Source: Cephaloticoccus sp. (GTDB lineage: Bacteria > Verrucomicrobiota > Verrucomicrobiia > Opitutales > Opitutaceae). From it: a stretch of DNA of 64,000 nucleotides. Shown here one piece after another: positions 1-64,000 of this stretch. Position numbers and translations under genes: made by a program. The stretch covers positions 62,001-126,000 of the forward strand of contig JAURHD010000004.1 of NCBI GenBank assembly GCA_030833445.1. Reading direction: 5' to 3'. Position 1 is the stretch's first letter; the number at the start of each line of letters is the position of its first letter. Below the pieces are notes generated by a model, which did not search any database, was not told where the DNA came from, and was given only the letters and a program-made list of their open reading frames with translations.

Positions 1-1807
1 CATCGGAATCGAGCTGTTTGCGGCCCTTCGCCATCGTCTCTTCGTCAACCTTCACACCGGCAATCGCCAGCGCGGCCTCGGTGCGCGCGTCACCCGCGCC
101 GCCGTTGCCCACGATCACGGCGACGATTTTGCCGTCGCGATCGATCACAAATTGTGAAGGGATGCCGCGCACGCCGTAGAGCTTGGACGAGGCACGGTCG
201 GCGAAGGTCGCGGAGCCGCGTTCGTTCGGATCGAAAGCCCAGACTATATCGGGATACTTCGGCTGGTTCTTCGGAATCCATGCCTTGAACTTCGCAATGG
301 TGTCGCTCGTGCCCGAGGCCAGCACCACGACATCCTGATCTGCGTATTTCTTCGAAATCTCCTGCGTGTGCGGAAACGAAGCGATGCACGGACCGCACCA
401 CGTCGCCCAGAAGTCGAGGATCACTATCTTGCCCTTGAAGTCGGCGAGCTTCAGCTCGCGGCCCGTCACGTCGTTCATCACAAAGTCCGGCGCCATTTCA
501 CCGGCAGTGAGGGTTTCGCGCGGTTCGCCAGCAGAGGGGTCTTTGGGCGCGGGCTTGATCATGGCCGCGGCTTTCGCCCCGCGGGACGCCATCACCTGCT
601 GCACGACATTTTTAACCGCCTCTAGGTGTTCCTCAGTCGGCTTCACCTTTGCAGCGATGATACCCATGAGGGCGATCGCCTCGGCGCGCGCGCCGAAGCC
701 AATCGTGCCGGTGATCATCTTGCCGTCGGCGTCCGCGACAAATGACGCCGGGAACATGCCGATACCGAAATGCGTGTTGGCGACGCCTTCACCCCAAGCC
801 TTGCCGGCAGGATCCCATGCCACGGTGAAACCAGGCGACGGGTTCGCCGCGACCCATCTGTCGAAATCCGCGCGCTCGGTCGCGGCAAAGATTACCAGCG
901 TCTGCAGGCCTTGGTCCTTGTATATCGAGGCCACATTGCCCACCCAAGCCTGCGGGCCATTGCCTGTGGCGAAATGAACGAAAGTCGGCTTCCCCACGAA
1001 CGGTGCAAACGTGACGGGCTGTCCGTCAATGCCGGTCAGGGTGAAGTCGGGCACGGCCGCGCGGCGGGCGACGCTGCCAAATTTTTCCGGCGGGAAAGCG
1101 TCGCTTGGTGCGCCACCGCTCATCGCCATCATGCCGGCCGCCGGACGCAGCGCCGCGGTCTTGCCCATCGCCGGGATGGACTTGGGCGCGTTAGGATCCT
1201 TCTTTGGCTCCGGCGGAATCGAGGCGAGATCAACCTTCACTCCGATGCGGGCCAAGGCGTATTCGAGGCGGTAGTCTTCACCCGGTCCGCCACCGGTGAC
1301 GATCTCGGCCACTTTGCCGTCACGATCGATGACGAACATCGTCGGGAAACCCGTGACCGTGTAACCGGTATTGAAGACTGATTCCTTCCAGCCTTCGCGA
1401 CCGGCAGGATCGAAGGCCATCGTGAATGCATATTTCGAGGCATTGCGCTTGATCCAGCCGTCATAGGCTTGGCGCGTGTCTGAGGCAGTGATGCCGAGCA
1501 GCACCACGTCCTGATCACGGTATTTTCTAAAAATCCGATCGTTGTTCGGCATCGCCGCCTGACAGGGACCGCACCATGTCGCGGAAACATCCACGATCAC
1601 GACCTTGCCTCTAAAATCGGATAGCTTGATCGACTCGCCCTGCGGACCGACCACACTGAACTCGGGTGCGATATCGCCGGATTTAAGCCGGGTGCCGGCG
1701 GCAGCGGACGGCGCGTCCACAGAGGTCGGTTGGGCCTGGCCCAAATCAACCGACAACAGGGCGACGGCAAGCCCGGCAATAAACCGGAAAGCATGGGGTA
1801 TGTTCAT
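1..1807 (-). CDS. Triple thioredoxin-domain TlpA/redoxin-family exported protein (3' end beyond window)
   Basis: The frame starts at ATG 1807 and stays open to the left edge, giving at least 602 residues. Residues 1-22 form a signal peptide, so the protein should be periplasmic or envelope-facing. Three redoxin domains follow. Domain 1 has TWCGPC (W at 1576-1574). The middle domain, around 1000-880, has GNGPQA where CxxC is expected, so it lacks redox cysteines. Domain 3 has FWATWCGPC (F at 412). The TlpA/ResA family reduces or isomerises thiols outside the cytoplasm. The third domain closely resembles the C-terminal domain of the protein at 9036-10262 (shared CGPCIAS, KYPDI, LYGV.GIP, QFVIDR), so the two are paralogues. 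It is divergent from cysteine synthase and DsbD. No clear Shine-Dalgarno precedes the start. The fold call is firm; the substrate is unknown. Confidence 0.85.
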   Translation of the reverse strand, partial: MNIPHAFRFIAGLAVALLSVDLGQAQPTSVDAPSAAAGTRLKSGDIAPEFSVVGPQGESIKLSDFRGKVVIVDVSATWCGPCQAAMPNNDRIFRKYRDQDVVLLGITASDTRQAYDGWIKRNASKYAFTMAFDPAGREGWKESVFNTGYTVTGFPTMFVIDRDGKVAEIVTGGGPGEDYRLEYALARIGVKVDLASIPPEPKKDPNAPKSIPAMGKTAALRPAAGMMAMSGGAPSDAFPPEKFGSVARRAAVPDFTLTGIDGQPVTFAPFVGKPTFVHFATGNGPQAWVGNVASIYKDQGLQTLVIFAATERADFDRWVAANPSPGFTVAWDPAGKAWGEGVANTHFGIGMFPASFVADADGKMITGTIGFGARAEAIALMGIIAAKVKPTEEHLEAVKNVVQQVMASRGAKAAAMIKPAPKDPSAGEPRETLTAGEMAPDFVMNDVTGRELKLADFKGKIVILDFWATWCGPCIASFPHTQEISKKYADQDVVVLASGTSDTIAKFKAWIPKNQPKYPDIVWAFDPNERGSATFADRASSKLYGVRGIPSQFVIDRDGKIVAVIVGNGGAGDARTEAALAIAGVKVDEETMAKGRKQLDSD

Positions 1808-1991
1808 AAAAGTAGTTTTACTGAGCAATGAGTTCGGTCCGTGTGTCTCGCAAGGTAACACGCGGTTCCTCTCCATTCATAGGACAACGGTAACAAACCT
1901 AACCACACGTTCGCCGGCGGCCAATCTTTCCGCTGATTTTGCTCCTTTCGGACTATGGCTTACCGCCTCGCGGACCGCTAGAGTCCTCCCC

Positions 1992-2975
1992 ATGCAAACC
2001 CTGTCCCGTCCTGTTGCCAATTCCATCGGTCCGCGCCGCCAGTCCCGGCCGGCGATGCCGCCCATGCTCCGGCTCATCGGGCGAACGCCACTCGTGCCGC
2101 TGTATTTCCGGCCAGAAAACCTCACGGTTCACGTCAAGGTCGAGTTCACCAACCCCAGCGGCTCTATTAAGGACCGGCTCGCGCTCCATTTACTGACCAA
2201 CGCCCGACAAAAAGGCCTGTTGCGACCCGATTCCGTCATCCTCGAGTGCAGCAGCGGCAACACCGGCATCTCGCTCGCCATGGTCGGCGCCGCGCTGGGC
2301 CACCGCGTCAAAATCCTCATGTCCGACACCGCCAGTGTCGAACGCCGCCACCTCATCACCCACTTCGGGGCTGAACTGCACCTGTTCAAAACCACCCGCG
2401 GCTACGTCACCGGGATCGAACTCGCCGAAAAAATGGCCGCCGAGGATCCGCGCTTCTTCCTCACACGGCAGTTTGCCAATCCCCTCAATGCCCAAGATCA
2501 CGAGTTGCACACCGGGCGAGAGATCCTTGCGCAAACCCGCGGCCGAGTGGATGCATTTGTCAGCGGCTACGGCACAGGCGGCACGCTCCAAGGCGTCTCG
2601 CTGGCCCTGCGTGCTGCCAACCCCGATGTGCAGATCGTCGCCATGGAACCAGCCGAAGCCGCAATGCTTTCGGGTGAAGCGCCTTGCTGCCACAGCATTG
2701 AGGGCGTGGCCGGCGGCTTTGTGCCGCCACTGCTGGACGGGGTGAAGATCGACGCCCACGAACCGATCCGCAGCGCGGATGCCATCGCCATGGCCTGGCG
2801 TTTGGCGCGTGAATTCGGCCTTTGCGTCGGCCCATCGTCCGGAGCCAATGTGATGGCGGCGCTCCGCACCGCCGCCCGGCTTCCTCGCGGCGCCAAAGTC
2901 GTCACCATCCTCTGCGACCGAGCTGACCGTTATTATTCCACCCGGCTCTTCAGTCAGGCTAGCCCCAGCGTTTGA
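1992..2975 (+). CDS. Cysteine synthase family PLP enzyme (CysK/CysM-like)
   Basis: This 327-residue beta-family PLP enzyme would make cysteine from an activated serine (O-acetylserine or O-phosphoserine) and sulfide in the cytoplasm. The PLP lysine is K60 in NPSGSIKDR. The substrate loop SSGNTG is at 87-92; most relatives have TSGNTG. The phosphate-binding GTGGT is at 194-198. Length fits the family (300-330 residues). The frame is open well upstream, but ATG 1992 gives the normal family N-terminus (a short lead before LIGRTPLVPL), so I chose it. The gene ends 47 bp before dsbD on the same strand and is divergent from the triple-thioredoxin gene, which suggests a shared thiol or sulfur role. 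Sequence alone does not separate CysK from CysM or a phosphoserine sulfhydrylase. Confidence 0.85.
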   Translation: MQTLSRPVANSIGPRRQSRPAMPPMLRLIGRTPLVPLYFRPENLTVHVKVEFTNPSGSIKDRLALHLLTNARQKGLLRPDSVILECSSGNTGISLAMVGAALGHRVKILMSDTASVERRHLITHFGAELHLFKTTRGYVTGIELAEKMAAEDPRFFLTRQFANPLNAQDHELHTGREILAQTRGRVDAFVSGYGTGGTLQGVSLALRAANPDVQIVAMEPAEAAMLSGEAPCCHSIEGVAGGFVPPLLDGVKIDAHEPIRSADAIAMAWRLAREFGLCVGPSSGANVMAALRTAARLPRGAKVVTILCDRADRYYSTRLFSQASPSV

Positions 2976-3022
2976 AAGTAGCGCCAACCCGTGGCATCTC
3001 TAATTCCATCTCTCACCACCTG

Positions 3023-5134
3023 ATGAAATCGTTTCGTTTTCTCGCCCTGCTGCTGACCTTGGTCACCGCCAACGCCGCCTCGCTTTCTGCGCAAGTGAAA
3101 GCCTCATTGGTTGCCGCCGACCAGTCTATCCAAGCCGGCAAACCATTCACCGTCGCCCTCCGACTCCAGCACGATCCGCACTGGCACACCTATTGGATCA
3201 ACCCCGGCACTGGGCTCGCGACCGAAATCGCCTGGACCCTGCCGGAAGGATTCAAGGCCGGTGACATCCAATGGCCAGTGCCCAAGGTCCTACGCGACCC
3301 CACCGGCACCGTCATCGGCAACGGTTACGAGAACGACCTACTGCTGCCGGTCACCATCACGCCGCCCGACGATCTCAAGTCCGGCACTGTCTTCACGCTC
3401 AAAGCCCGGGCCGACTGGCTCATGTGCGAGGACGTCTGCATCCCCGGCGGCGAGGAATTGGAGCTGACCCTGCCCGTTTATGCGGAAGAACCCGCCGTCA
3501 ACGGCGAGCTGGGACAACGGATCAACGCCGTCGTCGCCGAACTGCCGGACATGCCCGATGAGTGGACCGCCACGGCCAGCCGTGCGGACAAAACCATCAC
3601 GCTCTACGTGCAACCGCATCAAATTGATCATACCCCGGGCAACCTGCACTTTTTCGCGGATGACGATCTGGTCGGCTACGATTTGCCGCAAACCGTCACC
3701 GCCAACGCCGACGACAGCTTCACCCTCACGTTGCAGGTCTCAGCCTACGGTCCGGAGGACGCCACGCGCTTGGTCGGCTTGCTGAAGTCCGACAACGGAT
3801 GGATGCCCGATGGCTCGCTGCCCGCGCTGCGCATTGATGTGCCGTTCACCGCTCCAACTGAGGTTGCGGCTGCCGGCACGACCACCACGGACGCAGCGCC
3901 GCCGGCCACGCTCGGATTGGGCACGCTGGCGCTCGCGTTGCTCGGCGGACTCATCCTTAACCTCATGCCCTGCGTCTTCCCGGTGCTCGGCATCAAGATT
4001 CTCGGCTTCGTCAACCAAAGCGGCAGCGACAAGCGCAAGATCGTGCTGCACGGCGTCATGTTTACGCTTGGCGTGCTGGTTTCGTTCTGGGCCTTGGCCG
4101 GCGTGCTGCTCGCCTTGCGGGCCGGCGGCGCCCAGCTCGGCTGGGGCTTCCAATTGCAATCGCCCGGCTTTGTCTTCGGCATGGCGGTCTTTTTCCTGAT
4201 CTTCGGCCTCAATCTGAGCGGCCTGTTTGAAGTCGGCCTCTCCGCCACTGGAGCCGGCGCCACGTTGCAAACGCGTGACGGCTACACCGGTTCGTTTTTT
4301 ACCGGCCTGTTGGCGACCCTCGTCGCCACGCCGTGCAGCGCGCCGTTCCTCGCCACCGCGCTGCCCGCCGCGCTCGCCCTGCCCACTGCCTCGGCGTTGG
4401 TCGTGTTCACCTTCATCGCGCTGGGCCTCTCCGCCCCGTATCTGCTGCTCTCCCTTTTCCCGCAGGCGATCAAAGTCCTGCCGCGACCAGGCGCGTGGAT
4501 GGAAACCTTCAAGCAGTTTATGGCGTTTCCGCTCTACGCAACGACAGGCTGGCTGCTTTGGGTGCTCGCTGCACAGACCGCCGGTCAGGAAACCGCCCTG
4601 CGCAACATCCTCTTCGGTCTCGTGCTCGTAGCCATGGCCGCGTGGATCTACGGTCGCATGGGCCAGGCCCACGGCAAACCCGGCAAGCAGCGCGCCGGCG
4701 TGCTGCTTGCGTTGATCCTCGCGGCCGGCGGCACGTGGTTCGGCTGGCCGAAATCGGCCGAGGCCGCCCAAGCCGCGGCGGCGGCCAGCAACGCAGTAGT
4801 CTGGGAGAAATGGAGCCCCGAGGCCGTGGCCAAGGCGCAGGCCGAGGGTCGCACGATCTATGTCGATTTCACCGCGCGCTGGTGCTTCACCTGCCAGACG
4901 AACAAGGCCGCCGTCTTTGCTTCCGACGAAGTGCTCAACGAATTCGCCGAGCGGAACATTCTCGCCCTCAAGGCCGACTGGACCAGCAAGGATCCGCAGA
5001 TCACCGCCGAGCTCGCCAAGTGGAACCGCAGCGCCGTGCCATTCAACCTGCTCTATCGCGCGGGGGAACCCACACCGATAATTCTGCCAGAAATCCTCAC
5101 CCCCGGCATCGTCCTCGACGCGCTGCGGCAGTAA
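3023..5134 (+). CDS. dsbD: Thiol:disulfide interchange protein DsbD/ScsB family
   Basis: This 703-residue protein carries electrons from cytoplasmic thioredoxin across the inner membrane to periplasmic thiol proteins. A signal peptide (about 1-22) is followed by the N-terminal periplasmic domain, with cysteines C135 and C139 in CEDVCIPGG. The polytopic membrane core begins near residue 298. Its paired cysteines are C317 (LMPCVFP) and C438 (TPCSAPF). The C-terminal thioredoxin domain has RWCFTC (C621, C624). All six expected cysteines are present. ATG 3023 is preferred over an upstream in-frame start because it opens directly on MKSFRFLALL, a normal signal sequence. It lies just downstream of cysteine synthase and would supply reductant to the exported thioredoxin proteins encoded nearby. 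Confidence 0.92.
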   Translation: MKSFRFLALLLTLVTANAASLSAQVKASLVAADQSIQAGKPFTVALRLQHDPHWHTYWINPGTGLATEIAWTLPEGFKAGDIQWPVPKVLRDPTGTVIGNGYENDLLLPVTITPPDDLKSGTVFTLKARADWLMCEDVCIPGGEELELTLPVYAEEPAVNGELGQRINAVVAELPDMPDEWTATASRADKTITLYVQPHQIDHTPGNLHFFADDDLVGYDLPQTVTANADDSFTLTLQVSAYGPEDATRLVGLLKSDNGWMPDGSLPALRIDVPFTAPTEVAAAGTTTTDAAPPATLGLGTLALALLGGLILNLMPCVFPVLGIKILGFVNQSGSDKRKIVLHGVMFTLGVLVSFWALAGVLLALRAGGAQLGWGFQLQSPGFVFGMAVFFLIFGLNLSGLFEVGLSATGAGATLQTRDGYTGSFFTGLLATLVATPCSAPFLATALPAALALPTASALVVFTFIALGLSAPYLLLSLFPQAIKVLPRPGAWMETFKQFMAFPLYATTGWLLWVLAAQTAGQETALRNILFGLVLVAMAAWIYGRMGQAHGKPGKQRAGVLLALILAAGGTWFGWPKSAEAAQAAAAASNAVVWEKWSPEAVAKAQAEGRTIYVDFTARWCFTCQTNKAAVFASDEVLNEFAERNILALKADWTSKDPQITAELAKWNRSAVPFNLLYRAGEPTPIILPEILTPGIVLDALRQ

Positions 5135-5163
5135 ATGGATATCAATTGATTCAATCTGACCTC

Positions 5164-5237
5164 ACGCAAAGGCGCGGAGACGCAGAGTTCACTTCGCATG
5201 CCGGAAAATGGAATCCGGCCCTGCGTCTCTGCGTGAG
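5164..5237. repeat. Nested inverted repeat of the GGAGACGCAGAG intergenic family
   Basis: The left arm (5164-5187, ending GGAGACGCAGAG) is repeated inverted at 5221-5237 (CTGCGTCTCTGCGTGAG). The loop holds a second hairpin, GCCGGA/TCCGGC. The core resembles repeats at 24460-24484 and 33611-33675. It lies between the convergent dsbD and M16 genes. Confidence 0.6.
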
Positions 5238-5244
5238 ATAAATC

Positions 5245-5264
5245 ACCGTCCCTTGAAGGACGGT
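5245..5264. terminator. Possible bidirectional terminator hairpin
   Basis: A perfect 7-bp stem, ACCGTCC/GGACGGT with a 6-nt loop, abuts the stop codon of the minus-strand M16 gene and lies downstream of dsbD. The T-tracts on both sides are weak, so terminator function is only suggested. Confidence 0.35.
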
Positions 5265-8063
5265 TTACTTCGCCTTCGGCACAATCGTCACGGTCGAAAC
5301 GCGATCAGCGCCGAGGAATGCCTTCGCCAGAGCGGTAAGCTCATCCGCGGTCACGGATTCGAGATCAGGAATCCGCGAGCGCGCCCAGTTGAGCACCTCC
5401 GGTTTTTCCTGCGCCCGGGCCAGCACCGAACCGCCCCAATAGCCGTTGGTTCGCAGAGATTCGCGGGCGGAGGTCAGCATCGGCTCGCGGGCCCGGTTGA
5501 GTTCGTCCACCGATACACCGTTCTTCGCGAGGTCGTCGCCGATCTCGACCATCACGGCCAGGATCTTCTCCGCGTCTTCCGGACTGACGATGCATCTGGC
5601 CTGCAAGTAGCCGTAATCGGGGAAGGTATCGCTCGCAAAACTGCCCGCACCGGGGCTGTAGCTACCCGCGATCTCTTCGCGGATTTTCACGCGCAAGCGG
5701 TCGGACAGCACACGGCCGAGCAGACTCAGGCGGCGGTTGGTCTGGATGTCCATTCCGTCCGTCGTCGGCCAATAGGCAATCACGTTGCCCTTAGGAATTT
5801 CCGAAACAAATTCGTAGTGCCGCACAAACGGCTCGTCCGGAAAGCTGACCTGTTTCAAATCGGCCAGATCCTTGCGCTCCGCGCGCGGCGGCAAAGCGCC
5901 AATCGTGGCGGCCGCCGCCTTGATCGCGGCCTCGATGTCGAGATCGCCGACCAAGGAGACTTCAAGAGCTCCGTGAGCAAGCTCAGGCGCCAGCCAGGCC
6001 TCCACTTCGTCCAGCGTGCGCTCCAGCATCACTTCTTTTGCCGGCATGCCAAAGCGTTCGTCACCGTTGGCGAGCAATGGCGCCACTTCGCGGGCCATCG
6101 CGCCGTTGGAAGTGAACTCGAAGCCGAGATACATCTGTTCGATGCCCTTGCGCGCCTGACGCAGCGCTTCCGGCCGCCAGCCGGCGTCGGTGAGCTGCGC
6201 CACGATCAATTCCAATTGCAGCGGCAAATCCTCGGGCGTGGTGCCGCCATTGAACACAAACGCATCGGTATCCATACCGAAGCCCGAGGCCACGTTGCGT
6301 CCGGCCAGCACGCGGCGCAATTCGTCGGCACTGTGTTTGCCCAACCCGCCCGCATAAAACGTGCCCGAGGCGAGCCAGCCGAGGCCGGCCTTGCCCTTCG
6401 GTTGCGTGATGCTGCCGGAGCCCACGCGCACTCCCGTGCTAATGCGTCCGGCTTCGAAATCGGTGCGCTTCAAATTGAGTTTCACGCCGTTGGCGAACGT
6501 CACGAGCTCCACATCGAGATCCTCGACATGCTCGCGCTTGATCACCTTGCCGGGTTCACCCGCGGCAGCGTAACCCCACTCGGCTTCGGCCGGGGTCAAC
6601 AGGGCGTGCACCGCCACCGTGGCGCTCGTGTGGTAAACCGTTTCAATCGCGGCCGCGGCCTCGCCCGGCATCTCGACATTGCCCGTCACCATGACGAAAC
6701 GCCCCGGCGCGTCGAAGGCGGCGCGGAGCGCTGAGAGACATTCTTCCGGCGTAATCTTTTCCAAGGCTGGCACCAGCAGATCGCGATCCGCCTCCGGATG
6801 GGTGAACGCTTCCTGCCGCACAATGCTGTTCGCAATCTGGTTGGCCAGGCCGCCGGAGCGGCGCGTCGAGGCGCGTTTCACAGCTTGCTCCAAGCCGTTG
6901 GTGTAGCCCGCGACTACTTCGCGCAGCTCGGCCTCATGAAACCCGTGCTCCAAGGCCCGGCGTAATTCCTGTTCGCCCACCGCCAGCGCCGCGGCCCACT
7001 GGTCGGCCGTGCAAGTTACCGTGACCTCCGTCTGACGGTAGAGCCGGTATTGGTCGTAGACCGCCGCGTAAGCCTGCGTGAACGGCGCGCCTTCCTTTTT
7101 CGCCAACTCGCTGAAACGGCGGTTCAAAATTTCCAGGGCCAGCGAACGCGGCAGCGATTCGATGCGCTTGGCCGCGCTGTCAGGCTCATTTGGCGCCGGC
7201 GTAATTTGCGTAATGCTGACCATCGTCATCGGTGCTTCCGGCTCGGCATGGAACCACGTCCGCAGACCCTCGAATTCCGGCAGCGTGCCCAGATCGGGAT
7301 CGGCCGGCACCTCGGCGCGCGGCTGCAGGCCGGAGAATTGTTTACGAATCAATTCCTCGACCCGATCCGTCTCGAAATCGCCCACTGCGATGACCACGAT
7401 GTTGTCCGGACGATACCACTCGTTCCAAAACTCGACGAAGCGCTCGCGCGGCGCGTCCCTGATCACTTCTTCAAGGCCGATCGGCAGGCGATGCGGCAGC
7501 AGCGTGTCGCCCAGCATGAACTCGAGCCGGGCCACCAAGGTGCGGAAACCCACGTTGTCGCGCGCTCGCTTCTCATTAAGGATAATGCCGCGTTCGCGGT
7601 CGATCTCTTCGGACAACAGCAGGAGGCCGCCGGCATAGTCGCCGAGCACCTGCAACCCCTCGGCCAGCGTTTCCTCGTCCGTCTTCGGCAACTCGATCAT
7701 GTATTGTGTGCGCTCGAAGCTGGTGAACGCGTTCGTGTCACCGCCGAAGCTCATGCCCATGCGTTGAAAAAATTCGATCAAGGTGCCCGGCGCGTAGTGT
7801 TCGCTGCCGTTGAAGGCCATGTGTTCGAGAAAGTGCGCCACGCCGCGTTGATCCTCGCGCTCCTGAAACGAGCCCGCCTGCACCAGGAGCCGCAGCGATG
7901 CCCGTTCCTGCGGTTCACTGTTCGGATAGATCACGTAGCGGACGCCGTTGTCCAGCTGCCCGAATCGAGCAGCGGGATCGACGGTCGATCCACTGCCCGC
8001 CTGCGCGGGCAACACGGTCACCGCGCCCAATAACAAAACGCCCCAGAATTTTCGCAGGTTCAT
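5265..8063 (-). CDS. M16 family zinc peptidase (PqqL/insulinase-like), exported
   Basis: The protein has 932 residues, about the length of E. coli PqqL, with two M16 halves. A signal peptide covers residues 1-22. The inverted zinc motif HFLEH (H77, E80, H81) is intact in the N-terminal half; the distal glutamate is expected in the helix reading ERGIILNEKRARD. The C-terminal half is the non-catalytic partner typical of this family. M16 enzymes degrade peptides inside a closed chamber formed by the two halves. The neighbour dsbD is convergent, so this looks like a single-gene unit. The substrate is unknown. Confidence 0.9.
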   Translation of the reverse strand: MNLRKFWGVLLLGAVTVLPAQAGSGSTVDPAARFGQLDNGVRYVIYPNSEPQERASLRLLVQAGSFQEREDQRGVAHFLEHMAFNGSEHYAPGTLIEFFQRMGMSFGGDTNAFTSFERTQYMIELPKTDEETLAEGLQVLGDYAGGLLLLSEEIDRERGIILNEKRARDNVGFRTLVARLEFMLGDTLLPHRLPIGLEEVIRDAPRERFVEFWNEWYRPDNIVVIAVGDFETDRVEELIRKQFSGLQPRAEVPADPDLGTLPEFEGLRTWFHAEPEAPMTMVSITQITPAPNEPDSAAKRIESLPRSLALEILNRRFSELAKKEGAPFTQAYAAVYDQYRLYRQTEVTVTCTADQWAAALAVGEQELRRALEHGFHEAELREVVAGYTNGLEQAVKRASTRRSGGLANQIANSIVRQEAFTHPEADRDLLVPALEKITPEECLSALRAAFDAPGRFVMVTGNVEMPGEAAAAIETVYHTSATVAVHALLTPAEAEWGYAAAGEPGKVIKREHVEDLDVELVTFANGVKLNLKRTDFEAGRISTGVRVGSGSITQPKGKAGLGWLASGTFYAGGLGKHSADELRRVLAGRNVASGFGMDTDAFVFNGGTTPEDLPLQLELIVAQLTDAGWRPEALRQARKGIEQMYLGFEFTSNGAMAREVAPLLANGDERFGMPAKEVMLERTLDEVEAWLAPELAHGALEVSLVGDLDIEAAIKAAAATIGALPPRAERKDLADLKQVSFPDEPFVRHYEFVSEIPKGNVIAYWPTTDGMDIQTNRRLSLLGRVLSDRLRVKIREEIAGSYSPGAGSFASDTFPDYGYLQARCIVSPEDAEKILAVMVEIGDDLAKNGVSVDELNRAREPMLTSARESLRTNGYWGGSVLARAQEKPEVLNWARSRIPDLESVTADELTALAKAFLGADRVSTVTIVPKAK

Positions 8064-8148
8064 AGGGCATCATACTGCCTCATGACTCCGACCGGCGCAA
8101 TCACCACCGGTTAATCCATGCGGCCTAAACCGCGCCTGGACAGCCCGC

Positions 8149-8337
8149 TCAGCGGACCAATTCCACGCCACCCGGCACGGCGCGCAGCTTGCGCAGACGG
8201 GCGCGTTCGTGACCGGGCCGGTTCGGCGAGTGGATCAGCAGCAACCGCCGGTCATCGAGGGCACGGAAAGTCATGACGTAACTGCTGTCGGGCAGGGCGA
8301 ACGGCTCGGGCGATTGCATCCACGGCCCCAGAATGCC
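8149..8337 (-). pseudogene. C-terminal remnant of a family 43-like glycoside hydrolase
   Basis: Reading the minus strand to the TGA at 8149-8151 gives about 60 residues with GPW, QSPEPF, FRALDDRRLLL, IHSPN and a final VPGGVELVR. This order (GPW..., the F.D.R/LHSPN strand, then a closing strand) is what I know from the end of GH43 beta-propeller enzymes. There is no start codon or catalytic region. The homology stops near 8337, close to an IS3 relic that begins about 8378. I read it as a gene truncated when the neighbouring DNA arrived. The GH43 assignment is from memory of the family pattern only. Confidence 0.5.
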
Positions 8338-8377
8338 ATCTCAGGCCCTCGGGCCACCCCGATGTAAAATCCACCAC

Positions 8378-8645
8378 GGCCGGGGACAATATCCGTATGT
8401 TGCGGACGACGGTTGGCAGCCAGAGCAGCGTTGAGCTCTGTAAGAGACGAACATATCGGAACAGACGTTCAACTGCTGGGAGCGGCGGTTCGGCATGATT
8501 GAGGTCAACAAGGCGAAGCGCTCAACGTGCTAGACTGCAGGAATACTGAGCTGAAAAGGATGCTCGCAGACTCGTTCCAGACGAACCGCGTGCAGCGGTT
8601 CGTGAACAATAATTATGAGCCCGGGGACACAAGGAGCAGATGGTG
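8378..8645 (+). mobile_element. IS3-family orfA relic, copy 1
   Basis: The stretch aligns with 15365-15640, for example ACAATATCCGTA, TCGGC.TGATTGAG, CGAAGCGCT, AACCGCGTG and AATTATGAG in the same order. One frame reads NTELKRMLADSFQTNRV, which matches the leucine-zipper end of IS3-type OrfA (EN.ELK.M.AD...KN.V). Stops and frameshifts interrupt it; no orfB or terminal repeats are visible. It lies between the truncated glycosidase and the LuxR-type gene. Confidence 0.6.
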
Positions 8646-8682
8646 CAAAACCTGTATTCCACGCAGAGAACGGGCGATCTTA

Positions 8683-8970
8683 TCAGCGCAGAATGGCGAT
8701 CAAGCGGCCCCGGGTGGGCACCCCAAGCTTGGTCAAGATGGACGACACCTGGCTCTTTACCGTGAACTTTGACTTGCCTAGCAGACGGGCGATTTCGGCA
8801 TTACTCAACCCTTGCGCCAGTTGCAGCGCAACCGCCTGCTCCGCAGGCGAAAGCTTTTCCAACAGGGGTGCATTGATCGCCGCTGAGGCAGAGAAATCCC
8901 GCCAACTCATGGTCGGGGCTAACGTCGCTGGAGCCGCAACGGATTTTGATTTAGAACCAAACGACAACAT
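8683..8970 (-). CDS. Small LuxR-type HTH protein
   Basis: The start at 8970 (MLSFGSKSKS) gives 95 residues; an in-frame ATG at 9027 would add 19. The C-terminal 55 residues form a GerE/LuxR helix-turn-helix: LSPAEQAVALQLAQGLSN, EIARLLGKSKFTVKSQVSSI, LTKLGVPTRG. No receiver or autoinducer domain is present, only a short polar N-terminus. It should bind DNA. It ends close to the IS3 relic and begins 65 bp downstream of the stop of the thioredoxin gene on the same strand, so it could be the last gene of the sigma/FecR/TonB locus. Its target is unknown. Confidence 0.7.
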   Translation of the reverse strand: MLSFGSKSKSVAAPATLAPTMSWRDFSASAAINAPLLEKLSPAEQAVALQLAQGLSNAEIARLLGKSKFTVKSQVSSILTKLGVPTRGRLIAILR

Positions 8971-9035
8971 GGAGATGCCTTTGACCGGGCCGGCTGTATG
9001 AAAAGACCGCCCCGGTCCACACAACATAAATGCTA

Positions 9036-10262
9036 CTAGCGTGCCATGCTTTTACGGGCCTCGAGGTCTTTGGCGCCCTTGGCGATCAGAGCCGGATCCA
9101 CTTTGATCCCGGCTTGGGCCAAGGCGGCGTCGAGGATGGCCTCTCCCTTGAGATAGCCGGTGATATGCGCGACGATGCGGCCCTCCCGGTCGATCACAAA
9201 TTGCTGGGGTATGCCACCGACTCCGTAGAGTTTTCGGGCCACACGATCGACCGACTTTTCCAAAGGATCATGGGTGAAGATGATGTCGGGATACTTACTC
9301 TGATTAGCAGCAACCCATTTTTCAAACAGGGCGCGACGGTCACTAGTGCAAGCGGCCAACACCACCACCCCTTGGTCTTGGTATTTTGCTGCCACTTCCT
9401 GTGTGTGGGGCATCGATGCAATACAAGGACCGCACCACGTTGCCCAAAAATCCAGCACCACCACCCGACCCTTGAAGTCCGTCACGCGCACCACGTTGCC
9501 CGCCGCATCAATGCTTTCGAAATCAGGGGCCATGGTGCCAACTGCGCGCAACTCTACCCTCGGCTCCGGTTTGGGCATGGCAGCAGCAATGTCCTCATCC
9601 GACCAAACTTTGGCCGGCTTGTCCTCCGGCATCAGTTTGATGCCGGCACGCAAGAGGAGATTGCCGAGGCCCTCCTTGGTCGGTGAGCTGGCCTTGGTGT
9701 AAAAGCCCAGCAACCGACCCTGAGGATCCATCACGACGTGATGCGGCAGCGGCGCCATCATTCCCCCCGCCAGCTGCATGGGCACGACCCGGGCATAATG
9801 GTCGCGCATCTGCTGCCGAAAAGCCGCTTGTTCCTCATCGTTCATCTCCGCAACCGGTTTGCCGGGGTTGAGCCCGCCGGCGGGGTCAAACAGCACGGGG
9901 AAGGACAGTGCGGCCCCATGCTGTTGGAGCCAGGCCTGATGCTTTTCCCAACTGCCGTAGGCCGCGATGCCAACAAACAACACTCCTTGATCGGCGTATC
10001 TGCGCGCCCAGGCCTCGAGCATGGTCAGGCCTTCATCGGTCATGCCCGCGCCGGCTTTCCAAAAGGACAACACGGCGGTTTTGCCGGCGGTGAGGTCCGA
10101 CAATTGCACGGCAGTGCCGGCGGCATCCAGCAACGTCACCTCCACCAGGGTCTCTCCGATCTTGGTTTTGCCGTAACTGGGCAGGAAGGGCGGGCGGACG
10201 GCTTGATCAGCCGCATGGACGGCCAGGCAGGACAGGAGCAAAACCAAAATGAGTTTTTTCAT
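9036..10262 (-). CDS. Two-domain thioredoxin-like exported protein (TlpA family)
   Basis: The protein has 408 residues with a signal peptide, MKKLILVLLLSCLAVHA. I chose ATG 10262 because the upstream extension contains no signal. The N-terminal redoxin domain has SFWKAGAGM where WCxxC is expected, so it is redox-dead. The C-terminal domain has WATWCGPCIASMPHTQE and the cis-proline region GVGGIPQQFVIDREG. The C-terminal half is a close paralogue of the third domain of the protein at 1-1807. It follows the TonB receptor on the same strand by about 100 bp. The combination of one dead and one active thioredoxin domain recurs in both proteins, which suggests the dead domain binds a partner. Confidence 0.85.
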   Translation of the reverse strand: MKKLILVLLLSCLAVHAADQAVRPPFLPSYGKTKIGETLVEVTLLDAAGTAVQLSDLTAGKTAVLSFWKAGAGMTDEGLTMLEAWARRYADQGVLFVGIAAYGSWEKHQAWLQQHGAALSFPVLFDPAGGLNPGKPVAEMNDEEQAAFRQQMRDHYARVVPMQLAGGMMAPLPHHVVMDPQGRLLGFYTKASSPTKEGLGNLLLRAGIKLMPEDKPAKVWSDEDIAAAMPKPEPRVELRAVGTMAPDFESIDAAGNVVRVTDFKGRVVVLDFWATWCGPCIASMPHTQEVAAKYQDQGVVVLAACTSDRRALFEKWVAANQSKYPDIIFTHDPLEKSVDRVARKLYGVGGIPQQFVIDREGRIVAHITGYLKGEAILDAALAQAGIKVDPALIAKGAKDLEARKSMAR

Positions 10263-10363
10263 AATTTTAAATCGGTAGGTTGATACAAGAAGAGCGGGAT
10301 CACGGCCGGCGCGCAGCACGGCAGCGACCCGGGCGCTCGGTTGGGGCGCGCGTCCCGGTGCCT

Positions 10364-13300
10364 TTAGAACGGAATGCTCAAAGCGAACTCATAGGTGCGG
10401 CCGAGGGGACTGTGCAAAGCGCCGTTGTAACCAAAGATGGTGTCCGAGAACGGCGGCTCTTCATCGAGGACATTACCGATGCCGAGACTGACTTTGGTGC
10501 CCTTGAGATACTCGCGGATCAGGCCTTTTTGGAATTCGTAGCCCAGTCGCGCATCAATCACCATTTGCGAGGGAATGGAGCCCGGGGCGCGCGTGTTGCC
10601 ACCGGTGTTGGTCTCAAAACCGCTTAGATAGTTCACAAACATCGAGGCACTGAAAGGCCCCTTGGACCAAAAGAGTGAACCTGCCACGCGCCACTTGGGC
10701 GGGCTAAGTGTATCACTGATGTCGTCAATGACCGGTTCGCCGGGGCGCACTTCCCGTTCGGATTTGAGGGTGCGGCTCGCATTCAAACCCAGGCGCCAGC
10801 TGCCGAATTCCTGCCAAGGCAGGCGGTATTCAGCGGCAAAATCCAACGAGTGATTGCGCACGCGGCCGAAATTAATCAGCGCCCGGTTGACCTCGGTGAT
10901 ACGCCCCGGCCAGCCGTTGGCAATGTCGGTGGGGTCGGCTGCGGCGCGAATCACGCGGTCGGCAAATGAAGCCTCGTTGTTGACGATCTGCTGCTCGGTG
11001 AGCACCTGGATCACATTCTTCTGCTCCGTGCGGTAATAATTGAACTGCAGGGAAAGCCCTTCGACGGACGGCGGCTCCAACACCAAACCGAGAAACTCGG
11101 TCGATGAGGTCTCAGGCTCAAGGCCGGTGTTGGCGGCCCGGGTCACCCGGACGCCGGGAGTCACGTTGTTGCCCCTCCGGGGGTCACGCAGCGAATTGGT
11201 AGTGAAGGTGCGGCCGACCTCCTGCTGATACTCCGTCAGCGAAGGCGCGCGGTAACCTTCGGAGTAGCTGCCCCGTAGCAGCACCGGACGCGCCGGCGCC
11301 CAGGTGAAGCCCACCTTGGGCACACTGACGCTGCCGGCATCACTACGATCCTCGTAACGTATGGCAAGCTGCAGGTCAAAGCGCTGCAATCCGGCGCGGG
11401 CGTTCGATTGGCCAAACAGGGGCACGGAGAGTTCGGAAAACACCGCTTGCGTCTTGCGACTGCCACCAGTGGTCGTGGTGGTCACCACCGGGGTGAGGGC
11501 CGCGCTCGGCGTGACAGACCGGCCGGAATTTTCCGCGTATTCATACGACAATCCGGCCGCCATTTTCGTCAGGCCGCCGGGCAGGTCGAACAGGCCGCCA
11601 TCGGCGATGAAATCGACATTGGTCTGCTTGGTGATGCCATCGAAGGTGATGTAGCGCGCCATCCGGTCAAAGAGGGCGCTTTGATCCGGGGCGCCTTCCG
11701 CCCGGGCATCCACAAAGGGATTAATGCGCTGGCTCGCATCGGGATTGGCTAACGCTGCGGTTATCAACGCACCGTTGAAGTCACGCGTGACCCGACTAAA
11801 ATCCTGTTTTTGCCAGCCGGCCGAAATATCCCACTGCCAGGTCTCCCCCCACGTCCCCTTCAGGCCAACGAGTAGGTTATTAGCGGTGGTTTCGGTGCTT
11901 TGCACCACGCTGCCGAATTCGTAGGCAATCATGCCCACGAGCACATCCTGACCGAAGGGGTTGTAGGCAGCGGGAACGATACTGGCAAAATTGCCAAAAC
12001 CCGAGGAGGCCGAGGCCGCAAAGATGGGCGGCTGACTGGAAAAGGAGCCCTGGAGATTCGAGTAGCTGTAACGCGTGTAGGCCTCCATCGCATATGGCAA
12101 ACGGTAGCCGAGATTGGCGGTCAGGGCCTTGCGTTCCGAAGGAGGAATCAGGTCCAGAAACTCCGCTGAATTACCGCGGCGGGCGCCAGATGCACTGGCC
12201 AGCGTGGCGGTGCCAGTGGGCGCCACGCCAATGAAACCGGTGGTGTTCGTGGGAGCAGCAGTCAGTCCACCAGGCGCGAGGGCGACGCGCGTGGGATTGC
12301 CGTTGGCGGTGACCCCGTTGAGGTTGCCCGTCCGGGCCTGGAAGGTGGCGGGATAACCATAGTTCAGAAGATAATTGCTGCCGTAGACCGGAGCCCCAGT
12401 CACGGGGTCATAACCTTCAACGATGCCGGTATGGTCCTGTTGTCGGGAAAAGGAACGCTGATCGGCCTTAAGGTCGGCGCGTTTATAGTAGTCGAGCCCC
12501 ACAGTGCCGTGCAGCGGACCGTAATTGAAACCGTGGATCAATGAAAGCGAGCGTTCATGGCCGCCCCCGTCAAAGGCGCCCTTGTAGCGGGCGCTCAGTT
12601 CACTGCCCGACCAGTTTTTCTTGAGCACGATGTTGATCACACCCGCGACGGCATCGGCGCCGTAAAGGGCCGAGGTGCCGTCAGTGACGACTTCGATCCG
12701 CTCAACCATACCCAGCGGAATCGTGTTCAGATCGACGAAGCCCTGCCGGGAATCGGTGCCGGCGTTGCCCACGCTGGACTGGGCCACCCGCCGGCCGTCA
12801 ACCAACACCAGAGTGGAGCCGGCACCCAGGCCGCGCAAGCCTACGCCGGACTGGCCGGTGGCATTCGCGGGGACGGCCGACGCGCCGAGCACAAAGTTGA
12901 AGGGCGGGGTTGTCGTTTCTGTGCGGGAGCCGAACTCGGGATTGAGTTCATTGGGCGTGCTGCCCCGACCCGCCGAGATGCCGGCATAATTCTGCGGCAG
13001 CCGGTTGAGGAAATCCGCCAAGGTAAGGGCCCCGGATGCGCGGATGTATTCGTCGTCGTAGTTCGACATAGGCGCCGGGCCAAAGGCCTCGGTCTGCCGG
13101 ATGCGGGTGCCCAGCACCTCAAGCCGGGCCATGCGAATCGTGCCGTCGGCACCGGCGGCGGCCGGAGTTGACCCATCGCTGACATCAGGTCGGACCGGCA
13201 CCTGCGGCGGATCATTCCGTCGCACCGTAAATGCACCGGTGCGATCATCCTGAACCGCTGAGAGTCCGGTCCCTGCCAGCATCAGGTCGAGCGCTTCACG

Positions 13301-13543
13301 GGCCGTGAACTCGCCTTTGATCGCGTTGGTCTGCACCCCCTTGACCCGCTCAACAGGATAAACGATTTGCTCGCCCGATTGATCGGAAAAGGCCTTGAGG
13401 GTCTGGGCGGCATCCGCCACGGGCAGATCATAGTTCTTTTTGACCGCGGCGGCACAGGCCAGGCCAGCGGACAGCAGACATACAAAGAGGAACCTGAGAA
13501 CAACGGTGGCGGGGGAGGAATACAGACTGCGAGGGTAGGTCAT
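10364..13543 (-). CDS. TonB-dependent outer-membrane receptor with N-terminal STN signalling domain
   Basis: The protein has 1059 residues from ATG 13543; an upstream in-frame start lacks a sensible signal. A signal peptide ends near ACAAAV. Next is a secretin/TonB N-terminal (STN) domain (YDLPVADAAQTLKAFSDQSG ... LDLMLAGTGLSA). The plug follows (LADFLNRLPQNYAG, GVGLRGLGAGSTLVLVDGRR, ERIEVVTDGTSALYGADAVA), then the 22-stranded barrel. The last residues, YEFALSIPF, end in the phenylalanine typical of barrel assembly. A STN domain lets the receptor signal to a FecR-type regulator, and exactly such a gene lies upstream (13642-14688). The ligand cannot be read from the sequence; iron complexes or oligosaccharides are the usual choices. 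Confidence 0.92.
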   Translation of the reverse strand: MTYPRSLYSSPATVVLRFLFVCLLSAGLACAAAVKKNYDLPVADAAQTLKAFSDQSGEQIVYPVERVKGVQTNAIKGEFTAREALDLMLAGTGLSAVQDDRTGAFTVRRNDPPQVPVRPDVSDGSTPAAAGADGTIRMARLEVLGTRIRQTEAFGPAPMSNYDDEYIRASGALTLADFLNRLPQNYAGISAGRGSTPNELNPEFGSRTETTTPPFNFVLGASAVPANATGQSGVGLRGLGAGSTLVLVDGRRVAQSSVGNAGTDSRQGFVDLNTIPLGMVERIEVVTDGTSALYGADAVAGVINIVLKKNWSGSELSARYKGAFDGGGHERSLSLIHGFNYGPLHGTVGLDYYKRADLKADQRSFSRQQDHTGIVEGYDPVTGAPVYGSNYLLNYGYPATFQARTGNLNGVTANGNPTRVALAPGGLTAAPTNTTGFIGVAPTGTATLASASGARRGNSAEFLDLIPPSERKALTANLGYRLPYAMEAYTRYSYSNLQGSFSSQPPIFAASASSGFGNFASIVPAAYNPFGQDVLVGMIAYEFGSVVQSTETTANNLLVGLKGTWGETWQWDISAGWQKQDFSRVTRDFNGALITAALANPDASQRINPFVDARAEGAPDQSALFDRMARYITFDGITKQTNVDFIADGGLFDLPGGLTKMAAGLSYEYAENSGRSVTPSAALTPVVTTTTTGGSRKTQAVFSELSVPLFGQSNARAGLQRFDLQLAIRYEDRSDAGSVSVPKVGFTWAPARPVLLRGSYSEGYRAPSLTEYQQEVGRTFTTNSLRDPRRGNNVTPGVRVTRAANTGLEPETSSTEFLGLVLEPPSVEGLSLQFNYYRTEQKNVIQVLTEQQIVNNEASFADRVIRAAADPTDIANGWPGRITEVNRALINFGRVRNHSLDFAAEYRLPWQEFGSWRLGLNASRTLKSEREVRPGEPVIDDISDTLSPPKWRVAGSLFWSKGPFSASMFVNYLSGFETNTGGNTRAPGSIPSQMVIDARLGYEFQKGLIREYLKGTKVSLGIGNVLDEEPPFSDTIFGYNGALHSPLGRTYEFALSIPF

Positions 13544-13641
13544 GGAGGTGTTGGGTTGTGATGTTCCGACGGTGATGCAGACGAACGGCCTCCGGGTTTC
13601 CATTAGCTAATAATGGAAAAATATCCCGCCTACGGATCGGC

Positions 13642-14688
13642 TCAAAGCGCGGGACGCAGCACCAGTTCCCCCGCCCCGTCTTCGGCCTTGATGCCAAAGC
13701 CGGCCTCCAACAAGCGCACAAATGCGTCTACGTTGTCGGCACGGAAATTGCCCCCGACAAGGACATCTCCGAGCGTCGGATCGCCCAAATGCAATTTGCG
13801 CCGGTTGTAGCGGTTGAAAGCCTTCACCACATCGCGCAGCGGCATGTCGATGAATTCCAGCCTCATGCCCTGCCAGGCTAGGCTGCGTTCGACCTCGGCC
13901 GGCGAAATATCCTGCACCCGCGACTGGTCAGCCGGCCATGGAATCAGGCGGGCAAAACGCACCACGGTGCGTTGACCGGCCTTTAACACCACGGGCTCAG
14001 CAGGGTCGGCGGAATTAGCCGCACCCGGGCGGTCGCCCACCTCAACCACCCCGTGGGTCACCAAAACCGCCACATCCACCCGGCTCAGCGCCACGCTGAA
14101 AGCGGTGCCGATGGCGCGAGCGGTCACGCCTTCGGCCTCCACGTAGAAGGGCCGCGCCGGATCACGGGCAACGGTAAAGAAGGCCTCGCCGCGCAACAAA
14201 ACCACCCGGCGCTCCTGCGCTGAGTAAGCTACCTTGATTTCGGCGCCCTGGTTGAGTTCCACCAGGGAACCGTCATCCAACTCCCGCCGTTCGGGTCCCG
14301 GATGCACAATGGCCTCACGTTGGGGTAGGGCATCCGCCACCACCGGCGCTGGCGAGGCCTCGGGCAGGTAAAGCAACACCAGCCAAAGCGCGGTCAACGC
14401 CGCGACCCCAAGACCGGAAGCCAGCCAATGCCACCGCCGGGCGGAACGGGGCGCCAACAAATCCGGATTTGGAACGCGGCTGTGAGCGGGGCGCCACTGC
14501 TCTAGCCGATCCAGCATGCCCCAGACCTGCTGCTGCCGCCGGATCGCATCCGCATGCCGGGGGTCGGCCCGCAGCCAATCCAAATAGGCATCCTGCTCGG
14601 CCGCATCGAGCCCACGATCCCGACGCGCTAGCCAGGCGGCGGCGGCGGATTGGATTTCTTCGGGCAGGGGTGAGGCAGGCGCGGGCAT
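13642..14688 (-). CDS. FecR-family anti-sigma/transmembrane signal transducer
   Basis: The protein has 348 residues from ATG 14688 (MPAPASPLPEEI). The N-terminal cytoplasmic part (AAWLARRDRGLDAAEQDAY, LRADPRHADAIRR) is the DUF4880-like sigma-binding region. One membrane helix follows (WLASGLGVAALTALWLVLLY). The periplasmic FecR domain has RRELDDGSLVELN, VLLRGEAFFTVARD and AIGTAFSV. The end (LEFIDMPLRDVVKAFNRYN ... FVRLLEAGFGI) is a STN-like module that would contact the receptor. It begins 8 bp after the ECF sigma gene and precedes the STN-TonB receptor, the classic surface-signalling order. Confidence 0.9.
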   Translation of the reverse strand: MPAPASPLPEEIQSAAAAWLARRDRGLDAAEQDAYLDWLRADPRHADAIRRQQQVWGMLDRLEQWRPAHSRVPNPDLLAPRSARRWHWLASGLGVAALTALWLVLLYLPEASPAPVVADALPQREAIVHPGPERRELDDGSLVELNQGAEIKVAYSAQERRVVLLRGEAFFTVARDPARPFYVEAEGVTARAIGTAFSVALSRVDVAVLVTHGVVEVGDRPGAANSADPAEPVVLKAGQRTVVRFARLIPWPADQSRVQDISPAEVERSLAWQGMRLEFIDMPLRDVVKAFNRYNRRKLHLGDPTLGDVLVGGNFRADNVDAFVRLLEAGFGIKAEDGAGELVLRPAL

Positions 14689-14696
14689 GGTTGTAT

Positions 14697-15272
14697 TCAG
14701 GGCAAACCGTATTGGGCAAGAAACGCCGAACAGCGGCGCATACCATTGGCCACCTGCACCTCCACGGTATGTTCCGAGATGCCTAGCTGGGTCGCGATTT
14801 CTTTTTGCGAAAGGCCGTAGATTTTCCGCAAGGTCAGCACCTGACGGCAACGCTGAGGTAGGGATTGAATAGCCTGGGTCAAAATTTCGAGTTCCTGATT
14901 GATGGCAGCTTGATCGGGAGCGCTGCGCTCATTCAGTAGAACGAATGACTCATCGTTTTCCGTTATAGACTCGAAAGTGACGATTCGGCGGCGACGCTGC
15001 TCATCGATGGCCAGATGACGGGCGGTAGTGAAGAGCAAGGCGCGCGGGGAATCGACCGCACCGGTATCATGTAACAGCCAAACCCGGGTCAAAGCCTCTT
15101 GGACAACGTTTTCGGGATCGGCCAAGGCCGGAAACCGGTGCCGCAACCAGGCCAGCAACTCGGCGGCATGCGGTTGCACCTGATCGGCATACCAACGGGC
15201 GGAGTCTGGGTCGGTCGGATTCAATGGCAGGGGGCCGAAAGTCGACCATGCTCTTTGGCCGGCCCGAACCAA
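14697..15272 (-). CDS. ECF-type RNA polymerase sigma-70 factor
   Basis: Region 2 is seen in DPENVVQEALTRVWLLHD and LLFTTARHLAIDEQRRRR. Region 4 is in QSLPQRCRQVLTLRKIYG, LSQKEIATQLGISEHTVEV. Length (up to 191 residues) is typical. The start is uncertain: the longest frame opens with TTG at 15272 and no early ATG exists, so translation may begin at this TTG or at a codon slightly downstream. It is immediately followed by fecR and then the TonB receptor, and is expected to be released by FecR to transcribe the receptor operon. Its upstream side abuts the second IS3 relic. Confidence 0.88.
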   Translation of the reverse strand: MVRAGQRAWSTFGPLPLNPTDPDSARWYADQVQPHAAELLAWLRHRFPALADPENVVQEALTRVWLLHDTGAVDSPRALLFTTARHLAIDEQRRRRIVTFESITENDESFVLLNERSAPDQAAINQELEILTQAIQSLPQRCRQVLTLRKIYGLSQKEIATQLGISEHTVEVQVANGMRRCSAFLAQYGLP

Positions 15273-15364
15273 TGTCGAGCCGTTTTAATGTGACCTCGAA
15301 TTTTTGCGCGGCCTGTGGGGTCAGTTTGGGCCAGAAGAAAGGACCAAGACAATGAAGGCAAAGG

Positions 15365-15640
15365 ACCCACGGCCGAAGACAATATCCGTAACTCCAAGAA
15401 GGCCGTCGGCGATCGGATCATCGTGGCGCTCTGCAAGGAGAGGAACATCTCGGAGCAGATGTTCCTCCGCAGGGGATGGCGATTCGGCGTGATTGAGTCC
15501 TACGGGTCGAAGCGCTATACGAGCTTGAGCGGGAGACTACCGAGCTAAAAAAATGCTCACAGACACGTTGTTGAAGAACCGCGTGATGTGGTTCGTGAGC
15601 AGAAATTATGAGGCCGTGGACACAAGAAGTGGATGGTGGC
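15365..15640 (+). mobile_element. IS3-family orfA relic, copy 2
   Basis: Translation across frames gives VALCKERNISEQMFLR, then ELERETTELKKMLTDTLLKN, RVMWFVSRNYE. This is the HTH (ISEQ.F) and leucine-zipper order of IS3 OrfA, broken by frameshifts and an early stop. It is homologous to and in the same orientation as 8378-8645, and somewhat better preserved. No transposase catalytic ORF remains. Downstream to about 15790 I see no coding signal. Confidence 0.65.
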
Positions 15641-15794
15641 CAGCCAAGTCGAGTTTGGGCAGCGGCTTGAAGCCGAAGCAACGAATAAAGGGATGGGCGC
15701 GAGGACGCATTCGGGTCGATCGGAAGTTGCCTATCCCACATTTTGGAGCCACCGTAAAGCCACCGTAGGCCTATTTTGTAAGACGTTTCATAGG

Positions 15795-15841
15795 TAAAGA
15801 CTGTCATAATTTAACGGGTTCAACTCCCGCCACCTCCACCA
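15795..15841 (+). ncRNA. Fragment matching the 3' end of tmRNA (ssrA); attachment-site-like
   Basis: GGTAAAGACTG (about 15793) followed by the T-arm CGGGTTCAACTCCCG and CCACCTCCACCA ending at 15841 match the closing part of tmRNA as I know it (E. coli has GTAAAGACTG, then CGGGTTCAACTCCCGCC and CTCCACCA). The stretch between these blocks is shortened, and no 5' tRNA-like half, tag frame or pseudoknots occur upstream. It is therefore a displaced 3' piece, not a functional gene. Islands often integrate at this part of ssrA and leave such copies. No integrase is in the window. Confidence 0.6.
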
Positions 15842-15964
15842 TTCTTCGCCCTGACGGGCTACGCATGGCACGCCATTTCCATCCTACGAAGGAAGCTGAA
15901 ACTCATTTCATTTTCCCGACCTAGCGAAGAATGGTGCCCTGCGTAGCTTGCGAGCGTAGCAGGG
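15838..15964. repeat. Inverted repeat joining the tmRNA tail to a GIY-YIG gene
   Basis: ACCATTCTTCGC (15838-15849) is exactly inverted as GCGAAGAATGGT (15924-15935). Directly after, CCCTGC...GCAGGG (about 15937-15964) makes a hairpin containing GCGTAG twice. The left arm begins inside the ACCA end of the tmRNA fragment. The structure sits 26 bp before the GIY-YIG start codon. Confidence 0.6.
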
Positions 15965-15989
15965 CGTGGTCACCGTCCTACCCCGCACC

Positions 15990-16241
15990 ATGCATTACGT
16001 GTATTTACTGCGTAGCGAAGCATTCCCCGACCAAACCTATGTCGGTTACACCCGGGATCTGCAGAATCGCCTCAAGGTTCATAACCAAGGCTGCAGTTCT
16101 CACACTTCCAAATACAGACCGTGGCAACTGGTGACCTATCTCGCGTTCTCAACCAAAATGCAGGCACTCGCGTTTGAAGCATATCTGAAATCTCACTCCG
16201 GCAAGGCTTTCGCATCGAAACGGCTTTGGCCCGAGTTTTAA
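15990..16241 (+). CDS. GIY-YIG domain mini-endonuclease (UPF0213/YhbQ-like)
   Basis: This 83-residue protein is almost entirely a GIY-YIG fold: MHYVYLLRSE (the YVYLL strand), TYVGYTRDLQNRLKVHN (the second Y-x-G strand with the catalytic R), a central lysine/tyrosine stretch, and E170-type glutamate in AFEAYLKS. ATG 15990 begins right at the first strand; an earlier in-frame start is less likely. Such short proteins occur as stand-alone nucleases, often next to tRNA or tmRNA ends. The biological role is not known. Confidence 0.85.
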   Translation: MHYVYLLRSEAFPDQTYVGYTRDLQNRLKVHNQGCSSHTSKYRPWQLVTYLAFSTKMQALAFEAYLKSHSGKAFASKRLWPEF

Positions 16242-16252
16242 TTCTTCCCCCC

Positions 16253-17635
16253 TCAAAATATCGCCGAGAGCACCAGCACCTCGATCAGGCCGAAGACCGA
16301 GATCGCCGTCAGCAGCACCGTCCAAGTTTTGAACGTCGTGCGCGCGTCCCAGCCGCACATCCGGCTCACCAGCCAGAAGCCGGAATCGTTGGCCCACGAG
16401 AACACGATGCTACCGTAGCCGATCGCGAGAAAGACCCACAGCGGATTCACGCCCCAACCCGTCTGGCCCGCCGCCGCCGTCAGCATCCCGGTCGCCGTGA
16501 TCATCGCCACCGTGGCCGAGCCTTGGGCCACGCGCACCACCGCCGCGAGCAACCAGCCCAGCAGCACGAAATTCAATTCCCGCCCGGCCGCCATGGTCGT
16601 GACGGCCTCGCCAATACCCGCCTCGCGCAGCATCGCTCCGAAGGCCCCGCCCGCCGCCGTGATCAGAATGATGGGACCCGAGAGCTCCAACGATCGGCCG
16701 AGTAGCGAACCGAGAGTTTCATTCCGGTGTTGGTCGCGGCCAAACACCAAAGCGATTCCCGCCAGCATCCCGGCAAACAGCGCCACATGCTTGTTGCCCA
16801 AAAAATCCATCCATTCCGGCACCGTCCCTGTCAGCAAACTCCAAACCGAGGCCGCCCCGATCAAGAGCAGCGGCAACAGCACCGGCATGATAGACCAACC
16901 GAGTGGTGGTAATTCCGTCGCACGTTTCACGTCGTGATCGGACTCCGTCGGCAGTGGCACCACTACCCGGTTGCCCAACCAACGGGCCACGCAGAGGCCT
17001 CCAATCGCCGGTAGGATCGCACAGGCCAGTCCGCCCCCGATCGCCACCGCCATGCTCAATCCGAGTTCCTCTGCCACGAGCAAGGGCCCCGGCGTGGGTG
17101 GCACGGTCGAATGCGCGATCACTGCACCCGCGCACAGCACCATCACATAATAGAGATAGTCGCGGCCGGTGCGCCGGGCCATCACGCGCGCCAAGGGCAG
17201 CAACAGCAGAAACACCGTGTCGAAAAACACCGGGATCGCCAGAATCAACCCAGCCAGCAGCAGTGCAATCCCCGCCCGTTTTTCTCCCCACAATTTGAGC
17301 AGCCAGTTGACCACCCGCTCGGCCCCGCCGCTCACCGTGAGGCACTCGCCGATCACGGCCGCCATCGCGATGATCACCGCGATGCTGCCGGTCGAGGAAC
17401 CCAGGGCCGTCATCGGCAGTTGCACCGCATCGATCAGCGACAACTCCCGCCAACCGCCGAGCGCGACCACCAGGCCCACCGCAATCGCCGCGCCCATCAG
17501 GGCGAAGAACGGATGCAGCCGCCAACGGGCGATTCCCAGCACTACAATCACGACGCCCACCAACAGGGCGAGGAACGGGCCGCCCACGGGGGCAGCTTGA
17601 GCTAAAACCAGTGGGGAAAGTAGCGCAACAGTCAT
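16253..17635 (-). CDS. GntP-family gluconate/sugar-acid permease
   Basis: This 460-residue polytopic membrane protein contains many hydrophobic segments and the GntP-type runs STGSIAVIIAMAAVIGECL, PVFFDTVFLLLLPLARVMA, HSTVPPTPGPLLVAEELG and SWANDSGFWLVSRMCG. These proteins import gluconate or related sugar acids with protons. It lies beside a NagB-like deaminase, an esterase and a divergent mannonate-dehydratase operon, so a sugar acid such as a hexuronate derivative is the likely substrate; that is inference from context. Confidence 0.9.
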   Translation of the reverse strand: MTVALLSPLVLAQAAPVGGPFLALLVGVVIVVLGIARWRLHPFFALMGAAIAVGLVVALGGWRELSLIDAVQLPMTALGSSTGSIAVIIAMAAVIGECLTVSGGAERVVNWLLKLWGEKRAGIALLLAGLILAIPVFFDTVFLLLLPLARVMARRTGRDYLYYVMVLCAGAVIAHSTVPPTPGPLLVAEELGLSMAVAIGGGLACAILPAIGGLCVARWLGNRVVVPLPTESDHDVKRATELPPLGWSIMPVLLPLLLIGAASVWSLLTGTVPEWMDFLGNKHVALFAGMLAGIALVFGRDQHRNETLGSLLGRSLELSGPIILITAAGGAFGAMLREAGIGEAVTTMAAGRELNFVLLGWLLAAVVRVAQGSATVAMITATGMLTAAAGQTGWGVNPLWVFLAIGYGSIVFSWANDSGFWLVSRMCGWDARTTFKTWTVLLTAISVFGLIEVLVLSAIF

Positions 17636-17804
17636 GGCAATGACGGGGTGATCAAATCGGCCGGTGAAACGAGGTTAACTGAGCACGGATACGAAGCAGC
17701 ATGGGGCAACAAACGGCGCAACCATTCGGATGAATGACTGCGTGGGGTGGTCGAATCTGGTTCGAAACCCACTGGAAAAGCAACCCCGCTTACGCAGCCC
17801 CGAC

Positions 17805-18941
17805 CTAGCTCAGCCACTGACCAAACCACGCCAGCGCCTCGGCCTGCATCGCGCGGTTGAACTGGTGACCGCCCGGATACCACGAGCACGCGAACTTGTC
17901 GGCCTCTCCGGCGGTGACATAGACGCGCTGCAGGATCTGCGCGGCTTTTTCCATTTCACCCAGCGTGAACAGTGAATCTTCCTTTGTATTCAACACGAGG
18001 GTCGCGCGCGGTGCCCGCAGGCCCAATATCTCCGGAAAATCCAAGTCGCGCGGCAACTTCGGCACATAAGTCATCCACGTGTGGGTGTAACTCTTGTGCA
18101 GCTGGAAATCCCGCCATGTGGTCATGAAGCCAACGCACACCGCACACTTTACGCGCGCATCGAGCCCGGCCAGAAACACCGTGCGCAAGCCGCCCCCCGA
18201 CAAACCGCCCACCCCGACGCGAGCTGGATCCACATCGTCGCGCGCGCAGAGCACATCGAGCGCCGTCTGGTCCTCGCGGAAAAACACGCCCGGCCATGTC
18301 GTGCCACCACTGAAGAGGGATTTCGCCATCACGTGTTCGTGTTCCGCCGCCCAATCGTTGTAAGCGGCGACGCCTGCCGCTGAATCATCTGCATCATCGA
18401 AACCCCCACCAGGCAGTTCGTCCGGAACATCGGCCAGGCGCACGCGGCGGCTGCCGAACGCAAACGCATCGTGCACCATCACGACGTAACCTTGTTTCGC
18501 CAATTCGTTCGCCCACGCCTGGTCTCCATAAAAATCCGCCTGATGTTGCGCCACCAGCGGATGCAGCAGCTCACCGGTGCGCACGCTCTTCTCCTTGCCG
18601 AAAAACTTGAACCGCCCGTGGTCATGCAACGCGAGCACGGCCGGCAAGCGGCTTGTGGCCCCCTTAAGTTTCAGCACATAGGCCCGCGTTGGCGGTCCGG
18701 CCGCTTGCGTCCAGGAGAGCTCCGTCCATTCCAGCCCGTCGTATGCCCACCGTCGATGCTCGGTCACCTCCGGTAAAGCCGATTGCGGCAGTGGCGCGAT
18801 GCATTCCAGCACGTGGTTGCGCGCGGCCTGACGGCGCGTCTCCAGTTCACTTGCCGGACACTTTTGCAATGAGAGCGGACCGGGTTTATCCGGCAGCAGC
18901 GTCTCGATCCAAGGGCCGTAGGCGCCGATCACAGTTTTCAT
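17805..18941 (-). CDS. Alpha/beta hydrolase (acetyl-esterase / dienelactone hydrolase-like)
   Basis: This 378-residue protein has no signal peptide, so it is likely cytoplasmic. The nucleophile elbow is GLSGGG (VGVGGLSGGGLRTVFLAG). The acid is probably the aspartate in LNTKEDSLFTLGEM and the histidine is in WYPGGHQFNRAMQ near the C-terminus. The layout resembles bacterial acetylxylan-esterase-like proteins from polysaccharide loci. It lies between the GntP permease and the NagB-like gene on the same strand, 34 bp after nagB, so it may deacylate a sugar substrate. The exact reaction is not determinable. Confidence 0.75.
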   Translation of the reverse strand: MKTVIGAYGPWIETLLPDKPGPLSLQKCPASELETRRQAARNHVLECIAPLPQSALPEVTEHRRWAYDGLEWTELSWTQAAGPPTRAYVLKLKGATSRLPAVLALHDHGRFKFFGKEKSVRTGELLHPLVAQHQADFYGDQAWANELAKQGYVVMVHDAFAFGSRRVRLADVPDELPGGGFDDADDSAAGVAAYNDWAAEHEHVMAKSLFSGGTTWPGVFFREDQTALDVLCARDDVDPARVGVGGLSGGGLRTVFLAGLDARVKCAVCVGFMTTWRDFQLHKSYTHTWMTYVPKLPRDLDFPEILGLRAPRATLVLNTKEDSLFTLGEMEKAAQILQRVYVTAGEADKFACSWYPGGHQFNRAMQAEALAWFGQWLS

Positions 18942-18975
18942 AAAATGAGTTCCGTGATCGGCCGCGGTGTGCGCC

Positions 18976-19758
18976 TCAGAATTTGGTCAGCAGGGACGAC
19001 GAGTCTCCGTCGAGGTAGACGGTCGCGTGGGCCTGCTTGCGCAGGAAACTGCCGGGGCAGGAAGTGGCGATCGGACCTTCGAGGGAATCCTTCACCGCCT
19101 GCGCCTTGCGGGTTTCCGGCACGACCGCGACCATGCGGCCGACCTTGCAGAGCGTCGGAATCGTCAACGTAATCGCATACATCGGCACGGCGTCGAGGTT
19201 CGGGAAATGCCCCTCGCCCACCTGTTGTTTGCGGCAGCCTTCGTCGAGTTTCACGATCTTGATCGCCTCCGGATCCTCGAACTCGGCGACTGGCGGATCA
19301 TTAAAAGCAATGTGGCCGTTCTCCCCGATACCGAGGCAGCAAAGGTCGATGGGGGCCGAGGCCAGGTCTTCGGTGTAGGCCTTGATCGCCTTGAGCGGTT
19401 CCATCGCGTCGCCCTCGAGGTAGTGCGCCTCGGCCGGGTTCACTTTGGCGAAGACCCGCTCCTTGAGGTATTTTCGGAACGAGGCCGGATGCGTCATCGG
19501 CATGCCGAGATACTCGTCCATGTGGAAGAGCGCGACCTTGCCCCACTCGATGCCGGGCAGCGTGGTGAGTTTTTCCAAGAACAGGTCCTGAGAATTGCCG
19601 GTAGCAATGATCGCGCGGGCCGAACCTCGCTGCGCGATGGCCGTGCGCAGCACGTTGGCCGCATCCTCGGCCGCGGCCGCCGCCATCTCGGCCAGCGCGT
19701 CGAAACGACGCACCGACAATTGATCCACCTTGAATGATTTTTCCGTCGAATTGCTCAT
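18976..19758 (-). CDS. nagB: Glucosamine-6-phosphate deaminase family protein (NagB-like)
   Basis: The 260-residue length fits NagB (about 260-266). Motifs: FHMDEYLGMP (general-base aspartate), SFRKYLKERVF, and LGIGENGHIAFNDP with the ring-opening histidine. Compared with E. coli NagB (NDGHIAFNEP), Asn replaces Asp before GH, which also occurs in other NagB lineages, and Asp replaces Glu after FN. The start at 19758 (MSNSTEKSFK) is chosen over an upstream ATG. The reaction would convert glucosamine-6-phosphate to fructose-6-phosphate and ammonia; the substitutions and sugar-acid neighbourhood leave room for a related sugar phosphate substrate. Confidence 0.8.
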   Translation of the reverse strand: MSNSTEKSFKVDQLSVRRFDALAEMAAAAAEDAANVLRTAIAQRGSARAIIATGNSQDLFLEKLTTLPGIEWGKVALFHMDEYLGMPMTHPASFRKYLKERVFAKVNPAEAHYLEGDAMEPLKAIKAYTEDLASAPIDLCCLGIGENGHIAFNDPPVAEFEDPEAIKIVKLDEGCRKQQVGEGHFPNLDAVPMYAITLTIPTLCKVGRMVAVVPETRKAQAVKDSLEGPIATSCPGSFLRKQAHATVYLDGDSSSLLTKF

Positions 19759-19880
19759 GATAAAGTCGGACTGCGCAGGATGGGTCCCGCGACCCCCTGA
19801 TCCATCGTTCAAACGTCAGACATGACAATGGAAAAACTTCTTTTGCCGCGTCATCACTGCTATGGATTGCCCGTCACCCC

Positions 19881-20843
19881 ATGCAAATCGCCGCCGTCGC
19901 CAAGAATCCCATCGACTCCAACCTGCGCACCCTCGCCCAAATCGGGGTCGAGCACTATTGCTATTACGGCACCAGCAGTGATCCGGCGGACTACACCGCT
20001 GCGAAAGAAAGCGCCGAGCGCAACGGCCTGCGGCTCTCGGTCGTCGAGCACGGTCCGGCGATGGACCGCATCGTCATGGGCAAGGAGGGTCGCGACGCCC
20101 AGATCGAGGACTACAAGCGCGTCATCGGGCACCTGGGCAAACTCGGCGTCGATACGTTGTGCTACAACTTCATGCCGCAGATCACGAAGGACGCGATGGT
20201 CATGCGCACCTCCTTTCAGACCGAGGAACGCGGCGGCGCGCATACCAGCAGCTTTGAACTCGCCAAGTTCGATAACGACCGCCGGACCGAAGAGGGCGTG
20301 ACCACCGACGAACAGATGTGGGATCACCTCGACTACTTCCTGCAACGCGTCGTGCCCGTCGCGGAGGAGGCCGGCGTAAAGCTCGCGATGCATCCCGACG
20401 ATCCGCCGCTCTCGCCCATGTGGGGTCTTTCACGTATCATCCGTAGCGTTGAAAACTACGACCGGCTGTTCGCGCTCAATCCGAGCCCGGTCAACGGCAT
20501 GACCATGTGCATGGGATGCTTCGCCGAACTCTGCGTGGACCTATCGAAAACCATCCGCCACTTCGCCGACCGCATCCATTTCGTGCACTTCCGCGATGTC
20601 GCCGGAAACTTGGAAAACTTCCATGAGACCTTTCCCGACAACGGCCCCAACGACATGGTCGCGTTATTCAAGGTTTATAAGGAGATCGGCTACACCGGTT
20701 TCATCCGCGTCGACCACGTGCCGCGCCTCGCCATCGAATCCACCTCCGACGAAGGCTACGGGCTGCCCGGTCACATCTTCGCCATCGGTTATTTAAAGGG
20801 TCTGATGGAGCCGATCTTCGGCAAAACCGGCCGCCAGCCCTAG
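19881..20843 (+). CDS. Mannonate dehydratase family (UxuA-like) enzyme
   Basis: This 320-residue TIM-barrel protein has the UxuA metal-site motifs: HPDDPP (171-176), the NGMTMCMGCF stretch near 212, HFVHFRDVAGN, and IRVDHVPR near the end. UxuA dehydrates D-mannonate to 2-keto-3-deoxygluconate in the hexuronate pathway. It is shorter than E. coli UxuA (394 residues), as are many environmental members that act on related sugar acids. It is the first gene of a tight four-gene operon: the M81 start codon lies 2 bp after the TAG stop. It is divergent from nagB. Confidence 0.85.
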   Translation: MQIAAVAKNPIDSNLRTLAQIGVEHYCYYGTSSDPADYTAAKESAERNGLRLSVVEHGPAMDRIVMGKEGRDAQIEDYKRVIGHLGKLGVDTLCYNFMPQITKDAMVMRTSFQTEERGGAHTSSFELAKFDNDRRTEEGVTTDEQMWDHLDYFLQRVVPVAEEAGVKLAMHPDDPPLSPMWGLSRIIRSVENYDRLFALNPSPVNGMTMCMGCFAELCVDLSKTIRHFADRIHFVHFRDVAGNLENFHETFPDNGPNDMVALFKVYKEIGYTGFIRVDHVPRLAIESTSDEGYGLPGHIFAIGYLKGLMEPIFGKTGRQP

Positions 20844-20845
20844 TC

Positions 20846-22312
20846 GTGAAAGTCGCGCTCGCGCAGTTCATCTACGAGAGCAACACCTTCAACGAGCGGA
20901 AGGCCGGTCTTGAATACTTCACCCAGAACGGCACCTGGCTGACCGAGCCCGGCGCAATCCGGGCTTGGGCTGCGACCAATGATTCACAGCTGAGCGGCAG
21001 TCTGAGAGGGCTGACCGCCGCCGGCTGCGAAACCGTGCCGGTCTTCGTCGCGCAATGCGGCACCCCCGGCGGACGTCTCAGCACCGACTGCTACGCCGCA
21101 GTGCGCGAGGCGCTGCGGACTGGACTGCGCGCCGCCCTGCCCGCCGATGCGTTGCTGCTGCATTTGCATGGTGCAGTGTGCGCGGTGGGTGAAGATGACG
21201 TCGAAGGTGCGCTGCTCGCCATGATTCGCGACGAGCTCGGTTATACGGGGCGGATCGTCGTTTCGCTCGATCTGCACGCCAACGTCACGCCCCGCATGTT
21301 GCAGCATGCGGACGCGGTCACGGCCTACCGCACATTCCCGCACATGGATTTTTTTGCGACCGGTGAACGGGCTACGCAACTCGTGCTGCAACCGCAGACC
21401 ACTGTGCGCACCCTCGCCACCATTGCCGCGCTCATTCCGCCGACGGCGACGGATCATCGGCAGGGTCACTTCGCCGAGATCCTGGCCAAGGCGCGCGAAT
21501 GGGAAACGCGCCCCGGCATCATCGACGTCAGTGTTTTCCCCGTGCAGCCGTGGATGGATATTGCCGGACTCGCGACCAGTGTCGTCGTGACTGCCACGAC
21601 CGCCGAAGCCGGGGCCAAGGCGGCGCGCGAACTCGCGGAGACTTGGTATGCGCAGCGCAACTCTTGGCAAACCGGGCTCCTCACGTGGCCGGAGATCGTG
21701 CAACACTTGGTGCAATCCGCCGAGCTTCCGTGGTTGCTGGTCGATACGGCTGATGCCACGACGGGCGGCAGCGATGGCACGAGTGCCGAAGCGATCAAAC
21801 ACCTCTGGCCGCTGCGGAATGAGTTTTTCGGCGAAGTCCTGCTTTGGGTGGTTGATCCCGCGGCGGTAGCCGCCGCGCAAAATGGCGCGACGCGATTCCA
21901 ACTGGGCGCGGATAAATTTCCGATCGAGGCCAAAGTGTCCTCCACCGGCGAGTGCCGTTTCCAGCCGCGCGGCAAGGCCTACACGGGCCAGACGTTTTCC
22001 TCGGGCGCAGCCGCGGTGCTCAATGCCGGCAAACTCCGAATCGTCGTCACAGAACAGGGCTGCCTCTGCGCCGATCCGGCCTTTTACGAATGTCTCGGAC
22101 TGAACCCCATCGCCGCCCTCGCCGTGCAGGTAAAAAGCCACATGGGCTGGCAGGCCGGTTACGAGGTCGGCCCCAAACGCGGCCTGCGGTTCGACGGCCC
22201 CGGCTGCACGACTTTAAACTTTGCGCGATTGCCATTCACCGGTCCGCGCCGTGAACTCTTTCCCCTCAAAGACTCACCCCCGAATCCCGTAAAATTATGG
22301 CAATCGATCTGA
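20846..22312 (+). CDS. M81 family (MlrC-like) metallopeptidase-related protein
   Basis: The 488-residue protein begins with GTG at 20846, 2 bp after the upstream stop. The N-terminus VALAQFIYESNTFN, then LLLHLHGAVCAVGEDDVEG (H106, H108) and VVSLDLHANVT (D142, H144) are the diagnostic MlrC DUF1485 signatures and likely metal ligands; AYRTFPHMDFFATGERA follows. MlrC was named for microcystin breakdown, but most members sit in sugar or small-molecule catabolic operons with unknown substrates. Here it is between a UxuA-like enzyme and a dehydrogenase, which points to a sugar-acid or amide role. Its 3' end overlaps the SDR gene by 16 bp. Confidence 0.85.
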   Translation: MKVALAQFIYESNTFNERKAGLEYFTQNGTWLTEPGAIRAWAATNDSQLSGSLRGLTAAGCETVPVFVAQCGTPGGRLSTDCYAAVREALRTGLRAALPADALLLHLHGAVCAVGEDDVEGALLAMIRDELGYTGRIVVSLDLHANVTPRMLQHADAVTAYRTFPHMDFFATGERATQLVLQPQTTVRTLATIAALIPPTATDHRQGHFAEILAKAREWETRPGIIDVSVFPVQPWMDIAGLATSVVVTATTAEAGAKAARELAETWYAQRNSWQTGLLTWPEIVQHLVQSAELPWLLVDTADATTGGSDGTSAEAIKHLWPLRNEFFGEVLLWVVDPAAVAAAQNGATRFQLGADKFPIEAKVSSTGECRFQPRGKAYTGQTFSSGAAAVLNAGKLRIVVTEQGCLCADPAFYECLGLNPIAALAVQVKSHMGWQAGYEVGPKRGLRFDGPGCTTLNFARLPFTGPRRELFPLKDSPPNPVKLWQSI

Positions 22313-23034
22313 CAGGCAAAGTGTGCCTCATCACCGGCGCGGACGAAGGCATCGGCCAAGGCGTCCTCCAGGGTTTCCTCAAACGCGGCGCGAAGGTCGC
22401 GGGCGGCCTGCTCAATCCCGACAAATTCGCGGCGCGGTGCGCTCCCGCCTTCACCGTTGCGATGGACGTGACCAAGCCGGAGCAAATCGAGGCCGCGGTC
22501 GCCCAAGTCGTCGCCCACTTCGGCCGCATCGATGTGTTGGTGAACAACGCCGGGATTTATCCGCGCTGCCCCGCCGACGAGATGACCTACGCGGATTTTG
22601 AAAAGGTCCGGCAGGTCAATCTCGACGGCACCTGGCGTTGCTGCCTCGCCGTCATCCCGCACTTCAAAAAGCAGGGTTCCGGCATCATCATCAACACCGG
22701 CAGCATCACCCTGCGCGCCGGCCTCGCCAACCTTTCCCATTACGAATCCACCAAGGGCGCGATCGTCGGCATCACTCGCGGACTCGCTCGCGATCTCGGC
22801 AAGTTTGGTGTCCGGGTGAATTGTCTCCACCTCGGCGCGGTGAAGACCGAAGGGGAATTACGTCTGGGCTCCAATCAGGAAGCCCTGATCAAAACGCTCG
22901 AGGATAAACAATCGCTCTCCGGCCGACTCACCCCTGAAACCGTCGAGCCCTCCTTTGCCTTCTTTGCCTCCAACGAAAGCGGCGACATCACCGGCCAGTG
23001 CCTCACGGTCGACCGCGGTTGGGTGCACGAATAA
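22297..23034 (+). CDS. Short-chain dehydrogenase/reductase (SDR)
   Basis: This 245-residue classical SDR has TGADEGIG (13-20) for the dinucleotide, NNAG (83-86), catalytic S136 (NTGS), Y149 and K153 (YESTK). It begins inside the end of the M81 gene (16-bp overlap), so the two are translationally linked. In this operon it likely oxidises or reduces a sugar acid, for example the fructuronate/mannonate interconversion that feeds mannonate dehydratase; that is inference. The remaining motifs, VNCLHLGAV and ITGQCLTVDRGW, are normal for the family. Confidence 0.9.
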   Translation: MAIDLTGKVCLITGADEGIGQGVLQGFLKRGAKVAGGLLNPDKFAARCAPAFTVAMDVTKPEQIEAAVAQVVAHFGRIDVLVNNAGIYPRCPADEMTYADFEKVRQVNLDGTWRCCLAVIPHFKKQGSGIIINTGSITLRAGLANLSHYESTKGAIVGITRGLARDLGKFGVRVNCLHLGAVKTEGELRLGSNQEALIKTLEDKQSLSGRLTPETVEPSFAFFASNESGDITGQCLTVDRGWVHE

Positions 23035-23051
23035 CCAGCTTTCATCTTCCC

Positions 23052-23957
23052 ATGCCCGTCCCTACCAAACTCGTCGATTCACACCAACATGTCCGCTGGC
23101 ATCAGCGCGACGAACACGGTCTCGTTGCCGACATGGATGCGCACGGCATCAGCTATGCGTGGTTGTTGTCATGGCAGCTCAGCAACATCGACCAAGCGCC
23201 TGAATATAATTTCTGCTACAACCCGGTGCACTTTCAGCCCGATGGCTCGCATCCAGGCATTCCGCTTAGCGATTTGCTCGATACGCGGAAGCAATACCCC
23301 GACCGGTTCATCGTGGGGTTCTGTCCGCATCCCTTGTGGCCGCAAGCTCCGGCGATCCTCGAGGCGGCCTACAACATGCACGGCATCCGCGTCTGCGGGG
23401 AATGGAAATTCCGCGTCGCCTTCGATGATCCGCGCTCGATCGCGATTTTCCAGAAGGCCGGTCAACTGAAACTGCCGGTCGTGCTGCATCTCGATGTGCC
23501 GCATCTGCCCGATCCCGCTACCGGCGACCCGATGTTTCAACCGCTCTGGTATGGCGGCCGGGTCGACGCGCTGGAGCGCGCGCTGCAAGCCTGCCCTGAC
23601 ACGATCTTTATCGGGCACGCCCCGGGTTTCTGGCGCGAAATCAGCGGCGATGCGGACCAGGACTCCAATCAATACCCCAACGGCCCCATCACGCCGGGCG
23701 GACGGATTTTCCACCTGTTCGACACGTATCCGAATTTATACGCCGATCTCTCCGCCGGTTCCGGTCGCACCGCGCTGGCGCGCGATCCGGCGCATGCCGC
23801 AAAGTTCGTAACACGTTACGCCGACCGCCTGCTCTTCGGCCGCGATTACTACGAACAGGATCTGCACAAATTCCTGCAGACCCTGCCGCTGTCGCAGGAG
23901 GTAGTGGACAAACTCTATTGGCAGAACGCCGAGCGGCTGGTCGCCCCGCCGAAATAA
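23052..23957 (+). CDS. Amidohydrolase-2 family metal-dependent hydrolase
   Basis: The start ATG 23052 (MPVPTKLVDSHQH) gives 301 residues and places the metal ligands H11 and H13 at the usual position. Further motifs: VVLHLDVPHLPD (second metal histidine), IFIGHAPGFWREI and DRLLFGRDYYE (the terminal aspartate region), typical of Amidohydro_2 lactonases and decarboxylases. It closes the UxuA-M81-SDR operon, 17 bp after the SDR stop. A lactone hydrolase for an oxidised sugar is a reasonable guess (family members hydrolyse sugar lactones), but no substrate can be read. Confidence 0.82.
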   Translation: MPVPTKLVDSHQHVRWHQRDEHGLVADMDAHGISYAWLLSWQLSNIDQAPEYNFCYNPVHFQPDGSHPGIPLSDLLDTRKQYPDRFIVGFCPHPLWPQAPAILEAAYNMHGIRVCGEWKFRVAFDDPRSIAIFQKAGQLKLPVVLHLDVPHLPDPATGDPMFQPLWYGGRVDALERALQACPDTIFIGHAPGFWREISGDADQDSNQYPNGPITPGGRIFHLFDTYPNLYADLSAGSGRTALARDPAHAAKFVTRYADRLLFGRDYYEQDLHKFLQTLPLSQEVVDKLYWQNAERLVAPPK

Positions 23958-23961
23958 CCGG

Positions 23962-24381
23962 TCAGGGTTTCCGCAGCTTGCACCCCGCCAAGGTGCCGAT
24001 GATGCCGGCGACAATAATTGCGGCAACACTGCCGGCCGCAAACCACAGGGGATGCGGAATTTTCACCAAGTTCATCACCGCGGCGATCAGCATCAGCACG
24101 CCGACAAACATGCCTTGGCGGGCCGGACCCTCGGGAGCGGAAAGCTTGGTTGCCAACATGGAGCCAGCCAAGGTGCCGAGGAAGTAGGAAAGAATCACCA
24201 ACAGGAGTGCGCCCACCGGAGCAGTCGCCATCAACTCGGCCAGCGCCGCGGGATCGTTGAAGTCAAAATCCGGTGGTGGCGGATACATGGAATGGGCCAC
24301 CGCTTGCACCAAGGCGATCAGGATGATGGCCACAAAAGTGCCGGCGAAGATGGAGAGGACGTTGCGGATAATTCTCGGCAT
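23962..24381 (-). CDS. Four-helix membrane protein of unknown function
   Basis: This 139-residue protein has four predicted transmembrane segments (IFAGTFVAIILIALVQAVA, ALLLVILSYFLGTLAGSML, MFVGVLMLIAAVMNLV, AAGSVAAIIVAGIIGTLAG). The pattern with a proline-rich loop PPPPDFDFND resembles small integral membrane proteins often annotated as hypothetical. It converges on the amidohydrolase, with only 4 bp between the stops. No function can be given. Confidence 0.7.
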   Translation of the reverse strand: MPRIIRNVLSIFAGTFVAIILIALVQAVAHSMYPPPPDFDFNDPAALAELMATAPVGALLLVILSYFLGTLAGSMLATKLSAPEGPARQGMFVGVLMLIAAVMNLVKIPHPLWFAAGSVAAIIVAGIIGTLAGCKLRKP

Positions 24382-24447
24382 AGGAATAGAGGTGTGGTCG
24401 GAGTCTTCTTTATCTGCCTATAACCGCAAACCACTAATGCGCAAAAT

Positions 24448-24489
24448 GGTTTAGCCCTACTCCGCGTCTTTGTGTCTCCGTGGCTAACC
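24448..24489. repeat. Intergenic repeat, GCGTCTTTGTGTCTCCGTGG family
   Basis: The core at 24460-24484 is the inverse of the cores at 5164-5187 and 33611-33634. It is flanked by GGTTTAGCC (24448-24456) and GGCTAACC (24482-24489), an imperfect inverted pair. Confidence 0.55.
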
Positions 24490-24492
24490 CTA

Positions 24493-24987
24493 TCAGTGCT
24501 CCCAAGCCTCGGCCGTATCCGCGATCAGCTGCTGCAGCATCGGGAAACGCACTTCGCCATAGTTCAAGGCGTAACGCAGTTTGCCGTCGCGAAAGATCCA
24601 CGTCGTCGGCACCCAAGAGATCGGGAGGTCCATGAAATACGCGATGCTCCCCTCACCCTTCCGCACAGGGTTCGGATGGTGCAGCAACGTGAGATTGGGC
24701 TGCGCGCCCACGCCGTGTTCGGCGAGATAGCTCACGCCGTCGTCACTGCTGCGCACGGTCACAAACATGAATCGCACTTCGGGGTTGGCCGCGATGAACT
24801 TCGCCCAACCGTTGTCCTGGTTTTCCGCCTGACTGTTGGGACACCACGGCGCCCACAGATGCACGACGGTGATCGACGGCTTCGCCACCTCGGCGGCCAC
24901 AGTCTCCTCGACCAGCAACCAACCCGGATGGTCGGCCGCCGCCAAGGTCGTCGTCAACAAAGCCAACAGGCAGAGCAGTCGCTTCAT
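24493..24987 (-). CDS. Thioredoxin-like exported protein with a CxxS motif
   Basis: This 164-residue protein starts at ATG 24987 with a signal peptide (MKRLLCLLALLTTTLAAA). The redox site reads WAPWCPNS, so the second cysteine is serine. Such CxxS thioredoxins cannot catalyse a normal dithiol cycle and usually form mixed disulfides or bind metals. The cis-proline strand ISWVPTTWIFRDG is conserved. It is the last gene of a three-gene minus-strand unit (ABC binding protein, TPR protein, this), 24 bp after the TPR gene. Confidence 0.75.
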   Translation of the reverse strand: MKRLLCLLALLTTTLAAADHPGWLLVEETVAAEVAKPSITVVHLWAPWCPNSQAENQDNGWAKFIAANPEVRFMFVTVRSSDDGVSYLAEHGVGAQPNLTLLHHPNPVRKGEGSIAYFMDLPISWVPTTWIFRDGKLRYALNYGEVRFPMLQQLIADTAEAWEH

Positions 24988-25011
24988 GTCGGCACGATGA
25001 GGCGCGACCAC

Positions 25012-25944
25012 TCAGGGCGCAACGTTTGCCGATACCAATGCGTTCAGCCGCTCCTGCACGATGTAGTGCCGTTGGTCGCGCGGATTCTCCGCCAAAAACT
25101 TCCGGTAATACTCGGCCGCCTGCTGGGCATTGCCGGCCAGGCGCGACAGTTCGGCAATCTGCACCAAGACTTCGCGACGCTCGTTCCAGCCGAGCCGGTC
25201 CAATCGTTCCGCCGCCAGCAGATGCGGCAAGGCCCCGGCCGTCGATAACCGGTAAAAGCAGATCGCATTCGCGATCACGTAATGCACCTCGCATTCCGCC
25301 TTGGGCGTGCGCGCGTCGGCCAGCAACTTCTCCGCCGCGGCGATGCGGTCGGCCGGGGCGGCCTTGGGGTTCAGTTCGTAGATTTCCAACAACGCCAGCC
25401 GGCTCAATGCCGTCTGCGCCCAGACCGAATCCACGTGCTCGCTGATCAGTTGGCGCAATTGGCGGCTCGCTTCCAACGCATTGGGTTCAACCACGTGATG
25501 TTGGGCAATCCGGCCCAGAAAAAACCGGGCGCCTTGCGCAAAATCGTCCGTTCCACTGTCCGCCAATGCGGTGAACAACCGGCGTGACTCATCTAGTTTG
25601 GATGCGGTGATCGGTTGATCATCCAGCAGCGCCACCGCGTATCCGAAACGGGCCTCGCGCGCCGTCGCCGAATCCGCTGATTCGCGCTGAGTTTCGAAAG
25701 TCTTCAGCGCACGACCGGTCTGGTAAACTGCCAACGCCGACCAACCATCCTGCAATTCGCCGGCACGGGCAAGTGGCGTTACCGTCAAACATATAGCGAA
25801 CAACCCCATCCAAAGAACCGCACCCCACATTTGTATAGGGAGGGACGACCAAGCCCGCCGAAGCACATGGCGGACGGCCCGGCGGTCCGTCCCTACCCTT
25901 GTCCTCATGCCGCTGAAAACGAAAAGTGATCGCGCGATCTTCAT
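25012..25944 (-). CDS. TPR-like helical repeat protein, exported
   Basis: The longest frame (310 residues) starts at ATG 25944, which overlaps the stop of the upstream gene as ATGA, suggesting translational coupling. A later ATG at 25830 opens directly on a hydrophobic signal sequence (MWGAVLWMGLFAICL) ending PLARAG. The 114 bp between the two starts consist largely of an inverted repeat (25836-25899). The mature part consists of helical hairpins with TPR-like spacing (TARFGYAVALL, ALSRLALLEIYELNP, QQAAEYYRKFLAENPRD). It should act as a periplasmic scaffold. Which start is used is open. Confidence 0.7.
   Translation of the reverse strand: MKIARSLFVFSGMRTRVGTDRRAVRHVLRRAWSSLPIQMWGAVLWMGLFAICLTVTPLARAGELQDGWSALAVYQTGRALKTFETQRESADSATAREARFGYAVALLDDQPITASKLDESRRLFTALADSGTDDFAQGARFFLGRIAQHHVVEPNALEASRQLRQLISEHVDSVWAQTALSRLALLEIYELNPKAAPADRIAAAEKLLADARTPKAECEVHYVIANAICFYRLSTAGALPHLLAAERLDRLGWNERREVLVQIAELSRLAGNAQQAAEYYRKFLAENPRDQRHYIVQERLNALVSANVAP
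25836..25899. repeat. GGGACGGACC-type inverted repeat
   Basis: Arms TAGGGAGGGACGACC (25836-25850) and GGTCCGTCCCTACCCT (25884-25899) are near-complementary, with an inner GCCCGCC/GGCGGAC pair. It resembles intergenic REP-like hairpins, yet lies inside the 5' part of a reading frame. Confidence 0.55.
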
Positions 25945-27503
25945 GGTCCGGTCTCCTTCAGCACGACCCGCGCTTGGTAAAGTTGGAGTTCATTCAGCAC
26001 CGGGATCAATTGCAGGGTCTCCGGCCGTTCATCGGCGGACGCCACCTCCGCGAGGGCCGCGCCGGCTACATCTTCGCGCCGGGTGTTTTCCAGACCGGAC
26101 TGCGCATCGCGCCGCAATCCATCCCGCACCTTCGCCTTCATACCGGTGCGCAGGGCGGCGCGAAAGTTGTCCACGCTGCCCTCACCACCCCACAGGGTAT
26201 ACAACACGCTGAGCACCAATTTTTCGGGATCCTGATGATTGCTTGGGCTCATGAAACCGCTCATCCAATTGTAACCCTCGGACTGCAATTGGAACTTCGC
26301 GGAGAAATCCGTGGGGGTTACTCCGGAGACCACCGGCAGCCAATTGCTGACCTGGGAGAATATCCGGCTGCCTTCCTGACTGCCAAGGAAGCGCAGAAAA
26401 TCCAACGCCTCGGCGCGATGCGGCGACCGGCGGTTTAGATAAAACGGCATGCCGGTATAGAGTTGCCCTTCACTAAAGGGACCATGGGCAAAACGGCCAT
26501 ACTCGGGATCATCCTGCTGGGGAAACGGAAACCGGAACGCGCCGAGTTCGAAGGGGCATATCTCCAGCAGGCTGGACGCCTCCCAACTCGGGGCCACGAC
26601 CATCACCGCACGCTCCGTGACAAAATCCGTCAGCGCCGTGTCGCGCTCACGTTGGAGGAAGCCGGGGGTGGACTGCGCCCCCACTTCCTGCAGCACGTGA
26701 AAACTCGCCACCAGTTCCGGAGAGTCGTAGTTCCAATCACCGCGCAGGTAGGTGGACGCGAGGCTCAACGGATCCAGCTTGAGTTGGTGTTGAAAATCGA
26801 GTCGCTCGGCCAGTCTCGTGCTCATCGTGCTCACGATCTCGTTGGTGAGCAACGTGTGCGTCGTGCGTGAATTCGCCAGCGGGGTCAGTCTCTCGCCACG
26901 CGCCTTGGCGTAGGCTTGGATCTGATTACAGACCACGAGAAATTCCCGATACGTGGCCGGCGCGGCATCGCTGCCGGTGATGGTTTTTAGCAACTCCCGG
27001 TTGTAAACAATCCGGTGCATGCCGGTGGCCATGGATACGCCGTAATACTGACCGAGGGACTGCACGTAGTTGTCCGGGCTCGTCATCCCGTCGATGAAGG
27101 TGTCACGCCATGGCACGCCCTCCAGTGGAGTGCCGCGGTTATAGGGATTTGGCTTCATCACCTCGGCGGTGATCGGTTCGAAGAAACGCGCGGTGTCCGG
27201 CCACGGCCAGGAATACTCAACTACATCCGGGGCCGTGCCGCCGACCAATTGGGTCATGATCCACGGCAGATAAACGCGATCGGGCACGGCAATCTGGACG
27301 ACGTGGACGTTCGGATTCAATTCCTCGTAACGTTTGATGACGGCGTTGATGCCGTCGCGCACCCCGCCCTCGAGCTGCCACTGGGACATGCGGATCGTGA
27401 CGCGATCGTCCGTTTTTTCGCGGGTGGTGCGCTGCAAAACCAGAAACATGGCCAGGGCATAGGCCGCTGTAAGCAGGATAAGTCCGGGGGAATTCAGACG
27501 CAT
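25941..27503 (-). CDS. ABC transporter extracellular solute-binding protein (family 1, sugar type)
   Basis: This 520-residue protein has an N-terminal membrane anchor (LILLTAAYALAMFLVL) without a lipobox. The binding fold shows GINAVIKRYEELNPNV, QLVGGTAPDVVEYSWPW, YYGVSMATGMHRIVYNREL and LDFLRFLGSQEGSRI, as in carbohydrate-binding proteins of ABC importers. It is longer than usual (about 420-450). No permease or ATPase gene lies within several kb, so it is orphaned here or works with a remote transporter. It starts the unit continuing into the TPR gene (ATGA overlap). Confidence 0.85.
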   Translation of the reverse strand: MRLNSPGLILLTAAYALAMFLVLQRTTREKTDDRVTIRMSQWQLEGGVRDGINAVIKRYEELNPNVHVVQIAVPDRVYLPWIMTQLVGGTAPDVVEYSWPWPDTARFFEPITAEVMKPNPYNRGTPLEGVPWRDTFIDGMTSPDNYVQSLGQYYGVSMATGMHRIVYNRELLKTITGSDAAPATYREFLVVCNQIQAYAKARGERLTPLANSRTTHTLLTNEIVSTMSTRLAERLDFQHQLKLDPLSLASTYLRGDWNYDSPELVASFHVLQEVGAQSTPGFLQRERDTALTDFVTERAVMVVAPSWEASSLLEICPFELGAFRFPFPQQDDPEYGRFAHGPFSEGQLYTGMPFYLNRRSPHRAEALDFLRFLGSQEGSRIFSQVSNWLPVVSGVTPTDFSAKFQLQSEGYNWMSGFMSPSNHQDPEKLVLSVLYTLWGGEGSVDNFRAALRTGMKAKVRDGLRRDAQSGLENTRREDVAGAALAEVASADERPETLQLIPVLNELQLYQARVVLKETGP

Positions 27504-27606
27504 GGGGTCCGCCCAACCCAGCAGGCCTCAGGTGCGCTGGCAATCCGTCGTTGTGGGATTATTCAATTTACCCACTCTGGAAAGTTCACACTGCAAAAAT
27601 ATTCGC

Positions 27607-28214
27607 ATGTCCCTCGACCATCCCGCACTCGTGAAATCATTGAAGATGGCTTACTCGGCGGAAAAGGCGGCTTCATTGGCCTATGTCGGGCACGCAGATC
27701 GTTGAAAGACAGCGCCGAGCGAACAGCTGTTCAACAAATCGAGCAGGACGAGTGGGATCATCGTCGGAACGTCCTGCGCATCATGCAGCAGTATGCTATT
27801 CCAGTCTCCAAATGGTATGAATTGAAATACCACGTCATTGGCAAGGATATCGGTTATAGCTGCCACGTGATCGGTCGCTTCATGCCCTATTTTTTCGCGG
27901 GTAAATTGGAAAGCGGCAACGTCTGTGAATACTTCGTCATGATCCATTACTTTCACTCGATTGGTATCACCGAACACGACGAGGTGCTCTACGAGATGGG
28001 CCCCAAGGAAAAGGAGCACGAGGTCTATTTTCTCGAGATTATCAAAGATGCCAGCTGGCTGCCGCTCTTTGAGCGGATATTTTCATGGGGCAAAAAATCC
28101 AGTTTGAATGACGTGGATTTGCGCGAGAAATACCCCGTCGAGGCGGCGGAAAAATACTGCCGGGATTTCAAACGTGGCGTCAAAACCAGCTTCGGTGCCC
28201 ATCCCGATAACTAG
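27607..28214 (+). pseudogene. Ferritin-like diiron-type protein, broken by a 1-bp frameshift
   Basis: Frame 1 (from ATG 27607) reads MSLDHPALVKSLKMAYSAEK ... YVGHADR and stops at about 27703. The next frame continues RSLKDSAERTAVQQIEQDEW, DHRRNVLRIM ... to 28214. Loss of one G near 27695 (GHAG-S restored) would join them into 202 residues, a ferritin-like helical bundle with ligand-like E (SAEKA), EWDHR, and EKEHEVYFLE. This is the pattern of COQ7/ferritin-like proteins. It may be a true pseudogene or a sequencing error. It is divergent from the solute-binding protein. Confidence 0.75.
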
Positions 28215-28251
28215 AAGCACCCTCCTTCTTGGACACCAAAAATGCGAGCGT

Positions 28252-28596
28252 ATGAAAGATTCCAATTTAAGCACATTTTGGCCGAGTTTTGAGACCGCAT
28301 GGAATGCCCACGATGCCAAGGCGGTGGCTGCACACTTCTCCGAGGATGCCGCTTTCAAGTTTGTCGATGGACGGGAATTGAATGGTAGGGACGCAGTTGA
28401 AGCATTTTACAATGAGACCTTTGCCCGGATGCCCCAAGATTGGTTTCACCGTATCGAGTCGGAAACGAAGACTCCAACTGGAAGTAGAGGATTTCTTACT
28501 ATTAGGAATCAACTGGATGAAACGGTCATGTCCATCCACCACGATCTGGTGTTGGCGGGTGACCGTATAATTCAAAAGCTAACCTTAGCTCAATAG
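28252..28596 (+). CDS. SnoaL/NTF2-like fold protein
   Basis: This 114-residue protein starts at ATG 28252 (MKDSNLSTFW). The pattern is W..AWNAHDAKAVAAHFSEDA, FKFVDGRELNGRDAVEAFYN, and IHHDLVLAGDRIIQKLTLAQ: a nuclear-transport-factor-2 cone. Such proteins are small hydrolases, isomerases or binding proteins; no catalytic residue set is identifiable. It lies between two broken genes, so its own functionality is uncertain, although its frame is intact. Confidence 0.7.
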   Translation: MKDSNLSTFWPSFETAWNAHDAKAVAAHFSEDAAFKFVDGRELNGRDAVEAFYNETFARMPQDWFHRIESETKTPTGSRGFLTIRNQLDETVMSIHHDLVLAGDRIIQKLTLAQ

Positions 28597-28609
28597 CCAT
28601 CCCGCTACG

Positions 28610-28969
28610 ATGCATCCCCCGATTAATCGTCTCGCGCTCTACGTGTAGGACATGCCAAAGATCGCCGCGTTTTATGCGAAACACTTCGGCTTCACCGCCA
28701 CTTGGAACGAGGTCCGGGACAAAGCGACCCTCCGTCCGGCCAATGGCGGTTGCGCCCTCGTCCTCCTCCATGCCAGCAAGGGACACCGCATCGGCCAATC
28801 CTGCGTAAAGATTATCTTCGACGTGCCCGATGTGCCTGCAGCCAAGGCCGCGCAGGCCAAGCTCGGGCTGAAGTTCGGCGTCATCCATCGCGGTCCCAAC
28901 TATCAGTTCTGCAACGCCCGCGACCCCGCCAAGAATCTCATCCAGCTCTCCGACGCGTATCTCGCGTGA
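28610..28969 (+). pseudogene. VOC (glyoxalase-like) protein with an in-frame TAG near the start
   Basis: From ATG 28610 the frame reads MHPPINRLALYV, then TAG (28646-28648), then DMPKIAAFYAKHFGF and onward to 28969. The first strand of the VOC fold (LALYV.DM..A..FY) spans the stop, so the stop falls inside the domain. A Lys codon AAG to TAG change would explain it. Restarting at ATG 28652 would give 105 residues lacking the first strand and its metal ligand. The rest of the fold is intact (KIIFDVPDV, FCNARDPAKNLIQL). Confidence 0.7.
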
Positions 28970-28978
28970 TTCTTTTTG

Positions 28979-29158
28979 AGCCGCTGATGCACGCTAACAG
29001 TCGCTGATCAGATATCCGCGGAAAATAGCTGCCAAGGAAAACGACCCGAATCAACGCGCAGTGGGACCTGCACGTCCACCCAGAATACGAGGTGGATGGT
29101 CACGTCTCTTCACAGTCGCCATTTTATATCCGCGCCCATCAGCGAACATCAGCGGTTT
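28979..29158. repeat. CCGCTGATG-type inverted repeats flanking a 100-bp spacer
   Basis: Left copy at 28979-29022 has CCGCTGATGCACGCTAA and CGCTGATCAGATATCCGCGG. Right copy at 29122-29158 carries the inverse, ATATCCGCGCCCATCAGCG and AACATCAGCGG. The two oppose each other between the VOC relic and the nitroreductase gene; no ORF in the spacer is supported. Confidence 0.5.
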
Positions 29159-29167
29159 CCAAACCAC

Positions 29168-29824
29168 TCACAGAAACGTCGCGATCTCATCCAAAGGTTT
29201 CTTGTTAAGCACCGCCGCCGGCACCTTGGCGCCATCCGCCGGGTAACCCACGACCAGTAATAGAAACGGTTTCTCCGTCGCCGGCCGACCGAGGATCTCA
29301 TTGAGGAAATGCATCGAACTGGGCGTGTGGGTCAGGCTGACCAACCCAGCCTGATGCAAGGCGGTGATTAACAACCCGGTCGCGATCCCGGTGGATTCCT
29401 TGGCGTAATACATCGTCTGCTTTCGCCCAGCGGGCAGCTCGCGTTGGTTGACCGTGAAGATGGCGATCAACCACGGCGCGATTTCCAAAAACGGCTTGGC
29501 TGAATCGGTGCCCAGCGGTGCGATGGCCTCCTTCCATTCCGGCGTGGCCCGTTGTTCATAAAACTCCCGTTCCTCCACCTCAGCGGCGGCTCGGATGCGT
29601 TGTTTGAGCGTAATCTCTTCCACCGCCACGAAATGCCAGGGCTGTAAGTTCGCTCCACTCGGCGCCGTGCCGGCGGTCAGGATGCATTGTTCGATCAATT
29701 CGCGTGGGACCGGCCGGTCGGAAAATTCCCGCACCGAGCGTCGTTGCCGCATGCTGGCATAAAACTCCGCCAGCCGGGCCCGCATGATCGACGGCGACAG
29801 CGGATAAAAATCGAGCGGGGTCAT
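29168..29824 (-). CDS. Nitroreductase family flavoprotein
   Basis: The frame from ATG 29824 ([10 protein letters not shown]) is 218 residues; ATG 29896 would add 24 residues without family character. FMN-binding signatures are [15 protein letters not shown] and [17 protein letters not shown], plus [20 protein letters not shown] and [14 protein letters not shown]. The layout is closest to the BluB/iodotyrosine-deiodinase branch. It would use NAD(P)H to reduce an unknown substrate. It is divergent from tex. Confidence 0.88.
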
Positions 29825-29962
29825 CTCGGGCTGGTTCACGAACCAAGAGTCAAACCTTCGGGCGCCGGACGGCGAGCGATTTAGCCAACTGACCACGAGT
29901 TTGTCGCAAAATTATTTCGGGATTGCACACCACCATGCACGCGATGCACTCGGCGACTCTTC

Positions 29963-32308
29963 ATGTCCGCCACGACTTTGCCCAACCCCGAACACGTCCT
30001 GCGCATCGCCGCGGAACTCAATCTCAAGGTTCACCAAGTAGCCGCCACGGCCCAACTTTTCGGCGAAGGTGCCACGGTGCCCTTTATCGCCCGCTACCGC
30101 AAGGAGGCCACCGGCGAGCTCGACGAGGTGCAGGTCATGGCCATCCGTGATCGTCTTGAGCAAATGAAGCAAATCGACGAACGCCGCACCTCCATCCTCG
30201 CTTCGCTCAAGGAGCGCAATCTGCTCACGCCAGAATTGGAAAAGGCCATCATGGCCGCCGAGACCCTGACCAAGCTGGAAGACATTTATCTGCCCTTCCG
30301 GCCGAAGAAGCGCACGCGAGCCACCATCGCGAAAGAGAAAGGGCTCGAGCCACTCGCCGAACTCATCTGGACCCAGGATCCCGCCGCCGATGTCAGTGGA
30401 GCCGCCGCGGCGCTCATCGGCCATGACTACATCCTCGACGACGGGAAAAACACCGCGGGAAAAATTGAATCGGCCGAGGACGCGCTCGCCGGGGCACGCG
30501 ATATTCTCGCTGAACGCATCAGTGATGATGCCCGCGGCCGTGAGAAACTACGCACACTCTACAAGGCGCACGCCGTCATTTCCTCCAAGGTCATGTTTGG
30601 CAAGGAAGCCGAAGGCGCAAAGTTCAAGGACTACTTCGATTGGCAGGAACCGTTGGCCAAGGCTCCCTCGCACCGTATTCTCGCGATGCGCCGCGGAGAG
30701 AAAGAGTCCTGCCTGATCATGCGCATCACCTTGCCGGACGAACAGCTCGCCCTGGCCGAGGTGGAACCGATCTTCGTCAATAGATCGTCGCCCGCTTCCC
30801 ACCAAGTGCGGCTGGCGACCCAGGAAGCCTGCAAGCGTCTGCTCTTCCCTGCCCTCGAAACGGAGATGCGCCTTGAATCCAAAAAGCGGGCGGACGTTGA
30901 CGGCATCAAGGTCTTCACCGACAACTTGCGCGAATTGTTGCTCGCGGCGCCGCTCGGCCAAAAGGCCGTGTTGGCCATCGACCCCGGTATTCGCACCGGC
31001 TGCAAGGTCGTGTTGTTGGATCGACAGGGCAAACTCCTGCACAACGACGTGGTATATCCAGACCGCATGGAAGCGGACGCAGCCGACAAACTTCGCGGTT
31101 TCGTCAAACACTTCAATGTCGAGGCCATTGCGATCGGCAACGGCACCGCCGGGCGCGAGACTGAAACTTTTGTGCGCGGACTCAAACTTCCGCCATCCGT
31201 CCAGGTCGTGATGGTCAACGAATCCGGGGCCTCGATCTATTCCGCCAGCGAAGTCGCGCGGGAAGAATTTCCCGATCACGATCTCACGGTGCGCGGTGCC
31301 GTCTCGATCGGCCGTCGCTTGATGGACCCGCTGGCCGAGCTCGTGAAACTCGACCCCAAGAGCATCGGCGTGGGCCAATATCAACACGATGTAGATCAGG
31401 GCGCGCTCAAGCGTTCGCTCGATGATACCGTCGTCAGTTCGGTCAACGGCGTGGGCGTCGAACTCAACACGGCTTCGAAGCAATTGCTCAGCTACGTGTC
31501 CGGCCTGAGCAGCACCATCGCCACCGCCATTGTCGCCCGGCGCAACGAGCAGGGTCCGTTCAAATCGCGCGGCGAGTTGCTCGAAGTCGCCCGTCTTGGT
31601 CCCAAGGCCTTTGAACAAGCGGCTGGATTTCTCCGCATCCGCGATGGGGCGCATCCGCTCGATGCGAGTGCCGTGCACCCCGAACGCTATGCCCTGGTGG
31701 AAAAAATGGCCGCCGATCTCGGGGCTTCAGTCTCCGACTTGATGGGCGACGCCAAATTGCGCTCCCGGATCAAACTGGAAAACTACGTCACCGCTGAAGT
31801 AGGCTTGCCCACGCTGACGGATATCATGGCTGAGCTCGCCAAACCGGGTCGCGATCCGCGCCAACAATTCGAAGCGTTTAGCTTTCAGGAAGGCGTTAAC
31901 AAACCCGAGGACCTCAAACCCGGCATGCGTCTGCCCGGTATCGTCACCAACGTAACGGCCTTCGGTGCGTTTGTGGATGTAGGCGTGCATCAGGACGGCC
32001 TCGTCCATGTCAGTCAGCTCGCCGATAACTTCGTCAAGGATCCGGCCGAAGTCGTGAAACCCGGCCAGAAGGTCAGCGTCACGGTGACCGAGATCGATCT
32101 GGCGCGCAACCGCATCGCCCTCTCGATGCGCAGCAAACCGGAAATCGGCCCCAAGGCTGATCGCATGTCGGGCGGTCCGGGGGCTTCACGCCCGAATAGC
32201 GGTCCACGCCATCAATCCAGTGCTCCACGCAGCGCGCCTCCGCCGTCCCGTCCCGCCCAATCACTGGGTGGCGATTGGTTTTCCGCCGCGTTGAACAAGA
32301 AAAAGTAG
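29963..32308 (+). CDS. tex: RNA-binding transcriptional accessory protein Tex
   Basis: The 781 residues match Tex of E. coli (773). Visible are the N-terminal helical region (QLFGEGATVPFIARYRKEAT), the YqgF/RNase H-like core (LAIDPGIRTGCKVVLLD), the helix-hairpin-helix part (SSVNGVGVELNTASKQLLSY), and a C-terminal S1 RNA-binding domain (GIVTNVTAFGAFVDVGVHQD, LVHVSQLADNFVKDP). A Pro/Ser-rich tail follows. Tex binds nucleic acid and affects transcription fidelity and growth; its activity is not enzymatically defined. hpf lies 91 bp downstream. Confidence 0.97.
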   Translation: MSATTLPNPEHVLRIAAELNLKVHQVAATAQLFGEGATVPFIARYRKEATGELDEVQVMAIRDRLEQMKQIDERRTSILASLKERNLLTPELEKAIMAAETLTKLEDIYLPFRPKKRTRATIAKEKGLEPLAELIWTQDPAADVSGAAAALIGHDYILDDGKNTAGKIESAEDALAGARDILAERISDDARGREKLRTLYKAHAVISSKVMFGKEAEGAKFKDYFDWQEPLAKAPSHRILAMRRGEKESCLIMRITLPDEQLALAEVEPIFVNRSSPASHQVRLATQEACKRLLFPALETEMRLESKKRADVDGIKVFTDNLRELLLAAPLGQKAVLAIDPGIRTGCKVVLLDRQGKLLHNDVVYPDRMEADAADKLRGFVKHFNVEAIAIGNGTAGRETETFVRGLKLPPSVQVVMVNESGASIYSASEVAREEFPDHDLTVRGAVSIGRRLMDPLAELVKLDPKSIGVGQYQHDVDQGALKRSLDDTVVSSVNGVGVELNTASKQLLSYVSGLSSTIATAIVARRNEQGPFKSRGELLEVARLGPKAFEQAAGFLRIRDGAHPLDASAVHPERYALVEKMAADLGASVSDLMGDAKLRSRIKLENYVTAEVGLPTLTDIMAELAKPGRDPRQQFEAFSFQEGVNKPEDLKPGMRLPGIVTNVTAFGAFVDVGVHQDGLVHVSQLADNFVKDPAEVVKPGQKVSVTVTEIDLARNRIALSMRSKPEIGPKADRMSGGPGASRPNSGPRHQSSAPRSAPPPSRPAQSLGGDWFSAALNKKK

Positions 32309-32399
32309 CTTGGGTCGGCGCAGCGGACCGGTTGGCAACTTGAATCTCGCGCGGCGATTGTAAGCAACGAATCGGAAAGTCGTGCGTCAAACCAAGCGT

Positions 32400-32777
32400 A
32401 TGACCCAAGAAATCACCCCGGAAGTTCTCGCCGCCAAGATCATCGTCAGCGGCATCCACCTCAACTTAACGGAAGCGCTGAAGGAGGCGGCCCAGCAAAA
32501 AGCCTCCCGGCTGTTACGGCACAATGATCACATCGTGCGCATCCGCCTCGATATCGAATACGACAAGACCAAGGGCCACGGTGACCAGTTCATCGCGAAG
32601 GGTCTTATCGAGATCGGCGGACCCGATTTGGTCGCCAGTGTCTCCAGTGAAGATGCCTACAAGTCCCTTGATCTGCTGATGGACAAACTCGACCGCCACA
32701 TCCGCCGCCGTCACCGCAAGCGGGTCGATACCCGCAACGATGCGCGGCAGCAGGTGCCGAAGCAGCACGAGGGTTAA
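32400..32777 (+). CDS. hpf: Ribosome hibernation-promoting factor, short form (HPF/RaiA)
   Basis: This 125-residue protein starts at ATG 32400; a GTG 18 bp upstream is in frame but adds nothing recognisable. The RaiA/HPF fold is seen in IIVSGIHLNLTEALKEAAQ, RLDIEYDKTKGHGDQFIAKG, VASVSSEDAYKSLDLLMDKL and DRHIRRRHRKR. It lacks the C-terminal dimerisation domain of long HPF, so it would dock in the 30S tRNA channel and silence ribosomes in stationary phase. It follows tex and converges on the TerC gene. Confidence 0.93.
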   Translation: MTQEITPEVLAAKIIVSGIHLNLTEALKEAAQQKASRLLRHNDHIVRIRLDIEYDKTKGHGDQFIAKGLIEIGGPDLVASVSSEDAYKSLDLLMDKLDRHIRRRHRKRVDTRNDARQQVPKQHEG

Positions 32778-32802
32778 GCGAGGGCCACGGTAGCTGCCCC
32801 AA

Positions 32803-33540
32803 TCACCGATACGGTTGGTGCAGCTCGACCGGCTTGCTCGGTTTGCGCAGGCGCAGGTTCAACATTTCCACGCCAAAGGAGAAAGCCATGGCGAAGTAGA
32901 TGTAACCCTTGGGCACGTGCATGCCCGTGCCCTCGGCGATCAAGGTCACCCCGATCAGCAGCAGGAACGACAGGGCGAGAATCTTCAGGGTCGGGTGCTT
33001 GTTGACGAAGTCGCTGATCGCCGTGGCCGAAAGCAGCATGACGCCCATCGCCAGTATCACCGCGAGCATCATGATCGTCAGATGCTGCGCCATGCCCACG
33101 GCGGTGATGACCGAATCCAGCGAAAACACCACGTCGAGCAGCATGATCTGGATGATGATCTGCCCAAACTTGGCGACCGCCTTGCCCGGTTTGTCATGGG
33201 CATCCTCGCCCTCCAGCTTGTCGTGAATTTCCATGGTGCTCTTCACCAGCAGGAAGAGGCCACCGATGATCAGGATGAGGTCGCGACCGGAGACGCCGTG
33301 GCCGATCAAAGCAAACAACGGCGTGGTCAGCTTCGCCATCCAGGCAATGCCCGCGAGCAACAGCAGGCGGGTGATCAAGGCCAGCCCGAGTCCTACTTTC
33401 CGCGCCTTGGGTTGTTGGTCCTTCGGCAGTTTCCCCGCCAAGATTGAGATGAAAATGATGTTATCAATCCCGAGCACGATCTCGAGCCCGGTGAGCGTGA
33501 GGAGACTGATCCATGCCTGTGGTTCGGTGAGCCAATCCAT
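32803..33540 (-). CDS. TerC family integral membrane protein
   Basis: This 245-residue protein has about seven hydrophobic segments and conserved acidic residues in membrane helices: GLEIVLGIDNIIFISILAG near the start and LLDVVFSLDSVITAVGMA in the middle. This duplicated E/D...N motif marks the TerC/Alx family, which binds and exports metals such as manganese. The product ends with PSKPVELHQPYR. It forms its own unit, convergent with hpf. Confidence 0.93.
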   Translation of the reverse strand: MDWLTEPQAWISLLTLTGLEIVLGIDNIIFISILAGKLPKDQQPKARKVGLGLALITRLLLLAGIAWMAKLTTPLFALIGHGVSGRDLILIIGGLFLLVKSTMEIHDKLEGEDAHDKPGKAVAKFGQIIIQIMLLDVVFSLDSVITAVGMAQHLTIMMLAVILAMGVMLLSATAISDFVNKHPTLKILALSFLLLIGVTLIAEGTGMHVPKGYIYFAMAFSFGVEMLNLRLRKPSKPVELHQPYR

Positions 33541-33610
33541 GGCCTGGAGTCAGATCTGCAATAACCCGGCGGTCAATCCATGCCCAACCAGTGAACACAG
33601 AATTAATATG

Positions 33611-33675
33611 CCACGGAGACACCAAGACGCAGAGCCAAACAAAATCATTCTCAGTGCCTCCGTGTCTCTGCGGCC
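33611..33675. repeat. Inverted repeat, CCACGGAGAC...GACGCAGAG family
   Basis: CCACGGAGACACCAAGACGCAGAG (33611-33634) is echoed inverted at 33656-33675 (CTCCGTGTCTCTGCGG), with about two thirds of positions matching. It is between the TerC and AEC genes, and matches the copies at 5164 and 24460. Confidence 0.6.
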
Positions 33676-33683
33676 AAAATCAA

Positions 33684-34631
33684 TCACCCCACCCAGGCCA
33701 AGCCGAAACGCAGCCAGAACGGAATGGTGAGTATGCCGATCACGACCGTTGCCAGCACGACCCGCACCGCGACCAGTGGATGACCGCCGTAATGCTTGAC
33801 CAAAACCAACGGGAGAAACCCGGCCGGCATCACCGATTGCACGAGAATCACATGCCGCAGGTCATCGGAGAACGGACCGTATTTGGCGAGGAGCAGCATC
33901 AGAAAAGTCATCACGCCCAGCCGCAGCACCACCGAGCCGACCGTCGTGCGCAGGTCCACCAGCTCGGCCGGTTTACGAAACAATTGCTCCGCGAGCGTGG
34001 CCCCACTCAACAACAGTCCGAAGGGAATCGCACACACCGCGAGGGCATGCACCACCGCCATGAACACACCGGGCAAATGGTTCCCGAGACCACTCAGGTT
34101 GACGGCCACGGATGCGACCAGCGCCCACACCGGCGGACTGAGGATCTTGCGCCAACCGGTCCGTAAGTTTTGGCCCGACAACACGAGCACGCCGACGACC
34201 CAGATCGCCACTTCGCAACCGACATTGTGCACAAAAAGCACCCCCAAGGTCTCACGCCCAAACAATGCCTCGACCATCGGCACGGTGATATAGGCATAAT
34301 TATAGATGCCGGCGGAAAAGGCAAAAGTGCGCAGACCCGTGCCCACGGTGAATCCCATCGCGCGGGCCGCGTAGTAACACACGCCAATCCCCGCGGCCAT
34401 GGTGCCGAAACCCACCAACGGGGCCCAGCCGAGATTGCCCGGTTCGCGCAACGCCGGGTTGTTGGCCACGTTCTCGAAAATGATGCACGGGTAGAGCACA
34501 TTGACGACGATGCGCAGGAGGCTCTCATCCGCCGCCGGGGTCAGCCAATTCAAGCGCCGCAACCCCACGCCGATCGCCATCACGCCGAACACCGGCAGGA
34601 TCAGGAGCAGCAGTTGGAAATAGGATGGCAT
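33684..34631 (-). CDS. AEC family transporter (auxin efflux carrier/malate permease type), copy 1
   Basis: This 315-residue protein has ten likely helices and the AEC layout: LLLILPVFGVMAIGVGLRRL at the start, FAFSAGIYNYAYITVPMVE for the first crossover, and LVQSVMPAGFLPLVLVKHYGG for the second. Such carriers move organic acids or amino-acid derivatives across the inner membrane. A second AEC protein is at 53038-53967. The gene starts 12 bp after the HI0933 flavoprotein gene on the same strand. Confidence 0.88.
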   Translation of the reverse strand: MPSYFQLLLLILPVFGVMAIGVGLRRLNWLTPAADESLLRIVVNVLYPCIIFENVANNPALREPGNLGWAPLVGFGTMAAGIGVCYYAARAMGFTVGTGLRTFAFSAGIYNYAYITVPMVEALFGRETLGVLFVHNVGCEVAIWVVGVLVLSGQNLRTGWRKILSPPVWALVASVAVNLSGLGNHLPGVFMAVVHALAVCAIPFGLLLSGATLAEQLFRKPAELVDLRTTVGSVVLRLGVMTFLMLLLAKYGPFSDDLRHVILVQSVMPAGFLPLVLVKHYGGHPLVAVRVVLATVVIGILTIPFWLRFGLAWVG

Positions 34632-34643
34632 GCCCGCGTCAGA

Positions 34644-35879
34644 TCAATTTGCCATCGCCAAACCGGCCAGACGTCCCGTCGTCCATGCCGCCTGGAAATT
34701 AAACCCGCCGGTGATGCCGTCGATGTCGAGCACCTCGCCCGCAAAATGCAGCCCGGGGCACAGTTTGCTTTCCATCGTCTTGAACTCGATCTCGCGCAAC
34801 CGCACCCCGCCACAGGTGACAAACTCCTCCTTGTTCATGCTCTTGCCCACCACCGCAAAATCCGCCGCCGTCAGCGCATCCGCCAGTTGGTTGAGCGTCG
34901 CCCCGGACACGCCCGCCCATTGAACATCGGCGGCGATCCCATTGACCTGCAGGAGCCGTTCCCAGAAACGCACCGGCAATTGCAATGGATTGAGGGTTGC
35001 GAGCTGCTTGCGCGGATGCGACGTGCGCATGGCGGCGAGTTGTTGCCGCACGGTCTCACGCGTTTGCGTCGCGGCGAAATTGATCCGCAGGGTAAATTCG
35101 TAATGGCAGGCCGCGAGTTCGCGCGCGCCCCACGCCGAAAGCTTGAGCACCGCCGGTCCGCTCAGGCCCCAATGGGTGATGAGCAACGGGCCGTCACTCT
35201 GCAGTTTCGTGCCGGGCACTGTAGCGGTCACGTTCTCCACGGCGATGCCAGAGAGTTTTTCCAGCCGTTTGTCGTCGATGTGAAACGTGAACAACGAGGG
35301 CACCGTCGGCTCGATGGCATGGCCCAGCCTTTCCGCCACCACCAACCCGACCGAAGAACGATTACCACCGGTCGCGATCAACAGCCGGTCGCAGCGCAGC
35401 TCGCTGTCATCGGTCAAAGTGAGCCAAAACGCAGGGTTTTCCGCCGTGCCCACCGACTCGGCCTTGCGCAAGCCGAGCCGGGTGATGACCTCGACGCCCG
35501 CCTTGGCCGCGGCAGCCTGCAAACACTCCATGATCGTGGCCGAGTCATCGGTGATCGGAAACATCCGGCCGTCGCCTTCGGTCTTCAACTCAACCCCGCG
35601 CTCCGCAAACCACGCAATCGTGTCCTTGGGTGACCAACGGTGAAACGCCCCGAGCAACTCGCGACCGCCGCGTGGATACTGTTTGGCCAGCTCGCGCGGT
35701 TCAAAACAGGCATGCGTGACGTTGCATCGCCCGCCACCGGAAATCTTCACCTTCGCCAGCCAATGGGCGGTCGCTTCGTAAAGCGTGACCTGCGCCGCAG
35801 GATTGGCCTCCGCGCAGGTAATGGCCGCAAAGAAACCCGCTGCTCCTCCGCCAATAATAACCACGCGTGGTGAACCCAT
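34644..35879 (-). CDS. NAD(P)/FAD-dependent oxidoreductase, HI0933 (YhiN) family
   Basis: This 411-residue protein has GGGAAGFFAAI for FAD, KVKISGGGRCNVTHA (the family signature), LIATGGNRSSVGLV and, near the end, GLHFAGEVLDIDGITGGFNFQAAW (second FAD strand). YhiN-type proteins are flavoproteins of undefined substrate, possibly acting on modified nucleotides or lipids. The downstream neighbour is the AEC transporter. A terminator of the minus-strand gene upstream (35973-36398) separates it from that gene. Confidence 0.93.
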   Translation of the reverse strand: MGSPRVVIIGGGAAGFFAAITCAEANPAAQVTLYEATAHWLAKVKISGGGRCNVTHACFEPRELAKQYPRGGRELLGAFHRWSPKDTIAWFAERGVELKTEGDGRMFPITDDSATIMECLQAAAAKAGVEVITRLGLRKAESVGTAENPAFWLTLTDDSELRCDRLLIATGGNRSSVGLVVAERLGHAIEPTVPSLFTFHIDDKRLEKLSGIAVENVTATVPGTKLQSDGPLLITHWGLSGPAVLKLSAWGARELAACHYEFTLRINFAATQTRETVRQQLAAMRTSHPRKQLATLNPLQLPVRFWERLLQVNGIAADVQWAGVSGATLNQLADALTAADFAVVGKSMNKEEFVTCGGVRLREIEFKTMESKLCPGLHFAGEVLDIDGITGGFNFQAAWTTGRLAGLAMAN

Positions 35880-35912
35880 CCACGCAGCGTGGAAACCCGC
35901 TGCCCCGCCGTC

Positions 35913-35950
35913 GAAAACAAAACACCGCCGCGATGAAGATCGCGACGGTG
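35913..35950 (-). terminator. Rho-independent terminator of the CpxP-like gene
   Basis: On the minus strand, CACCGTCGCGAT, loop CTTC, ATCGCGGCGGTG (35950-35923) form a 12-bp stem with one mismatch, followed by TTTTGTTTT. It lies 22 bp after the stop of the gene at 35973. Confidence 0.75.
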
Positions 35951-35972
35951 GGATAAACTCAAGGTCCGGGAA

Positions 35973-36398
35973 TTATTCGGGGCGCTCGCCACCTTCGCGC
36001 CGGAATTTACCCGGCTCGGGACGCGGCATCGCGTCAAACTTGGCTTGTTGCTCCGGCGTCAGCAGGGCCCGAATCTGTTTTTGGACTGATTCACGTAGTT
36101 CGCGCCCCTGTTTCATCTTTTGCCGGCGGTTGAGGGATTCGTTTTCCCGCAGAGCATCCAGTTTTGGTTTTTGGGCCTGCAGGATGCTTTTGACCTGTTC
36201 CTTCTGCGCATCGGTGAGGCCCAACTCCTCTGCCATGTGCTTCATATGTTCGGCAGGGTTGGGCCCGCGATCCGGACGGGTCTCCTTCTCTGCGGCAAAA
36301 GTCGGCAGGGCGGATGACATCAAACCAAGGCTGAACAAGACGGTAAAAAGCCTCCGGCCGGTAGCCGGGGCATGCGATTTGTTTAAATTTTGATTCAT
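35973..36398 (-). CDS. Spy/CpxP-like periplasmic LTxxQ protein
   Basis: Start ATG 36398 gives 141 residues with a signal peptide ending PTFAA. Two LTxxQ repeats are present: LGLTDAQKEQVKSILQAQKP and RALLTPEQQAKFDAM, with a long charged helix between. Spy/CpxP proteins are cradle-shaped periplasmic chaperones and stress sensors. A longer in-frame extension upstream exists but runs antisense to the zincin gene and is rejected. The transcript ends at the terminator just below. Confidence 0.8.
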   Translation of the reverse strand: MNQNLNKSHAPATGRRLFTVLFSLGLMSSALPTFAAEKETRPDRGPNPAEHMKHMAEELGLTDAQKEQVKSILQAQKPKLDALRENESLNRRQKMKQGRELRESVQKQIRALLTPEQQAKFDAMPRPEPGKFRREGGERPE

Positions 36399-36443
36399 AC
36401 AACGGGATAGACGCACCCGGCCGAGTGGAGTTACATCCGGAAC

Positions 36444-36815
36444 ATGACATTTGCGGAAATGACCCGGCAGGCCGAGGCCGTGGTAACCGGCCTTCAAGCC
36501 GAGTTGCCGGTAGAAATCCGTTCCCTCGCCCATGGCGTGCCGGTGCATTATCAGCGCTTGCCGGCGGCGGACGTCCTCGTGGAAGGGTTTGAACCGGATA
36601 TACTGGGACTGTTCAGCGGTAATCCCCACGGCACCGAAATCAGCCACGCCGATCCCGCCCCACCCCAAATCAGCCTCTACCTCGAAAATATCATGGATTG
36701 GGCGGAAGGTGACCCGGCGGGGTTTGCGGAGGAGGTCCGGCTGACTTACCTGCATGAACTGGGGCACTTTTTGGGCTGGGATGAGGACGATCTGGCCGCC
36801 CGTGGGCTGGATTGA
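36444..36815 (+). CDS. Zincin-like metallopeptidase family protein (PF06262 type)
   Basis: This 123-residue protein carries HELGHFLGWDEDDL with H104, E105 and H108, the signature of the small minimal zincins. The preceding part has LPVEI, GLFSG and ISLYLENIMDWAEG, also typical. These proteins have a protease-like zinc site, but their targets are unknown. It is divergent from the CpxP-like gene, with about 45 bp between start codons, and is followed by the SYLF gene after 71 bp. Confidence 0.88.
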   Translation: MTFAEMTRQAEAVVTGLQAELPVEIRSLAHGVPVHYQRLPAADVLVEGFEPDILGLFSGNPHGTEISHADPAPPQISLYLENIMDWAEGDPAGFAEEVRLTYLHELGHFLGWDEDDLAARGLD

Positions 36816-36886
36816 TTGGGGAACCCAGCGCAATCCGCGCTTTCCAAGACCCCACGGCCCTGCTTAGGTGACCGGCAAAACATCGC

Positions 36887-37573
36887 ATGCTCATGAAAAA
36901 GTCCTTCTCCCTTTCCCTGGTCGCCGCCCTCTGTCTGGCCCCCTTGATGGCCATGGCCGCCCCACGCAGTGAATACGTTGAACGGGTGGAAACCTGTGAA
37001 GCCATTTTGCAGAGTTTTATGTCCAACCCGGAGACCGCGATCTCCGCCGACGCCCTCAAGCGCGCCCGCGGTATCATCGTGGTCAACCAGTTCCGCGCCG
37101 GGCTCGTGCTCGGGATCAAGGACGGTTACGGCATCATCATGGTCCGCCGCCCGGACAATACTTGGAGCGTGCCCGCCCTGCTCGCCGCCGGCGAAGGCAG
37201 CATCGGACTGCAGATCGGCGCCAGCGCCAATGAAACCGTTTACATCCTGACGGACGATCGCACGCCGCGCATGTTGTTCAACGAACGTTTCCACGTCGGC
37301 GTGGATGCCAAGGCGGTCGCCGGCCCGAAGGCCGCCAGCTCGGAGCATTCCAATGAGGAAATCCTCACCACCCCTATTCTCGTCTACAGCAAAAGCACCG
37401 GACTGTATGCCGGAGCCAGCATCAAGGCCGGTTACTTGACCCGCAACGACGATGCCAATCGCAGTCTTTACGCCACGAACTACACCCTGCCGGAAATCAT
37501 CTACAGCAATTGGGTGACCGTGCCGGACGAAGTGAAGCCGATCATCAATTACGTCAGCTCCATCACCAAATAA
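36887..37573 (+). CDS. SYLF (Ysc84) domain lipid-binding exported protein
   Basis: This 228-residue protein has a signal peptide (MKKSFSLSLVAALCLAPLM) ending MAMAA. ATG 36893 is an equally good start, 6 bp later. The SYLF core is seen in ILQSFMSNPETAIS, LKRARGIIVVNQFRAGLVLG, DGYGIIMVRR, WSVPALLAAGEGSIGLQIGA and SKSTGLYAGASIKAGYL. SYLF proteins bind phosphoinositides or lipids; the bacterial role is unclear. VOC protein follows after 4 bp, so they may be cotranscribed. Confidence 0.88.
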   Translation: MLMKKSFSLSLVAALCLAPLMAMAAPRSEYVERVETCEAILQSFMSNPETAISADALKRARGIIVVNQFRAGLVLGIKDGYGIIMVRRPDNTWSVPALLAAGEGSIGLQIGASANETVYILTDDRTPRMLFNERFHVGVDAKAVAGPKAASSEHSNEEILTTPILVYSKSTGLYAGASIKAGYLTRNDDANRSLYATNYTLPEIIYSNWVTVPDEVKPIINYVSSITK

Positions 37574-37577
37574 GGCG

Positions 37578-37997
37578 ATGGCCAACGCGATCCTCGGCAA
37601 CGGCGGGTTTCATCACGTCGCCGTCAAAACCCGCGACTGGGCCGCCACCATGCGGTTCTACTGCGAGGGGCTCGGTTGCACCGTAAAAGTCAGCTGGGCC
37701 GAAGCCCCGAAGCGGGCCGCCATGCTGGATTGCGGCGATGGTAACTACATGGAGGTTTTTGAGGACCTCGAGTGGAACCCCGCACCCATCGGACCGATCT
37801 TTCACCTCGCTCTGCGCACTACCCGCGTCGACGAAGCCTCTGCGCACCTCAAGGGCATGGGCTACAAGTTCACCCTCGAGCCGAAGGATGTGACCATCAA
37901 GAGCACCAACGGCTTGGGCGACATTCCGGTGCGCATCGCTTTTGTCGAAGGGCCCAACGGTGAGAGTATCGAGCTGTTGCAGAACGCTGTGCTCTGA
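37578..37997 (+). CDS. VOC family (glyoxalase/bleomycin-resistance fold) protein
   Basis: This 139-residue protein starts with HHVAVKTRDWAATMRFYCEG, has MEVFEDLEW in the middle and ends VRIAFVEGPNGESIELLQN, with the histidine and glutamate metal ligands of the paired beta-alpha-beta-beta-beta fold. Enzyme class is not fixed. It lies 4 bp after the SYLF gene and converges on pncC. Confidence 0.88.
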   Translation: MANAILGNGGFHHVAVKTRDWAATMRFYCEGLGCTVKVSWAEAPKRAAMLDCGDGNYMEVFEDLEWNPAPIGPIFHLALRTTRVDEASAHLKGMGYKFTLEPKDVTIKSTNGLGDIPVRIAFVEGPNGESIELLQNAVL

Positions 37998-38008
37998 GCA
38001 CGCGCCAC

Positions 38009-38491
38009 TCAGCGGTAGTCGCGCAGATATTCGATCAGGCCGGTGATCACGGCGACGGTGACTTGGGCCTGCACTTGCACGCGGGTCGCATCGGGACAAT
38101 CCACCCGGGAGCTTTGCACGTGCCATTTCTCACCCTGGCGATGCGCCAGCGCCCACCACGCATACGGCACTTTCACTCCCTGATCGACGGACGGTTCCGC
38201 GTAACCCGTCGTGGCCAAGGCAAGGTCCGCGCCAAACAAAGTTGCCGCCCCCCGGGCCATCTGTTCCGCAATCTCGCCGGACACACAGTTCGCTACGGCG
38301 GCCCGGTCATGATCGACGCCAAGGTGCCGCACTTTTTGCGCGAGGGTGTAAGCAGTGATGCCGCCGAGGAAGAAATTCGAGGCGCCGGAAACCCGACCAA
38401 TATGGGCCTGCACATTGCCGCAGGTCAGACTCTCCGCCACGGCCAGGGTCAGGCGGGGTTCACGCAACAATAGCTCTTTGAGTTCGCTCAT
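38009..38491 (-). CDS. pncC: CinA-type nicotinamide-nucleotide amidase (PncC)
   Basis: From ATG 38491 (MSELKELLL) this is 160 residues, the typical length of stand-alone PncC. Motifs: LAVAESLTCGNVQAHIG, SGASNFFLGGITAYT, QKVRHLGVD, and GADLALATTGYA. It deamidates nicotinamide mononucleotide to nicotinate mononucleotide in NAD salvage. The catalytic serine and lysine positions (S in AES, K in AQK) are kept. It follows the SET gene on the same strand. Confidence 0.9.
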   Translation of the reverse strand: MSELKELLLREPRLTLAVAESLTCGNVQAHIGRVSGASNFFLGGITAYTLAQKVRHLGVDHDRAAVANCVSGEIAEQMARGAATLFGADLALATTGYAEPSVDQGVKVPYAWWALAHRQGEKWHVQSSRVDCPDATRVQVQAQVTVAVITGLIEYLRDYR

Positions 38492-38546
38492 GGGTAGGGG
38501 AACCCAGACCATGAGAGGTCTCGAGCGGAACAGCGATGGGAAAAAA

Positions 38547-39071
38547 TCAGCGCTTTACCCGGGTAGCTTTGAGGGTCTTTTTCAACCGCCAGCGCTGACC
38601 GCGAATCACGATGTAACCCACGCATTTCGGGGAACGACAGAGACAGGGGTGCCCCTTCCAGTCCGCAAAATCGAAACCGTAGTCGTAAGTGATCTCCTCG
38701 CCGGCGGCGATGTCGCGCAGCGCCACGATCCAGATGTGGCTGCGAATGATTTCCGGTTCACAGTTGGCCTCGCAGGAGTGGTTGATCAACCGGGCGGTGT
38801 TCCACTTCACGTCGCCGTCGATGTCGTGCCGTTTGTTCAGCTCAAAGACATAAACGCAGCCGTCCTGACCGTCGGCACGCGCGACCAGCCGGTGCGCTTC
38901 GCGACGCTGGGCCTTGGCTTTCGTGATGCGCTCGCCCACATATTCGATCACGCGGGTGCCCGCAGGAATCGGCTTGGCGGCGTAGAGGCCGCCTCCATGA
39001 ATTTTCGAACGTCCGCGACGAACCCACTCCGAGGTGACCGCCGGAGGTTGCGGGGATTTTTCCGGTGCCAT
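38547..39071 (-). CDS. SET-domain protein (protein-lysine methyltransferase-like)
   Basis: The start ATG 39071 overlaps the TAA stop of the exonuclease gene as TAATG, so it is translationally coupled; length 174. The SET core is complete: GRSKIHGGGLYAAKPIPAG, IEYVGERITKAKAQ, the knot NTARLINHSCEANCEPE, GEEITYDYGF, and a post-SET-like CLCRSPKCVG with three cysteines. The conserved NHS, GE and DYG tyrosine for cofactor and target binding are all present. SET proteins are mainly eukaryotic but occur in chlamydiae and verrucomicrobia. The substrate is unknown. Confidence 0.9.
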   Translation of the reverse strand: MAPEKSPQPPAVTSEWVRRGRSKIHGGGLYAAKPIPAGTRVIEYVGERITKAKAQRREAHRLVARADGQDGCVYVFELNKRHDIDGDVKWNTARLINHSCEANCEPEIIRSHIWIVALRDIAAGEEITYDYGFDFADWKGHPCLCRSPKCVGYIVIRGQRWRLKKTLKATRVKR

Positions 39072-39826
39072 TATTTCAATTCCAACCCCACCGGACAATG
39101 GTCGCTGCCCATGACCTGCGACTCAATCCAAGCACGCTTCAATCGCGGCTGTAGCGCTTTTGAAGCCATGCAATAATCAATGCGCCAACCCACGTTGTTG
39201 GCCCGGGCATTCGCCCGATACGTCCACCAACTGTAGTGGCCGCCGCCTTTTTCAAATTGTCGGAACGTATCAATGAACCCCGCACCGACGAAATCGCGGA
39301 AACCCGCACGCTCTTCGTCGGAAAATCCGGGATTACCCACGTTTTCCTTGGGCCGCGCCAGATCGATTTCTTCGTGGGCGACATTCAGGTCACCGCAAAA
39401 CACCACTGGTTTCGTTTTCTCCAGTTTGCGCACGTAGTTGAGCAACGCCCGGTCCCAAGCTTGGCGAAATCCGATGCGCGCGAGCTCTGGCTGCGCATTC
39501 GGCACATAGACGCCGACGATGTAGCAGTCTGCATACTCCGCGGTCACAGCCCGGCCTTCCGCATCGTGGTCAGGCGAGCCCAACCCATAAGTGACGGCCA
39601 AGGGTTCCTGCCGGGAGAAAAGCGCGGTGCCGCTGTAGCCTTTTTTCTGCGCCGCGTTCCAGTGCACCGAATAGCCCTTCGGCCAGGCCACGCCCTGCAC
39701 ATCGCCCGGCAGGGCTTTGACTTCCTGCAGGCAGATCACATCGGCTTTGCTCGCTTGCATCCAGTCGAGCAGACCCTTGCCGAGCGCGGCGCGCACCCCG
39801 TTTACATTCCACGAAAGCAATTTCAT
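39071..39826 (-). CDS. xth: Exodeoxyribonuclease III (Xth/ExoA)
   Basis: This 251-residue protein has MKLLSWNVNGVRAALGKG, E35 in LQEVKALPGD, GDLNVAHEEIDLARP, the FSDEERAGFRDFV segment, YSWWTYR.NARANNVGWRID and the terminal SDHCPVGLEL. It cleaves DNA at abasic sites and degrades 3' ends in base-excision repair. The start, ATG 39826, begins the usual sequence directly. Its stop overlaps the start of the SET gene. Confidence 0.96.
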   Translation of the reverse strand: MKLLSWNVNGVRAALGKGLLDWMQASKADVICLQEVKALPGDVQGVAWPKGYSVHWNAAQKKGYSGTALFSRQEPLAVTYGLGSPDHDAEGRAVTAEYADCYIVGVYVPNAQPELARIGFRQAWDRALLNYVRKLEKTKPVVFCGDLNVAHEEIDLARPKENVGNPGFSDEERAGFRDFVGAGFIDTFRQFEKGGGHYSWWTYRANARANNVGWRIDYCMASKALQPRLKRAWIESQVMGSDHCPVGLELK

Positions 39827-39961
39827 GCGCGGCCAGTTTTCCCAGCGGCCCGTGCGAAGCGACTATTTTGTTGGGGAAACTGCACAACCGACATGACACG
39901 GCATGACAAAACCGGAGATTGCCTCATCTGACGCGGCGGGGAGACTGATCCCCCACGTTTC

Positions 39962-41485
39962 ATGTCCACGTTTGTTCACATTCCACTGGGTCAAGCGATC
40001 CCCAATACACCGCACGCCGTCTCCTGCAGTTTACCAACGATGCGTTCGGTGCATGGCTACGAACAGAAGGATCCGGAAATCGTGCGCCAGCTAACGAACG
40101 GCTACCCGCGTTTTGTGGTGCATCCATTTCTACAGCAACTGACGCAGCACTACCATACCCGGGATGGACTGATTGGGAAGACGTTGTGGCTCACCTCCTC
40201 GGCCAAGATGGCCAAGGAACTGCAAACCATCCTGGCCGATCCTTCGGCTGATTCCGCGGCTGTCGGCTCGGGCACCTTGTTTGCCGATCAAGGGATTCAC
40301 GGCCTCGCGCATCCCGATACCCCGGAACTGAACAGCCGCGCGAAACGCTTTCTCCAAAATGTCGGAGGGTTTCTCTGCTCGCGCGCGGCCGAGGATCGGT
40401 TGGTGCAACTCGGGCTGCTCTCCAGTGCCCATCCGGAAAAACTGTATCCCGACAATGCGCTGGTGGAGGTGCGACGTCACCTCCAACCCTTGTTCGCTGG
40501 CACCACTGTCGAGGACATACTGATCGCCACCGGCGGCATGAACGCGCTTTACGCTGCCTTTCGTGCCTTGGCCGAGCGCCAAGCCAAAAAGGGTCGCACG
40601 ATCTGGGTGCAAGTGGGTTGGCTCTACCTCGATACCATCGCGCTGTTGAAACGGTTCGCGCCGAATTCCGAGGATTACATTTACATCGCCGATGTATTCG
40701 ACCTGCCTGCGCTGGAATTGCTGTTTGCCCAGCAAGGCAATCGCATCGCCGGGTTGATCATTGAGGCCCCGACCAATCCGTTGATCCAGACGCCCGATCT
40801 TGCCGCCATCGCCCGGCTCGCTCGGAGCTACGATGCGCGCATCATCATCGATCCGTCGGTTTCTTCGGTCTTCTCCGTCGACGTGCTGCCTCACGCCGAT
40901 GTCGTCACGGCCAGTCTCACCAAATACACCGCCAGCGAAGGTGATCTCTTGGCCGGCCTCGTGGTAGTCAATCCATCGACGCCGCGAGCGGCCGAGTTGC
41001 GGCGCGATATCGCCGCACGACTCGAGCCGGTTTATCCGCGGGAATTGTCCCGCCTCGCCCACGAGATCGGTCAGACACAGCAGTTGCTCCGCACGATTGA
41101 GACCAATGTGCCGCTGATCGCCGCCTGGCTGGAGGCCCACCCACGCGTCAAAAATGTGATCTGGGCGCATGACCCGAGTTCGCGAGCCAATTACGAGAAA
41201 ATCGCACGCACGCCAGACTCGGTGGGCAGTATGATCTCGTTTACCGTGCACCAGCCGCTGGCAGAGTTTTACGACAAACTGCGCATGCCGAAGGGACCGA
41301 GCTTTGGCATGAAGACCACGCTCATCTGTCCCTTCATGTATCTCGCCCACTATGATCTGGTGACCACGGAGGCGGGTCGTGAGGAATTGAGTGCCAGCGG
41401 CCTCGATCCCGATTTGCTACGTATGTCGATCGGCACGGAACCCGGCCAAGACATCATTACCGCCCTCGCCGAAGCTTTATCCTAA
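39962..41485 (+). CDS. Cys/Met-metabolism PLP-dependent enzyme (cystathionine gamma-synthase-like)
   Basis: This 507-residue protein is longer than typical CGS (about 390), with an extra N-terminal 150 residues. The PLP fold is seen in ILIATGGMNALYAAFRAL, IAGLIIEAPTNPLIQTPDL, DARIIIDPSVSSVFSVDVL and the lysine K321 in ASLTKYTASEGD. The end has FGMKTTLICPFMYLAH and LRMSIGTEPGQDI. Homoserine- or cysteine-derived thioether chemistry is the family role; the specific reaction cannot be read. It is followed within 2 bp by a REP-like palindrome. Confidence 0.82.
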   Translation: MSTFVHIPLGQAIPNTPHAVSCSLPTMRSVHGYEQKDPEIVRQLTNGYPRFVVHPFLQQLTQHYHTRDGLIGKTLWLTSSAKMAKELQTILADPSADSAAVGSGTLFADQGIHGLAHPDTPELNSRAKRFLQNVGGFLCSRAAEDRLVQLGLLSSAHPEKLYPDNALVEVRRHLQPLFAGTTVEDILIATGGMNALYAAFRALAERQAKKGRTIWVQVGWLYLDTIALLKRFAPNSEDYIYIADVFDLPALELLFAQQGNRIAGLIIEAPTNPLIQTPDLAAIARLARSYDARIIIDPSVSSVFSVDVLPHADVVTASLTKYTASEGDLLAGLVVVNPSTPRAAELRRDIAARLEPVYPRELSRLAHEIGQTQQLLRTIETNVPLIAAWLEAHPRVKNVIWAHDPSSRANYEKIARTPDSVGSMISFTVHQPLAEFYDKLRMPKGPSFGMKTTLICPFMYLAHYDLVTTEAGREELSASGLDPDLLRMSIGTEPGQDIITALAEALS

Positions 41486-41486
41486 T

Positions 41487-41588
41487 GGGGTCAGGCCGTT
41501 ATTTGTTAATTATTTAGTCAGTTTAGCCAATTTGACTGCCTGTTGGGATCGAAGAAGGTAGAAATTTAACAAATAACGGCCTGACCCC
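41487..41588. repeat. REP/RAYT-like palindrome, copy 1
   Basis: A perfect 23-bp inverted repeat begins GGGGTCAGGCCGTTATTTG (41487-41509) and returns at 41566-41588, around a 56-bp AT-rich spacer. An identical arm pair is at 52902-53033. It fills the space between convergent genes. Confidence 0.85.
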
Positions 41589-42932
41589 TTAATGTGAAGT
41601 CTTACTATAAAAGCGGCGGGTGAGCAGGATGGAGGCGAAGGCCAAACCGCAGGCGAGCCCGGTCCACACGCCCATCGGGCCAATTCCACGCACGCCGAAA
41701 AAGTAGCCGATCGGCAAAGCGAAAATCCAATACGCGATGAAGGTGATCATCATCGGCACCTTAACATCGGCCAAACCACGCAATGCGCCCGCCGCTATCG
41801 CCTGCCCCCCATCAAAAATCTGAAATATCGCCGCCACGATCAGCAGCCGCGCAGCCAGCTCCAGCACTTCAGTCTCATGGGTGAACCCGGACACGATCAA
41901 CGGTCCGGCCAGGGCAAAGATCAGCGTAAACAACAACGAGAACACGACACTGGCCCCAAGTGACCCAAAGCCAATGACGCGTAAGGATTCGTGACGTCCC
42001 TCCCCAACCGCCCGGCCAATCCGCACCGAGGTTGCGATCGACAATCCAAGTGGCACCATGAAAGCACAGGCTGCACAACTCAGGGCTATTTGATGCGCCG
42101 CCAAGGCCGTGGTGCCAATCCACCCCATCATCAAGGCGGACAGCGCAAAGGCCCCCGCCTCAAACAACAACTGTGCGGCCGCTGGCACGCCGATGCTGAG
42201 CATTTCGCGCAAATGGAGTCGCGAGAGCGGGGCCAGCCAACGCGTATTGCCGGAAAATCCGGGCCACTCAGCGCGCACTTCGGAACGATGCCGCAGCCAA
42301 GCCCAGAGCCCGACCACCGCAGCGATCCGCGCAATCAGGGTCGCCCAGCCTGCCCCTTCCAAGCCGAGGGCCGGTGCACCCCAATGACCATAAATGAGCA
42401 CCCAATTAAGCAACACGTTGAGCAGCACACTGGCCAACAAAATGCCCATCGGACCCCAAGGATGCCCCACTGCTTCACTAAATTGCCGCAACACCTGGAA
42501 AAAGAGGGTTGGGATCATCGAAATCCCGATAATTTGAAAATAAGGCACGACGACCGCGATGACCTCGTCGGGTTGACCGAAGAGTTCCAGATGCGTGCCG
42601 GCAATCAGCATCAATATAGCTCCGCAAGTGCCCAACGATACGCCGAGTATCATGCCATGCCGCAGGTATTCGGAACAGTCGCGCGGTTGGCCGGCACCAT
42701 GGGCGCGGGCGGCCAGCACCGAGACCGACATCAGCACGCCGATGCCCACCAGAAATGCTATCGTGAAGAGACTCATGGCGAAGGCCGATGCCGCCAGAGG
42801 CACCTTGCCGATGTGGCCGATCATCACGCTGTCCGTGATGCCCATCAGCATCTGACCCAGATGACCGACAACTATCGGCACGGCTAGAGCCAGAGTGCGG
42901 CGAAGCTCGGTGAATGGGTTCGATGTAGGCAC
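41589..42932 (-). CDS. MATE family multidrug/drug:Na+ antiporter (NorM-like)
   Basis: A 447-residue 12-helix transporter from GTG 42932, with MATE signatures LAVPIVVGHLGQMLMGITDSVM, SVLLNVLLNWVLIYGHWG and AHQIALSCAACAFMVPLG. I chose GTG 42932 because upstream ATG 43007 would overlap the start codon of the divergent gene and adds no family sequence. NorM-type proteins expel cationic compounds using a Na+ or H+ gradient. The 3' end touches the REP-like palindrome. Confidence 0.88.
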   Translation of the reverse strand: MPTSNPFTELRRTLALAVPIVVGHLGQMLMGITDSVMIGHIGKVPLAASAFAMSLFTIAFLVGIGVLMSVSVLAARAHGAGQPRDCSEYLRHGMILGVSLGTCGAILMLIAGTHLELFGQPDEVIAVVVPYFQIIGISMIPTLFFQVLRQFSEAVGHPWGPMGILLASVLLNVLLNWVLIYGHWGAPALGLEGAGWATLIARIAAVVGLWAWLRHRSEVRAEWPGFSGNTRWLAPLSRLHLREMLSIGVPAAAQLLFEAGAFALSALMMGWIGTTALAAHQIALSCAACAFMVPLGLSIATSVRIGRAVGEGRHESLRVIGFGSLGASVVFSLLFTLIFALAGPLIVSGFTHETEVLELAARLLIVAAIFQIFDGGQAIAAGALRGLADVKVPMMITFIAYWIFALPIGYFFGVRGIGPMGVWTGLACGLAFASILLTRRFYSKTSH

Positions 42933-43005
42933 GGAAAAATAATCAGCGCAGCTTCCGCTTTCGATTTGAAGCCCAAACCGCGCACCGTTCCCATCAAGCT
43001 CAGAC

Positions 43006-43872
43006 ATGACCCCACTCGCCCTTCTCCTTGTCCTGGTCGCCGCGGGGTTGCATGCGACTTGGAACCTGTGTGCCAAAAAAGCGGGTGGCGGTCTGCCGTT
43101 CGTCTACACGGTTGGGTTGGTCATTTGCACGCTCTATGTGCCGATCATCGCGGGCTATATCTATTGGGCGCAGCCGGACATCCCATGGAGTAGCCTGTGG
43201 TGGATTTTGGGCAGTGGCGTGCTCAAAACTTCCTACTCTTTGTTTCTGCAACGCAGCTATCGGACGGGGGATTTCTCGCTGATCTATCCCCTGGCCCGCG
43301 GCACCGGACCGCTGCTTTCAACCATCGCGGCAATCATCATCTTTGGCGAACGACCGTCGGGCTTGGCCATCGCCGGCGGGATCGTCATCATCACGAGTAT
43401 CTTCTTCCTCACCGGGGGAGCGAAATTACTGCATCAGGATCGAGCCCATCTGCACCATGCGATCGGCCATGGGATCATGTCGGGGGTATTTATCGCAGCC
43501 TACACGCTTTGGGACCGGCACGGCGTCGCGGGACTGGCGCTGGCCCCCCTGCTCTACGATGCCGGCACTGCCTTTACCCAGCTCACCCTGTTGACGCCAT
43601 TTGGCGTGCACCGCTGGGCCGAGGTCAAAACCTGCTGGCGGGAGCAAAAGCGCTACGTCTTCGGCGTCGCGCTTCTGTCCCCCGTCGCCTATGTGCTGAT
43701 CCTGACCGCCCTCTCCTTTACCCAAGTCAGTTACATCGCGCCAGCCCGGGAGATTAGCATCGTGATCGGGGCGTTTATCGGGGCGAAATACCTGAAGGAA
43801 GCCGATGGCCACAAACGATTGTGGGCCGCCGCCGCCATGGCGTTGGGGGTGATTGCATTGGCCCTGGGTTGA
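43006..43872 (+). CDS. EamA/DMT superfamily transporter
   Basis: The 288-residue protein has ten predicted helices in two EamA-type halves: LLLVLVAAGLHATWNLCAKK, FSLIYPLARGTGPLLSTIAA, IIFGERPSGLAIAGGIVIIT, then the second half ending ISIVIGAFIGAKYLKE, WAAAAMALGVIALALG. DMT carriers export metabolites or amino acids. The gene is divergent from MATE with about 73 bp between starts, so they share a promoter region. The substrate is unknown. Confidence 0.88.
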   Translation: MTPLALLLVLVAAGLHATWNLCAKKAGGGLPFVYTVGLVICTLYVPIIAGYIYWAQPDIPWSSLWWILGSGVLKTSYSLFLQRSYRTGDFSLIYPLARGTGPLLSTIAAIIIFGERPSGLAIAGGIVIITSIFFLTGGAKLLHQDRAHLHHAIGHGIMSGVFIAAYTLWDRHGVAGLALAPLLYDAGTAFTQLTLLTPFGVHRWAEVKTCWREQKRYVFGVALLSPVAYVLILTALSFTQVSYIAPAREISIVIGAFIGAKYLKEADGHKRLWAAAAMALGVIALALG

Positions 43873-43938
43873 ACAACGCGTGACAAAGGTCGGAGGATCG
43901 GAATAGACTCAACGTTAGCGTAACCTACCGACGAATTG

Positions 43939-44838
43939 ATGAACGATTTTCTGCAAGACGCCAATCTCTGGCTGCACTATCCGCTCTTTAAGATCGGGCA
44001 AAGCGAGATCACCCTGCACGGAATCAGTAGCATCATCATTTTCCTGCTGGCCATCGTGGTCATGGAAAAACTGGTTCGCCGCCACGTATTGAAACGTCTC
44101 TTGGCTCGCACCCATCTCGACGAGTCCCTCCGTTTCGGCATCGAACGCATCGTGGGCTACACGATCATCGTGTTGGGATTCTATCTGGTGATCCAGAATA
44201 CGGGCATCGACCTGAGTTCGCTGGCGGTCGTGGCGGGCGCTATTGGCGTGGGTCTTGGGTTCGGTCTGCAGAACATCATCAGCAATTTTATCAGCGGTAT
44301 CATCATTCTGGCGGAGCGCCCCATTGCCATCGGTGATCGCGTGGAAGTCGGCGGTGTGGCCGGACAGGTGGCCAAGATCAGCCTGCGCAGCACCACGGTC
44401 GTGACCAACGACAATATCTCGATCATTGTCCCCAATTCGCAGTTCATTTCCGAAACTGTGATCAACTGGAGCCACGGAGATCCCAAGGTGCAATTTCGCC
44501 TCCCCGTAGGGGTCGCCTATGGTTCCGACACCGAAAAGGTCACCCAGGCGCTGCTCGCCGTCGCGGACGAGGATCCCATGGTGCTGAAGGAACCGAAGCC
44601 CTCGGTCTACTTCATTGAATTTGGGGACAGCTCACTCAACTTTGAGTTGGGCGTATGGACGCAGGAAATGGTGAAATCACCGCGCCGTTTTCGCAGTGAT
44701 TTGAATTTTGCGATCGATCGCAAATTCCGCGAAGTCGGCGTCGAGATTCCTTTCCCGCAGCGCGATCTGCACGTGCGGTCCGGCATCCCTTTGATGGTCC
44801 AGCAAGTCCCGTCGGACCCCAAAACGCCCACATCTTGA
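43939..44838 (+). CDS. Small-conductance mechanosensitive channel (MscS family)
   Basis: This 299-residue protein from ATG 43939 (a TTG one codon earlier is possible) has three N-terminal helices, the pore-lining glycine/alanine-rich stretch GAIGVGLGFGLQNIISNFISG and the MscS beta domain (GIIILAERPIAIGDRVEVGG, LRSTTVVTNDNISIIVPNSQ, INWSHGDPKVQFR). It opens on membrane tension to release solutes upon osmotic downshock. It is followed after 53 bp by a cation-chloride cotransporter, so both may serve osmotic balance. Confidence 0.93.
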   Translation: MNDFLQDANLWLHYPLFKIGQSEITLHGISSIIIFLLAIVVMEKLVRRHVLKRLLARTHLDESLRFGIERIVGYTIIVLGFYLVIQNTGIDLSSLAVVAGAIGVGLGFGLQNIISNFISGIIILAERPIAIGDRVEVGGVAGQVAKISLRSTTVVTNDNISIIVPNSQFISETVINWSHGDPKVQFRLPVGVAYGSDTEKVTQALLAVADEDPMVLKEPKPSVYFIEFGDSSLNFELGVWTQEMVKSPRRFRSDLNFAIDRKFREVGVEIPFPQRDLHVRSGIPLMVQQVPSDPKTPTS

Positions 44839-44891
44839 TTCTGGCATCCTCGCCGAAGCCGCGGCCATTCGCTTAAGGAATATTTTTCTCC

Positions 44892-47051
44892 ATGCAAAAA
44901 GCTGCTACGTCTCCTGCGGAACCGGTTAAGTTTGGCACCTTCGGCGGCGTGTTTACGCCCAACCTGCTGACGATTCTCGGCGTCATCATGTTCATGCGCA
45001 CCGGCTGGGTGGTGGGCAATGCGGGGCTCAAAGAAAGTCTGCAGATTCTCTGCATCGCGAATCTCATCACCTTGCTGACGGGGCTGTCGCTTTCATCGAT
45101 TGCGACCAATCTCAAGGTCGGTGGGGGCGGTGCGTATTTTTTAATTTCGCGTGCACTCGGTCTCGAGGTGGGCGGCGCGGTGGGCCTGCCCCTATTTTTG
45201 GCTCAAGCAGTCTCCGTTGCCTTCTACATTGTCGGTTTCACGGAGTCGCTGCACTATATTTTCCCCACCCTGCCCGACCAATTGATTTCCGGCGGCGTGC
45301 TGATCGGCATATTCATCATCGCATGGGTCGGTGCCGACATCGCAATCAAGACCCAGTATTTGATCATGGCTACGCTGGGACTGGCCATCCTCTCGTTTTT
45401 CGCCGGCTTCACCCCGGTGCAGGACATTGGGGCCAATTGGAAATCAGGTTATCAAGATGGACAGAATTTCTGGACGGTGTTCGCGATTTTCTTCCCGGCC
45501 GTCACCGGCATCATGTCGGGCGTCAGCATGTCGGGCGATCTGAAGGATCCGTCCAAGAGCATCCCCCGCGGCACCCTCTATGCCACCGTCATCACGTTTT
45601 TCATCTACGGGGCGATCATGGTGTGGTTGGCCGTCAACGCTTCCCGTGATGAGTTGCTGAACAACAAGCTCGTGATGCAGCGGATCGCTTTTTTTGGACC
45701 ATTGATCTTCGCCGGCTTGTGGGCGGCGACCCTTTCGTCGGCCTTGGCGAGTTTACTGGCCGCGCCCCGCACACTGCAGGCACTCGGTCAGGACCGGGTT
45801 GTCCCCCGGATTCTGGCCAAGGGGGTCGGGCCAACCCGCGAACCGCGCCTCGCCTTGCTGGTTTCCTTGGTTCTAGCCGGACTCTGTCTGATGGCCGGTG
45901 GTCTCGATGTCATCGCGCCGGTGATCACGATGTTTTTTCTCGCGGCCTACGGCACGGTCAATCTGGCCGCGGGGTTCAGCGGGTTGGCTGGGAACCCGAG
46001 TTACCGTCCGACTTTTCGCACGCACTGGGCGCTCTCCCTCGCCGGCGCGGTCGGCTGTTTCATGGTCATGCTGCTGCTCAACCCGCTGGCAACGGTGGCC
46101 TCAGCCGTGATCATCGCGGCGATCTTCACGGTGCTGAAACGGCGCCAATACCAGACCGCCTGGGGCGATGAATGGAGCGGCATTTGGTTCGCAATCGCGC
46201 GGCTCGGATTGCTCAAGTTGGCCGATTCGCGCAAACACCGGCGCAACTGGCGACCCGTGATCCTGGTGCTTGTGGGCAACCCCGCAACCCGGCAGAATCT
46301 GGTGGATTTTGCCGACGGCTTCGAAGCGCGCCGCGGGCTGTTGTTTCTCGCGCACATCGTCACCGGTGACTGGCAAAAACTGCTGACGCTGCAGGACAAG
46401 CTCGACGAAAACCTCGAGGAATTTATCCGCGAGAACCGTCTGTCCGCGGTGGCGAAGACCGTGCTGGCGGATGATTTTGAGCACGGCGTCTCCACCCTGT
46501 TGCAGGTGTCAGGCGTCGGCGCGCTCGAACCCAACACCGTGATGATTGGCTGGAGCGAGGATGTACTGAAAAAATCCGAATTTACGCAGGCCATCCGTCG
46601 CATCCTGCAATTGAAGCGCAACCTTTTGGTCTATGCCGAAGCGGAATTGTCGCGGGCACAACTCAAGCCCAGCATCGACGTCTGGTGGCGTGCGCGCGCC
46701 AATGGCAGTTTCATGCTCACCCTCGCCCATTTGCTGCGGAGTTCCAGCCGATGGCGCGGACACAGCATCCGCATCATGCGGGTAATCAGCGACGAAGCCC
46801 GGCGCGAAGAAGCCATTGAATCCGTCAACAAATTCGTCGGCGAGGCACGCATTGATGCGGTGCCGGAAATCGTGGTGTCACGGAAACCGGTGCACGATGT
46901 GATCGTCGAGCACTCGGGTGATTCCGAAGTCTGTTTCATCGGCATCAAGCTGGAGGATGATCACGCTGAACCCCTGTCCGAACACACTGAATTGGTGAGC
47001 CGCCTCAAGGGCCACATCTTCCTCGCGAAAAGCTGGGACAGCCTGCATTGA
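44892..47051 (+). CDS. Cation-chloride cotransporter-like (SLC12/CCC) permease of the APC superfamily
   Basis: The 719-residue protein has an APC core of about 12 helices (FGGVFTPNLLTILGVIMFMR, GGGGAYFLISRALGLEVGG, FFPAVTGIMSGVSMSGDLKD) and a long soluble C-terminus after residue 430 with the SLC12-type layout (RNWRPVILVLVGNPATRQ, VIIGW-like MIGWSEDVLKKSEF, RMRVISDEARREEAI). The motif SGDLKDPSKSIPRGT is the hallmark of Na-K-Cl/K-Cl cotransporters. Bacterial members are rarely characterised. It follows mscS, pointing to ion or osmotic homeostasis. Confidence 0.9.
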   Translation: MQKAATSPAEPVKFGTFGGVFTPNLLTILGVIMFMRTGWVVGNAGLKESLQILCIANLITLLTGLSLSSIATNLKVGGGGAYFLISRALGLEVGGAVGLPLFLAQAVSVAFYIVGFTESLHYIFPTLPDQLISGGVLIGIFIIAWVGADIAIKTQYLIMATLGLAILSFFAGFTPVQDIGANWKSGYQDGQNFWTVFAIFFPAVTGIMSGVSMSGDLKDPSKSIPRGTLYATVITFFIYGAIMVWLAVNASRDELLNNKLVMQRIAFFGPLIFAGLWAATLSSALASLLAAPRTLQALGQDRVVPRILAKGVGPTREPRLALLVSLVLAGLCLMAGGLDVIAPVITMFFLAAYGTVNLAAGFSGLAGNPSYRPTFRTHWALSLAGAVGCFMVMLLLNPLATVASAVIIAAIFTVLKRRQYQTAWGDEWSGIWFAIARLGLLKLADSRKHRRNWRPVILVLVGNPATRQNLVDFADGFEARRGLLFLAHIVTGDWQKLLTLQDKLDENLEEFIRENRLSAVAKTVLADDFEHGVSTLLQVSGVGALEPNTVMIGWSEDVLKKSEFTQAIRRILQLKRNLLVYAEAELSRAQLKPSIDVWWRARANGSFMLTLAHLLRSSSRWRGHSIRIMRVISDEARREEAIESVNKFVGEARIDAVPEIVVSRKPVHDVIVEHSGDSEVCFIGIKLEDDHAEPLSEHTELVSRLKGHIFLAKSWDSLH

Positions 47052-47064
47052 TACAGCCCGGTCA

Positions 47065-47349
47065 ATGAATTCGCTCAAACGTTCGCATTGGTTCTGGCTC
47101 CTGCTCGCCGTCGCGGCCGGCGTATTGCTCAGCCGCTGGTGGCAGTCTCCGCCAAATCCAGCGGGCATCGTGCCGATCGAGGAAGGCAAGACGATCGATT
47201 TTTCCAGTGGTCAACCGGTGATCAAGGACGAGGCCGCCGATCGGGCGGCCGTGGAAAAAGCTCAACGTGAAATGGATGAAGCCGCCGCCAACATCACTTT
47301 TGCACCGACCAAACCGGCTCCAGCCGAGTCTCCTTCCCGGCAGGATTAA
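47065..47349 (+). CDS. Small membrane-anchored hypothetical protein
   Basis: This 94-residue protein has one N-terminal helix (FWLLLAVAAGVLLSRWW) and a polar, Lys/Glu-rich tail. It begins 13 bp after the cotransporter stop, so it is probably cotranscribed with it. No domain is recognised. Its stop overlaps the end of the convergent YcfL-like gene by 4 bp. Confidence 0.55.
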   Translation: MNSLKRSHWFWLLLAVAAGVLLSRWWQSPPNPAGIVPIEEGKTIDFSSGQPVIKDEAADRAAVEKAQREMDEAAANITFAPTKPAPAESPSRQD

Positions 47350-47771
47350 CGGGATCGTTTTACGCGCACCGTAAAGACGTTTCCCGCGGGAGTCGCCGCC
47401 GTGAAACGCAACGTCTCAATCGCGCCGGCAGCCACGGTAATGGTCTGAAACGGGGCTTCATCACCGACCGCTACTCCCGCCGCATCCTTGAAGACACAAC
47501 TGACCTTCAGGGTCAGAGGGATTGTCGCGTGGTTCTGCAAATTCGCCGCAACCTCCAACCGACCATCGGGCAACCGTCGTTCGCGCAAGCGCGTGCACTG
47601 AATCGCGATCTGCGTCGCTTCGTCGAGCGCCGCGAATTTCTCCGCATGCGCATTCACAAAATCTTTCACGGTGGTTTCGGGTAGTGGTGCTGTCACCGTG
47701 CTGCAGCCGAGCCCAATCATGACTCCGATCATGATGCCAAAATTACGGAATGCTTTCAGCGGTGACTTCAT
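47346..47771 (-). CDS. YcfL-like lipoprotein (DUF1425 type)
   Basis: This 141-residue protein has a lipobox-type start (MIGVMIGLGCST), so it should be anchored by a cysteine-linked lipid. The mature part has a beta-sandwich pattern with VAANLQNHATIPLTLKVSCVF and FQTITVAAGAIETLRFTA, typical of YcfL. It overlaps the LpoB-like gene by ATGA at 47768-47771. In E. coli ycfL and lpoB (ycfM) are also adjacent, so the pairing is conserved and suggests a role around the peptidoglycan machinery. Confidence 0.7.
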   Translation of the reverse strand: MKSPLKAFRNFGIMIGVMIGLGCSTVTAPLPETTVKDFVNAHAEKFAALDEATQIAIQCTRLRERRLPDGRLEVAANLQNHATIPLTLKVSCVFKDAAGVAVGDEAPFQTITVAAGAIETLRFTAATPAGNVFTVRVKRSR

Positions 47772-48316
47772 GGCGAGATAGGCAAACTGAGCGTGTAATT
47801 CCGGATTTCGTAGCTGCCCTCCATCACCATCTCACTGTTACGTGCGTCAATCAGCTGAAAGGTATAGACCATCACTTCATGATTCAGCGGAGGATCAGCC
47901 CGCAGCCGCTGCAATCGGTTAGCCAGGTAGAAGTGCGGGACCGTATCGTTTTCCGCCGCAAAGTAATTCAATTGTGGGGATGCATTCGCGCGCAATTGGC
48001 CGCGCAAGGCCGCGTTGAACGTGGCCACATCGACCGGCAGGCGTGAATCGTTTACGACCGACTCCACCGCAATCTTCACCGGGCCCGGCTGGCTGGTCAC
48101 ATCGGGCACCCCTTGCATCGCGCGTTGGATATTGTAGCAGGCCACCACGAGATCCTGCGCCACAAAACCGGTATCGGCGATCTGCCCGCGCGCATTCACC
48201 CGCATCGCCGCCGATGGGACCAGTTTCACTCCGCCATCCGTGGCGCAGCCCCCCAGAACCAGAACGATCCCCAGTCCCAACCATCCAATACTCCGCATCC
48301 GTTGTGCGCTCCGCAT
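47768..48316 (-). CDS. LpoB-like lipoprotein (penicillin-binding protein activator family)
   Basis: From ATG 48316 (MRSAQRMRSIGWLGLG; 48298 is an alternative) the 182-residue protein has a lipobox LVLGGC. The body contains GFVAQDLVVACYNIQRAMQG, VKIAVESVVNDSRLPVDVATF and EMVMEGSYEIRNY, matching the order of LpoB (an early alpha segment, a nucleotide-like beta core). LpoB reaches across the periplasm to activate PBP1B. Its small neighbour YcfL supports the call. A PBP1B partner is not in the window. Confidence 0.75.
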   Translation of the reverse strand: MRSAQRMRSIGWLGLGIVLVLGGCATDGGVKLVPSAAMRVNARGQIADTGFVAQDLVVACYNIQRAMQGVPDVTSQPGPVKIAVESVVNDSRLPVDVATFNAALRGQLRANASPQLNYFAAENDTVPHFYLANRLQRLRADPPLNHEVMVYTFQLIDARNSEMVMEGSYEIRNYTLSLPISP

Positions 48317-48444
48317 GTTGACCACCAAGATGGCGAGGTCGGCCCGACAATCGAGCCTGATGCTCATTATTTTGGCATTTCTTCCAACCATCGGCACATG
48401 TCACGCGCTTGCGTCGTCCGGCCCAACCTGCACGATCGGCGCTG

Positions 48445-49935
48445 ATGAGCCGCCCCTGCATCCTCGCCCTCGATCAAGGCACCACCTCATCGCGGGCGAT
48501 TGTCTTTGATCACCGCGGCCGACCGCGAGGGAGTGTCCAGCAGGAATTTCCGCAGCAGTATCCGCAGCCCGGTTGGGTTGAACACAATCCGCGTGACTTG
48601 TGGATTAGCACCCGTCGCGTTGCTCTCGGGGCGATGGCCGAGGCCAATCTGGGGTTGCGCGATATCGCCGCCATCGGTCTGACCAATCAGCGCGAGACCA
48701 CCCTGTTGTGGGATCGCCGCACCGGGCAACCCCTGCATGCCGCCATCGTCTGGCAGGACCGCCGCACCGCGGCCCACTGTGCACGGCTCAAACGCGCGGG
48801 ACTGGGGCCCCTCTTTCGTCGTAAAACCGGCCTGCTGTTGGACCCGTATTTTTCCGGGACCAAACTCGCCTGGTTACTCGATCAAGTGCCGGGCGCACGG
48901 CAACGCGCCAATCGCGGTGAACTCGCCTTTGGCACCGTGGACACCTGGTTGTTGTGGCAATTGACCGGCGGAGCCGTGCACGCCACGGACGTTACCAATG
49001 CGGCCCGCACGCTGATGTTCAATATTCACACCGGGGCTTGGGACGCCGAACTGCTCAAGCTGTTGCGTGTGCCACCGGAAGTGCTGCCGGAAGTGCGTGG
49101 GAACAGCGAAATTTACGGCGAAGTCACGAGCGTGCCGGCATTGCGCGGGGTGCCGATCGCCGGGATGGCGGGTGACCAACATGCCGCCCTGTTCGGTCAG
49201 GCCTGCTTCCGGGCCGGCATGGCGAAGAACACCTATGGCACCGGTTGTTTTCTGCTGATGAATACGGGCACAAAACCCGTCACCTCACGGCACAATCTGC
49301 TTACCACGATTGCCTGGCGGTTGGGCAATCGCACCGAATATGCCCTTGAAGGCAGTGTCTTTATTGGCGGTGCCGTGGTGCAGTGGCTGCGGGATGGTCT
49401 TGGGCTCATCGCCAAATCCGCCGACGTCGAAAAACTCGCTGCCACCGTGCCCGACAATGGCGGGGTTTATCTGGTGCCGGCCTTTGCCGGTTTGGGTGCA
49501 CCACATTGGGATCCAGGTGCCCGCGGCACGCTGGTCGGGCTGACCCGTGGCAGCAAGTCCGGGCATGTCGCGCGCGCGGCGTTGGAGAGCATTGCCTACC
49601 AAAGCGCGGATCTGATTCACGCCATGCAGGCCGATGCCGGCCGGCAATTACGGGAACTGCGGGTCGATGGTGGCGCCTGTGTTAACCCGGACCTGATGCA
49701 GTTTCAAAGCGACTTGTTGAGAGTGCCAGTCGTGCGACCGCGCACCACCGAGACCACCGCGTTGGGAGCCGCTTATCTGGCCGGGCTCGCCGTCGGATTC
49801 TGGTCAAGCCGCCAGGAAATCGCCCGTCTTTGGTCGATTGATCGCACCTTCAAACCCGCCCGCAATGCCGCCGCGATGCGGCAAAACCACACCCAGTGGA
49901 AAAAAGCCCTGACCCGCTCCCGGGATTGGGCTTAA
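48445..49935 (+). CDS. glpK: Glycerol kinase
   Basis: This 496-residue FGGY kinase (E. coli 502) starts at ATG 48445. Motifs: [82 protein letters not shown] and [18 protein letters not shown]. It phosphorylates glycerol to glycerol-3-phosphate in the cytoplasm. No glpF or glpD is adjacent. It is divergent from the lpoB-like gene. Confidence 0.95.
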
Positions 49936-50030
49936 CCTCCTGATAATCCCATCGAGTCAAAGGCCCGTCAAAACCGGGATTGGCCACGGTTCAGATTGAG
50001 TCTGGAACCATTCCTCTTCACCATCACTCA

Positions 50031-51806
50031 ATGTCGCCCACCATGTTACATCGCCGCGCGCTCCCTTTTGCCCTGCTTTTCACCCTGATCGCCGTCGGCC
50101 CATTGGGCGCTCAATCTCCGGAAATCGAGTCTCTCCGCACCAAGGCGGAGAAGGGAAATTCCATCGCCCAATACAATCTTGGCCTGGCCTATCAGGCGGG
50201 GCGCGATGTCAATGCCGACTGGCCCGAGGCCTTTGTCTGGCTGACCCTCGCGGCCGAAAACGGCACCACGGGCAAGGCGTTGCAAAATCTCGTTGCAGTC
50301 ATGACACCGGCCCAACTCGCCGAAGGTCAAAGTCGGCTTACCGCGGAACGCGGCCGCCAACTGGCTTTAGCGCAAACCAATCTGGACCTGGCCAATGAAC
50401 AGATCGACCAATTGAAACAAACCGAGGTCAAGCTGCAGACGGAACTGGCCGCGACGTCCAAACCGGTTGAGCCCGACCCGGCGCTGACCCAACAGATAAC
50501 CCAACTCGAGGCAGAATTGAAAATGGCGCAGCAGGCCACCGCTACTGCGCAATCGCAGGCCGCCCAACAGCAATCCCGCGCAGATCAACAAGCCGGACAG
50601 CTCAATCGCCTGCGGGGCGAATTGGCCGCACGCAATAATCAGATCCGGAGCAATGATGAGCGTATCGCCGCACTGCAAAGCGAACTGACCGCGGCGCAAA
50701 CCACCTCCAATCAACCAAACCCGGATGCGGCCGTAATCGCAAAACTGCGCACCGAAATCACCGCGCTCAATACCAGCTTGGCCGACATGCAGAACGGGCG
50801 CTCAGAATTGACGGCCCAAGTTGATTCGCTTTCGAGCGATCTGGGCTCTGCTCGCGTCCAAGTGGCCGGCCTAAAGAGCGACAACGAGAATCTCTCCCGA
50901 CAATTGGCCACGGCGACCCGACCGGTGACGAGCGATCCCGCTGATGCCGCCAAGATCACGTCGCGGCAATCGGATTTGGCCCGTGTCCGCCAACAACTGG
51001 CCGACGCAAGGACCGCTGGCTCGATGGCCGAAGAACAGTCCGCAACCTTGGGCAACTTGCGTGATGAAGTCGCCCGGCTGCAGACCGAGTTGAAGCAAAC
51101 CTCCGCCGCCCAAGCTGACTCCGAGGCCCAAGCCCAAACCCTTGCCGCAGAATTGGCCGAGGCCAAAAATAAGCTGACCGAAACCAAAACGTTGTTGGCG
51201 GCCACGGCATCCACCCCCGCCGCGGAGGATGACGACACCGAATTGGGCGCTCTCCAATCTAAGCTGAGCACCGCCCTGAACAGTTACACCATCCTGCAGG
51301 AAGAAAACGACAGCCTCAAAACCTCGACGGAGCAGCTGACCATGCGCATCAACCAACTCGAGGGGCAACTGGCGATTGCCAATAATGCGACGGAGGATCT
51401 TTCCACCCAACTCGATACAACCTCCGCCAACGCGGCCAGGGCTGCAGCCCTGCGTGAACAGTTGCGCCAAACGTCAGATCAGTTGGGCACCAGCCGGCGT
51501 GAAGCCGCTGAACTGCGCACCCGTATCGCCATCATCACCCCGCCGCCTTCTTCGAATTACGCTGCCCCAACCCGTCCCGGCAGCGCGGCCGCCGCCACCG
51601 TGATCGCCGAAGCGGCCCCCCCTCCTGCACCAGTCGCGATTTCGACTGCACGCACGCATAAGGTGGTCTCAGGCGATACCCTTTCGGGCATCGCCCTTCG
51701 TTACTATGGCACCCCCGTGCGATGGGCAGAGATCTATGAAGCGAATCGGGCAAAGTTACCCAATGAACGTGCACTACGGATCGGCATGGAACTGTTAATT
51801 CCCTGA
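50031..51806 (+). CDS. Sel1-repeat, coiled-coil and LysM protein, exported
   Basis: From ATG 50031 (MSPTMLHRRALPF; ATG 50043 also fits) 591 residues: signal peptide; Sel1 unit (KGNSIAQYNLGLAYQAGRDV, DWPEAFVWLTLAAENG); a long heptad region (about 110-500) rich in Gln, Leu, Asp and Asn; a Pro/Ala linker; and a C-terminal LysM (HKVVSGDTLSGIALRYYGTP, IYEANRAKLPN). LysM binds peptidoglycan, so it likely bridges wall and periplasm. The layout is paralleled by the next gene. Function is unknown; structural or division-related roles are guesses. Confidence 0.78.
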   Translation: MSPTMLHRRALPFALLFTLIAVGPLGAQSPEIESLRTKAEKGNSIAQYNLGLAYQAGRDVNADWPEAFVWLTLAAENGTTGKALQNLVAVMTPAQLAEGQSRLTAERGRQLALAQTNLDLANEQIDQLKQTEVKLQTELAATSKPVEPDPALTQQITQLEAELKMAQQATATAQSQAAQQQSRADQQAGQLNRLRGELAARNNQIRSNDERIAALQSELTAAQTTSNQPNPDAAVIAKLRTEITALNTSLADMQNGRSELTAQVDSLSSDLGSARVQVAGLKSDNENLSRQLATATRPVTSDPADAAKITSRQSDLARVRQQLADARTAGSMAEEQSATLGNLRDEVARLQTELKQTSAAQADSEAQAQTLAAELAEAKNKLTETKTLLAATASTPAAEDDDTELGALQSKLSTALNSYTILQEENDSLKTSTEQLTMRINQLEGQLAIANNATEDLSTQLDTTSANAARAAALREQLRQTSDQLGTSRREAAELRTRIAIITPPPSSNYAAPTRPGSAAAATVIAEAAPPPAPVAISTARTHKVVSGDTLSGIALRYYGTPVRWAEIYEANRAKLPNERALRIGMELLIP

Positions 51807-51864
51807 GTAGAAACCCCCAGCTAGGGATTGCCATGCGGACGATTTGTCCGCTCTAGTGAAGGGA

Positions 51865-52890
51865 ATGCGTCGTATTCCCGTAATTTCGCTTTTGTGTGGC
51901 CTGCTCACAATGCTGAGCTTAAGCGGCTGCGGTTACGTGCATTTTGGGCGCCAACCCCCCCTCGCTACGACCAATCCGGAACTCGCCGCGGAAAATTCCG
52001 ACCTGCGGATCGAAAAGAAAATTCTGGAACAGGAGCTCGTGCTTGCGAACAAGGAACGAGAGACTCTGCGCAACGCACTGGAGAAAGGCCAGGCACCGGG
52101 CAGTGACCAAAGTGAACTGGCCGCGCGATTACGTGAAACCACCAAGGAGCTGGGCACCTTGCGGGCAAGTTACGCCCGACTGCAGGCAGAGCGTGGGCAA
52201 TTGGCCAACCTGACTGGCAATGCAGCCGGAAGCGACGCACAGATCGACACGTTGAAAACCCAATTGGACCAAGCCGAGGGCAGACTCCAGCAGAGCCGGC
52301 AGGAAGCCAACGCCATGGCTGAAGAAAACAATCGTCTGCGTCGAGAGGTTACATTGGTCCGGCAGGAGAACGCCGAACTGGAACATCAAGTGCAGACGCT
52401 CACCTTGCAGAGTGAACAGGCCGTGGCCGCACTCGCGCAATTGAATGCTGAACTGATGGCCCAAAAATCGGCGCGCCAACGTGCCGAAGACTCAGCCCAA
52501 GCCAAGCAAACGCAGCTGGAACTGGTGCTGGCCCAACAGCAGGAACCAGAGAAACCAGTGTCATTGACTGATACGCGTCTACGCTCGGCCAATCGGGCGA
52601 GTGAATTGGAAGCCACCTTGCGCGTGGCGGATACCAACATAGCCAATGAAGAATCCAGCGATGCAATGCTCCGCACCAGTCCCGAACGTTTACAGCGTAT
52701 TACTGAGGAGAGTAAAACCCCGAGAACCTTCCATATCGTTGAGGAAGGGGAGACCCTCGAATCGATCTCGCGCAAGTATTATGGCAAACCGAACCTTTGG
52801 CGCATCATCTATGCCGAGAACAACGTGCTCCTCCGTGGCGGCCGACCCCTTAAAGTCGGGATGAAATTGACCATCCCCGCCGAAAAATAA
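51865..52890 (+). CDS. Coiled-coil LysM lipoprotein
   Basis: From ATG 51865 (MRRIPVISLLCG; AAGGGA precedes it) 341 residues: lipoprotein signal ending LSLSGC, heptad-repeat coiled coil (about 45-245), and a LysM at the end (FHIVEEGETLESISRKYYGK, IIYAENNVLLRGG, VGMKLTIPAEK). It lies 58 bp after the Sel1/LysM gene and looks like a smaller, lipid-anchored sibling. Its stop is followed by the second REP-like palindrome. Confidence 0.78.
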   Translation: MRRIPVISLLCGLLTMLSLSGCGYVHFGRQPPLATTNPELAAENSDLRIEKKILEQELVLANKERETLRNALEKGQAPGSDQSELAARLRETTKELGTLRASYARLQAERGQLANLTGNAAGSDAQIDTLKTQLDQAEGRLQQSRQEANAMAEENNRLRREVTLVRQENAELEHQVQTLTLQSEQAVAALAQLNAELMAQKSARQRAEDSAQAKQTQLELVLAQQQEPEKPVSLTDTRLRSANRASELEATLRVADTNIANEESSDAMLRTSPERLQRITEESKTPRTFHIVEEGETLESISRKYYGKPNLWRIIYAENNVLLRGGRPLKVGMKLTIPAEK

Positions 52891-52901
52891 CTCCTGCCAA
52901 A

Positions 52902-53033
52902 GGGGTCAGGCCGTTATTTGTTAAATTATTTTAATGGGCTATTAATAGTTTATCAGTTTATTAATCAATTAATTATGGATTAATAAACGCTCAATTAAAC
53001 CAGTTAAAAATTAACAAATAACGGCCTGACCCC
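52902..53033. repeat. REP/RAYT-like palindrome, copy 2
   Basis: The same 23-bp arm as at 41487 (GGGGTCAGGCCGTTATTTG...) occurs at 52902-52924 and inverted at 53011-53033, with an AT-rich spacer of 86 bp that is unrelated to the first one. Flanking AA/TT extend the pairing to 25 bp. It again lies between convergent genes. Confidence 0.85.
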
Positions 53034-53037
53034 TTGA

Positions 53038-53967
53038 TTATAAGGATACGATGATGGCGAGGCTTACGATTGAAGTGAGCACACTGATGCCGATGATGGA
53101 AGAGGCCAATTTGTCATCTCCCTTTAATGCCAGGGCCACGGTGTAAGAGATGATGGCGGTCGGACAGGCCGCAAAAATCATGACCAGCTTCAAGCTCAAG
53201 TCATCGAGTCCCCACCAGCGGCCGCACAAATAAGCCAGCACCGGTGCGAGCATCGTCTTTAACAATGCGGATCCAAACGGGAGTCGCCACCCCGTGGCCA
53301 AGTTGCTGGTCACCATAGCCCCACCCACGCCCAACAAGCCCAGGGGCAGGGCCATTTCTCCGACCGCGGCCAAAGTCCGTCCGGCAAATACCGGCAGGTG
53401 CCAACCCAACGCTGAAAACAGCATACCCGCGGCAATCGCAACCAAGGGCGGGGTCAGCGCCAGTTGCTTCAACATCGGCCCCACCATCGCCCAACCGAAC
53501 TTATGCTGGCTGGCCAACAGCACCCCCACTCCCATGACGTTATAAACCAACATGACGGGTGCGATCACGATGACCGCCGCACTGTGCAAGTTCACCCCAC
53601 CCATCAACGGCAGGTCGGGCAACCCGAAGATCACGGGCAGTCCCACAAAGGCCAGGTTTCCCCGAAACGATCCCTGAATAAATGTGCCGGTCACGCCACC
53701 GCGCAGGCCAAGCAATCGAGCGACCACAAAACCCGTTACGATCATGAGGCCCGTGATCATAAGCATTACCCCCAAGAGAGCTTTGACTCCGGCCATGGAG
53801 GGCAACCCGGCTGCCAATTGACCAAAGAAGAGCGCGGGCAAACCCACCCAATACGTCAAATGATTAGCCTCTTTCAAAAATCCGGCGGAAAGAAATCCAC
53901 TGCGTTGCAGCCATGCGCCGAGCGCCACCACCAGAAACACCGGAACAATGGTATCGAGAATGATCAC
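53038..53967 (-). CDS. AEC family transporter, copy 2
   Basis: This 309-residue protein starts with GTG at 53967 (IILDTIVPVFLVVALGAWLQ). AEC layout with RSGFLSAGFLKEANHLTYWV, FRGNLAFVGLPVIFGLPDLP and a second half with FAACPTAIISYTVALALKGDD. It is a distant paralogue of the protein at 33684. Organic-acid or amino-acid export is the family role; substrate unknown. It is convergent with the LysM lipoprotein. Confidence 0.85.
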   Translation of the reverse strand: MIILDTIVPVFLVVALGAWLQRSGFLSAGFLKEANHLTYWVGLPALFFGQLAAGLPSMAGVKALLGVMLMITGLMIVTGFVVARLLGLRGGVTGTFIQGSFRGNLAFVGLPVIFGLPDLPLMGGVNLHSAAVIVIAPVMLVYNVMGVGVLLASQHKFGWAMVGPMLKQLALTPPLVAIAAGMLFSALGWHLPVFAGRTLAAVGEMALPLGLLGVGGAMVTSNLATGWRLPFGSALLKTMLAPVLAYLCGRWWGLDDLSLKLVMIFAACPTAIISYTVALALKGDDKLASSIIGISVLTSIVSLAIIVSL

Positions 53968-54169
53968 GCATCACTTTCGGCGCAATCGCGGGATCGAGAC
54001 AAGATTAGTCTGTGCGAGACAACCGATAACAAAACCCACATCCCGGCCTCGTGCGATCCGCGGGTTATATATAACCCGGATTTCACCCACCTATATAGAC
54101 GAGTGTTTTATTGAATAAAAAGTGAACTTATATTCAATTGCGCCCATGAGCACTCATATACTGCCCCGT

Positions 54170-55288
54170 ATGAGCATGACGGCGATCCGCTTGGGTTTGG
54201 CTCTGTTGGCATTCATCCCCATCGCCCAGGCGACCGCTCTGCCCGACGGTCTCTACGCGGAGTTCGCCACCTCGCGTGGCACCATCACCTGCGAGTTATA
54301 TTATCGGGATGCGCTCCTGACCGTCGTCAATTTCTCCGGCCTCGCAGAAGGCAAACTCGGCCCCATTCCGGGCAAGCCCTATTATGACGGGCTCACCTTT
54401 CATCGCGTCGTGCCGAACTTTGTGGTCCAGGGCGGCGATCCACAAGGGACCGGCGAAGGCGGCCCGGGCTACGAATTTCCTGACGAGTTCATTCCAGGCC
54501 TGAGACATGACGACCTCGGTGTGCTGTCGATGGCCAACGCCGGGCCTGACACCAATGGATCCCAATTTTTCCTGACGCTCAGGTCCGTCAACCGCTTGAA
54601 CTACCTGCACTCAGTTTTTGGCCGGATCGTGCAAGGCCGTGATGTGCTCACGCGGATCGAACCGGGTGATCATATGACGACCGTGCGCATTCTCAGGATC
54701 GGCAAGGATGCTCAGAATTTTCAAAATGACCGAGCGACGTTTGAGCGCCTGACTGCCACAGCGAAACGTTTTTCGGGTCAGATGGAACCCGGACCGCAAG
54801 CTCACTTCGAAGATGCCGACGGTTTGCTGCCGAGTGAACCTCCCCGCGCCACGTATTTTAATTTCAAACTGGCGAATGTCGAACGTGCCACCGGGCTGCG
54901 CATCTACACCCGACTCCAGGCCCACTTCACTCCCACCACCCCGGCCCAACGCGTAGGCAATTTCACCGGGCAGCTGGCCCAGCAGTTGGGATTCACGGAT
55001 TCCGGAATTCTACTCACCTATTTCGCAGACATTGACCGCTGGGGTCTATGGGTGGGAGAACAGCAACTGCCCCGCTTAATGGGTCGTCCTGGCACCGTAA
55101 AGGAATTCATGCAGGACAGCGCCCTGCACCACGCCAAGCAAGCCCTCCTCGCCGAAGCCATGGCCCAAGCGGATATTTTTTTCGAGGAACTGGCCGGCAT
55201 CCGGCCGATTGCGGAAGGCGACAAGCTCAAATGCCAGACGGATGCCCTGCTGGATGCTGTGATCATGAAGTTCGAACCGGTCCGCTGA
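54170..55288 (+). CDS. Cyclophilin-type peptidyl-prolyl isomerase, exported
   Basis: ATG 54170 (MSMTAIRLGLALLAFIPIAQ) gives a signal peptide; ATG 54146 and a GTG 54122 are alternatives. Residues about 30-190 form a cyclophilin domain: GTITCELYYRDALLTVVNF, LTFHRVVPNFVVQGGDPQG, GGPGYEFPDEF, GSQFFLTLRSVNRLNYLHS and VFGRIVQGRDVL. A C-terminal extension of about 180 residues is not recognised. It helps proline isomerisation in the periplasm. The following gene is a FKBP-type isomerase, so both fold exported proteins. Confidence 0.85.
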   Translation: MSMTAIRLGLALLAFIPIAQATALPDGLYAEFATSRGTITCELYYRDALLTVVNFSGLAEGKLGPIPGKPYYDGLTFHRVVPNFVVQGGDPQGTGEGGPGYEFPDEFIPGLRHDDLGVLSMANAGPDTNGSQFFLTLRSVNRLNYLHSVFGRIVQGRDVLTRIEPGDHMTTVRILRIGKDAQNFQNDRATFERLTATAKRFSGQMEPGPQAHFEDADGLLPSEPPRATYFNFKLANVERATGLRIYTRLQAHFTPTTPAQRVGNFTGQLAQQLGFTDSGILLTYFADIDRWGLWVGEQQLPRLMGRPGTVKEFMQDSALHHAKQALLAEAMAQADIFFEELAGIRPIAEGDKLKCQTDALLDAVIMKFEPVR

Positions 55289-55343
55289 GTTTGGCGGAGG
55301 GCACTTGCGCCGCGGTTGACCATTGTTAAGGTGCAATTTCCTC

Positions 55344-55877
55344 ATGCGTAATTTTCTCATCGTCGTCCTGATTGGTCTCGGCCTGCTCACGCTCGCGCTC
55401 GTCGTGCGCTCGGGCATATTTGCCCGGGCAAATCCCGGTCGACCGATCAACAGCACGATGCGGTTGGCCATGGAAAACAACGGCATCCCCGAACTGAGTG
55501 GGGAAGACGCGATGTTGGTGGCCCAAAAATACACCGGGCGGCACACCCAACCATCCGGCCTGATGTATGTGCCGCGGCGCGCGGGCGAAGGTCAATTGCC
55601 CACCGTCGGACAGGAACTCTTGGTTAATTATGAAGGCCGGATTCTTGGCGGCGAGGTCTTCGACAGTTCTTACCAAAAAGGTGCGCCCTTTGCATTCCGG
55701 ATCGGTGTCGGCCAAGTGATCGCCGGTTGGGACGAAGCATTCCTCACCATGCGCAAAGGTGAAAAGCGCACCCTGATCGTGCCCTACTGGTTGGCCTATG
55801 GCATCAAGGGCAAACCGCCGAATATTCCCGGCCGGGCGACCTTGGTGTTTGAAGTTGAGCTGCTCGACATCCGCTAA
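55344..55877 (+). CDS. FKBP-type peptidyl-prolyl isomerase, membrane-anchored
   Basis: From ATG 55344 177 residues: an N-terminal helix (FLIVVLIGLGLLTLALVV) and a FKBP domain with VNYEGRILGGEVFDSSYQKG, FRIGVGQVIAGWDEAF, MRKGEKRTLIVPYWLAYG and ATLVFEVELLDI. Length and order are typical. It starts 55 bp after the cyclophilin gene and may be cotranscribed. It likely faces the periplasm. Confidence 0.92.
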   Translation: MRNFLIVVLIGLGLLTLALVVRSGIFARANPGRPINSTMRLAMENNGIPELSGEDAMLVAQKYTGRHTQPSGLMYVPRRAGEGQLPTVGQELLVNYEGRILGGEVFDSSYQKGAPFAFRIGVGQVIAGWDEAFLTMRKGEKRTLIVPYWLAYGIKGKPPNIPGRATLVFEVELLDIR

Positions 55878-55930
55878 GCAGCGGACGACACTGTTCTGAG
55901 CCGGCTCCATGTCGGTTGAACCTCAACCCC

Positions 55931-58927
55931 ATGAGGCCGATATCCACAATTTTTAGACGGCTTTTGATTTTCGCGCTGATGGCAACCCTGCCGCTGACCG
56001 GCGTCATTGGGTTTGCCCTCTACCGTCAGTTTCAAAGCGACCAGCGCCGTGTATTGGACCAATTGCAGATATTGGCCGAGACCAACACGCAGCAATTGGC
56101 GGCCTACGTGTCCAATACCCGTCACAAGCTCAAAACTTTGGCCGCGGAGGACGCGGTCGTCGATGTCCAGCCGGCTGAAGCGGAAGCGATGTTTCAAAGC
56201 TTCATATCATTCAACCCTCGCTTCGCCAACATTGGTCTATTGAACACAGACGGACGAGTGCTGGTGGCGGCCAATCAAAAGCCGCTGAACCCAAAGACGT
56301 CGTTGCTCTTTCTGGATCGCTACAGGGACGCCCTGGCCAGCAAAGATCTCCATATCAGCGCGCCCTACGTGCGTGCCTTGAGCGGATAGTGGACCTGCCT
56401 TATCTCCTACCCGGTGACCACCCGGGATGGTGAACGATACGCATTGGTCACTCCCGTCGATCTGCCGGAATTCGCCCAATTGCTGACCATCACGCAAACT
56501 CTGCCGGACTCGGAGGTCGAAGTGGTGGATGCAAACACGGGCCTGATCGTGATTCGCTTGCCCGCGGCAGGAGGCCCGCCGATCGGGCAACACATCGGTG
56601 ATTTCGACCGGTTCAAGGCCGCATTAAAAGCCAGCAAGGATGGCACCTTGCAGTATATCGGACCCGATGGCCGGGGACTTACCGGCAAAGCGGTCGAACT
56701 GGCGAACACGCCGTGGATCGTCAGCGTCAACGTCCCCACCGATGCGATCCTGGGCGCCGCGTGGAGCAACTTCTGGCAGGCGCTGATCGGGTTCACCCTT
56801 TTCCTCGCGATCTCCATCTGGCTGATCTGGCGATATGCCCTGAGCATTGGCCGGCCCATCCGTGCATTGGCTGAGGCCGCGCAAAGGCAAACCACGGTGG
56901 CAGACATTCCGTCGTCACCAGCGGAGATTTCTGACAGCCTGCAAGCCTACAACAACATGCTCGCCGCACGAAGAACCGCGGAGGCCTGCCTGAAGGAAAG
57001 CGAGCACCGCTACCGGACCATCATCGACCAGACCGGACAGATGATCTATGACTACGACGTCCGCCAACAGACGGTGAACTGGTTCGGCGTCGCCATCCAA
57101 CAGATCACCGGCTATACACGTGAGGAATACAATGCGCGCGGTGTCAAAGGTTGGAAGGACGTGCTGCATCCAGACGATCGCGAGGCCGCGGTCCGGCGTT
57201 TCGAAAACTGCATCCGCACCGGCGATTCCTGCCACGCGGAATACCGGCTTCGACACAAGGACGGCAGCTATCGCATCATTGAAGAGCAGGGGGTGGTGCT
57301 CAGCGACGCGGAAGGGCAGCATATCCGGATGCTCGGATGCATGGTCGATATTACCGACCGGCGCGAGGCCGACCGGACGCTGCGAGAGACCAAGGTCGAG
57401 CTGCAGTCCATCATCGACACGATTGATGGCATCGTTTGGGAGGTCGATATCAACACCCTGCAATTCACCTTTGTGAGCCCGCAAGCCCAGCGCATATTGG
57501 GTTACCCGGTCGACCAGTGGATCACGGAAAAGGATTTTTGGACCAAGCACATGCACCCGGCGGACTCCAAGTGGGCACCACAGTTCTGCGTTTCGGAAGC
57601 CGCCAAAAATCGCGATCACGATTTTGAATACCGCATGATCGCCGCGGACGGACGCGAGGTCTGGCTGCACGACATTGTCTCGCTCGTCCGGGAAAACGGA
57701 CGCGCCACGCGATTGCGCGGCGTGATGGTGGATATCACTCGACACAAACTGGCCGAGCAGGAGCAGGCCCGGTTGGAGGCGCGTTTGTTCGAGGCGCAAA
57801 AACTCGAGCAGCTCGGCGTATTGGCGGGAGGCATCGCCCACGATTTCAACAACCTGCTGACCAGCATTCTGGGCCAAGCCAGCCTCGCCCAAGTAATGCT
57901 GCCAGCCGACAATGCCGGAGCCGATGCCCTCAATCAGATCAAAAACGCATCCTTGCGCGCCGCCGATCTGTGCAAGCAAATGCTGGCCTATGCCGGCAAG
58001 GGCCGATTGGAGACGAAGTCGGTCGAGCTCAATGTCCTGATCAAGGACACCGTTCATTTACTCGAGGTCACCATCAGCAAACGCGCCGGGTTGGAATTCA
58101 ATCTGATCGAGCGTTTGCCGACCGTTTCTGGCGATCCCACCCAACTGCGTCAGGTGATCATGAATCTGGTGCTCAACGCCAGCGAGGCCACCGCGGATCC
58201 ATCCAAGAAAATCGTCATCTCCACCGGGACCACCCAAGCCACTGCGGAACACCTGTCGGACTATCAGATCCCAGCCGAGCCCGGTGACTATGTGTGGCTG
58301 GAAGTGACCGACCATGGCACGGGCATGAATCCGGAAACCCTTGCGCAGATATTCAATCCCTTCTTTACCACCAAAGCCACCGGCAGCGGCCTTGGTCTCG
58401 CGGCGATCCTCGGCATTGTGCGCAGTCACCGCGGCACCATCCGGGTCGAGAGCACCGAGGGCAAAGGAACCCGTTTTCGCATCCTGCTACCCGCCGCCAT
58501 GACTGCAGCTGTGGTGCCCACGATCAACCCCTCACCGCAACCAACCGGCCAAAGTGCCGGCACCCTGCTGGTCGTCGATGACGATGTCAGCATCCGGCAG
58601 ATTGTGAGCTTGGGACTGAGCCATTACGGTTACCGGGTCGATGAAGGCGAAGATGGTTTGGCTGGGGTGGAGACGTTCAGTCGGCAACCGGATCGCTACG
58701 TTGCGACCCTACTCGACCTGACCATGCCACGCTTGAACGGTCAGGAAGCTCTGCAGCGCATCCGGAAGATTCGTCCGGACATAAAAGTCCTCCTTATGAG
58801 CGGTTTCAACCGACAACCCAATGCCAGGGAAATCGCTTTGAATGAAATCACCGCCTATCTGCAGAAACCCTTTGATCTGCCCGCATTGGTCGACGCGCTG
58901 AACCGTCTGCTGAGCACCGGAAAATGA
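55931..58927 (+). pseudogene. Hybrid sensor histidine kinase interrupted by an in-frame TAG
   Basis: The frame from ATG 55931 runs 999 codons but is cut by TAG at 56387-56389 (about residue 153), between VRALSG and WTCLISYPVTTRDGERYAL. Without the stop the order is: membrane helix (LLIFALMATLPLTGVIGFAL), periplasmic sensor domain, second helix (FWQALIGFTLFLAISIWLIW), two PAS domains (about 357 and 490), HisKA (LAGGIAHDFNNLLTSILGQA), HATPase (G-rich FFTTKATGSGLGLAAILGI) and a C-terminal receiver (LLVVDDDVSIRQ, LLDLTMPRLNGQ). The downstream part could still translate from an internal start but lacks most of the sensor. Nonsense mutation, readthrough or error are all possible. Confidence 0.8.
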
Positions 58928-58942
58928 AACCGGCTGCCATGC

Positions 58943-59665
58943 TCACAAGCCGAGCAAGCTGCCGTTGCGCTTGAGCCATTTCTCCGCGTCCCGCCAAGAC
59001 GGGCAGACCGCTTCCACCCGCGCCCAGAAACGCGCCGAATGATTCATCTCCTGCAGGTGCATCAGCTCATGATAGATGATGTAGTCGCGCACCAAGTCCG
59101 GCGTCTGCACCAAACGCCAGTTGAGGGAGATGGTGCCATTGGCGGAACACGAGCCCCAGCGCGAACGCTGATTGCGGACCGACACGAGTTTAACATCCAT
59201 TCCCGTGACCGCCGCCAGCTCCCACGTGCGGGCCGGCAACTCAATCTTGGCCAGCCGGGCAAAATGCGCCTCGAGCGTCGCCCGCAGATCGCCCGTGAAT
59301 CCTGGCACCCGAAATAGATCCGCGGCCAGGCACACTTGGGGTCGATCACCGGTGGATGCGATACGAATTTCCGTCATCTCCCCCCGCCACAGCACATGGG
59401 TGCCCACCACCCACACTTCGGCCGCCCGTGGCCGCCGCGATTGACGCTGCCGCTCGCGCTCCAACCACTCTTGGTGTTGCGCCACAAACTGCTCCGCTCC
59501 GCGTTGTGAGCCCCGTTGCGGAATGGTCGCCACGGCCGTGCCATCCTTGCGCAAGGTCAGGCGATAGTTGCGCGCCTTCGCACTGCGTTGAAACACAATG
59601 TCGGCGGCGGAATTCGTCTCCAGCTCCATGCTCCCGAAAAGATCTGCTTGCGCGCCACTGGTCAT
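58943..59665 (-). CDS. YgjP-like (SprT/M48-type) metal-dependent hydrolase
   Basis: This 240-residue protein has YIIYHELMHLQEMNHSARFWARVE, with the HExxH-like HELMH zinc motif and the third ligand downstream, and RNQRSRWGSCSANGTISLNW, the YgjP signature. The N-terminal segment contains RKDGTAVATIPQRGS. Members are predicted zinc proteases. Its start overlaps the stop of the CDP-alcohol enzyme gene by ATGA, so they form an operon. Confidence 0.88.
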   Translation of the reverse strand: MTSGAQADLFGSMELETNSAADIVFQRSAKARNYRLTLRKDGTAVATIPQRGSQRGAEQFVAQHQEWLERERQRQSRRPRAAEVWVVGTHVLWRGEMTEIRIASTGDRPQVCLAADLFRVPGFTGDLRATLEAHFARLAKIELPARTWELAAVTGMDVKLVSVRNQRSRWGSCSANGTISLNWRLVQTPDLVRDYIIYHELMHLQEMNHSARFWARVEAVCPSWRDAEKWLKRNGSLLGL

Positions 59666-60261
59666 GACGGCACCGACTCCGCCTTACGATGATTGCGCCG
59701 CAATTTCAACGCGTGCCACAACGTGGGCACCTCGCCCTGATGCCAAGGGATAAGTAGGATCATCAGCAATTCCTCCACCCCCCCGAGGATCTGCAAGGCC
59801 ATCGCCCAATGAAAGGGCACCTCGGACCATTCACCGAGCAGGGGAACAAGCGACAAGGCACAACCCACCGCCGCCACCTTGGCGATCCAAGTATGATAGC
59901 ACGGCGCGCGACCTAAACGCAGGAGACCATAAACGATCACGGCAAAGAACATGGTCAGGCCGGTCGCCACCCAAGGCAATTCACGCCGCATGATATCGGG
60001 CCAAAGCAAAGCAATGCCGGCCAAGCCACCCATCAAGGTCAGGTAGTCAGCCGCACTGTCGAGTTTTCGGCCAAAATCCGATTCAGCATGCAGCCACCGC
60101 GCAATCATCCCGTCGATTGCATCGGTCGCGAGTGCCACCGCCAGCACCACGGCAAACCACGGCTTGGATCCGGCGAAAGCCGCCATCAAGGCAGTTGGCA
60201 TGAGGAGAATGCGCACCGCACTGAGCAAATTGGGCAGGGACGATTTGCTCGGAGCAACCAT
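59662..60261 (-). CDS. CDP-alcohol phosphatidyltransferase family membrane enzyme
   Basis: From ATG 60261 (MVAPSKSSLPN) 199 residues. The signature DG(x)2AR(x)8G(x)3D(x)3D is read as DAIDGMIARWLHAE-SDFGRKLDSAAD, with all catalytic aspartates present. Several hydrophobic helices follow. It transfers a phosphatidyl or similar group from CDP-diacylglycerol to an alcohol; the alcohol (glycerol phosphate, inositol, other) is not readable. It overlaps the YgjP gene by four bases. Confidence 0.88.
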   Translation of the reverse strand: MVAPSKSSLPNLLSAVRILLMPTALMAAFAGSKPWFAVVLAVALATDAIDGMIARWLHAESDFGRKLDSAADYLTLMGGLAGIALLWPDIMRRELPWVATGLTMFFAVIVYGLLRLGRAPCYHTWIAKVAAVGCALSLVPLLGEWSEVPFHWAMALQILGGVEELLMILLIPWHQGEVPTLWHALKLRRNHRKAESVPS

Positions 60262-60266
60262 GAGGT

Positions 60267-60704
60267 CTATATACGCACCACTTCCCAACGCGTCAACTTC
60301 CCGGCCGTCACCTCCAACCAGGCAAAACTGGGCGGGAGTCCGGCGCGCGGATTGCTAATACAACCGGGATTCAACCAGCGCACCCCGCCAACCACCTCAT
60401 CGCGCGGCAGGTGAGTGTGACCGTGGAGGACAACCTGCACCCCTTTGGGAGATCGGCTCGGCGGAATGTGGGTCAGGTAAAACTCCAGTCCCTCGCGGGT
60501 GAGTTGCAAATCAATCGGCCAGCCCAGGTAACCGTCGCAGTTGCCCATGACTACGCTCAAAGGCGGACCGAGTTGCTCAAGTTCCACCAGCACCATCGGA
60601 TCGCAGACATCCCCAAGGTGCCAGATTTCATCCGCCCCGACCAACCGGTCGGGCAACGTGGACGGAATCCGGTCGTGGGTGTCGGAGATAACCGCAATGC
60701 GCAT
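60267..60704 (-). CDS. YfcE/MJ0936-type metallophosphoesterase
   Basis: This 145-residue calcineurin-like phosphoesterase has the five motifs AVISDTHD, HLGDVCD, VMGNCDGYLG, VLHGHTH and the short GWL-type end. The family hydrolyses phosphodiesters and has small size. It ends with TAG, 5 bp before the CDP-alcohol enzyme start, so the two are likely cotranscribed. Confidence 0.92.
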   Translation of the reverse strand: MRIAVISDTHDRIPSTLPDRLVGADEIWHLGDVCDPMVLVELEQLGPPLSVVMGNCDGYLGWPIDLQLTREGLEFYLTHIPPSRSPKGVQVVLHGHTHLPRDEVVGGVRWLNPGCISNPRAGLPPSFAWLEVTAGKLTRWEVVRI

Positions 60705-60722
60705 CTCCGGGAGTGAATCTCC

Positions 60723-61775
60723 TTAATGTTCTGAAATCCAGCAGAACGCGTAAACCGCCCCGTTTTCCTGCGTCAATGGCCGCGGCGCATCGGCCCCTTC
60801 ACCGGTCGCGGACACCGTGAACAGTTGCGGGCGGTCATCCACGAAACTGACAAATGCCAGGATGTTCCCATCCGGACTCCAAGCCGGCCGGCCGCAGGTG
60901 CCTGGCAGTCGCGTGATCATCCGGAGATTTGTGCCATCAAGATTCACCACCGCCACTTGCGGCGGGCCTGCCGGGCCCCGGCGGATAAAGGCCACCCGGG
61001 TTCCGTCCGGCGACAGCGCCGGCATGTCGGTTGAGCCATGCTTGTCGGCCGGGCTCAAAAAAAATTCCACCTGCACGCCACCGGCGATTTGCCGCAAACC
61101 GCTCCCATCGGGAGCGACGCTATACAAGCCGCCATCACGACGGATAAAGACGATCGTGCGGCCATCCGGGGTGAACTGCGGCCCATAACAATCTGGATGA
61201 TCGGGAGTCAGCACACCAGGTTCATCCTGATCCACGGCCATAACCAACAGCCGGTAGTCACGAGCCGGACCGGAAAACACCACCCGGGTAGCATTAGTAT
61301 CCAGCGAAGCCATGTAGGTATAGCCGAATTCCGGAGCGAGCACCCGGGCGTCGCGACCATCGGCACCGGCCAACACTATCCTTCCCGTGGAGCCATTGGA
61401 GACCGTGTAAACCATCCTTGATCCATTCCGCGAAAGCTGGGCGCCAAAGGCACTACTCCAGCAGTTGGCCAAGCCGGCACCGGGCGCAATCACCTGCGCC
61501 TCGCGGCCATCACTATTGGCCCGGATGATTTGCCAGCGGCCCGCGTTCTCGGATTGCCAATAGATCCAGCGGCCATCCGGCCCGGCGATCGGATGTTCCG
61601 CCCGCGGGGCCACCATGGGCAGGGCCTCCCGATGCGAACCGTCGGTATTTATGCGCCACAACGCACTGGATAACGGCGGCGTCTCAACCCCGCCCGCCAC
61701 GTCACGCGAATAATACACCCCCGGCCATGTGCGCACCGAGTATACCAACATGCCCGCGCGATGCGATATGGCCAT
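60723..61775 (-). CDS. TolB-like WD40/beta-propeller protein
   Basis: From ATG 61775 (MAISHRAGMLVYS) 350 residues with repeated blades such as AGPDGRWIYWQSENAGRWQI, FTPDGRTIVFIRRDG, LSPDGTRVAFIRRG and WSPDGNILAFVSFVDDRPQL, the TolB pattern. A long upstream extension is rejected because it runs into the divergent polymerase. No signal peptide is evident at this start. It lies 18 bp upstream of the YfcE-like gene on the same strand. Confidence 0.8.
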   Translation of the reverse strand: MAISHRAGMLVYSVRTWPGVYYSRDVAGGVETPPLSSALWRINTDGSHREALPMVAPRAEHPIAGPDGRWIYWQSENAGRWQIIRANSDGREAQVIAPGAGLANCWSSAFGAQLSRNGSRMVYTVSNGSTGRIVLAGADGRDARVLAPEFGYTYMASLDTNATRVVFSGPARDYRLLVMAVDQDEPGVLTPDHPDCYGPQFTPDGRTIVFIRRDGGLYSVAPDGSGLRQIAGGVQVEFFLSPADKHGSTDMPALSPDGTRVAFIRRGPAGPPQVAVVNLDGTNLRMITRLPGTCGRPAWSPDGNILAFVSFVDDRPQLFTVSATGEGADAPRPLTQENGAVYAFCWISEH

Positions 61776-61838
61776 GCCCACATGCTGATTCAACGGCCCG
61801 CCGATTGACAGCGTTTTTCTCTTAACAAGACTCCACCC

Positions 61839-63164
61839 GTGCTGCGCGCGCTCGCCATCGATTTTAACTCCTATTTTGCTTCTGTGGAACAACAGGAGCG
61901 GCCGGAGCTGCGCGGTCAGCCGGTCATCATTGTGCCGGTGCTGGCGGAGACCACCGGGGCCATCGCCGTCAGCATCGAAGCGAAGAAGCTCGGACTAAAA
62001 CGCAATGCCCGCATCGCCGAAGCCCGACGGCAATGCCCCGGCCTCGTGGTCGTGGAGGCCCGCCCGGAAGTTTACATCACCTATCACCGGCGACTGAAAG
62101 CCGCCGTCGAAACCTGCGTGCCGGTCAAAAAAATCCAATCGATCGATGAGCTCGAATGTGAACTGACGGGCAGTCTCAAGGAGCCGAAAAACGCGCTGGC
62201 CTTAGCGCGCCGGATCAAGGCCGCCATCAAGCGCGAGGTGGGGCCCTGCCTGCGCAGTTCGATCGGCATCGGCCCCAACTGGTTTCTCGCCAAGCTGGCC
62301 TCCGATCTCGAAAAGCCCGACGGCCTCGTGCTATTCGATGAAGCAGACATCCCCGGCAAACTCATCGAGCGCGGCGTTGAGCTCAACCAACTCACCGGCA
62401 TCGGCGAGAACATGGAAAAACGCATCCGCCACGCGGGTATCCAGACCGTGGCCCAACTTTATGCTGCGAGCAGTGCGAAGTTGCGCGCGATCTGGGGCAG
62501 CGTGGAGGGCGCGCGGTTTCACGACTGGCTGCACGGGGGCCTGCAGGAACGCGCCCCCGCCAAGCACAGTTCCATCGGTCACGGCCACGTGCTGCCACCG
62601 AAACTGCGCAACCCCGAGGCTGCCCTCGGCGTCCTGCACCGCCTGCTGCAAAAGGCGGCCATGCGCCTGCGCAATGACGGTTACTTTGCCGGCGCCCTGC
62701 AACTCACAGCCAACTACCGGGACGGGCTGGCTTGGAGCGAAGATTGCCGTTTCAACGAAACCCAGGACACCCTCCACTTCACCAAAGTGCTCAATCAACT
62801 TTGGGCGGCGCGCCCGCGCGAATACCGCAAACAAGGTCCGCTGCAGGTGGGCATTGTTCTGCACCATCTGCTGCCCGGAACAGACCACACGCCCGATCTA
62901 TTCACCGCCAAACAGGAGGAAACCCGCACGCGAATGCTCTCTGCCGTGGATCACTTGAACAAGGCCTTCGGAAAAAATTCCGTCTACTTTGGCGGCGCGC
63001 ACGGCTCGACCGATTACGCCCCGATGCGGATTGCCTTTACGCGCATCCCGCAGCCCGAACTCGAGGAAATCGATCGCAGTATGGGTCGGCGTTTAAAACC
63101 GAAAAAGGTCGCGCCGACCCCGCCGGAAGCGCTCGACGAATTTCCGCCGGACGAATTGCAGTAA
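61839..63164 (+). CDS. Y-family DNA polymerase (DinB/Pol IV-like)
   Basis: This 441-residue protein starts at GTG 61839. The catalytic motifs are LAIDFNSYFASVEQ at the N-terminus and SIDELECEL (carboxylate pair IDE kept). The helix-hairpin-helix is QLTGIGENMEKRIRHAGIQ, then the little-finger domain with KHSSIGHGHVLPP. Y-family enzymes replicate across damaged bases at low fidelity. The C-terminus (EIDRSMGRRLKPKK) is unusual and no beta-clamp motif is obvious. No lexA, imuA or dnaE2 is adjacent. Confidence 0.88.
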   Translation: MLRALAIDFNSYFASVEQQERPELRGQPVIIVPVLAETTGAIAVSIEAKKLGLKRNARIAEARRQCPGLVVVEARPEVYITYHRRLKAAVETCVPVKKIQSIDELECELTGSLKEPKNALALARRIKAAIKREVGPCLRSSIGIGPNWFLAKLASDLEKPDGLVLFDEADIPGKLIERGVELNQLTGIGENMEKRIRHAGIQTVAQLYAASSAKLRAIWGSVEGARFHDWLHGGLQERAPAKHSSIGHGHVLPPKLRNPEAALGVLHRLLQKAAMRLRNDGYFAGALQLTANYRDGLAWSEDCRFNETQDTLHFTKVLNQLWAARPREYRKQGPLQVGIVLHHLLPGTDHTPDLFTAKQEETRTRMLSAVDHLNKAFGKNSVYFGGAHGSTDYAPMRIAFTRIPQPELEEIDRSMGRRLKPKKVAPTPPEALDEFPPDELQ

Positions 63165-63216
63165 TTTCAAGTGCCGCGGGATTGCCACCGCCGGGGTCAG
63201 TTGTTCAGCTCATCGG

Positions 63217-64000
63217 GTGCCCATCGATCCCGATCTGCCTGACCTGCCGGACGGCGCCTCTCTGACCGAAGGGGTAGCCGCCGATGCCGTGGGCGCACAA
63301 CTCGGTGAAAAACGCGGACCTCACACGGCCGGCCACACGCACTGTGAAAATTGCGGCACGGAGCTCAAGGGTCCCTACTGTCACCGTTGCGGCCAGCACG
63401 ACTTCGACATCAACCGCTCCTTCACACACACGTTTCTCGAGGCGCTGGAAAATTTCTTCCATTTCGACACCAAGCTGTTTCGCAACCTGATCGCGCTGTT
63501 GTTCCAACCCGGCCGGATGACCGCCGAGTTCAACGCGGGCAAGCGCGCCTCGCAGGTGCCCCCCTTCCGGCTCTACGTTTTTATCAGCATTCTCTTTTTC
63601 TTCCTCGCCTTCCTCGGCAAAGAATCGACTTCCCCGGTGTTCAAAACCGGCAAGTCCGACGGCCCCCGGGCCGGATTCACCGTGGATGGAAAGCCGGTCA
63701 GTTGGGACCAACTTTTTGACGAGACCAAGGACGATCCTGAAGCCCAGGCCGCTTTGGAAAAACTGCGGAATGCCGCCGCAAAACTGGATACGGGGTTGGC
63801 CAAGGCCACCGGGCAATCAACTGAAACCAAGGAGACGGCGGAGGAAGAGCCCATCGAATTAGACTCGAAATCCAAGAAACCGTCATCGGGCTGGGAACTG
63901 AAATTGGAGGAGAAGGGCCGCATGCTAACCACCGCGGAAGGCCAGCAGCACATGTTGCACGGATTTTTGGCGGCCATGCCCAAGTTGGTGCTGCTCTGCC
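63217..64000 (+). CDS. DUF3667-like membrane protein (5' part; continues beyond window)
   Basis: The frame opens at GTG 63217 and runs to the right edge (at least 261 residues). A zinc-ribbon-like segment CENCGTELKGPYCHRCGQ is followed by FEALENFFHFD-type sequence, the helix LYVFISILFFFLAFLG and a long Lys/Glu-rich stretch. This order marks DUF3667 integral membrane proteins of unknown role. An earlier start in another frame is not supported. Confidence 0.7.
   Translation, partial: MPIDPDLPDLPDGASLTEGVAADAVGAQLGEKRGPHTAGHTHCENCGTELKGPYCHRCGQHDFDINRSFTHTFLEALENFFHFDTKLFRNLIALLFQPGRMTAEFNAGKRASQVPPFRLYVFISILFFFLAFLGKESTSPVFKTGKSDGPRAGFTVDGKPVSWDQLFDETKDDPEAQAALEKLRNAAAKLDTGLAKATGQSTETKETAEEEPIELDSKSKKPSSGWELKLEEKGRMLTTAEGQQHMLHGFLAAMPKLVLLC

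Follow-up and report, generated by a model that had tools for sequence, protein, structure and literature searches.

Integration at the 3' end of ssrA, the tmRNA gene, is known from VPI-1 of Vibrio cholerae and from the ssrA islands of E. coli, which carry other cargo than the insert described here and have an integrase. Usually, the integrase recombines a short stretch of identity between a circular element and its target gene; in such an event, the element's copy would complete ssrA on one side, and the chromosomal 3' end would be pushed to the far side. Islands in tRNA and tmRNA genes (tDNA islands) are reportedly catalogued by TIGER as well as by Islander. The part of the Islander description drawn on here asks for an intact tRNA or tmRNA gene, a 3' fragment downstream of it in the same orientation, a length of 2-200 kb and an integrase inside (PMC4383910). 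In the part of the Dehalococcoides work drawn on here, ssrA islands lie directly downstream of ssrA, are bounded by a 20-bp repeat of its 3' end and have a CcrB-like serine recombinase module adjoining the left edge; islands without integration genes are discussed there as well, with movement in trans suggested (PMC3146451). Among the papers listed by a literature search, judged by titles and abstract openings, none dealt with ssrA islands in Verrucomicrobia or Opitutaceae.

The window, that is, the whole stretch of 64,000 nucleotides that was analysed, corresponds to bases 62001-126000 of contig C44 in a 2.9-Mb assembly of 72 contigs (genome G000). An earlier note on this DNA had read positions 15795-15841 as the displaced 3' end of a tmRNA, left by an island, and had predicted an intact ssrA to the left, outside the window, with the inserted DNA in between. 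The covariance-model search of the contig proposed there revealed this gene at C44:60789-61144 on the + strand (140 bits over the full Rfam model, tag GNYEEMPLAA), ending 856 bp left of the window start, on the same strand as the fragment and 16.7 kb from it. Comparison of the 3' ends showed that window 15815-15841 (27 bp, +) repeats, without a mismatch, the final 27 bp of the intact gene (C44:61118-61144), comprising the 3' part of the T-arm, the acceptor and CCA; the match covers these 27 bp only, and the 47-bp extent first given to the tmRNA fragment was dropped. At up to 2 mismatches, the 2.9-Mb assembly contains the 27-mer twice in forward and never in reverse orientation, namely as the ssrA end and as the displaced copy, against a chance expectation for a given 27-mer of about 3e-10 (equal base frequencies assumed).

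The insert, measured from the ssrA end to the end of the fragment (C44:77815-77841), spans 16,697 bp (C44:61145-77841). Its G+C content (0.614) gives no foreign sign next to the flanking 10 kb on each side (0.615 and 0.615). Set beside the Islander description, in the part drawn on here, the fragment, the orientation (both +) and the length (16,697 bp) are those of a tDNA island, but the interval is without an integrase and would be rejected by the integrase filter (PMC4383910). The layout and the short 3'-end repeat (27 bp here, 20 bp there) resemble the Dehalococcoides ssrA islands as the same part of that work presents them (PMC3146451), whereas a TlpA-type gene stands at the left edge here, and those recombinases that turned up next to ssrA in this family belong to the tyrosine type. 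The features that define the ends of the insert in the window are as follows.

1..15814, no strand: island portion within the window, preceded by 856 bp (C44:61145-62000) that follow ssrA outside it, to the left
15747..15760, + strand: right-end copy of AGCCACCGTAAAGC, candidate arm-type site (word shared with the left end)
15786..15799, + strand: right-end copy of TTTCATAGGTAAAG, candidate integrase arm-type site (shared word; random-pair control)
15815..15841, + strand: displaced 27-bp ssrA 3' end, very probably the attR core and right edge of the island (identity to C44:61118-61144)
15966..16241, + strand: GIY-YIG gene, chromosomal flank and not part of the island (Pfam GIY-YIG; 72% over 89 aa to G008)

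Upstream of 15815, ssrA and the fragment diverge: in an ungapped comparison, 15795-15814, including GGTAAAGACTG, is unmatched to the genome's own ssrA. Since the two sequences part upstream of the 27-bp match, GGTAAAGACTG is not tmRNA here, and the reading of 15795-15841 as a tmRNA end holds for 15815-15841 (27/27 bp) and fails for the bases before it. Part of 15795-15814 belongs instead to a 14-bp word, TTTCATAGGTAAAG, that is present at either end of the insert (C44:61181-61194, at a distance of 37-50 bp from the intact ssrA, and 77786-77799). A second word of 14 bp, AGCCACCGTAAAGC, is likewise found at both ends (C44:61263-61276 and 77747-77760), with a 10-bp partial copy at 15758-15767. 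Between them, the 200-bp insert ends have three common words of at least 10 bp, the longest being 14 bp; among 1978 random 200-bp pairs from the contig, used as a control, a length of 14 was reached in 2, and two or more such words were found in 4. CATAGGTAAAG and CCACCGTAAAG each have two occurrences in the 76 kb examined on both strands. Both 14-bp words are putative arm-type binding sites of an integrase.

The ssrA loci of eight congeners were compared for an uninterrupted site. G008 has TGCTTCGCCCATTCGGGCTACGCATGGCAC and a GIY-YIG gene immediately after ssrA; here, TTCTTCGCCCTGACGGGCTACGCATGGCAC and a GIY-YIG gene come after the fragment instead. Beyond the GIY-YIG gene, G008 has counterparts of the S9-type hydrolase, NagB-type and SDR genes in the right flank of the window; the GntP and M81 genes of the window were not found at this locus, and UxuA appeared as a 34-aa match only. 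The order of the left-flank BNR-repeat gene, ssrA and the S9-type hydrolase is conserved in G002, where the locus has some 4 kb of other DNA and none of the cargo, and where the GIY-YIG gene was not found. G004 has ssrA and left-flank genes at their expected places; of the GIY-YIG gene, a 50-aa piece was found, 1.5 kb downstream of ssrA. A search of the ssrA loci of G001, G003, G005, G006 and G007 found neither the GIY-YIG gene nor the cargo behind ssrA, and the island proteins gave no match at E 1e-6 to the ssrA loci of the eight congeners. Because the GIY-YIG gene is complete behind ssrA in G008 alone among the eight, the exact uninterrupted junction rests on one genome (1/8 congeners), with supporting synteny in two. 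The stretch at 15842-15965, before the GIY-YIG gene, begins with TTCTTCGCCCTGACGGGCTACG, and related letters follow ssrA in G008 and G036. A match to the fragment and part of 15842-15965 covers the 3' end of a tRNA-Leu gene on C9.

Together, the intact gene, the displaced 27 bp on the same strand, the 16.7 kb between them, the G008 site and the conflicting dsbD phylogeny described below argue for a site-specific insertion. We consider it very likely that the 27-bp copy is the attR core of an old genomic island inserted site-specifically into the ssrA 3' end, and the attachment-site reading of the earlier note is borne out by the intact ssrA, its matching 3' end and the uninterrupted site in G008. 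By its borders and the uninterrupted site, the insert is a decayed island at a tmRNA gene and not an active element, of a kind already well known. Starting from a 27-base hint read by eye, it was in this way possible to fix exact borders for an island which finders that rely on an integrase would miss.

Twelve island ORFs were scanned (60 aa or longer). Pfam families were found for nine; three short remnants without a family were explained via a related ORF on C33. This relative of the transposase relics is a 100-aa ORF with Pfam HTH_Tnp_1, which we take to mark it and the relics as IS3-type OrfA. The first island gene, of TlpA type, lies 200 bp behind ssrA; for the product of 9036..10319, the name TlpA is likewise presumed by us. 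The island contents within the window are as follows.

2..1876, continuing left to C44:61345, - strand: multi-domain TlpA-type thioredoxin-like protein, cargo (L010:1345-3876; Pfam AhpC-TSA, three stretches)
1605..2975, + strand: PLP-dependent enzyme, perhaps a cysteine synthase, cargo (Pfam PALP)
2972..5134, + strand: DsbD-type thiol:disulfide interchange protein, probably an acquired copy, cargo (Pfam DsbD_N, DsbD_TM; groups with G003)
5265..8063, - strand: M16 peptidase, cargo (Pfam Peptidase_M16, Peptidase_M16_C)
8385..8647, + strand: inner transposase relic, second of the same gene (73% DNA identity over 271 bp to the same C33 place)
8683..9027, - strand: LuxR-type helix-turn-helix protein, cargo (Pfam GerE)
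9036..10319, - strand: presumed TlpA-type thioredoxin-like protein, cargo (Pfam AhpC-TSA, Redoxin)
10364..13603, - strand: TonB-dependent receptor with STN domain, cargo (Pfam STN, Plug, TonB_dep_Rec_b-barrel)
13642..14850, - strand: FecR-type regulator, cargo (Pfam FecR)
14697..15272, - strand: ECF-type sigma factor, cargo (Pfam Sigma70_r2 and r4_2)
15291..15638, + strand: transposase OrfA-type relic with broken frames, right end of the island (68.7% DNA identity over 355 bp to C33)

The origin of the cargo was approached through dsbD, the one cargo gene for which a tree was built. A second dsbD and PALP gene lie on C11 of the same genome, syntenic with C43 of G002. In the dsbD tree, the island copy groups with G003 (100/100) and the C11 copy with G001, G002 and G004 (98/98). 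In the ssrA tree (355 columns), G003 groups with G008 (96/94) and, at the next level, with G005 and G007 (98/96), G000 falling outside this clade; G006, labelled as the same genus, is placed with G011 and G009, apart from the other congeners. Because the dsbD tree conflicts with the ssrA tree, the island dsbD is best read as an acquired allele, with a G003-like relative as its source. The TonB half shows no transfer, since the island TonB receptor is closest, among 19 genomes, to those of the sister species G001 (71%) and G002 (68%). In G002, sigma, FecR, TonB and TlpA-type genes adjoin the PALP-dsbD pair; the 19.9-kb stretch around the genome's own C11 pair contains no sigma, FecR, TonB or TlpA-type genes. 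The island is thus possibly a mosaic, made up of one piece that came in and one that was relocated. TonB receptors and TlpA-type proteins recur in the genus at differing places (window 9036-15272, G002:C43, G001:C140, G004:C124 and G006:C7), in some genomes together with a LuxR-type protein, an ECF sigma factor and FecR, and near dsbD and PALP in G002 and G006. As a guess, this recurring set could act in envelope thiol chemistry.

The integrase that the earlier note had suggested near the intact ssrA did not appear: a six-frame PF00589 search found no tyrosine integrase anywhere on C44, the two matches in the genome being on C70 and C3. This genome-wide search covered the tyrosine family alone. 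No relaxase gene was found among the 12 island ORFs scanned. The insertion was presumably made by a tyrosine-family integrase, and the island is probably now fixed, with its integrase and transfer genes lost.

A possible trace of a mobile relative was found in G006. In this genome, a worn ssrA 3' end (L047:2063-2092, 20/21 of the last bases) has its end 124 bp downstream of the intact ssrA, and the island's left end (81/120 positions, 68% over 120 bp) recurs directly after it. After this left end comes a broken gene, two pieces of which match the MobA/MobL relaxase, one above (27.9 bits) and one below (16.3 bits) the cut-off of 26.7. These features suggest that the ancestor was mobilizable and that DNA was inserted at this site more than once. 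Among 252 family genomes, the left end was found in G000 and G006 only; a search of public genome contigs with the left-end pattern returned one stretch, apparently on the G006 contig again, and no intact element, a search of viral contigs returned none, and the first relaxase piece had no match among plasmids. The G006 left end with its broken relaxase gene also fits a variant history, in which the element carried an integrase and a relaxase, recombination later put other genes in place of its lost interior, and most of the present cargo never travelled as cargo. The lack of any recognised mobility gene in the island, the two transposase relics, one inside and one at the right edge, and the position of the sister-species TonB set at other places all point the same way, but the dsbD copy, an allele separate from that on C11 and grouping with G003, implies that at least part of the interior came from outside. 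We regard such refilling as a real possibility, albeit a doubtful one.

It is quite improbable that the island ends still work and are moved in trans by an integrase encoded elsewhere, as was suggested for Dehalococcoides islands without integration genes in the part of that work drawn on here (PMC3146451). At the level of sequence, neither the 27-bp core nor the end words are damaged, and two tyrosine recombinase genes do exist elsewhere in the genome; against this, nothing links the C70 and C3 recombinases to ssrA, and the 19.9-kb stretches around them contain no copy of the core at up to 5 mismatches. With no core copy nearby, these two genes were dropped as shown partners of the island, and they may be housekeeping Xer enzymes.

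The nature of the fragment itself was also weighed. A complete hidden tmRNA was ruled out: ARAGORN and Rfam at gathering scores each returned zero tRNA or tmRNA genes in the window, as the earlier note had expected for the fragment, and under permissive Rfam settings the one tmRNA alignment, which ends at 15841, scored 20.1 bits, below the cut-off of 47. That the fragment is the leftover of a tRNA gene, resembling tmRNA through a common T-arm, is extremely unlikely: T-arm and CCA are indeed common to tRNAs, and seven of the genome's own tRNA genes also scored on the tmRNA model, but ssrA matches 27/27, the next matches in the genome are weaker (89% over 27 bp on C66, in a 3-kb locus where ARAGORN detected no tRNA; 76% over 58 bp at the C9 tRNA-Leu), and the gene at the G008 junction is ssrA itself; a tRNA origin was rejected on the strength of these matches. 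A local duplication or chance likeness without integration, favoured by the missing integrase only, has next to no probability given the expectation of about 3e-10, the cargo lying exactly between the copies and absent at the G008 site, and the same polarity in 9/9 placed same-contig cases of the family.

An element of the same general layout, with an integrase, was found in G027 (locus L050). The 27-bp core occurs there twice on one strand, at ssrA and 5.0 kb further downstream, an arrangement shared with the island; the difference is that a tyrosine integrase gene overlaps the ssrA 3' end and is accompanied by SIR2-like and Rep-like genes (Rep below Pfam cut-offs), and the match to the island left end amounts to 11 bp, at chance level. 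The element (L050:8210-13384) consists of three long ORFs on one strand, for the tyrosine integrase, the SIR2-like and the Rep-like protein, and our guess is a small satellite with a defence gene. At E 1e-20, its integrase has relatives in 21 of 61 family genomes, G000 not being one of them.

Across the family, the 27-mer at up to 2 mismatches is present in 175 of 252 genomes and occurs more than once in 26 (table count). All places were known for 18 of these 26 multi-copy genomes, the copies lying on one contig in nine (G000, G027, G061, G157, G197, G198, G208, G209 and G213) and on different contigs in the other nine. In every one of the nine same-contig cases, Rfam identifies one copy as the 3' end of a tmRNA gene, and the other is on that gene's strand, downstream of it. 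A tyrosine integrase gene stands beside ssrA in three of the nine (G027, G157 and G213), having been sought as relatives of the G027 integrase, so that others were possibly missed. In G209, two displaced copies of the 27 bp end at distances of 0.7 and 7.7 kb downstream of ssrA (L118:4253-11934), apparently tandem insertions. G026, one of the other eight multi-copy genomes, has four ssrA-like 3' ends on the - strand (L048:1035-1061 and 4379-4405; L049:4908-4934 and 7030-7056), 2.1 and 3.3 kb apart on two contigs, each followed by about 100 bp of common sequence with ATAACCCATCG...CGATGGAGTTAT. Neither contig yielded a tmRNA or tRNA gene, which places G026 outside the nine polarity cases; its copies may stem from small ssrA-type inserts arranged in tandem, or from a different repeat using that end.

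A wider scenario, which we offer as speculation and consider unlikely, is that a genus-private lineage of ssrA elements with the conserved 120-bp end shared with G006 can lose its integrase, be moved in trans and carry alleles of a genus-wide sigma-FecR-TonB and thiol-redox set between congeners. In this scenario, the 120-bp end would perhaps serve as attachment site and transfer origin at once, because a MobA/MobL relaxase gene follows it in G006. For the family as a whole, the multiple copies in 26 of 252 genomes and the integration polarity in 9/9 placed same-contig cases point to ssrA as a site of recurrent insertion.
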